DNA of 64,000 bases from Chondrosia reniformis (taxonomy: Eukaryota; Porifera; Demospongiae; Chondrillida; Chondrillidae): NCBI GenBank assembly GCA_947172415.1, contig OX359197.1, positions 4,402,001-4,466,000 on the forward strand, read 5' to 3'. This document shows positions 1 to 64,000 of this stretch, in pieces (position 1 is the first letter of the stretch; every line of letters starts with the position of its first letter). The notes below the pieces were generated by a model that was not told the origin of the DNA, searched no databases, and worked only from the letters and a program-made list of their open reading frames with translations. The translations under genes and the position numbers were made by a program.

Positions 1-264
1 TAAATGATTCACAATATAGAGATTCTACTGTATATATGTAACAGTTGTCCTAAAATGCTTTCATTGGAAATTCAAATTTTAAGCCAGTAGAAAATAAGAC
101 CTTGCCAATGAGAGTTACTTAGAAAATACGTACCTGTCATTAATTACAGAAAAGTAAACAGTTAGTGACAATGCAGTTCTTACACAGGAAACTGTATTAG
201 ATGTACACTAGTAGTATATTCACACACATCAAGTACTTTTATACAGACTGTGAGTCTTACATAC

Positions 265-3200
265 CTACTGCTGTTATGTCTGTTGTAACTACAATGAGCG
301 TAAAATCAATAGCTGATGATCCGCTACATTGAATAGTAATATTTACACATCCAATGTTCTCTTCCACATTCTTTGGCTCTTCATTATCAACAATCCTACA
401 AATTACACTGTCATCATCAGAAATGGTGACAGTTGCCCAATCAGGAACGCCTTTCCTGACACCCAAGCTTGCTGAGTCTCCTGGTATAACAATATGACCT
501 GTAAATTCCTCCTCACATTCACTAAGAGAGTCGTCTATAACATTGAAGTCCACACCAATCAGGTTTTGTCCAGGTTCAAATAATATTCTCTTTTTGCCTC
601 CTCCATAGTCAGAACCATCTACAAGGAGATATGGATGAAATAATCAAAGTGGAGGATGAGCAGAACATGACATTTTTAAAAGGAATTGAAAATTAAGAGG
701 GCAATAATATATACGTACACGTATAGGTGCACATCTTAGCAATACAAGCATCTAAAAGGTTGTAACCATAATGATGAAATAGTCTGGAGTGACACACACT
801 TTTAGATATTCCTATGTAGTGGCCAAAAGGAAGTCACCAATAAGTGTGCGTGCACCATGTACTTATATAGGTGCATACCAAGTGCCGTTCCTTGATTAGT
901 TTCCACTTCAACATAAAATGGAACTGAAAAGTCTCCATCAACTACCACATCTAAAGTGACAACTTTATCATTTTCTCTTGTAGGATATTTATCTCTTTCA
1001 AAATGAACAATTACACTGTCATCATCAACAATACAAACCACAGTTTGACTGCCTGCTCTGGATGTGACTCCAAGTGCTGCAGATTCATTTGGAACACTCA
1101 GGAAAACTCTAAAGTCTTCAGTGCCTGTATTTTAAAAACATTAGAAGAACTGCAGCTGACCTAATCGCAGAGTAAACATTTTCAAAATCAATTACCACAT
1201 AGATTTCAAGCAGATAATCTAACTAGTAAAAACAATATTTTGCAATGTTTACCTACTCTAGTTAGCATTCTTATGTACCTGTTAAAACAATCACCGTAGC
1301 AACACATTGTTGTTTCTACTAACAAAATTATTATTAATTAGCTACCCAATTGCTACTGCATATTTAAAGGTCACTTAGATTATATATATATTAGATTAAA
1401 CATGATCTTACTAATACAATTTTTAGAGGAACTATTATCTTCTAATATACGTATATAGATCAGTCAATCCTAATGTTTTGTGCTAGAAATGTGGTTTAGA
1501 ATTATCATTATGTTGTAAACACAATCACAGTCAACTGAGTGTTTTACCTTCCATTATATTATCAGAAATAATGGGTATACTCAAAGTTGCCTTCCTTTGG
1601 CCTGCTGATAATGTTACAGATGCAGTTGTAGCTGAATAATCTCCTGGATCTAAAGAAAATACAATTACTTACATACATACATGTAGGTATCTTAAATGCT
1701 AAGAGCACAGCAATGAACTAATTGAATAAAGCAAGCAGAGTAAACAGTTTTCAGAAAGACAGAAGCAATCACACCTATAGAAGTACCAGGGTATGGACTG
1801 CATATATACTAACATACATATAAAATGGTAATGGATACTTGTTGCATTCATTAGCTACTTGGATACAGAGAAAGATTATTTATACAGTAATCATTGCTGA
1901 TAAAGATCCATGGGGAAAATGTTTAATTTCTGAATCCAAGTACTGTTGGTGGTGGCACTCAAAGAAAATCAATTTCTAACATGCACGTGTATGCATTGTC
2001 TGTAGTATCACATTGTTAATTGATTACAGGAATCCTCATTGTGTTCCACGAGCCTTAATTAATACCTCAGTAATAATCAAATAATAAAGTAATATTATCT
2101 GTTAACTCATGCAAATAAAGCTGATATTTCTGGACAAAGGTAAAACTACTTTGGTCACAGGTAGCATCTGTGGTTAAATATCAATGTTACCACTTAAACT
2201 CTGTGTATGGCGATATATGTATTGTATATACAGATATACTGTATATGCAATATACGTATATATATATGTGTTAATAAGGGCTACAAATTGGACCTTCCTA
2301 GTTTATATAACGCTAGAGGATCCGGAATTACGTACAAAGAAAAATATAAATCTAATCCAGAGATATGTACGTACTTGTAGCAGTGTTATCTCCATAGGTT
2401 ATATCAACTTGATAATCTTCTGCTGCAGTTCCACTGGCTGTGATCATTAAGATGGCAGATCCTATGCTTTCATTGAAAAGGTATTTCAGTTTACTAAATT
2501 GAATCACAATTCCATCATCATCTATAATCATAACTGTGGCAGTGTCTGCAGTTCCTATTCCAACTTGTAAGCCACTAGATTCTGTCTGGGAATTAACACC
2601 TGCTATGGCTTCGAAGAATTCATTTCCTTCAGCTAAGGTATCATCTTGTATAGGAATATCAAAAGAGGCTGTTCTTTCTCCAGGAGTGAATTGTACAGTT
2701 ATTTCTCCTCCACCATAATCAACACCAGCTACACATGTATTATAAAGATATAGCAATGGGCTCCCTTATGCATATACATAGTCTGGCAGTTCTAGATGAC
2801 AAACAGTAATGCCTTTTTTAATTGCTGATTATATAGAAATTGACCTACTGACCAGAGGCTGAGATATCTGCTGTATTAACTGCTACACTGAAGGGCTTGG
2901 AGAAGTCTTTGTCTGCTACCAAATTTAGGGTCACAAATCCAGCAGTTTCATTCACCTCATATTCATCAGGATTAAATTGTACCAATACTTGGTCGTCATC
3001 CTGAATGATGACAGATAGGTCTGCCTCTCGGATAGCAGCTCCAGGACAACTATCGGTGATTTTCAAGGACAGGGAGAATGCCTCCTCTGGTTCCGCTACT
3101 TCATCATTGATTAGGGTACAAGTTAACCTCTTTGTCGTCTCCCGAGGTGCAAAGGTGACTACTTGGTCACATGATTCAAAATCTGCACCAACTACAAAGT

Positions 3201-6200
3201 GTTTAGATAACCTCTCAAAGCCAATTTTAATGGATATACATATACTGCATACAAGAAAAATATTTAGTAAATTACTACTGATTACTATTCAAATCACTGA
3301 TTCCACAAGCTCCACCTAACTTCATATCCTGTATGAACCCCGGACCAACATATGACTAGCAATTCAGTGCTATATTAAAAATACAGCACCAACCTGTAGC
3401 TGTGTCATCACTTGAGGTTACCATGACAACAACTGGATACTGTGACATGCCACTCATCTCTACAGAAAACATGATACTTCCATTTTCTGAAACGGTCAGT
3501 GGGTTACTAGTGTCAGCATAAGATATAGATATTGCATCACTAGAATCATCAGTTATGCTGATTTGTGAGGTAGATTTTGAACTGTTAACTGAGATTTGTC
3601 CATCCTGATAGCTGTTTTCAGATGGTATTATGATCATTGCTTGGAAATGTTCCAGACATTCCATTAATGCATCATTTACAATACTTGAAGAGGTAGACAC
3701 CCTTGAGCTGCCAGCAGGAAATGTCACAGACATACCTTCTGCACTATAGTCGTCTGGTGCTATGGGTTAATGAAGTTGAGAAATAGCGATTTAATAATAC
3801 ATCCCCAATAATGTCTTTTCTAAATCAGTAAATGAGGCAAGAGGATACTAAAGGCTTATAAAAAGCTCTATGTACAACCGATGTATGTTTCACAGGGACT
3901 TAAGAGCTGATTGTATTTTGCAGCTGACTGATTGTTTACACAGGTTTTACAGTACTACTGTATTAATCTGGCACAATTTATATATAACACAATAAATTGA
4001 GAAGCTAAAAATGCATACAATAAGATTATTAGGATTTTAATACAGCAACTTAACTCAATGAATATGTCTTCAAAAATTAGTCTGAGGGTACTTACCAGTA
4101 GCGCTAATATCCTGAAATTGCACTTGAACAGTGAAGTCACACTGTGCTGTGATATCTGATGTGATAACTAGTTTAGCAGTACCGTCTGACTCAAGGTGTG
4201 AATAAAAATTTGACTCGAATCCAACTTTAAGCTCTAAGAAAAACAATTTAAGAGTACATACTTATACACTCATGTACAGTTGTTCCAATAGAAGAAATAG
4301 AGTATATAGTAATAATTGTATTTCTTGTAAACAATTAAACTACAAAATTGCTTGGTACTGTATTGTACATGTCATGACCATAGATTTATCTTCCATAGGA
4401 TGATATAAAGATCTTTCCATCGGCATATGTATAGCTAATGTAATATCCCATTGTCCTTAACAAGAGGAATTTATATAATTAACAGTGTCCTGTTCACTAA
4501 TATAGGTGCTAATTAATTAATTAATTACTTCCTGGAGTGTATACATTTATGTACACATGTATACAGCATATGCTAAAACTTTTTCAATGCACATGTATCT
4601 TTATGAAACCTTTGGTTTTGGCAGCTATATATATATTTTAGATCGCTGATGAAGACCCTCGGGATCAAAACATCCAACAGAAAGATTTAAACCAAAAACT
4701 TTTAGACACTCTAAGAGTCAGGAGATGCATCATCCATAAGATAAGTCTACACAGTTAGAAGAAAATTAATCCTTAAGTTATTTTATTATTGGAGCTATAT
4801 AGTTGCTCATGACTAATCAAAGTGATAATCAAACCACAAGTAATTATAATTACCTATCACAAAGAAACAGTGAAAGAGGGGAAAATAAGATAGAAGCAAT
4901 TAATTGAAACCAGGACAGCTGGTTATGACCACCAGTGCTCTGCCACTGAGCTATAATTGCCATGGCAATGCTCTCCTTGTGTTTTCCCCTCTTGTTATTG
5001 AAAAAATATCTTATAATAGGCAGTGAAATAAACTGTGTTTATGGCCAAGTGAAGCAAAATAACATAGAGAGAACTTGTTACAGTCCCTTAATTTACTCTA
5101 AACTCTAGGTTTACATTCTCAGCTAATGTAATAATGATAGGACACAGGTGTTGGATAGTAGTGTTTTTAATTACTTGTACATACCATCATCATCAAGAAT
5201 GTTGACTGTCCCAGTAAGGGGTCCTTCAGGGTTCTCCAGAACAACTAGTGGGTCAGATGGAATAGTAAAAGCTACCTTGAAACACTCTTTCCTTTCCAAG
5301 ATGCTGTTATCCAATATGGGAATGTTTGTACAGGCTGTTGAGCTGCCTTTTACAAATATGACAGAATAATCACCATTCCCGTAATCTGAACCAGCTGTAA
5401 ACACCAAATTACTTATAATGAGCTGTAACGTTAACATACATACAACTTCATGTGTAACCAGGATTGTGTGCATATATATATATATATGTATATCAATATT
5501 TGGCATCTAAGTGGAGAACATGACCACATACGTATATATATTCCTATATGAACAAAGTAATCTCATTAGAACACTATATAGTAGAAAATACCAAATATAA
5601 TCTGTTAGTTGTATAACATACTCCAGTAATATGTTGCGCTTGCACTTGTCTGAACGTATGTGCATGAAAAACCTAAAACACCATTTTCCTATATGCTATA
5701 TATATATGTGTATTCTGTAAAAAGCCTACAGGAAACTAATGCATACATGAATACCGTGTAAGCAGAACATTCATCCATTTAAACAGTCTTTCTAAGAATT
5801 CTTAAGTTACATCTCGCATTTATATTAATGGATCACTTAAAAAGGCACATACTGTAATTAGGAGTATAACTTTTCATTCTACCATCATCAAGCAACCGCT
5901 AAGTACATATATAGTCACTGTTAATCGATTGAAATGGAACTTAAGATAGAATTATTCATTAATAATTTACTTTTTGTACATATATAGAGGCAAACGATCA
6001 TGTTTAATAAATTGCTGGTGCATCTACAAGGCACATAATTAAACTTTTTCCTTTTTTATTTAAATTAGGCAATCAAGTTACAAATAAACTGCAATATATT
6101 TTGTATGAAATCACAGCATGGTGCCATATATACCTGTAGCGGCTCCATTGCCCAAACATGGATCTCCTTCACAAGATGAGAGTGTCAAAGGTATAGTAAA

Positions 6201-9200
6201 CTCTTTTGGGAATGGTTCATTGCTCATTAGACATATCTCAACACTTCCATCATCTTCACGAACAACAGTTTCATTAGACTTCAGCATGACAAATATCACT
6301 GTAAAAAGAATTAGAATGTAAATATCCATTATGGATGTCACTTTCCAATGGGCTGGTTGACAGATGGTGTATAGGGTGTGTGCGGACAGATGCATGGGTT
6401 GCTTCACAGAAGGTTGGACAACAGGAGCACAGATTGGTATTTATGAGTGAGTAAACTCATTTGAAATCCATTACTTAAATTACTACTTATTTAGAAGAAT
6501 CTTAATGGTTTAACAGACACTATGTAACCCTCCATGATGTCATACATAAAAGGCACTGCCAGGGCAGTAAATCATAAGCATCTTCTTATACTTTCCTTTT
6601 TTGGAATTTGAGGGAAAACAGGGTCAAAGTAGTTGTGAAGATTTTCTCACAACTTTTTATCACTTAACAACTAAAAATGCTGACTCAGTCAAAATATTCA
6701 AAGAATTAGAAGTATGACTAATAACTGGCAAATCTTAAGGAATAAAATAGTTACAACAGTTATATACTGTACAATATGGCTTCTAGTGCTTCATGTGGAG
6801 GGAGATTATTTACTACACTCACACTCGGCATAAAGCACTGCACCTGTGCTATAACTTTAATTAAAATTTTCCCACTCCTAATTAATAATAGTATGTAGAG
6901 GTTATGTTAATAAAGGGATTAACCATCTATAATTACAATCTATTATGATAGAGGATTAAACACATTAAGGAGAGGTCTCTATATAGCAATCAAATTAAGT
7001 TCATCAACTTAGGAATTACACCACATTTTAGGCTAAGAGTGTGACCTTGATCCTATATATGTACAAAGAATCACTTATCCCATAAGATGAAATACACTCA
7101 ATATCCAGACAGGCATACATTACTTAGGACTCTAACAGATAGACATAACTGTATCTACATACTGCACACATACTTACGTATGTATGTTTCACTACATGGT
7201 ATCATAAATAGAGAAAATATGGATTGAATTGTTTTCTTATTTTAATTGGAAAGGCCACTAACCAAGATATCTATCTAGGTATACATATGCATGCAGCACA
7301 TCTTTAGTAATAAACTAAAGTGTATACTGTAGTCTAGAGAACTATACTTAGTAATGTTAGATTTAATGAGTGATGTAATATACAGTAAGAAACCTTAAGC
7401 TTGCCTAATAAAGCCACATGGAGGAGGCATTTTATTCAGCTATTTTAGATAGGTAATTATCAGGATTTAAATAGAAAAAATTATGAATTATAATTTTTGG
7501 GACTAATTTGATGATGATTATTAGTTCAAGCAATTGCAAGAGATGTCCTAGAAGCATAATATGATTTATATATACAGGTTGGACTGTACATACATACATA
7601 CATATGTATATGTACGTATATAAACATATTTCAACCAAATCGTACTGCATTCATCTTTAAGAGCAATCTTAGCAATGTCTTCACAAGCAAATTGGTCATC
7701 CTCAGGCACAAGTGTTGCATTAAAACTCTTGGCATCCACTCCACACACGCCATCATCAATCAGCACAACTTCACATACAGCTTCCTTACGACCTTCAGTA
7801 AAGCAGCAGTCTGCATTGTACTCTACATAGTCTGTTCCAGCTAAAGATATATGTAGGTGCAAATTCAGGCAAGTCACACAATCAAAAAGATACTTTTAAT
7901 AAAAACTTGACATATTTAAGTACACAAGTGCATGTTTGTATATGTTCCTACCAATGGCTGTGTCATCAGAGGTCTTCATAGTGATACATGCATCATTTTT
8001 GGTTGGCCCAGTACGGGAGATCACCACTTTGGCAATTCCCCCTCTCACATCAGCCATGAAGTCTAACCCACTGAAACAATAGCTTACAACTAAACAGAAG
8101 ATACAAAATATAAGAAACATTTAGCATAAACCTGACTGTATTTACAATATTCATGGAAAATACACTACTGTATATATGGTAATGTTTGGAAACAAAATTT
8201 TCATGAATTTTCATGTTTATTTCTCAAAAAAACATTCCAGGCTCAACATTTCCCATCTTTACATATATTATATACAGAGGTTAAGATATGGGCACGAGGT
8301 AAGTGCATTTTATATACTGTAACACCCGAGTGCCCATGTCCTGAAGAGACGATTTGCAGCCCTGGTTAAAAAGGAAGTCAATCAGTATTCTCAGTAAGAG
8401 TGCCTGGATGTTTATACAATATAAAGTGGGTGTAAAAATCCACCTTTACCTATGGCAATGGGTGCTATACATGTATAAGGACTCATTCACAAATATAAAA
8501 CACAAAATCTTTTTTCTTCAGCCAACAATTCACAAAATCTTAAGACTCATGGAAGTTAGTACACATACGTACATTATAATGGCAATATTAATTAGTTTGA
8601 AGAAGAATGTATATACGTATACCTAGGTATGTATTCAGTAGAGGTTATGCAATATATGACAACATATATAGACTATTTAGACTACATAGTTTAGATAGCT
8701 GTGGTCTATGCTGGCAGTGATAGCCTTACAGTTGCATGATTAGAATCAATATGTATATGCATATCTGCATATCGGATACAAATATACCTGTCACTTAGAA
8801 TTTCAATAGCATGTAAACTATTGATGGGAGTTTTACACATTGCAGAGGAGGAGTAAATAATCACCAATTAATGGAATTCATAAAGGAATGTTTGAAATCC
8901 AAAAAATTATATACATTGGCATCTATAACGTACATATAGGTATATGGTCAATTTAACATACACACCACCTGCAACATTCAATATATACCTTCCAAAACTC
9001 ACTTGAAAGTGGATTTAAAGCCAAGCCACCAAGATAACCATAAGTGTTTTCTCTTTCAAATCCATACACTATCACACCTATCTGAGCCTTTTTATTAGTG
9101 TGGTACAAACGGTGAGGTCCAAGGGGTATTGAATCAGGTACTTTGTATTGAACAGCATATCCTTTAATATCTCCATTGATATCTTTAACTGGAGATGTCC

Positions 9201-10602
9201 TTGTACCTCCAGGCAAGGCATTAAGCCTGTAGTCATCAAAAAAGATCTTACTTGGTTGATAAAATATCTTTGGTATCATAATACTAAGATAGGGATCAAA
9301 ACGAACTCTGATATCTCTAGTATCTATCTGGGTGCTTCTGGAGAAAATTAATGTATATTCATTCAGGAATTGACCAATAGGTGGAACTGTCACCATGAAG
9401 GGATCTGAAGCTGTAACTTGGTCAAAGCTGTGTCCAAGGGCAAACTGTTGAAAATGTATTGGAAGATCAGATTCCACACAACAAAATGTATCTTTCAGAA
9501 TAATTTCATGTCTATGTTGACCAGCATTAAGATTCCATGTCAAGCAGGTTGCAGCTCCTCCTTCAAGAACAGGCACCGGATTGCCTCTATGATTGTTACA
9601 ACAGATGGTAACAACTGTACCATCTTCCACAGCGACTATACGAAAGGCATCTGCATCTCTCTGAAGCAATGGAACAGTGAGAAAACTGAAACCTAAATTC
9701 TCCTTTGGAGGTATTTGCTCTACAAGATGATCACAGGCAGTCACATCTGCTGGTAGATTGGCACACTGGTGTCCCGTCAGGACTGTGATGGGTTTGTCTG
9801 ACTCAACGACAGATCCAGTAAGATCTCGACGATGGGAAATTACAAATACAGTACCCTTAGTCAATTGTCTGCATCTCTTTCTCCTATTAGCAGGAATTGA
9901 AATGCATTGAGGGTGTGCTAAAACAATGGAAACCTCTAGACTAAAAAAAAGGGTGGTGTCATCCTCATTAATTATCACTACAAAAAAGCTAACTATTTGT
10001 GACAATATACGTCCATCTGGAGGGAATGTAGAAATCATGGTGTAGATGTATTCTCCGGAAGTTGTATGGTACACCGGCAAGGCCAAGTAAGCATCTGTTG
10101 AGGCAGCATCCTCATTGATACAGTACACAATGATCTTTTCACATCTATTGACAGTTTTAAAGTGTACTGCATTATCAAAGATTGTAGTGAGTGTAATTTG
10201 GAGATCCAAATACTTTGGGATTAATATTTCCACCATATCACCTTTTACAGCAGTATGGGACAACATAACACGAGTAGATCCAGATTCAGGCCGATAATCT
10301 ACCGTAAAATTAACTGGTGTATCAGAGCCAGTGGTAACATAACAACCACACTGGGCTTGTCCAATGAATCTATTTGGTGTACAGGCTGAATAGAATTCAT
10401 TTCCACTATTATCAAATGGCTCTGTATCACAAGTTTCTGTAGCAAATAAAAAGTACATATTGATAAAATTAAAATTATTATTTAAGCAAAGAAAATAGTT
10501 AAAACAGAAAAATTAACCACAAACAACCAAAATTGTACCTTGGCCTTGGCAAGAACAAGTTATAAAAACAAAATAGACAATAAGAACACTTCCTGCCTTC
10601 AT
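265..10602 (-). CDS. Secreted IgGFc-binding / Calx-beta repeat protein, 3' end beyond window
   Basis: Thirteen exons join in frame on the minus strand: 10539-10602, 8969-10436, 7952-8070, 7646-7840, 6134-6298, 5185-5394, 4096-4233, 3394-3759, 2853-3191, 2375-2728, 1548-1649, 879-1124 and 265-618, giving about 1373 residues; the last donor (GCAGTAG|gtatgt) leads off the left edge. The start is the ATG at 10602, which opens a hydrophobic signal peptide (MKAGSVLIVYFVFITCSCQG). Residues ~22-511 form an IgGFc-binding N-terminal domain, with the hallmark SDKPITVLTGHQCANLP followed by CDHLVEQIPP. From ~512 come Calx-beta repeats, each with a motif like GxDYxxG and ending in an acidic DDD turn; seven are whole and an eighth is partial. 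All introns after the third exon are phase 1, suited to exon duplication. Calx-beta domains bind calcium and are a main component of sponge aggregation factors, so an extracellular adhesive or mucus-like role is inferred. The exon joins are by eye, without transcripts. Confidence 0.88.
4640..4790 (+). repeat. Dispersed family B copy with hammerhead-like core
   Basis: Begins with ctgatgaagaccctcggga then tcaaaac, and continues through aaagattta and acttttagacactctaagag to gtctacacagttagaagaaa. The same ordered blocks recur on the plus strand at 18420-18590, 22255-22400 and 26375-26500, so this is one dispersed family about 150 bp long. CTGATGA, a stem-loop and a CAAAAC block resemble a hammerhead ribozyme core, but the GAAA box is mutated here. 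Confidence 0.55.
4840..4995 (-). mobile_element. tRNA-derived SINE copy (reverse)
   Basis: Read on the minus strand it holds an RNA polymerase III A-box-like element (TAGCTCAGTGGCAGAGCA) and a decayed B box (TGGTTTCAATTA), followed by the same pyrimidine-rich body and tail (acttgtggtttgattatcac) as the copy at 50818-50970. It sits in an intron of the Calx-beta gene. The GGTTC of the B box has mutated to GTTTC, so the promoter is probably dead. Confidence 0.65.
5660..5745 (+). repeat. Copy of dispersed family A (head fragment)
   Basis: Contains the family signature catgaaaaacctaaaacac, ccattttcctatatgc and tgtaaaaagcctacaggaaa. It lies in an intron of the Calx-beta gene, antisense to it. See the fullest copy at 50130-50370. 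Confidence 0.6.
8969..10436 (-). CDS. Exon 2: IgGFc-binding N-terminal domain
   Basis: This single 1468-bp exon carries the whole IgGFc-binding head of the Calx-beta gene. The acceptor (tgctacag) joins the signal-peptide exon in phase 1, completing a Glu codon before TCDTEP. Two donors are possible at the 3' end. AAG|gtatat at 8989 leaves phase 0, which does not fit the next exon. GCAG|gtggtg at 8969 leaves phase 2 and joins the T of TGGGTTAGAC, making a Ser codon, so 8969 is preferred. Visible family features include the paired cysteines CINEDA...CISIP and the segment TGSVVESDKPITVLTGHQC. In FCGBP-type proteins this domain is N-terminal and secreted; its ligand in sponges is not known to me. 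Confidence 0.85.
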
Positions 10603-11401
10603 TTTGACAAGAGAGGTTGGAACTGTCTTACCAAAGTTTCAGATAGCAGCCACTTAACAGGATTATTTATAGCTGCAGCTCAAATATGTGAGTACAAGGC
10701 AGCTTGACACCTGAGAAGATCATGTTACATGGCACCCACAGGTTAGTACCTACACAAATGTATACTTAGATATTCATACCCAGTATTCAACAGCAGCTAT
10801 AATGATCACACCTCACAGAAATCTAATAAAGCACAACATTAACAAAAAAGTTAAAGTATTCATATGCCTACATATATGTAGCATTTTTTGAATTGAGAAT
10901 GTGTACATACTAATTGCAGTAGGAAATTCATTAATTTGAGTACATAAACAAATAAGCAGATATGTACAAGTGTTTTCTACTACAATTTTATTAGAATAAA
11001 AGACAAAGACATATATCTCCTTTTGTCTCCTTAGCTTCATGTATAATATAGATTTTGGAATATATACGTATATGTATGGTGTTTTAGATAATTCTTATAT
11101 ATCAAACCCAAAAACAAATTATAATTAATTTAACACTTCTCTTACTGAAAAGGAAGGATTGTTGCTGTTATAGCAACAAGAGACAAGAACCAAAACTATT
11201 TTGTATGATTTTATTATGCAATAGACTCTTTACAGGTACCTGTATGCAACTGTTAATCTTTGGGATGAAGAGGTCGAAAGCATACATCCCTGACATTCTA
11301 AGTTGAGCAGATAGTCTATCCAAAAGTTTGCTAAGGAATGCTGAGAATGTTCTTCTGTCTATACCCTACATTTAAAAATTTAATATATCATTTTTCTACT
11401 T

Positions 11402-11605
11402 GCATGCTATACCTACTCTGTAATAGATTAAAAAGCCTATATGCATATAAGGAACTATACCTGGAGAGAGCTTTGGATGAAGATACAGGAGTTCTTTTCG
11501 TTTCTTCCCACTGGGCCAGACAGCTGTTTCTGGGAATTCCACCCTTAATTGGTGACCCTGGGAATCTTTGTCCTTTTCTTTATCTTGAATCCTTGGCTTT
11601 CTATG
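11402..11605 (+). repeat. Dispersed family A, near full length
   Basis: Shows the ordered blocks seen at 50130-50370: agagctttggatgaagatac, ttcttcccactgggccagac, tctgggaattccaccctt, and ctttatcttgaatcc. No coding capacity is recognisable. Confidence 0.65.
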
Positions 11606-12944
11606 CTACATGTTAGCCTAAATCGGACGACACTCTTTGTCAAGCCTTCAAATGTTGCCTATATCTGTGTTTCCAATTGCTGAGTATTGTTGTGCCAGTA
11701 ACCAGCGAAGAGAGAAATCAGTGAATTAGTTAACAAAAGTATATATTCTTTAAAAGCATTTCAAAAATCTATCTCAACCACAAAATATGACATGAGTTTG
11801 CTACTCATTATTTTAATAATCAAACTTGATGAATATTAATTGACAATCTATCCCCACTCCCTGTTGATATTAGAGAGACAGATCTAGACTGATGGACAGG
11901 TGCAGTTAAAAGTATTCCAATCTAATTATCACTTGGCTTCTGGAGGTCTGATGGAGATAAAAGGATAAAAAAATGTATCAATTATAAATATCATTGAAAG
12001 CTGTGAGAAGTGTCAGTAATTGACAGAACCAGAATGTCTAGAGGGTATGGTGGCAACACAGATATACATACCTATGTCTGCTAGATGTTATAGTGATTGA
12101 GTGGTTGAATAGATATTAATGGATGGATATATATATGGACTCCATTTTATTAAACCCATCCATATGTACGTACTTCATTCTATATAATTTATGATTTTAT
12201 AAAGCCAAAAAACAGTGTAATAGAAAATGACAGAAGTATGCCACTTTGAATGTGCCTCACTTTCTAAGGTTAGTGCAAAGAGCTACAATACCTATAATAA
12301 GGTGTCTAATGCCAACTGCATCATGCCATGTGTTTCATGTTGTGATATAGGTAGGTCTACAACCAATCAACTGTAGGAATTCTTTGCTTTTTTGTTTTGA
12401 CCTTTTGGCCTCAAGGTCTTCCAAACTTTAATGATTTGAAGCCTCAGTATATATATATTTGATGCTTCATAACCCTGCACTCTACTTCATATGCTACAGT
12501 ACCACTAAGAATGGTGACTAAGAGTTTTACAGACACACACCATAATGTTGTACAGATACACAAAAGGTCATATAGTACGTACATTGTACATGTTCAATAT
12601 TTAGGTTCTGTAGTAAGATACGTTTATACGTAGGTATATCAGAGAATGCAATCATTGCAGCTGTTTTTAAAGTACACGTCTATTTTAAGAAATATTGTTA
12701 AATCTATACTCAGCTGAGGTCCTGTATAAAATAAAATTTTCTACGTATATACTGTAAGAAGAACATTATTCCATCATACTTGTAAACCCTTTTTTCAAAA
12801 CATGCTATCCATTCCTATTTAACCTGCAGGAATTTTATCTCTCATCCTCAATATTACTAATGATTGCATGTGGGCTGAAATATCCAATTATTGAATTTCT
12901 AATTACTAATATTAAGAATAAAAAAGTATATGGCCCTATTTATG

Positions 12945-13060
12945 TACACGGCCAAGTGGAGAAAAAGAGATAAAAGGATAAAACTCTTGTATCCTCACCC
13001 AAAGCTCTCACTAGATTTAACTCCCTATGGGCTTTTTACTCTAAAGTAGATGTAACATGT
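12945..13060 (-). repeat. Dispersed family A, reverse copy
   Basis: Reverse-strand blocks ggccaagtggagaaaaagag, gtatcctcacccaaagctct and atgggctttttactctaa match the complement of the family A head. Confidence 0.6.
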
Positions 13061-14314
13061 TGAAAAATAGTGTGTTAGATTATTCATTTACATATACATA
13101 TACGTACCACATACAATTTCTACTAATAAAACCTTTCAGTACAGAGTATGGCTAGAAAATTGGGCAGTGTTCTAAACCTCTGTATGCAGTGTACAAGCAG
13201 CAGAAACCATTACAGTACTTGTAATACAGACCTGTGAAAGAGTAATATAGATAATTGGAAGCCCATATAATGTTCACAGGAACATGCACATCTTCTGTGA
13301 TTTGGCTTTACACCTCCCAATTAGGTCACTCTAATAGGTAACTCAGGAATTCCTACCAATATGTTCAGCAAGATTTGCAAGTGTATAATACATACTTTCT
13401 ATTGGAAGAGCTATCTTCACTTACTGTATAAGAGTCCAACAATTATCTAATTATACAAACATCACTACACATATAAACTATTAAAAAATCATTTCTTATA
13501 AGCAGGCCTAGAGCATACGGGTGATGTGGAGGATCAGGCACCTTTTTGTTATAAATTTAATTACTATAAGAAAAGGTTCATTTACTTAAAGGTATTATAC
13601 CCAACTAATCCTAACTTTGCATATATGTATGAATGACCCTTTTCAACATCATCTTTAGAACTCAGATATCACATAAACATTAATGTAATACAAGCTTAGA
13701 TAATATTGTAATCTATTACATGGAAGTTTGTGACTAATAATGCAACCTGCATGGCTAGCCAGTCTTTCACACAATGTAGGACAAATATGGATAGAGATAA
13801 TATGCTATCTCAAGTTTTGATTTCTTTGACTGTGTATGTTATCCCTATCTACTACTTTATGTTTCAGGATGATTACTTGCATGTGGTTTGATTATCACTT
13901 CAATTTGTTATCCCAAACTAAAATGTAAACAAGGCCATGAATAACATGAAAGGACTGTTTCCCAGAATTTATAAGTTTTGGAAAAACCTACATATAGCAT
14001 TCTAAACACATTGTAGATCTTTGTATGCAGACTGCTTTGACTGAATACATAGGCCAGTTGTAAGCCACCAGATGAAGCAACAATATATATAGAGCTTTGA
14101 TGTTACTTCTTGTTTAATGAGTCTTGTTGCCTGTCAATATACTGTACGTACGTACATATATATTATTAGTCCTTAATTGGTTTAAAAGATTTGTACTTAA
14201 ACTCCAGGAGTTGACAGATTTTCAAGTAGGTGGAAGTAAAAGCTTCTTATAGAAGCTCTTTCTGGGTGTTCAAATTTGAACAAAAGGTTGGTCCGGGCAA
14301 TGCTATTCAAATCA

Positions 14315-14455
14315 TGAAAAATCTAAAACACCATTTTCCTACATGCTACATATGCCTAAGAAGCCTATAGGAAACTAAACCTGGAGAGAGCTTTGGATGA
14401 AGGTACAGGTCCTGGAGACTTTTCTTTCTTCTTCTCCACTGGGTCATGAACAAGA
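14315..14455 (+). repeat. Dispersed family A copy
   Basis: Contains catgaaaaatctaaaacac, ccattttcctacatgctac, ctggagagagctttggatga and ttcttctccactgggtcatg, in the family order; truncated after the ctgggtca block. Confidence 0.7.
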
Positions 14456-15039
14456 TAGTATTATATATAATGTAATCCGAATAAGGTGTTGCATGCATAT
14501 GAAACTGAAGAACAGCAGGTGGTTTATTCTTTCCCCGGTCTCCCAATATGAAGGGGTTATAAATGCAATAACGATACCTTCCAACAACATTAGGTTCATA
14601 ATTAATGGAATGCAAGGATGAAAAATGATATTATTAATACAATGTATTCGGCTACTTTGAATTTGTTTCATTATATATGGATTCATTTGTCTTTTACGTT
14701 TCTTTCTTATTACATACAGCACTTGCAAGCAGGTGAGACAGTTTAATGAGAACAATTAAAGTGCAGAATGTATGTACGTACATACTGTACATAAATGGAA
14801 TATACTATCACTGGTCAGACAGATTAGCTAGTATCACCTGCACACTTCTTTATGCACAATAGACACAGTGTGAGACCCAATATATTGCTATTAATACAAG
14901 AGGGCATACTCTGTTGCACTATTAAGGAAATCTGTTTTTATCTCTTTTGACAGACAAAACACTATTTGAAGGACACAAAACATTGCCCATTAAAATAGTT
15001 CATTATTCCCATGGGCAAATTAATAAAGCTCTATGTGTA

Positions 15040-15165
15040 CATACGTATGGCCCAGTGGAGTAGAAAAAGAAAGAGAAAACACTTGCAATCTTCATCTAAA
15101 GCTCTTACTAAGTTTAGTTCTCTATAGGCCTTTTACTAGGCATAGCATGTAGGAAAATGTGAAAA
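15040..15165 (-). repeat. Dispersed family A, reverse copy
   Basis: Reverse copy with ggcccagtggagtagaaaaa, cttcatctaaagctcttac, tctataggccttttacta and atgtaggaaaatg, complementary to the plus-strand copies. Confidence 0.65.
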
Positions 15166-15651
15166 AGAAATTTCGATGCTTCCAATCACATTACTCATAT
15201 TGCTACCATAAAATTAATCTTTTGCTCTATACACAATGAGTAGGCAACCTATTGGTGCATACATAAGTGTACTAACATACAGTGGTTATCTTGTGGATTC
15301 AGTTGCAGGAACCAGTGAGGAATACATTGCAGAAACATCTCCAGCACAGCCGTCTCCTTGTGTCTCTATATGCATTCAACATATTAATCTACTACAAGTT
15401 GTGGTTCATAGTAAGTGAAGATGGAGGATACAGTAAAGGCAAAGAGCTGAGCAAGTGTTAATTGCATATAGCCTTTGTACAATTAACTCTCATTTCAGGG
15501 ATGTACATACCATATTTATATTTGGTCTGTCTCTATAATTTTCCTGTCATTCAAGATACATACTGTTACATATATATGACGATGCACTTACATATGCATG
15601 AGTATACTAATTTATTGAGACTCAGCAACAATTGTATTTAAAAAACAAATT

Positions 15652-15699
15652 GAACGTTTCGACCTGGAGGTCTTTATCAGCATAATCATTATGAACGCA
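15652..15699 (-). ncRNA. Hammerhead-ribozyme-like motif (type III order), possibly inactive
   Basis: Read on the minus strand, the order is: a short stem III strand (GCG), TT at the cleavage position, a 5-bp stem I hairpin (CATAA, loop TGA, TTATG), the core CTGATAA, a stem II hairpin (AGACC, loop TCCA, GGTC), the GAAA box, and the other stem III strand (CGT). This matches the hammerhead order stem III-UH-stem I-CUGAUGA-stem II-GAAA-stem III. Stem I is perfect and abuts the core exactly as required. The core differs from CUGAUGA at one base: G8, a catalytic residue, reads A, which should cripple cleavage. Hammerheads with very short stem III are known in Penelope-like elements and retrozymes. 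Related but poorer motifs occur at 58350-58400 and 32835-32890. Confidence 0.5.
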
Positions 15700-16054
15700 A
15701 CAAAAACCCCTTATCACTTACATATGCATATACAGGTATAATTGATTTTTTTCCTTCCGAGAATTATTTTATCTAGTCAGAAGGTAATAGTCAGGATAAA
15801 GTGTAATGTAATATACAAATCAACATCCATTACATCACATGCTCTTAGAAATGACCTCATCAAGATGTCTACTTACCATTTCCTACTTCATATTTTCCTT
15901 AGTGACCATTGAACTATTAATGCATACATATGTATCCAATATGTGTAAATTATATTGTTATCTTATCTTATCATTTTTCTGACTCAAGGAGGATCCACAT
16001 CACTAGTGGGTACCTGGTACCACTAATGGATTAGTCAGGATATGTGATACAAAC

Positions 16055-16160
16055 ACTCCACCACCATTTTCCTATACAGCTTTGGATGAGGATACAGTTT
16101 CATATCAATTTTCTTCCCTTTCACATGGGCTGAATAACTGATTCTTGGAAATTCAGTAAC
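16055..16160 (+). repeat. Dispersed family A, degenerate copy
   Basis: Blocks ccattttcctata, agctttggatgaggatacag and ttctt...cacatgggctgaataactg follow the family A order with a deletion between the first two. Confidence 0.5.
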
Positions 16161-16886
16161 CTAAGAGTCTATATCTACTTCTTTACCATACACAACAGAT
16201 GGTCAATTAACTTTCTTTATTAAAACACTTTATTTTCCCATCACTGAATAATCTGGTGTGAATGACATGCAGACAAATATGTATACAAGTCTACCTTTGG
16301 AAGGCCCAAGTACATAAATGGAACATTGCTGTAACCAGAGCATGAGTGGTCAAATTAATGTATAAACCAGCTGCCCTAGGTTTGGTTCCCATCAATAGCA
16401 TCTTTTTCAGATAAATCTTGTTAAACACATGCAAGCACAGTATAGCACAATGAAGTGCATGTTAGTTAAATCATAATTGGATAATGTGAAAACCTCCTTC
16501 TCTAATTAGAGCTGATTCATGGTAATTGGAGAAGGCCAGTTGATATATGTACCCTTGTGATAGTTTGCGACTAATAATGCCTTAATGGTATCAAATGATA
16601 TACAGGAGACTGGCCAATGGCCAGAGGATAATTTTTCAATGAGATGCCTAATTTATATTTAAAACAAAAATTTTGAAGATGCCTAATTTATATTTTGCCT
16701 AATTTTGAAGATGCCTAATTTATATTTAAAACAAAATTTTGAAGACTCTTCCAGGATGCAAATGATAATGGTACAAGCAGAAGTCTCCCCCCTCCCTTCA
16801 CTTTACGAGCAAAGCACGGGACCCAACAGACTCCAGGCACAGAAAAACTGCTTTATTTGACCGCCATCTTTTGATAAATTGTCAAA

Positions 16887-17311
16887 ATGGCCGACAATAA
16901 CAGACTGAAAGTCAGGAGGGATCCATGGGCAAGATATGAAGCCTGGCGGTATACAAAAGATGTGAACAGATCTGGAAATATGAGGAGAATGTTTCCGGGC
17001 TTTGGATGGGGCATTGTAGCATTTTTAGTCTTGGTGGGCATAGAGGAGATGTACTGGAAGCCGAGATACGGTTCAGATGACCCTGGAGGTCATCATTGGT
17101 GAGTTTTCTGTGTGCACACATCTTATACAAACACTTATCATTATTGTACTGCATAATAGATTGTGGTGTTGCTTAACGAGCTAGTCCTTCAACTTGTGGT
17201 TTTATAGTTACTTTCCACTTTCACTGGACTGTACACAGCCCTAATTTAAAGGGGTAAGATTTTCTTTTTTAAATTTTCAGGATCTACCGATTATGGGGCA
17301 AGAATCTGTAG
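16887..17311 (+). CDS. NDUFB3: NADH:ubiquinone oxidoreductase subunit B3 (NDUFB3)
   Basis: The ATG at 16887 opens a protein with the NDUFB3 signature RRDPWARYEAWRY at residues ~10-22, then a single membrane-spanning helix (GWGIVAFLVLVGIEEMYW) and a short His-containing tail (GGHH). NDUFB3 is a small accessory subunit of mitochondrial complex I in the inner membrane. Two ends are possible. Unspliced, the frame stops at 17102 (71 aa, ending HHW). But CATTG|gtgagt at 17098 is a strong donor and ttttcag at 17280 a good acceptor. Joining 16887-17098 to 17281-17311 keeps the frame and adds IYRLWGKNL before a TAG, giving 80 aa. Vertebrate NDUFB3 has a longer N-terminus and ends in HH. A poly(A) signal follows at 17507. 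Confidence 0.85.
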
Positions 17312-17506
17312 TTTATGAGAATAGTGTAACTAAATTTAAGTTCCCATCTAATACATACCATGTCAAGTCACACAAGGTCATCATTACAGTATCAAGTATT
17401 TTGACCTGAGTCACTTTGAAGAACTGAGAGCTTCTGTGAAAGTCTTATCTTTCCTATTATGTTTTGATGTAACTGTTTTAATAGCAACCCTCGGTTGGCA
17501 GAAGTA

Positions 17507-17512
17507 AATAAA
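17507..17512 (+). terminator. Poly(A) signal candidate for NDUFB3
   Basis: AATAAA lies 196 bp past the spliced NDUFB3 stop codon, in the only plus-strand gene of this part of the window. It is the first canonical hexamer after the stop that I noticed. Confidence 0.45.
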
Positions 17513-18419
17513 CTGTGTTCCCATTTTAACTAAAGTTGTGAAAATTTTTGAATGAAGTTTGTATTGTGTTTTATATTTTGTTCATGGCCCTCGCTTCAGG
17601 GAATACGTAGGTCAGCAGGTCTCCGCTCCAACAAGATTCTGTTTTTAATTGTCACCACATTTCTGTTGTTACCTTAATTACAGGTGGTTTGTTATACAGT
17701 TACGTACGTAGTTGTCGTCTGTAGGTTTTTAATTTAATTTTCCATTGTTTTAGTCTAAGAGGATTGATATTTTTTATGTTGTACATCAAAACGTTTAAGT
17801 CCATCCCTCTCACTTGTGTTCACTCATGCCACAACAGAGCTAGTAGAAGCAGTTTTGCTTTGATTCTTGTTGTTCCATAAATATGGAGCAACTACACAGT
17901 AAGTGAGACTGGTTCAAATTTGGACACAGCCTTGAGTAATTGTCATTTCGTGAATGTACGTATTTAGTTTAAACAACCTGTTCTCATTGATCTCAACTAC
18001 CAGACCAACATCCAGTGATTTCAAATTCTAGTCTCCATTGCTACTGATTAACTTTGAAGAGCTTACTTGGTGATGCTCAATGCATCCTTTCTTCCATGTT
18101 CTTGCTCTTTCGCCCACTGAGTGTGCATGTATGATAAATTTGAAATCATTCTCCTCCGAGCAGTATTGCCCAGCCTATGGTGGTATAAGGTACTGCAGAA
18201 TATGCACTGACTTTAGTAATTTCTATCTTAAGGGTATACAATGAGTAAAGTAATTGTATGCTTAGAGAGATTTGACTTTATTTCTGAAATCTTTCTACTT
18301 TGAAGTCAAAATCAGTTACCAATAGAAACTAGCAAAACTTAACCAACTTCTGCAAAGCCACGACCTACACACTTATCTTATAAATCTAAGCTATCTTTTG
18401 GATTGTTCATATTTCAACC

Positions 18420-18590
18420 CTTTGAGCATCTACAGATTCTTTAGACACTTTGAGTGTCTAAAAATGTCATTAAAAAGAAACTTGGGGTCAAAAGTCTGAC
18501 GAAAGATTTACTAAACTGAAAAACTATCTAAAAGATAAATTTGACACAGTTAGAAGAAATCCTCATTCTAATAAGTCTAAGCTGCCAGTG
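18420..18590 (+). repeat. Dispersed family B copy
   Basis: Shares ordered blocks with 4640-4790: ctttagacactttgagtgtc, ggggtcaaaagt, cgaaagatttactaaactga and tttgacacagttagaagaaa. The hammerhead-like start is lost or rearranged. Confidence 0.5.
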
Positions 18591-18907
18591 CCCTTAGTCC
18601 ACAGTTACAAGACTGTGACTTCAACTAAGAAGAGGCTTCTCTAAGGTAATCACATTTATGCTAATTTTGTCAAGAATTCTATATGCTAAAGAATGACTGC
18701 CTTCTGTCAATCTACATTATGTCACTATTTTTCTTTTTTTCATTTTTTGAAACTACTAGGAAAACTGTAAAGTAGCTTCCTTTTTAATGTTAGGTATCCT
18801 TCTACCTGTGGATTACACTGCACTTATAGCAATATAGTACCAAAGAAAATGGTGTTTACATAGAGGTAGGATGACGGATGACAAACAAATCCACAAACGT
18901 TTTTCTC

Positions 18908-19078
18908 ATCATTTGACTCTGGAATTTACTCCACCATCCACTCATGAGGAAATAAGTAAAGGGTGGAACCGAAGTTCTAGGACTCTGGTTCCCATCAAGT
19001 GAACTTTGGTTCCACCCTTTACTTATTGCACTCCTCAGGAGACATGAGTGGGTGGGATAAAATTCAAAGTCAAATGAT
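18908..19078. mobile_element. Fold-back MITE, 171 bp
   Basis: Near-palindromic element. The left arm starts ATCATTTGACT and runs through ccactcatgagga and agtaaagggtggaacc; the right arm is its complement, from ggttccaccctttacttat through agacatgagtgggtgg to AGTCAAATGAT. The unpaired centre is about 35 bp. No coding capacity. A right half-copy lies at 51592-51700, which supports mobility. Superfamily not assigned; no clear target-site duplication was seen. Confidence 0.7.
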
Positions 19079-20891
19079 AAGACATCATAGCTTTAAGATG
19101 GTCTCAGATCTTAAAGTCCCCCATTTTTTCCATAAACTTTGTGTTTTTGCATTCACTAGACTACGTATACTTTGCTTTGTACAGTAAAGCTTTACTTACA
19201 TAAGCAGTGCGAATTTCCTGTTACTTGAGTCATACTAAATACTACATATGTACGTAGCTAAATAAAGGCAGATCACCAAATATTGTACCATGCACTACCA
19301 CACAATACACGATTAGATGATTCGGATTTTTCTAACTGCACCAAGCCTAATTTAAGTGTTAGCAGTTCACTTGCCTATTTAGTACATGATTTCATACAGG
19401 TTACCCTCAGTGCAAGCTAGCCCGTATTTCAGTGTCTTTACTGCACACCTATTCCACTCTTATACTTCTTTTTTCTCTTTTTCCTTTTTATGAATTCGTA
19501 TACAGTACATAATATGTATGTTGACGGTATGTTGATATTATATTTTCCTATATACCAAATGGATGTACCTATAATTGCATTGGGATGTGCTCAAATTACA
19601 TCTGTAAAGAGAAAGAAGGAAAGAGTACATAGCTTATCAAGGCCAAGACCTCTTGTTTAGGTCACTCTGCTTTGCCACTGAGCTGTTATAACCTGTACAT
19701 GTACGTGTATATAGTAATGCTTTTCTTTGTTGCACCACTATTAAATTTGTTAGTCTATTATCTGAAGAAAGCTTGATTTGTTTTTGTGATTCAGGGGCCA
19801 CCATTTTGTGGTGTTTCTTTATTGCAGTTCTAAACACTAATTGTACGTATGTACCTGTTAACTATTCTTATATAAACAATGCTATAAATGCTACATCCCT
19901 GAGATGTGCCAATTTTCTGTATAGGGTTGTTTACTATATTTGCAAAGAAACATCCGATTTTTTTAGCTGTTATCCTAAGTGACACTACTATATAGCTATA
20001 GTTAGGAAATGACTGATACGCATTCCTTTACGGAATTGATTCTCATTTTGTGTTGAATATTTATAATGCATAAGTTGAATCTTTTTCCTACGATTGAAAG
20101 AGGTTTAGGTAAAACTGCTCTACACAAGATGTATGAAAAGGGAAATTGGATTTGTAAGTTGTTACTGTATGTCATGTGCCATGTTTTAGAAAATGCACCT
20201 TTTCAATATACAGTAATATGTACGTAATACTTTTGAACCTAGTTCCTTGTGTTTCACAGAGAGCACTTGCCTTGTTATGAGACTTTCGTATATAGTCTGT
20301 CTTATTCACTATATAAGAAATGTGCGTTGTTAACTAAAATAACAGTACTCAGTTCATGCTAGACATTAACTGTTTAATTCCTAACCAATTAAATACATTG
20401 CTGTATTGGTGTCAGCTATACTTTTAGGAATTGTGTAAAACAGCTTTCAGAAGGTCTAGAATCTAATCTTATTTAGGTCCTATTACCCACAGGGGTACTT
20501 TTCAAGGGTCCCAATATACCCCAGCCACCAGGTGTGGTGTGATACACTGCTCCCCTTATCAACGTTTGCCTCAGTTGATGAAACTCTCTGATTAGAATCC
20601 TGATTCTTACACCTTTAGGTGCATTTGTGATTATTATAATTTGTTGTTAGGTAGTGTCTGAAAGTGAATAGATGACATGTTTAGTCTTTTTCTTTCTGGC
20701 TGAAACTCAAACTAGCTAGGATGCAGGGCAAACAGAAATCACAAATGTCAGTTACGTATATGTACGTACGTATATATTCACAATACAGCACAATATACGT
20801 AGACTCAACTCTGCTGCTTTGATAGAAAGATCAAACTTTGTTTGAGAGAAGAGCATTTGAAATATAGGCTCCATATTCTATGCACATATAC

Positions 20892-21222
20892 ATACCTATC
20901 CTATCCGTACCTATCCTATCCGTACCTATCTCATCCGTACCTATCTCATCCGTACCTATCCTATCCGTACCTATCCTATCTGTACCTATCCCATCCGTAC
21001 CTATCCCATCCGTACCTATCCCATCCATACCTATCCCATCCGTACCTATCCCATCCGTACCTATCCCATATATACCTATCCCATATATACCTATCCCATC
21101 CGTACCTATCCCATCCGTACCTATCCCATATATACCTATCCCATCCATACCTATCCCATCCGTACCTATCCCATCCGTACCTATCCCATATATACCTATC
21201 CCATATATACCTATCCCAGCAG
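20892..21222. repeat. Minisatellite, 15-bp unit, about 22 copies
   Basis: Unit cctatcccatccgta with variants (cctatcctatccgta, cctatcccatatata). Because 15 is a multiple of three, several frames stay open (for example PIPSV repeats on plus and GIGTD repeats on minus). These frames have no coding context, so I do not call them genes. Confidence 0.9.
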
Positions 21223-22254
21223 GTGGGCTACTGTATAGACTAGCTACACAAGAATTATACCTGATGCTATTTTTCATACCAAGTGAAGTATAACATATGT
21301 ACTCAGTCATGGTCTATTGGAGACAAGACCAAAGTCTTGTTTGTATTGACTATTTCATTTTTAACATATGTTTTACGTATATATGGCCAGTTACTTGTTG
21401 GGTGTATGTGTACAACACCATTTTGACAGTGATCCCATATTGATGGGTTGAGACTATATAATGATACACATGTTCTTGTAAAATGGCTAGCAAGTTGCGA
21501 TGAAGACCACTTACATCTATTACATGTAACCCTTTGGGAAACAGATTGAAGGGTTGAATATAATACAGAATCAATGACTCATATAGCACACAATTGCCTT
21601 TCTATGTATCTTTGTAATTGGTAGACAGTTTCGGAATTATTTACGTAATTTTATAAATAGAATATACACATGTTTATGCATATTTATATACTGAATCTAT
21701 TTCATGAGGATATTGTGAAACCTGAATTGAAAATTTCTTTTTATGATTGAATCAGACATTACATGATGTACAGTTGCTGTGTCATATTATGACAACTGCT
21801 GCACATTCATTATTAAAACTTTTGTTTCTCTTTGTATATACATATTTATACTTTAATTTCATTAATTTGTCCACATTTTGGTTTGTTGTTCAATCCTAAT
21901 ATGAAGGAGTGGAATAGTCCCTTTATTCTCAAGTTGATATATCACTACTTGTGAGCTCTGCTTCTCCCTCTAGACTTTACTAATATTGTAATAATTGTTG
22001 TTAAATAAAGCCTTACATTGACAGATGAACTGAATCAAGAGTTCATCCATGAAGTGGTTTATGATATTTTCAGAATCCTTTGAAGTGGGTTATACTCTAA
22101 GGCTGAGTTATACAGGTCAAGCATTACATGGAAACCTAGTTGTTATGACAGACTAAAACCCACCAACTGTCTCTGTGTAATCAATGAAGTCTATTGCTCC
22201 AATGTACATATTAACTGAAGTTGGTCCATAAGTGTCCAATGGCCATAAAAAAGG

Positions 22255-22400
22255 AAACACCTACGAACCAACTTCAGTCACTGAAGAAGACCCTCAGGGT
22301 AGAAACACTCGAAAAGATTAGTACCAACTGCGTCTCTAGACGCTCAAAAAGTCAAAAAATGAACATATTCAAGGTTAAGAAATCCTTATTCTCTTATACA
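22255..22400 (+). repeat. Dispersed family B copy with hammerhead-like core
   Basis: Starts ctgaagaagaccctcagggt followed by agaaacactc, then gaaaagattagtaccaactg, tctagacgctcaaaaagtc. Stem II (ACCC, loop TCA, GGGT) and the GAAAC box are intact while the core reads CTGAAGA. A 12-bp inverted repeat (aactgaagttgg / ccaacttcagt) lies just upstream. Confidence 0.5.
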
Positions 22401-22684
22401 CATGTTTGTTATAAAATAGACTGCATGGGTTGGTTTTCAGTTCAACTACTCATGTACTTTTGAGGTGTTGGGTGACAAACCAATTAGTCACAGACTGCTA
22501 CTTTGAAAACTTTTTAAAACAAACTGTCTAACTATCTGTGAATGTCTGTCCTAAGTATGCACTAACTTCTTGTCTGGTGTGTGCCCCTTACCTTTGGAAG
22601 TGGTCTGTTTAATTACCTGGGAGCACCTCCTGAACCTCATCAACACCAGTGTATTGCCTCTCTATCAGCAATGTCCTGTATCTC

Positions 22685-22912
22685 TTATTAGGCTGTATTC
22701 TCACCAATGTCGTGTAGGCTGTATTCTCACCAATGTCGTGTAGGCTGTATTCTCACACCAATGTTGTGTATCTCTTATTAGGCTGTATTCTCACCAATGT
22801 CGTGTAGGCTGTATTCTCACACCAATGTTGTGTATCTCTTATTAGGCTGTATTCTCACTAGTGTATGTTGTGTATCTCTTATTAGGCTGTATTCTCACTA
22901 GTGTATTGCCCT
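22685..22912. repeat. Tandem array, ~25-40 bp mixed units
   Basis: About six copies of ggctgtattctcaccaatgt or ggctgtattctcactagtgt, each followed by cgtgta or by ttgtgtatctcttatta. The alternation of short and long units suggests a higher-order repeat. Confidence 0.85.
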
Positions 22913-23869
22913 GTTTATCAGTCTGGAACAGAGCTAGTTAACACTGATATCCTCATGATTGCAATAGCTGGTTCATGTCCTGCTGACACTGTGTTACATG
23001 TTCTTAGAAGTAAAGGCTCTTGTTTCTCACGTGGGTGAAGGAGTAAAGACTGATGCTAGCTTTTGTGTGGGTGTACTTAAACAGAATCCTGTAGGACACA
23101 TAATCTTTAGGAGATAAGAAATAGAATATAGTATTTGATTGTGTACATTTCTACTTGTGTGGTGTCTTTGACTTGCTGTTATAATTCTTTGTGATGTAGA
23201 AATTGTAGTATGCATTTTTAACAAGTACAGATTGTCAGCAACAATTGCGTACCCATTTCTAATATATTATTTTCCCATTTCTATTCCTTGTAATGACTTT
23301 GAGCAGTTTGTTTTGCCACGATGCTCACAAAGAGTGTCCATTCTAGCACTTATTCCTTTAGTACCCTAAAAAGGAAAACTGAGCTGTTCTTGTGGGAAGA
23401 GGCCATGGGTATCTTGTTGCATAAAGTTGAATGAAAAACATGACATGGTAATGGATAAGTAGCACGTTTGATAGTTTTGTGATGTAAACCTATTGCTGTA
23501 TTCCCTATTCTGCAGCAATCAGCCATCATACATACATATGATAATCTAGGATGTTATTACTTAAAAGTGTGTATTTATGAGTTGGACTTTACAAAGCTAA
23601 CATTCAGGGGCAGTAGGACTCTTGCATGAGAATATGGTTGCATTGTATTCTGCTAATGGATGTTGTGACTAAATTTGCATGTGAATAATCTGTCTGGAGT
23701 CATATATTGGTTTTGTGTAGTTTTGGACAGTAGGCTGTATCTCATTGAGAGTCTGTATAGCTAATTTGCATGTCCTTGTATTCTCACTATAGGAGTGAAC
23801 AGTAAACAGAATGTTATGTACGTACATATGACACAACTTTCAAGGAGGAAAACTATGTAATGTCTGTCC

Positions 23870-23915
23870 AAGAAAAAATCACCATTTTCCTACATGCTAC
23901 TCTGTAAAAAGCCTA
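23870..23915 (+). repeat. Dispersed family A head fragment
   Basis: Blocks caccattttcctacatgcta and ctgtaaaaagcctataggga only. Confidence 0.5.
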
Positions 23916-24345
23916 TAGGGACCTACGTACGTATGTGTAGCTTGGTTGGTATTCTCAGTTGTATTAATGTAGACTGGGGGACTACGAACATGAATAAAGT
24001 TTTTATTGAAATGACATAATAGTGTTGTCTCAACATGTTGACTGTATATGGCAGTAGCCAGAGTACAGTTAAGTGCTGCTTTATATTCCATTTCAAATTA
24101 GTTTATTCCATCCTGTGGTCTGAGGTTTCTGAATATGTTTTCTCTCAGAGGATGTATTAGCGATGACTTCAGCCAATTAATCAAACCATGGAATTTTATA
24201 ATTCCATCACAAAGGGAAGTAACTTGGAAATGTGATAGTGTGATGTGACCAGTGGTGGCTACACTTATATCCTTCCCTGTGTGGTTTTCTGACCTCATTA
24301 TGTATACACTGTGCTCCTACATATGTAGGGAATGGTATTCAAGCC

Positions 24346-24535
24346 CATAAGTGGGAGTGTCAGCTCTACACCTTTATCCATAAGTGGGAGTCCTTACATA
24401 CACCTTTACCCATAAGTGGGTGTGTCAGCTCTACACCTTTACCCATAAGTGGGAGTGTCAGCTCTACACCTTTACCCATAAGTGGGAGTGTCAGCCCTAT
24501 ATAAACCTTTGTAGGCTGCCATAAGTGGGAGTTAG
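24346..24535. repeat. Tandem array, ~33-bp unit
   Basis: Five to six copies of cataagtgggagtgtcagct followed by ctacacctttaccc, decaying at both ends. Confidence 0.85.
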
Positions 24536-26374
24536 GTGCTTATGCTAATAGTCAGCAGTATAGACTGCACATTTGACAGATCCATATTTTTTATCTGGAT
24601 GGTGGCTTTGATGATGCATGTATCTGCTTTAAACATTTGTACATGTAAATACAAAGGGTATTTATGTATTTAATATAACATTTGCTTGTACAAATATATA
24701 CATAATTGTATGCTTAATGCTCCATTTGTACATGTACATACATACATGTGTATCACTGTAGCATGTGGAAAGGTACACATTATCACACAAGCTGGCTTTA
24801 ACAGTGTAGCAAATTCCATGCATACCATGACATTAAATGTGAATTTGTACATTTTATTTGAATACCTATTCTCTTACTCTTTGGAGTGTGTAAGGTCTGC
24901 AGCTCTGTGATACAATGCTGTCCTACAGACAGTGTTCTGATCTCCACTGCTACGTCCGTTCGCTGGTCAGGAATTGCCAAATATGGTTTATTTTAATTGC
25001 CAAATGAAAAATGAAACTGGTCCTACTGTGACTGGTTTTCTAACACTTTGTGGTTTCAATTAACCCTTTGTACTGCAGCCATCCTAAGAATGACCTTTAG
25101 ACCTCACTGTAGAATATATTGGTCTGACCAAACAGGAGAAGTTGATTTATAAGATTAAGAGCAAGTCCTACTGACCTCAACCTGTAAAATATTTATGAGT
25201 ATGGTAAATATAGATAGTACACATTACTCACCTATTTACATCTATTTATCATATGTAAACCTAGACATTTATTCAAGTTTGCAATCTGGCAGACTTTGAA
25301 ATTCCTTACTAGATAGCGTAACCATACAATGTTAACAAATTTATTGGAACAGTCACTATAGGTTTATCTTGCAAGTAATTCTCTCAATATGTAATCTTTA
25401 TCAGATATTTCTAAACATAAAAGAGATATTGAGTGTATTGAATGTGGCTACATGATGTATGTACCTTGGCATCTACACCCATGCCGTACCGTGGTTCTAT
25501 ATGTAGCTCATGTGTTAGTTAGCATTCATCTTAAATTTTGAAGAAAACCCATTCAAATTTCAATACCATTTCATTGTTACTAGATTTATGAGTCATATTT
25601 ATTCTATTTTCAAATTGACAAACTAAGATTATGTCATAGGAATGGGAAGTTGAGAAGTGGATAAACTCAGCAAAGCTCTGAGAATGCTGCATTGATTTTA
25701 AGACTCTTTGCCTGGCATTCAAAGTTTTATGTACATATATACACACATTTGTCTAATGATTATTTATTTATTCAGTAAATAAATACATACGTATGTTTGT
25801 TCCTTACATAGTTTCAGTAAGTGATGTATTTAATATGAACGGTGATACTAATGATAATGTATTAAAGGATGATAATTTTGTGTATGATACAAACCCTTGT
25901 AATGTCTACACAAAAGGTGGGTTGTACATACATTCTAAATATGGTGATTCTTAAAATAGTAACATTTAGGGTTCTAATACTTGATATTTGACTTTTTTTG
26001 TTTGCTACAGATAACGCCCACTGACAAGCATACTACAAGTGAAACTATGGTCATATATATCCATACTTTAGTGTTATCTGTATTCTGTTAACGTTGTCAT
26101 TTTGTTGTTACTAAATAGAGCATATATCTATCACATGAGTGGTGTGACTAGAACTGGCACCAGTGATATCATTATCCTATGGTTATGCAAGCCATTGAGC
26201 GTGAGAAGTATACATGCAATGTACCCATAAATGACCTAGTCCTTGTGTATACTACAATACAATTTACATACCTCTGCTTATAGACCAGATTGAAATCCAA
26301 GTGCAGTGCAACTTAGAATATGTATACATACCACACATCAGTTATTACATTACCATATCTTTGGGATGGTACAT

Positions 26375-26500
26375 CCTTCCATGGCCAGTCACTGGTTGAC
26401 CAAGAAGTGAAACCAAACTGCATTTATCAACGTTCAAAAAGTCGAAGGATGTACCATTGCATCAAGATAAGTTTGACACAACTAGAAGGAATCCTTATTC
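26375..26500 (+). repeat. Dispersed family B copy, diverged
   Basis: Keeps cagtcactg, acgttcaaaaagtcgaagga, aagataagtttgacaca and actagaaggaatccttattc in family order, but the stem II region is gone. Confidence 0.45.
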
Positions 26501-26901
26501 TATTATTACATTACCCACCACCTCAATATGAGCTGCAAGTCCCTGCAGACACGTCCCCAAGCACACAGAGATAATGCGAGATATGAACATTGTATTCGTC
26601 ACACAGTGAAGCATCATAATAATTTCAAAATTATGTAAAAGAAGAATCATTAAAACAAGGAAAAAAGTCTGTTAAGAAATAATACATTCAAAATAGCTGG
26701 AAAAAAGCTTCTACGCTGTTTCAACTCCTAAGAAATACTTTAAGACAAAATTATAAGCATTGTGGATAAAAAGTTAAGAATACACGTGTGTGTTTGGCAC
26801 AATAGCAAATATTCCATCAAAGGAAAATCACTATAGGCACCTGTAGGATGTGAAATGAGATTTACAAGTTTTTGAAAATACCCAACATAAGTTTGTTGAA
26901 A

Positions 26902-26930
26902 CACACACATACGCACACACACACACACAC
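26902..26930. repeat. CA microsatellite
   Basis: acacacacat followed by acgcacacacacacacac, an imperfect dinucleotide run. Confidence 0.8.
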
Positions 26931-27234
26931 AAAAAAAGAAACACACAATTGTCTGTGAAATAAAGATGGTAGTTATAATGTCACAGACAAAATCTTATAA
27001 ATTACATGAAAATAGAATAAAACACTTCATGTATACATACGTCTATGCTAGTAAACAAAAGTGTGAATTTTTGACTTTAAAAAGAAAACAGGAAGGTAGG
27101 TTACTTCGTAAATACAAGAAACATGGTAAAAATTATATCATGTAAGAAAACAATAGATTGCGGTGAGTAGCAAATACACACAACTGAATCCTAAAACCAA
27201 TCCGTAGTTCAAGATCACAACATGGCAAGAGAGT

Positions 27235-30200
27235 CTAAAAGTTCCTGGTATTTTTGGACCCACGAGTGAGGGGCCTGTGGTGCTGGTAGCCGTCGTTGGA
27301 GTGCTGCCACTGCCAGCAGCTGCGACAGTAGTACTTGAAGCAGTTAAAGTCGCGACAAAAGTACGGCCCCACCACACGTTGACAGATAGTGCACAAGGAA
27401 TCCTCAAGGTAGGGGTCAATTTGGACCTGCATGAAATAGATAAACACCAATAATGTACAGTATGTATCATCATCCCAAGCTTTCACTAAGTTTAGTTCCC
27501 CATAAGACTTTTTTAACATGTAAAAGTGGCATGTTAGATTGTATATGTATACGTATACTATCATCATATGTACACACTTCAGGGTAAAATATAGGGAAGC
27601 ATAAACAGTGGGAAACAAATGTGGCCCAGTTGAGAAACAGAAGTAGAGAAGAATACTATATCCTCAACTGTATCCTCATCCAAAGATAGTTTGGGTATTC
27701 ACAGGCAAAGCAGCATTTTAATAAAAATCAGACTAGTGCTATTCAAAAATGCAAGTTCAACTACATATACCTGGAAGGCAGCTAGGACAATTAGGATACA
27801 CTTTTAAGTTCAGACAGTTCATCAAGAGGACTAAATTGTCCATGTACCTTCAAACAGTATTATTTACACCTAAGCTGGGAGTTCAACACAATTAGTTACA
27901 TAGTAGCAGTCAAAGCAAATGGTGTCACGATACACTGGAGATAAGGTATTTCCTACTGAAATAAACATATGGAGCCTAATTCAGGGTAAAACTCATTGCA
28001 GTCGCACTTATTTGTCTGCATGATCAGGTCCTAATTTAGTCGTGTGTGTGAACAGTTTACTTTGAAATGGTGTATACACCCTTGGAATGGTCTGATATCA
28101 GTAGAGAGGTTTGCCTGATACTATATATCTCACATACAGAAGCCAGACCAGGTAGTGTTAAAGTACAACAGACTTTCACAGCTATTTGTTCAGTTGCTTT
28201 GAAGGAAACCAAATCATTGCCTGGTACTAACAACAATTTGGAGAACATCATAGTACGCTAGGATCATGCTTTTAAATATGTACTATCACAGTACACTGCT
28301 ACTGTGAAACCCACACACATACACACTTACAGTACGGCTAACGCTAATTATAACTGATAATTTCTGTGTACACACATCTATATTGAATGTGCCATCTTCA
28401 AACAATCTTAAATAGAAGTATAAATTTCGATGATGTGTATACAGAGAGTCAATGCCTACGTATCTTCATATAGCTAGGGCTGTAGGGATACTTAACTGTA
28501 AAGGTTAAAAATAAACTTATTGATAGTGAATGTAGCAATGGTTTTGGATTTCTGAAATTCATAATAGAAATTGGTGAATCACTAAGTTTCGTTTTACAGC
28601 AATAAATAGACTATTTAGGTGTCAGTAAACAGGTTGTGTATCAAAGAAATGCCTCCTTACTAAAAGAGCCATTCCCAAGTAAGATTAATGGTTGTGGTCC
28701 TAGTACACATACATACACAGTTTTGAAGGTCCGTGTACATGCATACAAATGTATGGTACTTCTTGGCACATTTGTACTAAAGGAATTAGATTGTATTCAA
28801 TGATTATCATCAAAACAGCTACATACCTTTTTAGTAAACTTGGAGGTCTTGATTTCCATAAACCCGGCCTGGACAGCTTTCAGGAAACTCTTGTTGTTCC
28901 CAAAGGTCACTCTCCCGGAACCAATTGGGTACTTGTATCGATCAGTGTCTATCCCTGCATACACTACCCCACCAAACAGGTCGTTCATTATACTGGCCAA
29001 TGCATCTGGGGAGTTAGGAGTTACATAAATTATGGGATGCTTATTAATAAAATTACAAAATACATTATCAAATATAAAATTAAACTTATTCTCTAAAATT
29101 TTGGTTAGACAATACTAATTTGGCAAATTACCTTGAAGTTATTTAATGCCACCAGCAAGTACAGATATACATTAAATAGATTAGACTCAATGGGTAGCTT
29201 GGAATACAAAATTAACTCTCAGAGTAGATAAGTACTGCCTTGTCAAGTAATCCCTTCAGCTTAGTGGCAGATTGAAGGTAATACAATTAAGTATAGTTAT
29301 TGCTGTCTCAAACCGTTGTAAAATTCAAAAAACTGTACTTCAATATTTACTGCGCAAGTTCTCTTGTTTATGTTAAATGTGCAGTGTTTGGTCTTGGCTT
29401 ATACAATTTGAATGAAGGTGAAAAATAAAACTATTATAGCATCAACTGCTCGCAATATACACAGACCAACAAGCTATAGCCCTATTTATAAGACTAAAAG
29501 AACAATACTAGATTTTACACATTATCCGTAAACAAAGACTTTATATATTCAGAACTTTCAATGGAAAATTGAAAAACAATAAGTAAATTTACTCCTTTCA
29601 CTAACAGCGTTCACATTACTCTATTAACAGCATTGTAAGTACTATGCCGATACAGTGTACAAAATACTATTGGTTATTTCAAGGGAGACATAAGAAGTCT
29701 AGCTAAACTGCTAAGACCTATGCCAATCAATACTAACCTGCATTAATGAGTCCGTGGAGACCGCCAACAAATACAGTTCTCTGTGGGTCCAAACGAGGGG
29801 ATGGGCATCTAATAGAGTTGCTGTCTGATAGAGCCCAGGGAATAACTTGAACCTGGGGAGACATGAAAAAAAAATTCAACATTTTTGAAGACAATAGTAC
29901 AATATACAGTACAAGGTAGAATGAAACTTGAATTGGCAATTTAGTCAAGTTCACGACTCTTGAACAAAGAATTACGTAATTATGCAGAAACTCTTGCTAA
30001 AAGCATTAGGAAGTACTTATCAAATTACATTCAGAGAGAATAACAATAAAACTATTTTATATTTAATGGCTTTACAATGGGGCAAGTGACTACAACAGTG
30101 AGCCAAATAATAAGCCATGCTCCACTGGCAACTGGTCAGTAATACAATCTAAATTACTAAATAACCACTGGAGATACTACAACGTACCAAGAAAAAATAA

Positions 30201-33200
30201 ATTTCCAATAAAATATTTCTATGAATATAAGGAAACCTACACACATATACATGTATGGGTTAGGTTTAAAATTGCTTAGCAACGACGATAGAATGAAGAA
30301 TTATTACATATTCTACATAATGAAAGTTTCTATGAACAGCCTTCCAGGAAAGAAGAGACTACATCTACATAAGGGTACACTTGACATCAAAGGAAGCTTA
30401 AATATATTAGGAACTTAGTAGCGTATTGAAACATGGAAACAATTTAGTATTATGAAGGGAAGACACGATACATTACACATTACAACACACTTTCTGGACA
30501 AGAGACACTAGTACATTGAGGCTCTTAATGTACGCAGTTTTCAAACTTTAAGACAAACATTAATCATCACTAGCCTTCACTTAATTTTAATCGCTCAACA
30601 TTTCTAATTACACAAACAGTCACTAATAAAGAGGTCTACAAGGTACACGACCCAGGTCCTTACATAACCATTTGCATACAATGACAGAATAAAAAGGTTA
30701 TTAAAGAAATGCTGTTTGCTTACTTCCTTATTTCTCATCCTCTTGCTGGATACCTGGTAGTACCACTGTCCTCCTTCTGATGGATCAAATCTGCACATGG
30801 TAAGGAGAGCCTTTACGGATTTCTCACTCTCAAAGGTCACGTACACGTATCCCTTTGGAGGATGTCGGTTGTGTTTGCCTTCCTTCCCCGGCCAGTCCAC
30901 AGAGAGCCCTCCAAATGGACGGAATCCAGCGATCAAGCTTGCCTCAGTAATGTCCCAGGGAACACCGCCAAGAAATATCCTGGGAGAGTAGGTAGGGTTC
31001 TTGTGTCTCTTGGGAGGGAGATGCCCACTCCAAGTACAAATAACTTCAGCTGACGGAAGATAAAGAATCATGCTTAACCACAGAGTCAAATTGAAACCAT
31101 GGCAACCTCCTACAAGGTCCCCTCAGCCATGAAAAGGCAAGTACTGTTAGATGTGGATTAGGAACTACATCTAGTACCTCTAGGTCAACAAGGCTGACAT
31201 GCAACAAGGATGCATTATCAATACTGTACTATCTCAGTTTAAACCACAACCATTGTCATATCATGTTGCCACTGTTTCACCATAATGTACACTGAATGCT
31301 CTATCATAAAGTATGCAGACGTATGCATGAGATAGAATTTCCTCAAAATTTATACCAAAACTGAATACAATGACTGTGCCATAGATTAGATCATTGAGAT
31401 GGTGTCACCTTCTACCTGTCAATCACACATATACAGCAGCTGTAACTGGATAACAAGATCTGGACAGATAACAGCTGTGTCACTCCAGCAACACAAAATG
31501 GCAGCCCCCTAAACAATCCTTGTAATACAATCTGGCTATTTCAAAGGACTAAAGGTCATTCAATTACAGCAATAGGTGTAATACTACCGCAACCCAATGA
31601 CTGGTTATCTACTGATCTGCCATTAAGACACTATATCACAAATCAGTATTGCAGTATTCACCCGAGGAAGCTTAGGAACTCACAACCAATTAGCGGCTTC
31701 TCTCTCTCCTACACACATACTACATCAACTCAAACACTGTCTTAACTATGAACTAAGAGAGTTAATTGCACTGCATTGTACAAAAGCTTTGCTTATCACG
31801 GTTTAACTATTAAATGTGCCTTATACAGGAACAGAGCCTCTAACATTACTGCTACTAATAACACAAGGACTTTACTTACGATGAGAAACTGGTCCGGAGA
31901 TGGACACTCTGTGCTGCAATGGCCTCGGCATGAAGGCTGGAGTGGAAGGAGTTAGATCTACGGAATAGGATCTGCTGGGCGGCAGACCAGAGGAGATCTG
32001 GCCCAACCCTTGCAAGCCACTTGACTGCATGTTCCACCTCTTATCTCCGAGCAGGTCTCCCAGTGAGGCATCGGAAGAGTCTGATGATGCTGTCTCAAAG
32101 GCATCCTGCTCTCCATCAGAGCTGACAGAGGACACAGAGGTGAAGAGAGACCTCTGTATATCAGCAGAAACAGTTGTGGTTGGAGTATCTGATATAGCCA
32201 AAGCATCCTACACAAAGAAACAGAGCTGGTATACAAAGGGCACATTTGATGTAGGTGGACCCACACATCACATACAGCCATAGGGGGTACATTTTCACAG
32301 GAAAGCAAACTGGATGGGAAGGTCAATCATATTCATCACTTGTATAGATTTACCAAATTGATAAATAAGGGCACATTGCCATAGCTACCAGAAGCATAAA
32401 CAATGAATATAATTACAGCTTCTAGCCAGCTGCTGGTTTAGAAGGTCAAAGACAACACAGAAGACTCCCCCAAACATAAACACTCCATCAAAATATTAAA
32501 TTTATTTAAATTTCTCTTCTTAGAAACAGAATTTACACCCTCTACATATCCCCCAACTTCCTACATGGATCACAATGCAAAGATCACTAGTGGCATCATA
32601 GATAAACATGTCCCTATTCCAGCCACTAACCACTGCTGACACTGAATGCACAACAAGGTAGGTTGTGCATGCCCAGCTTGAGGGATAACTTATACTGTAA
32701 CTGTTAAGTCTCAATTCATCCAAATAATGTATTAACAATTTCAATCATCCAACTAGACATGCTCTACATGTTGCCATGGATATTCAGAGCTACACCGTAC
32801 ACGAGACAGCCCATTATAATAACACCTTTTTGAAATACATTTCGACCCAGAGGTCTCTATCAACTGCCATTGTAAGCAGGTCCAACCATTCAAATAAGGT
32901 GGGGTAGCTGATACTATAGCCGTCACAGAGTAAACAAGCTGTATATGTAACTGAGCCAAAAACAGCTTCACACGACCTTGAGTATACAAAACTGCAGGGT
33001 CGCAAGTTAACCTTCTAACCTACAAAGACTTTTTGGGCATACTTACGTACAACATGCTACTCCGAGCAAAGGCAGAAGGGTTAACCTGTAGAGCTGTCAG
33101 CGCGGTGCAAACTTACCAGCATGGAAGCAATTGAACTTGATACTGTGTCGCTGACGCTCGTTGCTACACTGCTAGCCGTAAAAGGAACGAGGTGCTCCGG

Positions 33201-33649
33201 TTCCTTTCCCTCGCCATCTCCAATCATATTGGTAAAGTCGAATACAAACTGCGGGTCATTGCCGTTCGCAGTGTTGCTAGCCGACTTTAAGAGTGGAGAA
33301 TTCATTGGGTACCCGTAAGTCCATGGACTCTGGGTCGACGGCAAGTCGCCTACATTGGATTTAAGATAGTACCATTGAAATAGAAGTAACATACCGCCTC
33401 TAATCGACTAACTTTCTTTTTCTTCGGGTGTTCCAATGCCAGAATCTCCGCCAGTCTTCACTTCGCCAAGGCGAGCTTCGACATTAACAGGCGATCTTCT
33501 GTATTCCTAGGAGAAATTGAGAAGCACACGTATTCCAGTTTGTCATCTTCTGTAAAACAGCTTATTAGCAACAGCTTCTTCGTACTTACGGGTTGTGGAA
33601 GGGGATTTTCTGAAACTTCGACTGGCATTGCGCTTTCCTCTCCAGTCAA
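27235..33649 (-). CDS. CPEB1: Cytoplasmic polyadenylation element-binding protein 1 (CPEB1/Orb type)
   Basis: Eight exons join in frame: 33590-33649, 33413-33506, 33117-33349, 31880-32207, 30724-31049, 29738-29852, 28827-29005 and 27235-27426, giving 508 residues. The start is the ATG at 33649. The N-terminal half is low-complexity and Ser/Thr-rich. RRM1 (~260-345) has [16 protein letters not shown] and [14 protein letters not shown]2 (~365-440) has [19 protein letters not shown] and [20 protein letters not shown]. Residues ~446-508 form the CEBP_ZZ zinc-binding domain with [11 protein letters not shown] and [26 protein letters not shown] and the VQVIPW linker place it with CPEB1/Orb rather than CPEB2-4. 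CPEB1 binds U-rich elements in mRNA 3' UTRs and controls poly(A) tail length and translation. The phosphorylation status of the N-terminus cannot be judged. Introns 33116-32208 and 29737-29006 hold repeat debris. Confidence 0.93.
27470..27540 (-). repeat. Dispersed family A fragment in CPEB1 intron
   Basis: Reverse blocks catcatcccaagctttcact, aagtttagttccccataag and aacatgtaaaagtggcatg match the complement of the family head. Located in the last CPEB1 intron. Confidence 0.5.
27600..27690 (-). repeat. Dispersed family A fragment in CPEB1 intron
   Basis: Reverse blocks ggcccagttgagaaacaga and gtatcctcatccaaagatag, with the body deleted. Confidence 0.5.
32835..32890 (-). ncRNA. Degenerate hammerhead-like motif in CPEB1 intron
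   Basis: On the minus strand: GGAC at the cleavage side, a 4-bp stem I (CTGC...GCAG), a mutated core TTGATAG, stem II (AGACC, loop TCTG, GGTC) and an intact GAAA. The order matches the motif at 15.65 kb, but several core bases are changed, so it is probably a relic. Confidence 0.3.
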
Positions 33650-35064
33650 AAAACAAAATCGATATATGCAGTTAAAAAGTTCTAAATTTGTGACAGTTAG
33701 TTCGTTTCTTCTAAAAAAGACGAATTTCGTCCCTCTTCACTCTGTGAGAGTGTCAGATAAAAACGCCTCACGTTTCGGCGTAAAGTACTATTTAGTACAA
33801 TGGCCACTTCCTCTCGAAAGCCTAGAGCGTGCCAACAAATACCTTACGTGTTCAACCACAATGCGATCAGCTGATCACGAGGGTAGTGGGAGTCACCACG
33901 CAGGAAACGCTTTTATACGCATTTATACATTTGTAACGCATGATTATGGAATAAATAGGGCAAGCTAAGAGATTAACCAAATAAGTAAGGTAAGAGATGG
34001 AAGTCACGATTACTATATATAGATTTCATCCTTATAGCCTGGATAAAGTATTTAATGTTGTTTTATAGCTCTAGCAAGTAAATTATTCAAAAATAAACAG
34101 CACGGAATTCATACATCTTTAGATCTTGTATTTAGTTGGCCAGATCTGTACTGACATTCTGTACAATTTCTGTTGGGAATACATCAATGCAGGCCAGTAC
34201 AAAATACATGCATAGTTATGTAGTTACTGAGTTGCAAATCTCTGTTATTTTGTTGTACAGCATGTTTGTTGCTACATTGACAACATAGTGAACCATTGTA
34301 TTAACACACTGCCTGTCTGCATTGGCTCTAAAATTACAGGAACAAATCACAAGATTATATTAAAATGCATTAAAGTCTCAATATATTTTCAGTCCTACAA
34401 AAAACATTTTATTGTTAAAAGTAAAATTACATAATTAGAACTGGAAAAAGTGGTTTCCGCTCAAAAGAGATGAAACAATTCTAGGAACTATTTACTGTGG
34501 ATGATTTGAAACAGAACTACTTAGAAGAAGGAGACTCCATTAAAGGAGAACTACCTGTACCATTAACACTGTCATTATTTTCACAGCCACCATTATAAGT
34601 TCCTATTAATTACAATATTATACTTCTTTGATCTATTCATCATTCATGGTCACACAGAGTTGCAACTGTAGTACTATATAATGATATCAACAAAACATTC
34701 CTGCTATATAAATGATTTATAATACAACATTCTAGTGTTACCTAGACTTACTGACTGTTCTCACTTCACTCATCTGAACAGGAAATATCTCAAATTCTTT
34801 TAGAATGGCAGGCTATATAGGGTGACAACATATACAGAGGAAACTAAGGGGCCTTTCACTGCTATATATACATCCTGTTGTGATTACCGCACTGTCCCTT
34901 CCCTCAAAGAGACAAATATTTTTGAAATGTATTCCTTAATTACATTGCTTTTAAATTTTATAATTCAAAGATAATTTGCTTATATGGAAGAGATGAGGAT
35001 GTTTCACCTCAGTAACTTTGTGTTAGCATTGTGTTCTTAAATTCATATTCCTCAAGGCTATACA

Positions 35065-35160
35065 ATATGGCCCAATGGAGAAGAAAAGTAGGAGAAAACT
35101 CTTACATCCTCATCCAAAGCTCTCCCTTTTTACTCTCTATAGTATATGTAACATGTTGCG
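35065..35160 (-). repeat. Dispersed family A, reverse copy
   Basis: Reverse blocks ggcccaatggagaagaaaag, cttacatcctcatccaaagc and tctctatagtatatgtaaca. Confidence 0.55.
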
Positions 35161-37694
35161 TTACATTATTCATGCAATAATCTATCAATGTCACACATTC
35201 AAACCATTCTACTAGATCACCCATGTGCTGAGAGTATGTATATTTGTTGAGATGCCATCTAAATCAACAGCTGGTTAAATAAAAACATTCTCAAATATTA
35301 TCTTATAAATCTCTGTAGTGCTGTGCAGTGACCAACAGCTGGGCATCATCTGGGTACAGCTGTAAGCTCCATACAACCTCACTTTGAATCACAACAGACT
35401 ACCTGAATCATTCTTTGGTACATTCATGGAGGTCCATTCATCCAGAGCAGCTTACATGGTTGAGATAAATGAGGTTTGCCAAGATTTGTAATTTTATTCG
35501 TACTGCTGTACATTCATGTTTTAAACAAAGGTTCAAAAGGAACAGCTGTGGCTACATTGACTTATAGGCTCAAGTGATTAATACAGTGGCTACTTTATCC
35601 CTATATAGCCACACCATGATCCAGCATTAAAGGATTTGTCTGTAAATTTGTGTATGCTACATGTTATGATAATGTGTACTTCTATGTAAATACCATCAAA
35701 CATGAACTTAATCATACACTGTAGTCAATTAAGTTGCAAGACTATTATGAACTTAAATAAATTAGACATGGCTGTATTAATGCAAATTGAGTCTATTATA
35801 GTAACTTGGAAGCCATTTTCCCTTTTATGCAGGTAACCATGGCATGCAATTCAATATATACAAAGAGTCCTCCTGACAGAATAATTCTCAAACAACTTCA
35901 ATATACACCAAAACTGTGAAATCCTACTCTATAGCCAAAAAGGTGTAAGTGTTAATGTAGTGTGTACCTTTACACAAAGTTACACTTCAAATGGAACTGT
36001 GTATGCAAGCATTGAGTTCTTAAAGCTTCTGTTTTCAGGTTTCACAGCGCAAAGAGGCCATCCATTGGCCAGCTCCTGTCGATAATTGATTATAACTACC
36101 AGCACTCCAGCAAGTGCTAACACGAAAACATGTGTCACAACAAACTGCATACGTATATACTACCAAGAGGCTTCCCTGTAAGGTAGAGTTTTATGTTGGT
36201 TAGCAGCATATATGGAACATAATGTGGATCCTGTTTTACTGACATTATTCTGATCTCAACAGCTACTATAGAAAGATCCCGTTCATTGAATACACAATGA
36301 TAGGTGATCCATGGATGTCACTTCTGTACTTGAGCAATTCAGCTTAGTCCCAAGCTACCCACAGATCCTGATATATGTTACCTAACCAGTCATATTACTA
36401 CATATGATTATGTATGTATAGTTATTTCTTCTCAAAATTGTATACGTATATTGTGTCATATATCACAGAGCCTTACAGAGCGGAGGAGGTAGCACTCTAG
36501 AAAACGAGACAATCTGTTGCCCTGCTGTGTGTAGTACACTTATCCAAAGTATATATCAAATAGTATTGTAACAATATATCTGAACTGACATACATTCTTA
36601 TATATGTATATACTATAGTATCATTATAATGAATTTATCCCTAGGCTCTAGTAAACATGACTGTTTTGCAATGACATATTTCAAGAATTTTAAAGATTCT
36701 TTATAGTTATCACTAAGGCAGGTATCACTACGTATCTTATGAAGGCTCTGGCCTTATTAAACAAACTGTGAGATGAATAATATTGTACTTACATACTTTA
36801 ATACTACACACAATCACATTTAAGAGATGATCTACAAACAATTTTTAACAGAAAAATGCATACAAATTCCTAAAATTGTATTCCTTGTAGCTGTCCTCCT
36901 AGGTGGGCTCTAATTGAAAATTGAAATTGCACAGTTGGCAATCCTCTGCTGACATGATACAATAATTTTGAATGTTTGTGCAGCAATTTGTATCTGTTTG
37001 TACAACCGTGTGTGTAAACTGCTCCACTGTACAGTGTACTTCCAGTGTAGGTCAACAATTACATTACTGTCTTATATGCCAATGAAAGGTTTTGACAATT
37101 ATCATTAAAGCACTTTAGTTCTGCCAGACTGTATGACTCAAACAAAGGATAATACAATTTCTTGGTACGGCTAAGTATACATTCAAGATGTACATATACT
37201 AACACATCAGACAGTTACAAAGGACACTACTAAAGGTTGATGTACATATCAACTTTACTGCAATTCATCATCTGTTAAATGTACACTAATTCAGAGGTTA
37301 CATATTAGGCTAATGGAATAGTGAACATTTCTAAATGATCTAAAGGTCTAATAATTTATACCTTTGCTAGATACCATCAAGTTACAGAGTACTTTAATTT
37401 GATCCCTGTTGACAGTTTACAATTACAGTAATATGACCAAGTCATAACGTGATCCTAAATACATTTGTACTAAATACACAGTACGTATATTATGTACAGT
37501 ATGCAGTTGTATACTAGATATGTGTATATACGTACGTATAATACTTAAAAAAGATAGATTCAGTTACTAGTATAGCAAACCTTTCAATCTATCAAGTGGG
37601 AAAGTAATAATCAATCCAAATTTAATCATTAAAGTAAGCAATGAAAGATGGCAACATCTCTTTGACTTTGCCAAAGAATAATTGTTTCCTTGTC

Positions 37695-37810
37695 CTGTAT
37701 ATACAAGAGTGTGAGAGAGAGAGTAGGAGAAGCAGAGAAAAGAGTGTGTGTGTGAGAGAGAAAGCATATACAAGAGTGTGTGAGAGAAGGAGAAGCAGAG
37801 AAAAGAGTCT
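37695..37810. repeat. Duplicated purine-rich segment
   Basis: Two copies, ~60 bp apart, of tatacaagagtgtg followed by agagagag runs and ggagaagcagagaaaagag. Simple-sequence content with a GT/GA microsatellite between them. Confidence 0.7.
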
Positions 37811-38194
37811 AACCGTATAGTCATCCAAAACTCTACAGGCTTGTTCCAAGTGTAATAAATCTTTTCTGTTGCCTTAGCCTCCGGATCCTATGCTTGATAC
37901 CCATGTAGAATGGTGATATGGACTATTCGTATGTAAGTATACTATTCATGTGATCAGGATGTGACACATACACTTATGACACAAGCTCCTCCATTGGTAT
38001 GTAGTATCTAGATTTCATAGGGACAGGTTTAGGTCAGTTGTTAATAAAGTATGCTAACATATGCATGAATATATGTTAAAGTAAGCCGGGAATATTGCAC
38101 CAAATGAACAATGGTTTAGAGTGCTTAAATATCTGGGATGAACTGCTTCACTTTATATACGAAATCCTGATACACACTATGTACATTATATATA

Positions 38195-38275
38195 CAGTAA
38201 AAGCCAATAGGGAGAGTTTTGGATGAGGATACAAGAGTCTCTCTTTATTCTTCTGCTACACTGGGTCATGCATAA
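38195..38275 (+). repeat. Dispersed family A fragment
   Basis: Blocks agtaaaagccaatagggaga, ttttggatgaggatacaaga and ttcttctgctacactgggtc. Confidence 0.55.
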
Positions 38276-41200
38276 AATCAACTTACTGGCTTGACAAATG
38301 CTAATAATTCAAGTCTTAGAAGGGCCAACTGTACATGACCTAATAGAGCCTATAGTCTGCTCACTGTATTAAGCCAGTATATTTGTTAAAAGGATTCACT
38401 ACATTGTGTGTAGGGAAGTATTGACGAATTCATATAATAAACTGACACATAAGCAGTTTATACACTCTTGAGAGGCCAGAAATATGCAGCAAACAAGACT
38501 TTAACACAATTCAAGCATTAAGCATGAACTCCCACAGTTTCAGTGTATATACAAGTCAACTCTTCATGAGTGGTTCTCGAAATGTGATAATATCATACAT
38601 AAGTTTGTACACAATATTTCCATTCAGTTTTCAATATGCTGATTTAAGACCCAGCTAAAGTAAAGTCAATATCCTTTGAACACAGAGTCGCTGAAATGGA
38701 TGTATAAGTGCTTAAGTGCAAATTAGCTGCGCAGTTTCTTGGAAAGCAAATGACAACTTGTTCAATCACCCAAGTAGAGGAGGAACCATCTGGTCACAGT
38801 GTATGTCTAAATAATATAACAAACCACCTAATAATATTATACACATATAGGACTCCAATGTCAAGTACAAAGTTCATATAATTCAATCTGGTTCCTTTGA
38901 TCTCAGGGATTTCTCCGCCTTTCACACCTTACATATGCATTCCTGCACTAGTTCCACTTGAATGCCTTTACTTTCTATTGCTTGAATTCACTACATGGTC
39001 AGTAAGTAAGGCAGACAACACATATCATATTAGGAAATATTAACAAGATAACAAGAGCTAACTTCACTTCTAATAATAAAAACAGGATGATCTCAAAATA
39101 GTAACAGCTTGTCTCATACAATGTTATTATTACCTGCTATCCTGTACTAAATGAATAAAAAAACTTGTTTGGTGCCATCACAGCTACTTTAGTAGAGAAC
39201 CATTACAAACAATGACGTTAATAAGCTGTTAAAACTACCAGCTGAGCATACTATTTATGTTTCCCTCGTCATGCTATAGCAACAGCTTACAGCCCATATA
39301 TTATATTACTCCTAAGTGTCATATCATCTTATGCAATGTATGTTTGTTTAGGTTAGAAGTGCTGACTGTAGCAGACAGATTATGCCCCTTGGTTGGAAAG
39401 GAAATATGAATATCGTTAAAACTCGTGAATTTCATCAAAGGACAATGAATATGGTTAGCTCCACCACAACATAATGTATCTTCTCCCACAATAGTAAGGT
39501 AAAACTATTTTCATGGATCATAACAATATTCATTGTTCTTTTATTAGTGGCGATATTTGTCTATCCAGTACAGCATTATTATGTAGCTATGTTAGTAATG
39601 TGAGCATTTAATGGGAGATATACAGTAAATGAACAAATGACTACTATAAGTATATATGTATGTATACGTATATGCTATACAATGGGCAGAGATGAGAAAT
39701 TACATGTACACGTCTATAGTCAGCCATCTGGCTAAATTACAATTTTTAGAAACATTGAACTAGTTAGTTTCTCAAAGTGTGATAAGATTATCCCCTCCCA
39801 ACAGCCTGTTACAGTCCTACAGACACTGATTGAAACTAGCTGCTAAGACACACACACATAACATAATGTTATCACCCTATAGGCTGCTGATATTGTTACA
39901 CTAGTAACAAAAAGCACATGCAAAGTGATGAGAATGTTTGCATTAGAATGAATAGTCCTGTATTCTAGACCTTGTAGTAATAAAAATGTACAAAGAAAGT
40001 CTGCAAAGGTGTAGATGTTTCTTTGTAAACAGTAGTTTAGATCATTTACCATCATGACTTCTGTGTTCTGATTTGAAATTTAGCAGGGACCAAAAAGAAT
40101 ACATTAAAAAATAACAATGTAACATCTCTGAGATAATTTGAGATAATTTTTATAGCTCACCTTGGATATAGGTATGAATATAGATGTTGCAGATAACATC
40201 ATTGCTTAGGGACATGGTAGGTTTGGGTAAAGGGGTAGCAGTTATCCTCTATAGATCCAACACTTGGGAAATATTCAGATACTGTATGAATACGTATCTT
40301 GTTTAAGAGATTTTAATGTTTCATTTTCCTCAGTTAAGGAGAACTGACAGTTTTAGTTTGAGATTTAGACACATATATCAAAAAGATGTACGTATCTCTG
40401 TAATGTTAGTAACTATGTTTATAAGTACATACATAGAATTTCCATATTCATAACCATCAACAAATGGTTGCTTGCATGAGTACACAAGTATCGAGTATCT
40501 TCATATTCATAGCCATGACTATATTATAGCTTGCATGCGTATATTTCCTTCTGTTGTAAGAATTCATAGAAAGTGACACTTATATCATCACTCTTTGGGG
40601 AGTGATATGGTAACATTCCCAGAGATTTTGACAATTGGGTTACATATACGTACCCATTCATTAGGACCTTAATAATAGAAATTTACAATTCTATAAAAAG
40701 ACATACTTGTATAGAAATATAAAAATCTATTTAGTATATGTAACTGTTAACAGAACTACTTGTAAACAATAACTGGCTAAAACATACGTTTAATCATCAC
40801 ATTTCATAAAGCAGTTACTCTTTCAGCCTGCATAGGATAGTCTTTCAAAAGCACTCACATACATAATAATAATATAGTGGTATGAGGCAACGTTTGATTT
40901 AAAAGATTGTGAAATACTGTAAAGTGACGCTAATCTCAAGATGACTTCCTGCTAATTACTGGCTAGTAATATCACCTTCAATTTATGTTTACATACGTGC
41001 ATATTCCAGATATATTATCCATTAGGGGAACATACAGTATGACGTACACGACATTGTGTATGGAATGTACCATTGATGCAATAGCTAGTGATTATAACCT
41101 ACTATACAAATATATGCACATACCTACGTATATACGTACGTATGTACCTCACTACTTCCTTGCGTACGTATGTAGGTATATGTAGTTAGTGATAAGTTAC

Positions 41201-42039
41201 TTTTATGACTGCAAAAGGTTGTTTAAGTTTAGAGGTCCTAAAGACATGAGAAGTACTTTTGTGTTCATTCAAACTGGAGGACAATAAAATGGGAGTTAAG
41301 GACAACAAATTATAATATAAATAAACAGCTAACAATCTTTCATATGAGACTGAACGAAGCCATGTACATGTTATGATATACATGTTAGCACAGTTGCTAC
41401 TTGAAACATTAAATAAGCACTCACTGCATGGACCAAATTCAATGCTTTGGTGTTGAGTGAGGTACGTACGTATATAGCTTGAGCGCAGCTAAACACCAGC
41501 CCAACAATACACCCTGTTGTGGTACCTTGCAAGAAAACAATTTGAAGTTTAAGCGACTACTAGATCTTGTAGTCTATTACAAGGAACCATGCTGAACTAG
41601 CTAGCCAATTGAATGGAAAAGTAGTTTGCTTAGGAAATGAAATTGAATATAAACACTACAAACTACGTATATGCACTCTTACACAAAGCTAGAACAATTT
41701 TTATGGTTCACAGGCCACAGGGTCACAATAAAGAGAGGATTGAGTATCAAGTCTAAACCCAAAGTGTGGAAAGGTTACACCTACTAGATGTCTATGTGTA
41801 CACCTACGTACATAGGATGGGTTGGACCACATGTGTAACATACTAAAATTACTATTGGAATATTAAAATCCAATACACCCCTTCCATATGAATTCCACTC
41901 TATGGAGGTGTTTGCTGCAAGGAAATAGCACTTCAGCATCTCCCATATAAAACTTTAAATTATCTAGCAACATTCCCTAAATGTCCAACAATACGTTTGT
42001 TAATATTATAGTTCTGTAACATATAGTATCAAAATAGCA

Positions 42040-42130
42040 CTACATACTATGCCTACTCTGTAATACAAAAAAGGCTATAGGGGTAAATAAACCTGGCGAG
42101 AGCTTTTGATGAGGATATAGGAGTATTCTA
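42040..42130 (+). repeat. Dispersed family A fragment
   Basis: Blocks tactatgcctactctgtaat, aaggctataggggtaaataa and ctggcgagagcttttgatga. Confidence 0.55.
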
Positions 42131-45100
42131 ATGTACATGTACACAAATGTTTATACCAGGTAACATATTCTTGAAAATCCTTTGAAGGGTAAAATTGTTC
42201 ATATTCTGTTATGTACTGTGCATTCATCAGAAAGTACTGTTAAACAGATGGATTTAATGAAGTGAACATAGAAATTTAAAAGACTATATTTACAGAAGGA
42301 GTGACCCTAAGGAAGTAAAGGGCTACATTTCAAACATTCAGTTCATAGCAATGACTACAATCCTTCAGAGTTAAAGACAGCTGTGTGTATGTCAATCTAC
42401 AAGCACAGTAATGGTTAATATCATCATAACTAGATCATATACTGACAAAGTTAAAATTAAAAGGCAATCAGAAAACAGCCTTGTTTCTTTGTCAAAGGTT
42501 GTGTTACATTACTAATAACAAATTCCTATTTTGTACATAAACTAGGTGGGAGACTAATCATATTCATAGGTTTGGTAACCATATTCATGAGACAGGCAAA
42601 CCAGCTGTGTAGCTTAGCATAACAAAACCACTCCTACAGCCCAACTAGTCAGGGCAGGAAAATATTGCTGACACAACTACCGCACATGGAAACCAATTAC
42701 AATGGCTGTTATCAGCTTAAAAGGCTAGTGGCTACCAATACAGTTATTACATAAAGAATCAGTCAGACAGACTTCAATCATAATTTTAGGCTACATGGCG
42801 TCAGTGACTTGACAATGCCTATAAATTTACCCATCATTTATCAAGGCATGCATTCTTAAACAAAGTGGTACCTATTTACAGTGTACGTAGTTACACTACT
42901 GTTTGATCTTCATTGTTTTCTGTGACAATTGTGACACATTTTGAAGGCAAAAGTGTCCAGAGATTGAAAATTATATATGAGAGGCCAATTGTATTCATCA
43001 AAGTGCTGCATTTTGTGAAAACATGCCTCTTAGCTGGCGTTTCTCATAGGGCATTTTAACCAAGTAATGGATATCCTTGATGAACTGCACAGAGAGCAGA
43101 AGCCTTAAACATTACTTAATATATTCAAAAACATATTTTTAAACTGTCCCGTAGAAATCACCTGTGAGCTACAAGTCTTGAAATACTGTACACAAGCACT
43201 GAGCACTGAATATTGTATTATGCTTATAATTAGTCAAGCTATGATTGAGAATCCAAGGATAGTTACAAATTTCCCTAATTTAGATGAACATTCAGTACAT
43301 ACTACCTAGCTAGACAAATGTGCTGATTGTCTGCCATGTACACAAGAATATATTTTGAGTATTACTGACAATAATACATTCTTTTGTATATATACACATA
43401 AAGTGTATACGTATATACAAATGTATACAGGTGTATACATAGAGTGTCACTGACTTTGGCTACATATGTACAAACTTGAAATGATCATAAATACCAGTTA
43501 GACCTGGTGGATAAAATGTCCATTGTGTACAACTGAAAAAAAACTTTCAATTGCTACCTTTTCATTCTCTGTTGGTACCATTTTTACTCCTTTCAATTTC
43601 ATGGAGACATAATAAAAGCTATCAAACTACTAGCATTAAGGTGCTATCCACCCTAATGCAGTTACAAAGGGCTGATTTGTTATATACATAACACTTGTAT
43701 CTTGGTCTGTTTGAAGTGGACTCTTGGAGTAGACATAAATCTTGAGATTTGCATTGGGAAGATTTCTTTCTGATACATGCATCTATTGCATACAACTTCT
43801 ATGTCAACTGTAAAATCAAAAGCTAGAATTCGTAAAAATGCTTTATATTAAACTGCAATTGTACACTTTGTGAATCATTCACAACTAACAAATGACTGTA
43901 GGTTCAGAATTCCAACAAGAAAATCCCTTTTTTAGCATATGTACATACACTAATGGTACAAAGTACATATGTAGACTAGATAGCTATAAAATCATATGCT
44001 CTTTAACACTGTTGCCAAGCAAAAAGTTGGGGTTTGAACTCAAATTTGAGATGAAGTGAATCTCCTATTCCAAAGCCTCTCAACTGTAGCATACTATTGG
44101 CTGCCTGATTTACCTACTTGGGTTCCCAAGGAGACTATGTGGGTGTAAAACCCTACAAACACTAGACATAATGAGGCTCCCACCATAACCAATTCAATAG
44201 GCCTGTGTATGTCCTGTCCACAGTACAAAGTTATTAAGGGTAATCCTATTAGCAAAGGATTGAGGTATGATTAATTGTATTAAGAACAAGGTATACATTG
44301 GATTTGGTGTATAAGATATTTGAATCGTAAAATTCAATTGGTTAAAGAAATGTTGAAGACTGAATGGCAGAGAATAACAACAAACTACCAATTCAATTGA
44401 ATTAGTTCAATGAAAACCATACACATGAATCTATCCCATTCCATTAAGCGCATATACATAATAACGTAGGCTCACACACATTGTGCATGTCTTGCAAGTG
44501 GAAGACTACACGCAGTTGTATAGTGTTCCTGTAACATTCAATTGTATGTATGTATCCATATTGCATTACTTTACATTGTATGTTTATTTGCTTAGAAACA
44601 GTGCACGTTATAATATATGTACGTACTATATAACTGATAGATAAATTTTTAACAGGAAAAAGGCCATTTAGCACATGTATAGCAGGTCTCCAATGGTCCT
44701 AGTCTTAATCCATATATGTACGTAAAGCTGATGGGACTGCTGTAGGTATGTACATATGTAGAACATTAAAATAGAATCAGACATTTTAACCACAAGTATT
44801 TTCACCAGTGAACAAGAACTAAGTTGTATACATAGGTACCTATACCATATAAGCCTGGTTCAAATTCCCTAGCATAATAAAACAGGTTTGCACTAAAAGA
44901 TATTGACTCTACCTGCATTGTGATAAGGATTCCATTAACCTGTTCAACCTTTTAAATTGCCAAATAAGGTAAGTAGGACCACAAGTGATGTAATATTTCA
45001 TAACATGTGTATTCTTATCACTTCCATATAGAACCTAACACTGTTGTTGGTAGGATATATGAATAACAGACTGTGTGTCCAACAGCAGGATATAGAAAGC

Positions 45101-46206
45101 CTTATAAAGCAAAAAGAAAGATCAATATTTTGATTACCTTATACATATTGAATGTCCCCCTGCAATCATACATATACATATGTAATTAATGCTGCCAGAT
45201 TCTCATAAGAATAGCAACTCACTTGGCTAGTTGTACTCATATACAGTGAAGCCTGCTAAAGGGGATACAAGACAAAGAGGAGAACTGAAACACACAGATG
45301 GAAATCCTTATCTTTACACTGCACTAAAGCAATACCTCAAAAGAAGGCACTTTGAAATTATGACCAAACTATTATTCTTCTTCTTAAGTATCTTTAATAC
45401 ACATTAGAGGACCTGCATTCTTCAGAATCCTGTTTTGGTACCACCTAGTGTGCACCCATCATCTTGGGCTGCAAGAATCAGAGCCTCATTTTGAGGTCTG
45501 AGTCTCCCCTCAGAAAGCCACTCATATGTCTCCCTATATTTGTGACTTGTCTGTAGAATGAGCCCTGGTGAGACTTTCGTTTATGTTATTCTTGAACCTT
45601 TCAGTCTAATTCAATGTACCTTTTTAGCTAATTAATGGACAATAAATGATTCTAGTGATGCATACTACTAACAGAGGAATGCAGTTTTACCATGTCTAAT
45701 GGGTAAGTTATCACATTAGCAGTCAGTTCTTAGTGCATGAAATGTAGCTATCTACACATCATGCATCTGAAATGTATCAGCAGTGAGGCTAATGTAATTA
45801 GAGCTGTTCTAAGTAGATAACAATGAATAATTAAAGGCGTGCAATTAGAAAGGTAAAGACATTATAGCAGATTTAAATTGCTAAACCATAAAGACAATCA
45901 GAGAGATGTAACCACATTTAGAAATCAAGTAAACAAGTGTTTTAAAAAGAACTTTTGCCAATCAAATTTAGGGCTGAGGAGATTCATATGTTACCATAGC
46001 AACACTTCAATCCTCATATTAACAATCATAGTCAGAACAAGCTATCTACCAGATCTACCAGATAATAGTGGAATCTCTATGAATGGTAAGCCTTTACGAC
46101 AACTGCCAGTCTCCCATAAGGTTACGTATATACAGATAATATAGAGCAACTTTTCACAATACTGTAATCTGTAAAAACCACACAATTTAATGACAACTTA
46201 CTTATA

Positions 46207-46411
46207 GGTGAGTATGTATGTATGCATGAAAACTTTATAGTACATACGTAAGTGTGTATGTATGCATGAAAACTTTATAGTACATATGTAAGTATGTATG
46301 TATGCATGAAAACTATTGATTCTTACTTATAGTAAGTGTGTATGTATGCATGAAAACTATTGATTCTTACTTATAGTAAGTGTGTATGTATGCATGAAAA
46401 CTATTGATTCT
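46207..46411. repeat. Tandem repeat, ~42-bp unit, five copies
   Basis: Each unit has gtgtgtatgtatgcatgaaa followed either by actttatagtacatacgtaa (first copies) or by actattgattcttacttata (later copies), so two subtypes of the same unit sit side by side. Confidence 0.85.
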
Positions 46412-46884
46412 GTATCAGATTGAAGCTGACTGGGTGGTCTCTAAGATGACTAATTTAGAGAAACACTGTACACACTATCAATGTGACAAAAGATAAATTT
46501 AGAAAGTGTCATGAAGTTGCTAAGCAACCAAAATGATAAGTGTAAATAGTAACAATGTAAAAGGCTACTCAGCGCAACCAAAACAAACTGTGTATATTCA
46601 TCACAGCCATATGTGTACAATAATAACACAATTAAGGGTTTCAGCAAGAATTCACATCAAAAACAGACCTACTGTAACACTTCAATAACAAAAAAAAAAA
46701 CTGGCAAAATTGTGCAAATAATACATCTGTAAATCATCAATTTGATATTAATGCCAATAATGATACATGCAAAATATACATGCAAAATATAGAGTAGTAA
46801 CAAATTACAAAATTAAGTGTTTTCTACATATTCAACCAATTCATAAATAAAAAGCAACAAAATGTGCTGATTGGATACTACAGC

Positions 46885-49800
46885 TCACTGTTGAATAGTC
46901 ACATTCTTATGTTCGTCTGAATGCTTCTTCATATAGTGTTGTAGATAGGAACAAGTGAGGATGACATTAATGTTCTCTTTGCCGGCATGGTCCAATGCAG
47001 CCTGTAAAAGAAGAAGAACAGATTGAAACCTCAGAGGGAGAACCCTTTAAGAAGGACAACTTGCTAGCGAGGAAATGTTCTCTAAAAAGGATACCTCTCT
47101 GTGGACACACCTCTCCGTGGACACACCTCTCCGTGGACACACCTCTCCGTGGACACACCTCTCCGTGGACACACCTCTCTGTGGACACACCTCTCCGTGG
47201 ACACACCTCTCCGTGGACACACCTCTCCGTGGACACACCTCTCCGTGGACACACCTCTCTGTGGACACACCTCTCCGTGGACAAAATACAAATGTGTGTA
47301 GGTGTTTGTAAAACACAGTAGAACACTACACGGCTGCTTCCTGAACATTCCTGGTTTAAAAGCATGATTCTACATTTCCTCATATGCTTAACAATGTAAG
47401 GAAATATTATGCTTGTACGTACATAGTAGCAAGAACTACATCATGCTTGTTTTTAGGAAGTGATACTTCCTTTGATTTATACAATAACTTCTTTATGTTA
47501 AAAAACTTTCATATCTATACATTCTTTACCATTTAAATCATTAAATAGTGTCGATGAAACATTAAAATAAAAAATAAAAAAGATAAGCAATTCCAAGATA
47601 CAAGGCACAACAGAAAAACATTTTTAGAGCTAAAGAGACTAATAAATAATGTCTCTTAGTTACAACATATGTATTCCTATATTGTCTTACTGACCGGGTC
47701 TAACATGGTGCGAGGCATGACATAATGCGACAACTTGTCTGTGTCAAGGTTAGTAATACCCTATAGCAATAGATGCATTCTCTTCAATGAACCCTTACCC
47801 TTACAATATATCTGTATCATTACACTCCCACTACTACAAACTGCACTGTGTGTACATCGGAGGGCAGTACAGTAAGATCTGCTGCCAAGTACTCAATCTT
47901 GTTACTTCCGATATTATGATCAAATATCCCAGCTTTGGACCTTACACCTGCAACTTCAGTTACAAATATTTAAAATACTTGAAGTTCAATGATATGGCTA
48001 CATTAAAGGCATTATCTTGGTCTTCGCATTAGTTAGGCCTTGGGGAAGACAGACAGATCACCTAACTAGCTTCCTTCCCTAACTGACATCACTTTACAAC
48101 CTTTATGATCACATCCTTCACACAGATGGGGTCAAATAACACTGATGATATGTACCAACCTGAAGCTATATGCATAACCATCTGAAAGAGATAACCACAT
48201 TAAAGTGATGACAGACATCTTATCTTATGTAGCAGAATCACTGCAGTCGTACACAGTGAAGTGTGCCATATGTGGTACACCACCTCAGATGTATACACAT
48301 ACAGTAGGAACAGCTACATCATATATACGTATATATATAGAGAGAGAATTATACAATACTAGAAGTTTACTGTACGTACTTTCTTTTTTTTCTGTTCCTT
48401 GTACATGTATGTAATGCTGAATGCTAACCTTATTCTTATTTCTACTTTAGCTCATTGTGAATTAATACTTAGGAAGTACGTAAATAAGGTCCAGTGGAGA
48501 ATAAGAACATTCTTGTATCTCCATCTAAAGCTCTATAGGTTTGCCTGTAGTCTGTTCTCTTAATGCTTCCTTAGCTTCATATGTATATAGGCATGAATGT
48601 TTGGATAATGATTCATACATACACATATGTAAACCAACCAGATGATATCCTAGAAACATTCCTCTGGGCCAATGGAGAAAAAAGGAAAAAAAATCATATA
48701 TTCTCATCAAAAGCTTATGTATTTGTGATAGAAAATGATGACTCGTGATTTTGTGTCAATGTCCACTTAGAATATGCTGGAAGTTTAGACAGTGGATTGT
48801 GCTCTTTCTACTAGTTAACTAGTTATTAGGAGTTACAAAAGACCAAGAAGACGACAAAGACTCTCAGGGTCACTGATGAAGGGTGGAGTTTCCAGAAACA
48901 GCTGTCTGACAATATGGTGAAGAAGAAGAAGACGGAGAAGACTCTTGTATACGTACTCATCCAAAGCTCTCACCAGTTTTAGTTACCTATATGCCCTTTA
49001 TTCTGTAGCATGCTGTTTTAGATTATTCATAAATAAATTATATTGGTCCCAAAGTTATAGACTGGTCCAAATATGATCATAGAACACACAGTTCAAGCAG
49101 TGCAGTACTGACTGGCACTAACACTGGTAAACCTTTTAATAATCCTCACATAAGTACAGACTTAAAGGAATAGCCAGTGAGTGAAAGTGTTCTTTTACTT
49201 GCAGACATTACCACAGTACTCTGTTTTAGCCAATAGGGATAGCCTTGGGCAAAGTCTGTTGCTGGGCAACACTTACTTTGAACATCATACATATGGCTGC
49301 TATACGTAAATTAAAATTCAAAACTTTGCAAATATTCACTATATGAATATGGATATTCACATGTCTCCTGGCAACAAAGTCTGCACATATATAACAGCTT
49401 TATGGGTAGCCTATAGTCAAATGGTCACCAGCATATAATAAATTATGTACAAAATGAATATATGTACAGATTAGATTTAAATATGTATAAGCAAAAGAGT
49501 TAGATCTCAATATATTCATCAATAAAGTGTCAGATAAATGAAGCTTTAATTTATTCCAAGCTATCTGGTTTGACAACCAGATAGCAACAAAAATGTAAGT
49601 TTATAATTTCAAAGATGATCCTTGGTGAGATAATTTGGACTCCTGTAGATAACACATAAACAACTAGAGCAACAACCCTCTTCTCCAATAATCCTGAAAG
49701 TGGCAACACACAACACTATGTCACCATCTTGTAAAACAGCTCATCTGTGTGTTGGTCACGTTATCGCATATGTACCTTACTCTGCACATCCAAATGATAT

Positions 49801-51438
49801 GGTCAATAATGCTACATTGCATACGTACGTATATGAGAAAGAATGTCAAATATTGATCACATTTATATTTTAATGGTACCTGTACATGCTTAACAACTCC
49901 ATCTCCTTGACAACCATGGGTAGGGTTAGAAATTAACATTTTACACATTCCAAAGATCTCATTAGGACACTTACATCATTTTCAGGTGTATGTACTACTA
50001 TTTATAGACCATACAACTTATATGTACTGTACATAGCAACAATACACATACAGCCTATTAGTCTAGCCAGTGCATGGTAGATGCAGAGGTAAGCAGGATG
50101 CATACACCCACTTGAGGATAAGCATTGTTCATGAAAAATCTAAGATACCATTTTCCTACATGCTATATGCCTATTCTGTAAAAAGAGCCTATAGGGGAAC
50201 TAAACCTAAAGAGAGCTTTAGATGAAGATACAGTAGTCTTTTCTTCCTTCTTTTCCCTTCTTTCATCTTCTTCTCCACTGGGTCAGACAGCCGTTTCTGG
50301 GAATTCCACCCTTCATCAGTGATCCTGGGAGTCTTTGTCTTTTTCTTTATCTTGATCTTCTGTGAATCCTCATGTAATGATTACTTAATAAATTAACTAT
50401 TCATCTCTCACCTGGGAGTTAATTAGGTATCACCGTGTATAACTATGTATGTATTAGGTAAGACTTACTGGGTCTCGTTAGTGACCATAACCTATACGGA
50501 CTGCATAAAATGGCTGACACAAAGAGTCCCTAAAAACTAAATGTCTTTTCAAATTGCTTCTCCTTCATACACACTCTTAGGCTATACTTTGGATCTACCA
50601 CAGCTAGATGTAAGAAGCTCTTTCAACCTGAAGTGGATTACAGTATACATATGGGAGGTGATCACTGGTTGCCAATTTAATAGGACTTTGGTCCCCCGGC
50701 GAATATCAACTTGTGTTCTGATAACTGAATCACCACTAATTAGTGTATATACGTATAGCTAGTGTATATATAGCTAATTACATACAGTTATAGAGAGGAA
50801 ACATGAATGCAGCATTTCTGTGGCAATAGTAGCTCAGTGGCAGAGCACTGGTGGTCATAACCAGCTGTCCTGGGTTCAATTCCCAGCAATTGCTTCCTTT
50901 GTGTTTTCCCTCTTCATGTTTGAAGACAATCACTTGTGGTTTGTTTATCACTTTGATTACTCATTCATTTTATCTACGTATATATGTTCATTTACAGCTT
51001 CACTATTATATGTATGTACTTCAGTTTGTACCTTTGCCAGGTCAGCTGCCAATCCTTGTCCCCTATTTTCAGGTGGTACTTCTGTGTGATACATGTCCCA
51101 CGTGTTGCCTGGACTTTCACTGTACTCCAGCACAGCCTCCTTGCCTACGTATGTATGTGGGACAGTATCTCAGCTATACCCAATCAGTTAATAGATGGAC
51201 AGGCATGCATATACGTACATACAGATGGACAGGCATACATATATACTGATAGATGATGGATAGATAGATATATACACATGATGTAAGTATATACGTCAAA
51301 CACACCGCGCGAAGATTTGTTCAGTGGCTTAATATATTGGTCTATTAAAAGTAAGCAATAGAAAGAGTAAAGAAACCTACCGCTTTCCAAAGGTATGTAA
51401 AATACGTTTTCCCTGTGCTGAACTGTTCTTTTTGCCAT
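46885..51438 (-). CDS. NATD1-like small GNAT acetyltransferase (candidate)
   Basis: Four minus-strand pieces join in phase: 51381-51438, 49880-49905, 47695-47760 and 46885-47001, giving about 88 residues. The start is the ATG at 51438 (MAKRTVQHRENVFYIPLESG), which resembles the first strand of NATD1/YidJ-type proteins (xVxHxxxxFxIxLxSG). The last exon, AALDHAGKENINVILTCSYL followed by QHYMKKH, resembles the NATD1 C-terminal helix and strand (AALDFV...LTCWYIQKYV). The middle pieces are weak: exon 2 is only 26 bp with an AAG acceptor, and exon 3 (LSHYVMPRTMLDP) fits the HTxVP region only loosely. The RGxGIA acetyl-CoA loop is missing from this model, so an exon is probably unrecognised or the gene is decayed. 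The family is little studied. Ends are firmer than the middle. Confidence 0.4.
47094..47283. repeat. Minisatellite, 16-bp unit, 12 copies
   Basis: Unit gtggacacacctctcc with a T/C variant. It lies 93 bp upstream of the last NATD1-like exon, in that gene's intron. On the minus (gene-sense) strand each unit contains GAGAG|gtgtgt, a 5' splice-site-like string. Every frame across it is open in places, which produces spurious ORFs. Confidence 0.9.
48480..48545 (-). repeat. Dispersed family A fragment
   Basis: Reverse blocks ggtccagtggagaataagaa and gtatctccatctaaagctct followed by ataggtttgcc. Confidence 0.5.
48655..48725 (-). repeat. Dispersed family A fragment
   Basis: Reverse blocks tgggccaatggagaaaaaag and attctcatcaaaagctta. 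Confidence 0.45.
48835..49030 (-). repeat. Dispersed family A, near full length, reverse
   Basis: Complement of the 50130-50370 copy: aaagactctcagggtcactg, atgaagggtggagtttccag, aaacagctgtctgac, gaagaagaagacggagaaga, catccaaagctctcaccagt and acctatatgccctttattct in the expected reverse order. Confidence 0.65.
50130..50370 (+). repeat. Dispersed family A, fullest copy (~240 bp)
   Basis: Reference copy of a short interspersed family: catgaaaaatctaagatacc, attttcctacatgctatatg, tgtaaaaagagcctataggg, agagctttagatgaagatac, a pyrimidine-rich run, ttcttctccactgggtcaga, cagccgtttctgggaattcc, acccttcatcagtgatcctg, and tctttatcttgatcttc. At least fifteen full or partial copies occur in both orientations in this window. 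It has no ORF, no evident pol III boxes and no clear terminal inverted repeats, so its class (SINE or MITE) is unresolved. Confidence 0.7.
50818..50970 (+). mobile_element. tRNA-derived SINE, best-preserved copy
   Basis: The head has an A box (TAGCTCAGTGGCAGAGCA) and a B box (GGGTTCAATTCCC) about 32 bp apart, as in a tRNA gene, but the sequence cannot fold as a complete cloverleaf with a matched acceptor stem that I can see. The body continues cagcaattgcttcctttgtg and ends acttgtggtttgtttatcac. Reverse and diverged copies are at 4840-4995 and 53118-53260. The intact boxes mean it may be transcribable. Confidence 0.75.
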
Positions 51439-51591
51439 GCTACAAAATATTCGAATAACTCCAGTGGCCATATAAAAGTTACGCAATAGATATGCATGTG
51501 ACGCTATCCCTTTGCTGCAGTTCTAAATTCAAAAATCCTTTTTTTCTTTTTTCTTTTTTTTCAAAATTAACATGCTCTTCCATCTCTTTGA

Positions 51592-51700
51592 GTGGCTAAG
51601 TTGAGACTCTAGTTCCCATTAGGCGAACTTGGTTCCACCCTTTTGCTGAATGCACTCCTCAGACAACATGAGTGGGTGGGGTAACATCCAGAGTCAATGA
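51592..51700 (+). mobile_element. Right half of the fold-back MITE
   Basis: Shares agttcccattaggcgaactt, ggttccaccctttt, gcactcctcag, acatgagtgggtgggg and agtcaatgat with the right half of the element at 18908-19078. The left arm is absent. Confidence 0.6.
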
Positions 51701-52037
51701 TTAGATGTTTTTATTTTTATTTGTATACATACTTCAAGGCAATCTTACAATCATATACAATTATCCATAAATTAAGTACTACATTATGTGTATACATATC
51801 ATGGATTTATGAAGCTCTTTCTTAATTTACACAGAAATAAAACAAATTTATTGCTTTTGCAGTTTGCTATAATGTGATCCATTGGTCAATGTGGATCTAC
51901 TGGTACAAGTAACCTGAATAATCTCATAATATTTAATTTGTCTCTCAAATATATATGTATGTAAAACTTAAAGAATAAAATTTACCACAAAAATGTAGTC
52001 TTATTATAAACAATGTTTGAACTGAACTGCTAAATAA

Positions 52038-55000
52038 CTATATCCTGCAGTGTCTTGAAGCTATTTCAGAAGCTAACTGGGTCCTATTGAAACCTTCCTG
52101 TTGTAATTTGCTAACAAATCCTTCCCAAGTTGGATATTTGGAAATTTGAAGCCATCTTTTCAGGATCATTAGGCACTTGTCATAGGCTGTCCCTCCAGTG
52201 TTATGGATAGCTAAGGCAAAATCTGCAACTCCAAGTACTACTCCAAGTGGTAGCAGTTCCTTTGATAATCTGTTACAATAGGGCAGTAAGTCTCTTATAG
52301 AAATGGGTCTACTGGAAGCTCGTAGCATCACTGTGTACAAAAAGATGAAAAGTGTTCTAAATTGTTATTTAAGAAGGCATCCAGATGGAGTTTTACATCC
52401 ATCCATTATGCTGTAGTTACAGATGTATGTTTCATTAATGTATTATACGTATAACATACCTTTATGTCTAGGCCCTACAATACATCTGTGACTATCTTCC
52501 TTTAGAGCTACTTTGCCAAAGTCTTCTGGATCATGTATAAAACAGATGAAAGTACGACTAATTACTAGGTGATATCACAACGATCAGTAGATCATTACAT
52601 GTACAGACAGTATAGCTGTTGAACTAAAGCTCTACCAAACAATAACAGGATAAAAGATAATACATTTACATACCCATCTTGCTAAAGAGGCGGAGCTTAA
52701 CAGATATAGGCGGTTCTGTTCCACAGACTGTAGCCATTACATTATTTGACATGCTTTTGATGCCAGCAAGTTTACAGAATGGATCAAGTGTAAAGTAGGG
52801 AGGATATAGGTTCCATTTCACATTCTCCTTCAGAGGTTGTTCCCTTCCCACCTTGTATTCTATGTTCTCCTTGAACAGCTGCACATGTAATTGAAATAGA
52901 GCATTATTCATATAACTACTGTATATTGTCAAAATATAGTGATTGCATTAGTAATTTATAACTACTGTATAAGATATAAATATAATATAAAGTAATGTAC
53001 ATATAAATATTGTCTGCAATTGATACTGCCTTACATGAAAAACTATAATTCTTTAATGTCAACCTATCAAATTAACTCAGTCAAACTACAAATATAATAG
53101 TAAAAACATGGAGAGAGCATCACTTTGGCTTTGGTAGTTCAGTGGCAGAGTACTAATGTCTACAAAAGCAGTCCTGGGTTATTTCTCAAAAAAATGCTTC
53201 TTTTTGTATTTCTCCCTCCATGTAATATGGGTTGATATAAATTGTAATTGATTATCACCATAACTATTTATATACAATGTTGATATGAACACACAGTTAC
53301 ATTATATGTAGATAGTCACTGGAATATATTACATCACACCAGCCAAGTGACCAAGATTTTACCTTGTCTATCTAATATCAGTGATTATCTAAACGATATC
53401 ACAACCTTTGCACAGTATTATGCAATCAACTCCCACTCTTCACAGTTAAATCTACAAGATAGTCTCACCTTTGATCCACCAATCCATGTGGCAAAAGAGG
53501 GTGGATTTAATTCAGTAGCTACAATTTCACTGTCAATAATGCCAAATTCAACTGGAGTAAAGTTATACTGTTGAAAATCTGTCCACTCATTGATAAGGAT
53601 CTATACATTTGTCAATAATGGTAGTCCTTATAAACCATTTTTTATTAGGTAAACCTTACAACACATGCTTGTTACATAGTGGTAACATGTTATTTCTCAA
53701 ATATTCGGACTAGAGGGTGTATATATAGTACATGCCTGTAATAGGTATTAATTGTATGACCTGATATTTTGATGGTGAATTTATTTTGGTAGAGTGGTGG
53801 TTTTGAGAACAATTAGCCGATATTTCAACTGCTAAACTACTGAATGTAGGGGAACAACCGTCTTATCAGTAAAATTGCTAAAGTAAAATCCACCAAATGC
53901 CATAATTTGAGCAATTCACCAAATATTCTTTCTGCCAAACTTTCCAGTTATACTGTATATACCACATGTACAGTATGTATGAAGTACATCATGAATCATT
54001 TATGCTGGTTTCATTATTATATTTTATGCAATGAAATTATACTTACCTTTATCCAAATGTTGTGATTGTATGTTACAACTAATCGATTTTGAACTGTGCC
54101 ATCTTGTCGTTTAAGTTTCCAAGCAGAGAGGATGTATTTTGATGGGTTTTCTAATGGTGAAGCTACTGTATACAAGGCAGCACCTCCATACCACAATGTT
54201 CCCTCATTTCCATCCAATGAAACACACTTAGAAAATGGCAAGTCACTGTCAACTGATAGTTTGGACTCAAAATATTCCTTCTTTGGGGATATACCCCAAT
54301 CAGGTATTTGAATAGCTGCTGGAAGGTGGAGTGATTTGGAAGACTGAATGTAAACCACTGGACTAGTAAACTGATATTCCTTTGGGAGTAACATGGGACC
54401 ATCCATAATGATTCCATAAGTAATGGTAACTTTCTCTTCCTCCTTCACAGCTCCAGGAGGGACACTCAAGTTAATCCCTTCATGTGACTGATGGCCCTCA
54501 GGTTCTAAATAAAATATTCCGCCTCTAAAATCAATTTCAAGTGATTTTGTACCAAAGGGTATCCAACACAATTTTTGAATCTCCTCTTCGTATCCTGTAA
54601 AAATACAGCAACTCACATTAATAATGAGTTCACATGAAAAACTAAATGTATCATATATTAGGGTGGGACATGGATTTAGCACAGTTGTAAAACCCAAATG
54701 AGACTACATATAATTATATAAAAATTATTTTTCAAGTACGTATACATGCATACTTAACCAGGTGTATATAAACACTTTGTTAAAATTGTAACAATAATAG
54801 TAATAAAAGTAATAAGTGGCTATAGTTTGCAATTTGTATAATATATAGTACAAAGTTATGGAGTAATTGCATAGATAAATTGCTCTATAATACTAAACTA
54901 TTTGTACCTGAAATTCCTAAATAGCTTTCTCCATCATATTCTTCTATTTCAGTTACTTCCTGCTGCATGAGTAATATAACACAAAATGGATACTGTCTAC

Positions 55001-55392
55001 ATACTGTGCACATGCAGATGCATCATCTTTAGGGTGTGAAAAGGTAATCGGAAGGCCATGTGTTTAACCTTATATGATCTGTAGGGACTACTACTCTGTA
55101 TGCAGAAGTTGAGAATTTCAGTGTGGCTAAAGTCTTTTAGCATTTAATATACCTGATTGTGAATATTTTGGGAGTCATCTATATACACATAATGTCAGTT
55201 GTGGGTATTATACACATTTACTGATTCAGAAGTAATTACTAGATGCAAAGAAACACTGTATTCCAGTTATATATCTTACAAACTGTTCATGCACAACATT
55301 CTTACAATTACTAGTTCTAGGGCCATTGGTAGTGCTCTCTGTCTTGTATGTGATCGTGAGATGGCTAATTCTGGCTGTTTATCCAAATCGAT
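52038..55392 (-). CDS. ZU5 and Death domain protein, 5' end uncertain
   Basis: Seven exons join in frame: 55306-55392, 54908-54962, 54047-54594, 53469-53567, 52674-52878, 52460-52525 and 52038-52330, about 450 residues to a TAG/TAA-type stop at 52038. The long exon encodes a ZU5 domain (SHEGINLSVPPGAVKEEEKV, ITYGIIMDGPMLLPKEYQF, TSPVVYIQSS). The next ~150 residues are beta-rich and occupy the position of a UPA domain. The C-terminal exon is a Death-fold domain (ISIRDLLPYCNRLSKELLPL, ALAIHNTGGTAYDKCLMILK, RWLQ...TWEGFVSKL). ZU5-UPA-Death modules occur in UNC5, PIDD and ankyrins. The order here suits an intracellular adaptor; no transmembrane segment or caspase is visible. The first exon (IDLDKQPELAISRSH) has an ordinary acceptor, so upstream exons with the start codon remain unidentified. 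Confidence 0.75.
53118..53260 (+). mobile_element. Diverged tRNA-derived SINE copy
   Basis: Recognisable A box (TAGTTCAGTGGCAGAGTA) and damaged B box (GGGTTATTTCTC), then the body (gcttctttttgtatttctcc) and tail (attgtaattgattatcacc). Lies in an intron of the ZU5-Death gene, antisense. Confidence 0.55.
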
Positions 55393-55966
55393 CTAAACAC
55401 TTGTTATACTATAAGTTATCACTGCAGACTGACACTGAAGAACTTTAGCTTTTATATGTGTCAGTCAGTGCATGAGGTAAGAGTTGCTTGCATGAGCAAA
55501 CAGTCTGATATGTAATAAACTAGTCTATAGTAAAAGTTGCTAATTTTCATTGAGACAGAATTCTTTTTAATTGACACCTTGGCAGGTGTAATGAGTGACT
55601 CAATGCTTCCAAAATATGATTAGAAACTAACAACTTATGTATCATATTATTCAAGCAATCTAGAACAATAGGAGAAAGAAAGAAAAGAATGTTGTTATGT
55701 ATCTGAAAGCTATGAGAAAAAATTCGTTTTCAAGGTGCTATGACTATATAAAGTAATATATTATCTTTTACTTTAAGAATTATATGTAGACATGCAGCAC
55801 AAAGTAGCCAGTGTCACCACTCTATAGCAGGCTTTGTAAAATGCACATTGCACTCAAAGCACTGCATGTGATCTGATGCATACTCATTTCTTAGATAGGC
55901 TGAAAATCAAATGCCTCAGGAATTGACACATGAGAAAGGTACAGACCATCTTATCTATCTTTCAGT

Positions 55967-56213
55967 GTCTGACTAAAATAATATATCTTAACAGGTTGTC
56001 TGTCCTCCAATTATCCTGTATATAAATAGCATATGCCAGAGCAGATTCTAAGCTATCAACACTTTGGCTTCCTGCTTGCAAGGCTTCTTGTTGTCAAGTT
56101 GTTGATTGGAACAGTTCTGTCACCTCATATTTAGGATCCCATAAAAGGAGAACTGTGCTTCCAGAGGTCACCAAAATATGAAAATGTGCATTTGTAGTGG
56201 CAACAGCAGTTGT
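55967..56213 (-). other. Possible exon or gene relic with beta-propeller-like strand
   Basis: From an AAG acceptor at 56214 the minus strand reads TTAVATTNAHFHILVTSGST then VLLLWDPKYEVTELFQSTT. The LLLWDP pattern resembles a WD-repeat strand. A TGA at 56094-56096 then interrupts the frame, after which it stays open for 42 more codons (QQEALQAGSQSVDSLESALA...). It could be a 5' exon of the ZU5-Death gene ending at WDPKYE|gtgaca, or a relic. I could not join it to either neighbour. Confidence 0.25.
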
Positions 56214-56295
56214 CTTAGGAAACATACAATATACATTATTATTGTTATTAGCATAGTCAGCTAAATGTATGATGGAAAGAGGTAAAATGTTAATG

Positions 56296-59200
56296 TTACT
56301 TCACTTTATCAAACACAATAGGTTTTGATGGTTGTATAATAACGCCATTCACAAACACTGGTGATGTCAAATCTGTAATACAGAAACAAACATGAGTTTT
56401 GTAAATATTTTCAGTTATTTCTACTTTTTAATATTTATTTATTTAGTTAGTTCCAGTATAGAGTTCTAGCACATGGTCCATTGAACTACGCAACGTACTG
56501 ACATGCAAATATACAGTATCAAGTACACTGGACTACCTACACTGTTATGTGTACATAAAGCAAAACTGCCCAGACTGCCTAAACTATTACAATTGTGAAT
56601 ACTATGTACGTATTTCACACCATTTAGACTGACATTTTTGATTACTATACTGTAGTTCCTAGAGTGTTCCACTAGTTTGAATTTTCAAATTTGTGGCCCA
56701 ATAAACTACAATCATAACAAAATAAACTATTTTGGAAAGCTTTTGAAAGCTATTGTAATATTCTGAAATACATTTTTAACTTATTTTCTATCCTTTCATA
56801 CTTCAGTTAAACTTCATTTTGTACAATCAACCACAAAAGTGAGAATTGCCAACTTACGTACCAACAGAAGCTCCATCTATAGCCAGTATATCTTCAATCC
56901 TTCCCTGGTGAAGCAATCTTAGTATTATCTGTGAGGTTCTAGTGATCTCATCCTGGTCTTCTGGAGTGTACATTGACTGTATTCCTGCCTGATCATTCTA
57001 TATACATGCAGTAAGCACATACATATAAATACCACTAATCTATATCCAACCACACTGCAAAGTCTCAAATTGTATTTGGTATACTTCCAAAGTAGTTGGT
57101 ACACACCTCACAGTGTACTGACACACTACCTACACACCTCTCAGTGTACTGGCACACTACCTACACACCTCACAGTGTACTGGCACACTACCTACACACC
57201 TCACAGTGTACTGGCACACTACCTACACACCTCTCAGTGTACTGGCACACTACCTACACACCTCACAGTGTACTGGCACACTACCTACACACCTCACAGT
57301 GTACTGACACACTACCTACACACCTCTCAGTGTACTGGCACACTACCTACACACCTCACAGTGTACTGGCACACTACCTACACACCTCACAGTGTACTGG
57401 CACACTACCTACACACCTCACAGTGTACTGGCACACTACCTACACACCTCACAGTGTACTGGCACACTACCTACACACCTCACAGTGTACTGGCACACTA
57501 CCTACACACCTCACAGTGTACTGGCACACTACCTACACACCTCACAGTGTACTGGCACACTACCTACACACCTCACAGTGTACTGGCACACTACCTACAC
57601 ACCTCACAGTGTACTGGCACACTACCTACACACCTCACAGTGTACTGGCACACTACCTACACACCTCACAGTGTACTGGCACACTACCTACACACCTCAC
57701 AGTGTACTGGCACACTACCTACACACCTCACAGTGTACTGGCACACTACCTACACACCTCACAGTGTACTGGCACACTACCTACACACCTCACAGTGTAC
57801 TGGCACACTACCTACACACCTCACAGTGTACTGGCACACTACCTACACACCTCACAGTGTACTGACACACTACCTACACACCTCACAGTGTACTGACACA
57901 CTACCTACACACCTCACAGTGATCCGGAATACTCAGAGCACCCGGCAGGAACAGTCCAGCTGATAGTAACTGTAGTATACGTCTATAAGAAGAAAAATAA
58001 GCAATTATGAGACATGTTGTAAAGCAGGTAGGCTAGTCCATATTTGTTAAGCACATGTGTCTATTTGGCATTTGCTGTATGCCTCTATGTAAATCTATTC
58101 AAGGAGAGTTGACAGAATACTTTAGCCCTTATCAAGAATAGTTGTAAACATCATATTGTAATACAAGATGGTCAATGGTGGCATTTGATTTTGTGGTCCT
58201 GTCTAAGTAGAACCTCGCCCCCAAACTATGGACTTTAAGAGCCAAGAGACTAAAGGCTTGAAATAAAATAAAGGATATTATTACACTGTGCGATTCTCAA
58301 GCAATAATGAATCAGGAAATAATGAACAATAACAGCATCAATACCAGTATAGAACATTTCGACCAGAAGGTCTTCATCAGCTGTAAACACTGAAATGGGT
58401 GGAAGTGCGAACTGTTAAATAGTGATTGGTGAGAAAAAATTAACAGGAAATGAATAACTAAATAGATGAATACTCGGACACTGTTGAGCAGGGGGTTCCA
58501 AATATTAGATAGATTTAGGCCACAGTCCAGGTTCATACTTTGAGTAGTACTGTAAATCTGAATGGCTTCTGTTGCCATTCCCTTCCAATAGTCTGGGACC
58601 ACCTCCTGCACTCTTGTATTGTCCCAATCAATCCTGTGGTTGAACCTCTGGACATGCACTGCAATCCCATTCTTGTCATCACCCCTCTTCATGGCTTGTC
58701 AATGTGATGTGTGGTTGCAGTCTTTGCATGGAATCTTGTACATCACCTCTTTCCTCCTCACCTCAGGAACTTTTACCCTGACTATCCTCAGGCTATCAGT
58801 AGTTATGCCAGTTACTATTAGGCTATCATGCCTACTGGGGCCGGAAAACAATTTAAATACAAACATTTTACAACAACATGTCGGAGCTTCTTTGTGCGAG
58901 GTATGGATGAATTAAGCTCTTTCAGTGATTCAATTTTGTCCCGCTGGTTTAAAAAAAAGGTCCATTTAACAGCCGATAATTTCCGTATAATTTTGATTAC
59001 TACTAGTAATCTTTTTAAAAAAATGGCCGGCCACCACTTGGCATTTAGTACAGAAGAGGTATTACACCTATTTGAACCAAACGAATTAGCGAGCAAACAG
59101 CAAGATACTTTAGAAGAAACATTTACAAGCTATGTTGGAGTCGATATATCTGAACCTGAAGCTGACAGCAATCGAGCAAATACGGTAACTAGGATGGTCC

Positions 59201-62200
59201 TAACCTATATGTACATATGTACAATATACATATCCATGGTGATTTGTTAAGTCAAGTGGAAGAAGGGCTCTGGCGAAAATGTCTTAAAAACCGACGAGCT
59301 CACTTAATGTTATGTCCACAACGGCCACAGGTTTATCCATTATGCCTGTATGTACTCGTGAGGAAGTGTCGAGCGGAAGCAGAGAAGTCGGTCGGAAGAG
59401 TACACCGGCTAGAGATGTTATAAACTGTACCTGCTGGAAGAAGAGAGAGTCGGCGGCAAAGAACAAGAGGGATTGGGTCCAGTGTGACCTTTGTAGGTGT
59501 TGGTCCCATCCTTCTTGCTACAGAATAGCGCAGAGCGTTGTAGCTAAAGAGGAGGTGCCTTTCTACTGCTTCTTTTGCCAAATGAAATGGATGTCGAAGC
59601 AAACCAAGGAGAATTGCATACACTGTGAGCGACTCAAAGGGAGTAGAGAAGGAATACAAGTTACTGGAAGAGAAAAACGAAGATATGAAGGCAGAGATGG
59701 CTCGGTTGGAGGGAATTATGGTCGAAAAAGAGGACAGAATAAGACATTGATTGGGAATTAGCGGAACAAAAGAAGAATATCGACGAGGTCACACCAGCAA
59801 AAGACAGGGAAGTTAACCAACTTCAGGAAGGTCTGAGAGAGCAGAAGAAGGCTGTGGAAGAGCAAAAGAAAGTGGTTGAAGAACTGAAGGCGATTATTGA
59901 GAAAGAGAAACCACCTCAACTCTGGACGGAAGTAGTTAAGAAAAGCAGATCTAGCAGTAAGAGGACGAAAATGGAAGCCACAAGATAGAGCAGAAAAAGG
60001 AAAATGAAGATAAAGATAAGGGAAGAGGAAGTGGAAAGAAAGCTGAATACAGAGGCCGCTCAGAAGACCACCAGAGGATACCAAAGAAGGAGTGAGGAAA
60101 CTTTGGAGAACACACAGAGCCCAACATGTAGGCCAGGTTAAATCAAATTGCTAGATTTCATATGTAATGTAAAGATAAATTATTAAGAACAAGTCAAGAT
60201 TTATATTACATGTACGTAACTTTTACTTATAGTTATTCATATAGACATATGTTTCGGTGTATTATTTTGTTGATAAAATCGGAGACCTGTCCATTTTTAG
60301 GAATTTTAAGTGCTGGGATGGAAAGAGATAACCTTGCTGGGGCTCATAAGGAAACTAAAGGAACTTATCAAGCTATGATGACAGATCTCCTACAAACTGG
60401 GTTATTCCCTTCTCTGACAACAGTTGAAATCGGAAGCTTAGGTCACCATAACCCTGACACCATCCATCGGTTGAAGAAATTCGCTCACAGCTCTACCACA
60501 ACAGACAGGAGGAATACATGAGGAGTTTAGATTCCTCTATGTCAGCACTCGGTTGTTTGGGGTGTTGATATATGTTAAACATCTTGTTAACGTGTATAAA
60601 TCATCAGCGTTCAATTTTCGATACCATTTCGTACATATTACACTCGAAGTACTATCGAAATTGCATAGAAGTTCGCTCCCTTCATCATGCAATTAAGTAA
60701 GAACTTCGTGCAAACAACGGTCAAACACTGTTCCCAATTAGATCGAAGTACGACCACATTTCCCACATAATGTAAATGTTTTTTTTGTACATACTGTACA
60801 TTTGTTCGCCGTTAACTTTTATATAATTTGTACTGTACAAATTCCATTCCTGAGGAATATGGGTACTACATCTTAGAAAGGAAGTGCATGTACCAAGTTG
60901 AGTGCCCCTTTCTGCAAAAAGAGTTACTATTCCTTTACCTGTTGATAATGAAACATATATCGCTGAGGCAAAGACATTTTTTCAGGAGACATTTAAGTTT
61001 TCTAAGGCGTTCAAGTATGCATGTGATCCTTCGAAGAATAAGATCACTGTATCAGAAGTGACTGCTGCTCAGTTTAAAATGTCTGACATTGGACAGGAAA
61101 AACAAGAAAGAATATGAAAACAGTTTGAGCGAATTTGTGAAGAAGCTAAATTAGACTATCAGTAGTTATACCTACTGGGGCCGGAAAATCTTCACTATAC
61201 AAGCTACTGATAAGATTAGTCACTGATGTAAGGAAGAAATGCCAAATATCAGTGAAAGATGCACTGTGGATGATGGATGACACAAGTTAACATTAATCGT
61301 CCCAAGGGAATAGTAACATCACATGAGCTGGACTACTATGTTTTATAATGGCAACAGTAGGAGAGGCAGACAGTATGTCCAGTTGATTAGCACTCTCAAA
61401 AATGTGAGCAGGCTACAGATGTTATTTGCATCCTTGGTACCCTGTCCTCAACAGAGAGAGTGGCATTTTCATCTGTATGGACTGCCATGAAGCTGTTGCT
61501 TGTGATGCGTGCCACCAATGCCTCATCAAAAGACTCTTTCTCTGCTCTAAGAAGAATCAAGACATACCTACGTACGTACAAGAATGACTCTACAACACCT
61601 CAACAACCCCATGCTACTGCATGTACACAAGGAGGAAACTGACACATTTGACTTGTTTGTGATTGGCAGTTGCATAAGTAGTTTGAAGGTCATGGTCCTA
61701 CTGCACTCCATTTGCCAGCTTATAACTGGACAATGCATGAGGGTATAGTAACAGAAGCCTCACTTAAAAAGACCTGGCTCCGGCCCTGAACACCATATTC
61801 GCTTGGTCAGACGCCGCTCTCGAATTGTCACCGCACCTCTGGATGTGCTGAACTAAATAGTCGCCGCTCTCGAATACTAGACTTGGCTCATGACTCGATG
61901 GCAATATCAAAACAAGCAGAGAGCATACATTGGTTACAGTTTAAGTATCGTAGAAAGCATAGTATAATGGATTAGCAGTCTTCTAGAACAAAAGGATTGT
62001 TCCCCTCCAACTCATCTTCGTCCTCTTCAACATCTGCGAAGGAGTCTGATTCCTCGAGCTTGGTATCTGAGTTTAATAAATGCTCTCAAATAGAAGCCAC
62101 ACAATATTGTATGATGAAATAAATAGTAGCCGCGGCGCAGCATCTGATCGAGCAAATGATCCTAATCTATGTGTAGGTATACATGTCCCACTTGAGAAGT

Positions 62201-63505
62201 TGGCATAATGGGTTAGTATACAACATACATATGTATGTACATACATTAAGTTAGTGATACATAAAGACTTAGGATTTCCCAAGTGTCTAAGGACTCTCTA
62301 AAGACTCCTGGTATATTTGTAGGCAACACTGGACGTCACTCACCTGAAAGCAACTGGTAGTGTAAATGGAGCTCCATTGTCAAGTGGAATAACAGCACAG
62401 TGACACTACACAGAGAATAGGATATACTACCAAATAGAGTTCATGATCCGGACTGTAGGAGGCATTGTATGTTAAATTGTACAATGTAAATGCAGTATAC
62501 ATGTTATCAGATGGTTGCAATATACAAGATCCATGGGATGAGCAACTCTGAGAATTCCTATGCTCAGATTCAGGGAATGTGCAATGATATTATAGTATTG
62601 TGCAATGTAGCACACCCTCCTTTTGGCCCCTCTATTTTGACAGTGATTTGCAAAATTTTGCAACGTATGGTATATAAAACTGCTTACTACAGACCCAACT
62701 TCAGTTGCCAACCACACATGGAAATAATAAATCTAATGTAAAATACTAAATGTTGTTGTCAGCATGAAGAAAAACTTACAACCAGTTCTAAGTGCCAAAC
62801 ATTCAACTTTGAGAGACCGCTGAATCTTCTTCTCAAGTCTTTCATTACACGAATTAAGTTGGGGACAACACTATAATAAAAAAGGCATAGGAGTGACATG
62901 TACGTATATACTTGAGTTTACTCCCCATGTACGTATGGTTCAAATTATCGAAGAGTAAACATTGGTTGGCCATTGCATGGCTTCAAAAATGGGTACTGAA
63001 TGGTTAGGGAACTACAGTAGATGGTTTAACGCGGCTGTTTTTGTGATTGGAATTTTAAATGAATGGCAGACTTACTTATGCAGAGAGCTTCACACTTAAA
63101 CAGAATAAGGCATTTCAACAACTCAAATCGAATGATTAAACTATAAACTTAACAATCATGCAGCAATATTGACTTACCAATTTGTTGGACTTATTAATTA
63201 CAGACATTTACTAAGCGCCAACATTTTTGTCACAATCCAAACAATTAACAAATTTGAGAAACTCATTCACCTTCAAAAAATAGCCAGGAGTATGGGAAAG
63301 GCCGTGCGATGGCCAAACAACGTTTACTGTATGTACGTATGTACATCACATCACTTCTATGCACGGTGTGATGGACCTGCTGAAGTAGTCTTGTTCTACA
63401 AAAACATACACAGGAATTGGACTTACTCCTTCAAATCCCTACAGTTGTGTTGGAACCAGCCAGCATGTCTCACAGCAGCCACACTCTCTTCCAGAGGTTT
63501 TAGGT
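56296..63505 (-). CDS. ILF2: Interleukin enhancer-binding factor 2 (NF45), C-terminal part
   Basis: Six exons join in frame: 63427-63505, 62780-62870, 62344-62405, 57913-57982, 56862-56997 and 56296-56372, about 171 residues; the 5' exons lie past the right edge. The protein is the second half of a DZF domain: SVAAVRHAGWFQHN, NLIRVMKDLRRRFSGL, HLELVCHCAV, FRRILQLLSAGLFLPGALSI, PDHCE, MYTPEDQDEITRTSQIILRL and VNGVIIQPS. These follow the ILF2 order (IRHARWFEEN, LLKDLRIRF, LLGHYAV, LAAGLFLPGSVGITDPCES). It lacks dsRNA-binding domains after DZF, which separates ILF2 from ILF3. ILF2 heterodimerises with ILF3 in the nucleus and acts in RNA metabolism. The TAA at 56296 gives a short tail (FDKVK) without the acidic extension of vertebrate ILF2. 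Intron 57983-62343 is full of transposon debris and intron 56998-57912 is a minisatellite. Confidence 0.9.
57096..57925. repeat. Minisatellite, 31-bp unit, about 26 copies, in ILF2 intron
   Basis: Unit cctcacagtgtactggcaca followed by ctacctacaca; only a few positions vary (tctcagt, actgaca). It fills nearly all of the ILF2 intron between exons 57913-57982 and 56862-56997. On the gene strand each unit reads CACTGTGAG|gtgtgtagg, identical to the last nine exonic bases and the 5' splice site of the upstream exon, so the array appears to have grown from that exon-intron junction. Long open frames on the plus strand (up to ~297 codons) are by-products of the repeat. Confidence 0.92.
58312..58790 (-). 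mobile_element. Penelope-like retroelement remnant (GIY-YIG C-terminus)
   Basis: Minus-strand translation gives VMYKIPCKDCNHT, then, after a stop and a lost segment, KRGDDKNGIAVHVQRFNHRI and DWDNTRVQEV, ending LNLSNIWNPLL. This is the conserved C-terminal GIY-YIG endonuclease region of Penelope-like elements (YKIPCxxC, AVHxxxxxHxIDW, and a terminal LxxxW). The YIG core and following helix are deleted, so the copy is dead. A hammerhead-like motif follows at 58350-58400, near the element's 3' side. It lies in the large ILF2 intron, in the same orientation as ILF2. Confidence 0.75.
58350..58400 (-). ncRNA. Hammerhead-like motif at end of Penelope-like remnant
   Basis: Minus strand: an imperfect stem I (CAGT, loop, ACAG), an exact CTGATGA core, stem II (AGACC, loop TTCT, GGTC) and an exact GAAA box. 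The stem III strands do not pair well in this copy. Core boxes and stem II are fully conserved, which is better than the 15.65-kb copy, whereas stems I and III are poorer. Confidence 0.45.
58828..59250 (+). pseudogene. Unidentified ORF in ILF2 intron
   Basis: A 140-codon open frame (MPTGAGKQFKYKHF...DELSSFSDSILSRWFKKKVH ...HHLAFSTEEVLHLFEPNELA). The first residues resemble a helicase Walker A box, but the similarity stops there. Amino-acid composition looks protein-like. It is flanked by transposon fragments and lies antisense in an intron, so it is probably part of a mobile element. Function unknown. Confidence 0.3.
59312..60125 (+). mobile_element. Decayed ORF1-type protein: PHD finger plus coiled coil
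   Basis: An open frame from 59312 encodes a PHD finger: INCTC, then RDWVQCDLCRCWSHPSCY, then PFYCFFCQ, with the Cys4-His-Cys3 spacing intact. After ~59640 the sense frame shifts and continues as heptad-rich coiled coil (LLEEKNEDMKAEMARLEGIM; then GLREQKKAVEEQKKVVEELK and QLWTEVVKKS). At least one frameshift and stop codons break it. PHD plus coiled coil is the make-up of ORF1 proteins of some non-LTR retrotransposons (CR1/L2 group). No intact reverse transcriptase follows in the window. Confidence 0.6.
60300..60521 (+). pseudogene. Unidentified short ORF, probably retroelement debris
   Basis: Frame with MTDLLQTGLFPSLTTVEIGS then LGHHNPDTIHRLKKF. The TTVEIGSLGH segment is loosely like the C-terminal end of some reverse transcriptases, but this is not diagnostic. 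It follows the PHD/coiled-coil remnant in the same orientation. Confidence 0.25.
60902..61117 (+). pseudogene. Unidentified 71-codon ORF
   Basis: Reads VDNETYIAEAKTFFQETFKF, SKAFKYACDPSKNKITVSEV and ends at a TGA; charged and protein-like in composition, no family recognised. It lies between two copies of a shared flank (cctactggggccggaaaa at 58831 and 61171), so it is probably part of transposon DNA. Confidence 0.25.
61425..61680 (+). mobile_element. hAT transposase C-terminal remnant
   Basis: Plus-strand frame: AFSSVWTAMKLLLVMRATNA, SSKDSFSALRRIKTYLRT, then, after a frameshift, LNNPMLLHVHKEETDTFDLF. This is the hAT C-terminal dimerisation region (typical pattern LLxxPATNAxSERSFSxLRRIKTYLR followed by RLNxLxLLHVHK). 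The frame is broken and the catalytic core is absent. A possible right terminal repeat (cctggctccggccctga) lies at 61770-61790. Confidence 0.7.
61700..62343. other. Remainder of large ILF2 intron
   Basis: Includes the possible hAT right end and a short GC-rich stretch with the duplicated phrase gccgctctcgaat at ~61813 and ~61863. No exon is recognised before the ILF2 exon at 62344. Confidence 0.4.
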
Positions 63506-64000
63506 CTACATACAAACAAACATGCATACAGTACATATCTTGTAAGATACAATAATGCTACGTACAGTATATGAATATATTTTCAGTGGCTAAATACGTA
63601 CGGACATTAGTAATGAAATGTTAAATATTAGTAATTAGTAAAGAAGGTTGAAGCATACATATATACTTATATACATGGTTTCCCTTTCAAGTGAAAATGT
63701 ACGTACATAAAATTGAAAACGTACACCAATTTAATAACACAACTCTGTGTTATCTGGCTTAAAGTTTGTTTTCTTTTCTATCTAAATACACATACAGCAT
63801 GCAAGCAGAACCATTCAATAACATTGATCTGACTTTTTAAATAAGTTTTTACTCCTTAACCAGTAGCAATGGTGTGTACACCTGGTATCTACGTATATAT
63901 ATAATTACTTTAATTCTGCATTAAACCCATAACATAACCAGTAAGTTCAGATTCTTCAGATAAATGGATACAACATACTGAAACAGTAACATTGTAGAAC
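63506..64000. other. ILF2 intron at right edge
   Basis: The ILF2 exon ending at 63505 begins in phase 1, so an upstream exon must lie further right. I see no DZF-coding sequence in the last 495 bases of the window, only AT-rich DNA with several TACGTA palindromes. Confidence 0.5.

Follow-up and report, generated by a model that had tools for sequence, protein, structure and literature searches.

Copies of a splice donor in a minisatellite across an exon-intron boundary of an ILF2-like gene, and arrays at splice sites of other genes, in the sponge Chondrosia reniformis

In the demosponge Chondrosia reniformis, a minisatellite with a 31-bp unit spans an exon-intron boundary in a gene that is ILF2-like (NF45) by homology, and it contains the 5' splice site of the exon together with 26 further copies of that site. 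Arrays over splice sites recur in several genes of this one sponge, and this recurrence is what is new here. The array fits a known but rarely described class, the amphioxus "mirages", for which a human minisatellite is a second precedent. We consider it likely that the array is of a silent type, that it had a local origin, that the outermost donor is the one used, and that such arrays recur through the minisatellite load of the genome. The window, that is, the whole stretch of DNA analyzed, comprises 64,000 nucleotides (GenBank assembly GCA_947172415.1, contig OX359197.1, positions 4,402,001 to 4,466,000), and coordinates without a locus label are positions in it.

Structure of the array and identity of its host gene

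TRF run on the window detected a 31-bp period at 57100 to 57921 with 26.5 copies and 98% matches. On the minus strand, on which the gene lies, the array holds 27 donors in exact 31-base steps, the real one plus 26, in line with the roughly 26 intronic copies that the earlier note had described. The array overlaps the ILF2 exon at 57913 to 57982 (minus strand; A|CGT.. RILQLLSAGLFLPGALSIPDHCE), whose last nine bases are common to the repeat unit, and the copy-by-copy list confirmed that these bases and the donor both lie inside the unit. Each unit carries CACTG(T/A)GAG|GTGTGTA; the commonest minus-strand unit is CACTGTGAG|GTGTGTAGGTAGTGTGCCAGTA. The real 5' splice site (57904 to 57921, minus strand; -9 to +9, CACTGTGAG|GTGTGTAGG) is the outermost copy. 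The copies had been described as identical to it, which holds for positions -3 to +6 (27/27) but not for the 18 bases from -9 to +9, over which only 23 of 27 are identical. Three inner copies have a T>A change at -4, and the last copy deviates at +8 and +9, with unique sequence after GTGTGTA. Inner copies are almost uniform, and variants stand at the edges. The intron with the array is 915 nt long (56998 to 57912, minus strand), and its final 102 nt ahead of the acceptor are non-repeat. An open frame of 328 aa through the array on the plus strand was rejected as a gene, because the 31-base unit is stop-free.

The 18-mer from -9 to +9 was not found elsewhere in the window on either strand. A search of the sponge's own genome with the array, which passes over simple repeats and very common words, returned three matches: the query locus and, at 66% and 69% identity, two arrays whose units are 20 bp and 15 bp long. 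At high identity, this search gave no second locus for the ILF2 unit. A dispersed repeat or mobile introner-like element was rejected, since only these arrays of other units were found elsewhere. At 47093 to 47283 of the window lies a 16-bp array of 11 copies whose minus-strand units also read GAGGTGTGT, and no exon was recognized at its edge.

Tandem arrays are in principle prone to gain or lose copies in assembly, and it is extremely unlikely that the assembler added or lost copies here. The assembly was built from HiFi reads, for which about 70x coverage and QV 69.8 are reported (PMC12181767). The totals in the same report, 10.31 Gb in 0.80 million reads, give by simple arithmetic a mean read of about 12.9 kb; because such reads far exceed the 822-bp array, collapse by the assembler is unlikely. 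The variant copies also stand in order within the array.

The exon at 57913 to 57982 ends in DHCE and the following exon (56862 to 56997, minus strand; NDQAGIQSMYTPEDQDEITRTSQIILRLLHQGRIEDILAIDGASV) starts with NDQAG. Joined at the outermost donor, the two give a gap-free alignment with the NF45 chains 9gtz_A (6.2e-11) and 4at7_A (3.1e-10) and match Pfam DZF_C (1.7e-11). Their best PDB matches are ILF2 chains, ILF3 being far weaker (9.5e-4), which agrees with the gene name proposed in the earlier note. Since the joined exons align with NF45 without a gap, the outermost copy is taken as the real junction. The nine bases that the unit shares with the exon code for H-C-E; because C and E match NF45, an origin of these bases in the exon is very probable.

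A tblastn search with a human ILF2 sequence located further putative exons in order on the minus strand. The preceding one (62344 to 62405; CHCAVIPLDNGAPFTLPVAF plus a split R codon) gave a weak match (E 20) and is placed by its expected position, its splice signals, and a phase that fits the exon at 57982. Two others have approximate bounds: 62780 to 62872 (VVPNLIRVMKDLRRRFSGLSKLNVWHLELV), which also matches DZF_C positions 5-33 below the cut-off, and 63444 to 63515 (LYVDLKPLEESVAAVRHAGWFQHN), both on the minus strand. Own-genome searches gave two DZF_C matches, both in this gene and one above the cut-off, and one sub-threshold DZF_N match at 64902 to 65006 in window numbering, just beyond the window end; as they score the best candidates only, they leave room for a second DZF gene. 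Inside the large ILF2 intron (62343 to 57983), on the opposite (plus) strand, an open frame at 59288 to 59761 contains a PHD finger (Pfam, 1.8e-05).

Arrays at splice sites of other genes

In five further genes an array sits at a splice site whose two sides both show homology: TMA7, integrin beta, BUD13, and a PDI-like gene at the 5' splice site, and an RSK-like kinase at the 3' splice site. The TMA7 gene (L050, chr8 4526400-4527900; array at L050 402-1030) can be read from start to stop, with the array in its third intron; the 33-bp unit includes 10 exonic bases, there are 19 GGTAAGT donors, and the joined TMA7-like gene matches positions 1-59 of 62 of Pfam TMA7. The integrin beta array has a 34-bp unit and seven GGTAAGT words; the exonic bases shared number nine for the second copy and five for the first, and the joined exons align to integrin beta-1 without a gap across the junction. 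For the PDI-like gene, a 39-bp array provides the real donor plus four GGTAAGT copies and shares zero exonic bases; the joined exons match Thioredoxin_6 positions 50-151. The BUD13 array (L008 3915-4086) has a 24-bp unit with two shared exonic bases, and its joined exons match Pfam Bud13 positions 1-98. In the kinase array (L008 8454-8816; 80-bp unit), five near-identical 3' splice sites follow one another, each with a T-run; of the first 16 bases of the real exon, the four copies reproduce 14, 14, 14, and 13. The kinase exons, once joined, give a Pkinase_C match that crosses the junction, with S6 kinase beta-1 as the best PDB hit; the name RSK-like is our reading.

Frequency was assessed in a systematic sample of 19 evenly spaced ten-kilobase stretches (L008-L026) whose positions were fixed beforehand, counting arrays with a period of 9-100, at least 3 copies, and a score of at least 100. 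Thirty-nine arrays covered 13,475 of the 190,000 bases (7.1%). The two sample arrays that overlie a splice site and have homology at either side are those of BUD13 and the RSK-like kinase, and as both lie in a single 10-kb stretch (L008), any genome-wide figure is very rough. A third boundary array of the sample is probable at L013 6089-6324, which looks like a donor array and has no Pfam match; DCTN5 was not accepted for its gene (E 0.1). These two to three in 190 kb are a lower bound, with exons found by homology or eye only, versus about 25 predicted from array cover and gene density.

By eye, arrays of five sample stretches (L012, L018, L020, L021, and L022) come close to splice sites without covering them; for the genes near them, Pfam supports only Arf-like, P450, and PRK. 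One of these arrays (L022 6212-8018; 27-bp unit, 66 copies) takes up most of the interval between two minus-strand exons that are Arf-family-like, ending close to a 3' splice site in a gene that is ARL6-like by eye. L018 has two arrays (5443-5516 and 8860-8977) in opposite orientation, 3.4 kb apart, whose units of about 20 bp (CCCCTGACACACCCCCTTA) are almost identical. The adjoining exons resemble lanosterol synthase, by eye, and a cytochrome P450, for which the next exon has a Pfam match. L015 1557-6776 is a 169-bp satellite with about 31 copies and 91% matches.

Searches with donor words gave no clear genome-wide enrichment in tandem arrays over the reversed words. Three tandem copies of GGTAAGT were found 197 times, versus 266 for the reversed word, and those of GGTGAGT 1158 versus 1060 times, where the reversed control and the test word share letters and matches inside an array overlap. 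Of 49 array units, 13 held a donor-like 9-mer scoring at least 5, where shuffles averaged 4.8 and none of 300 reached 13; at a score of at least 6 the figures were 3/49 and 2.6. Preferred seeding of arrays at donors was rejected, as it fails at the stricter score and is not upheld by the genome-wide word counts. The excess at moderate scores is best read as base composition. Because donor words are not in excess and the boundary arrays recognized fall within the approximately 25 predicted, these arrays look like a tolerated part of a high minisatellite load, not a targeted product.

The listed places among the 197 GGTAAGT matches represent, by our own count, 17 distinct arrays, from each of which a stretch was taken, mostly with the donor-side flank (L051 was array only). 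Three of the 17 (L044, L047, and L050) start at a donor flanked by homology on either side; these, TMA7, integrin beta, and the PDI-like gene, were chosen through donor words and so give no rate. By eye, no exon ending at the array was recognized in 10 of the 17 (L042, L043, L045, L049, and L053-L058), L046 and L052 were counted neither as donor arrays nor as exon-free, and L048 has exon-like frames on both sides with no Pfam match. At L041, one of 15 loci from the GGTGAGT search, no exon ends at the array. L057 and L058 (chr7, about 515,000 and 578,000) have the same array units and the same flank of about 420 bases before the array, which points to a segmental duplication with about 63 kb between the copies.

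Donor choice and competing explanations

The earlier note had predicted that use of a downstream donor would lead to an in-frame TAG, and it does: any later ILF2 donor reads GTG TGT AGG TAG, that is, VCR followed by a stop at the fourth codon. Frames were translated for insertions of 1, 2, 3, and 26 units, and the stop is common to all insertions since each starts with the same first unit. In TMA7, inner-copy use would read GGT AAG TGA, again a stop. An in-frame stop in the first unit was found in 6/6 of the 5' arrays checked, L048 among them. Of four RSK-like inserts, three reach a stop, at codon 61 or 66; the fourth, of 80 nt, is stop-free as far as it was read.

We propose that a local tandem duplication across the ILF2 exon-intron junction produced the boundary-spanning minisatellite, which would then have expanded to 27 donor copies, a local origin that rests on one genome. 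Splicing at the outermost (intron-distal) donor would yield normal ILF2 mRNA, as no other copy gives the ILF2 reading frame; the remaining 26 would lie inside the intron and be removed with it. With donor copies that are alike and a modelled structure that does not favor the real one, context is probably what decides, with the adjoining exon and its enhancers and the order in which the sites are transcribed as probable cues. Occasional decoy use would yield a truncated and probably unstable transcript ending VCR-stop. An array crossing the boundary may thus be tolerated while its outermost site stays intact, and the density of minisatellites and the large number of introns would explain why arrays recur in this sponge.

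Modelled accessibility, the shortest intron that a decoy would leave, and a reported SRSF1 preference stand against this account. In the model, the probability of being unpaired was 0.031 for the real donor and 0.003 to 0.072 for the decoys, higher in 21 of 26; accessibility thus does not favor the real donor, and RNA structure that hides the decoys was rejected. Splicing from the last decoy would still leave an intron of 109 nt. The unit contains UAGGUAG, which resembles an hnRNP A1 site. SRSF1 favors intron-proximal and hnRNP A1 intron-distal donors, according to a general introductory statement (PMC5585400), and the SRSF1 preference would permit inner-copy use. Recursive splicing by an AG|GT ratchet was rejected, as by eye the unit has no pyrimidine tract.

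If the decoys instead captured a real share of splicing and truncated ILF2, longer arrays would lower ILF2 output, as the earlier note suggested. The decoys are identical over -3 to +6, any use of them gives an in-frame stop, and modelled U1 pairing of the real donor is modest (-7.9, versus -14.0 for the consensus site and -8.6 for another GT within the unit). Against such a sink, mirages in amphioxus reportedly leave splicing undisturbed (PMC3087553, PMC3902484). The stops themselves give little weight to it: in-frame stops in such units are also not rare in shuffles, the product of the shuffle probabilities for the six 5' arrays is 0.03, one of the six has no named gene, and the 80-nt RSK-like insert has no stop within the stretch read. 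Tuning of ILF2 output by array length is therefore not supported so far, and we regard the sink as improbable. We give an equally small chance to its wider form, in which boundary arrays would form a class across the genome with hundreds of genes affected, and array length would tune expression in some of them, ILF2 included, via decoys and decaying RNA.

Two other explanations draw on precedents. A minisatellite at the donor of an exon of human 6-16 (IFI6), described by Turri, Cuin and Porter in 1995, reportedly provides the transcript with multiple donors, and the layout is the same as here. Use of alternative donors for protein variants is nevertheless highly unlikely in ILF2, where every inner donor leads to a stop after three codons and so to no longer protein variant; a stable truncated isoform is conceivable. 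The intron could also be a recent gain through tandem duplication of an exon segment containing AGGT. The unit does contain AG|GT and exonic bases, and intron gain by duplication over an intron-exon boundary has been applied to amphioxus mirages (PMC3087553) and to other genes, including potato RdRp (PMC4974935). In a case of the potato type the duplication creates a new intron, whereas the ILF2 acceptor and the 102 nt before it are non-repeat and so did not come from the duplicated segment; we consider this origin very unlikely.

Comparison with amphioxus mirages and significance

Our preferred reading, a silent mirage of local origin, places the array with those of amphioxus, where mirages were named. 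They affect 5' and 3' boundaries and vary in length (PMC3087553, PMC3902484), and occur in Adh3, the globins BflGb6 and BflGb9, and troponin C, and imperfectly in PGBD5 (PMC3902484); RT-PCR suggests that they spare regular splicing (PMC3087553, PMC3902484). The ILF2 array likewise spans a boundary and includes exonic bases, and its units carry the splice signal, identical from -3 to +6 in 27/27 donors. As in an amphioxus cluster (PMC3087553), inner copies are uniform and variants lie at the edges. The 31-bp unit is shorter than the 150-160 bp of the amphioxus globins but within the Adh3 range of 10-72 bp. The host is a sponge and the genes are others than those of amphioxus; length variation and splicing outcome are known for amphioxus mirages. 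No sponge example of a boundary-spanning minisatellite was found in the literature searched.

To our knowledge, the choice among identical splice sites has mostly been studied with minigenes carrying two. The arrays described here offer a natural test of that choice, with 27 donors in ILF2, 19 in TMA7, and five acceptors in the RSK-like gene, the copies in ILF2 and the RSK-like gene being near-identical. Public RNA-seq from the same specimen (ERR10177766) could show by mapping which copy is used and how frequently, and the value of the system lies in the recurrence, the number of identical sites, and this cheap readout. A repeat class described for amphioxus, in the literature searched, is now extended to a sponge. 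If the tuning proposal were true, minisatellite length would act as a knob on expression, with transcripts drained into truncated RNA. Boundary arrays may also represent raw material for intron growth.
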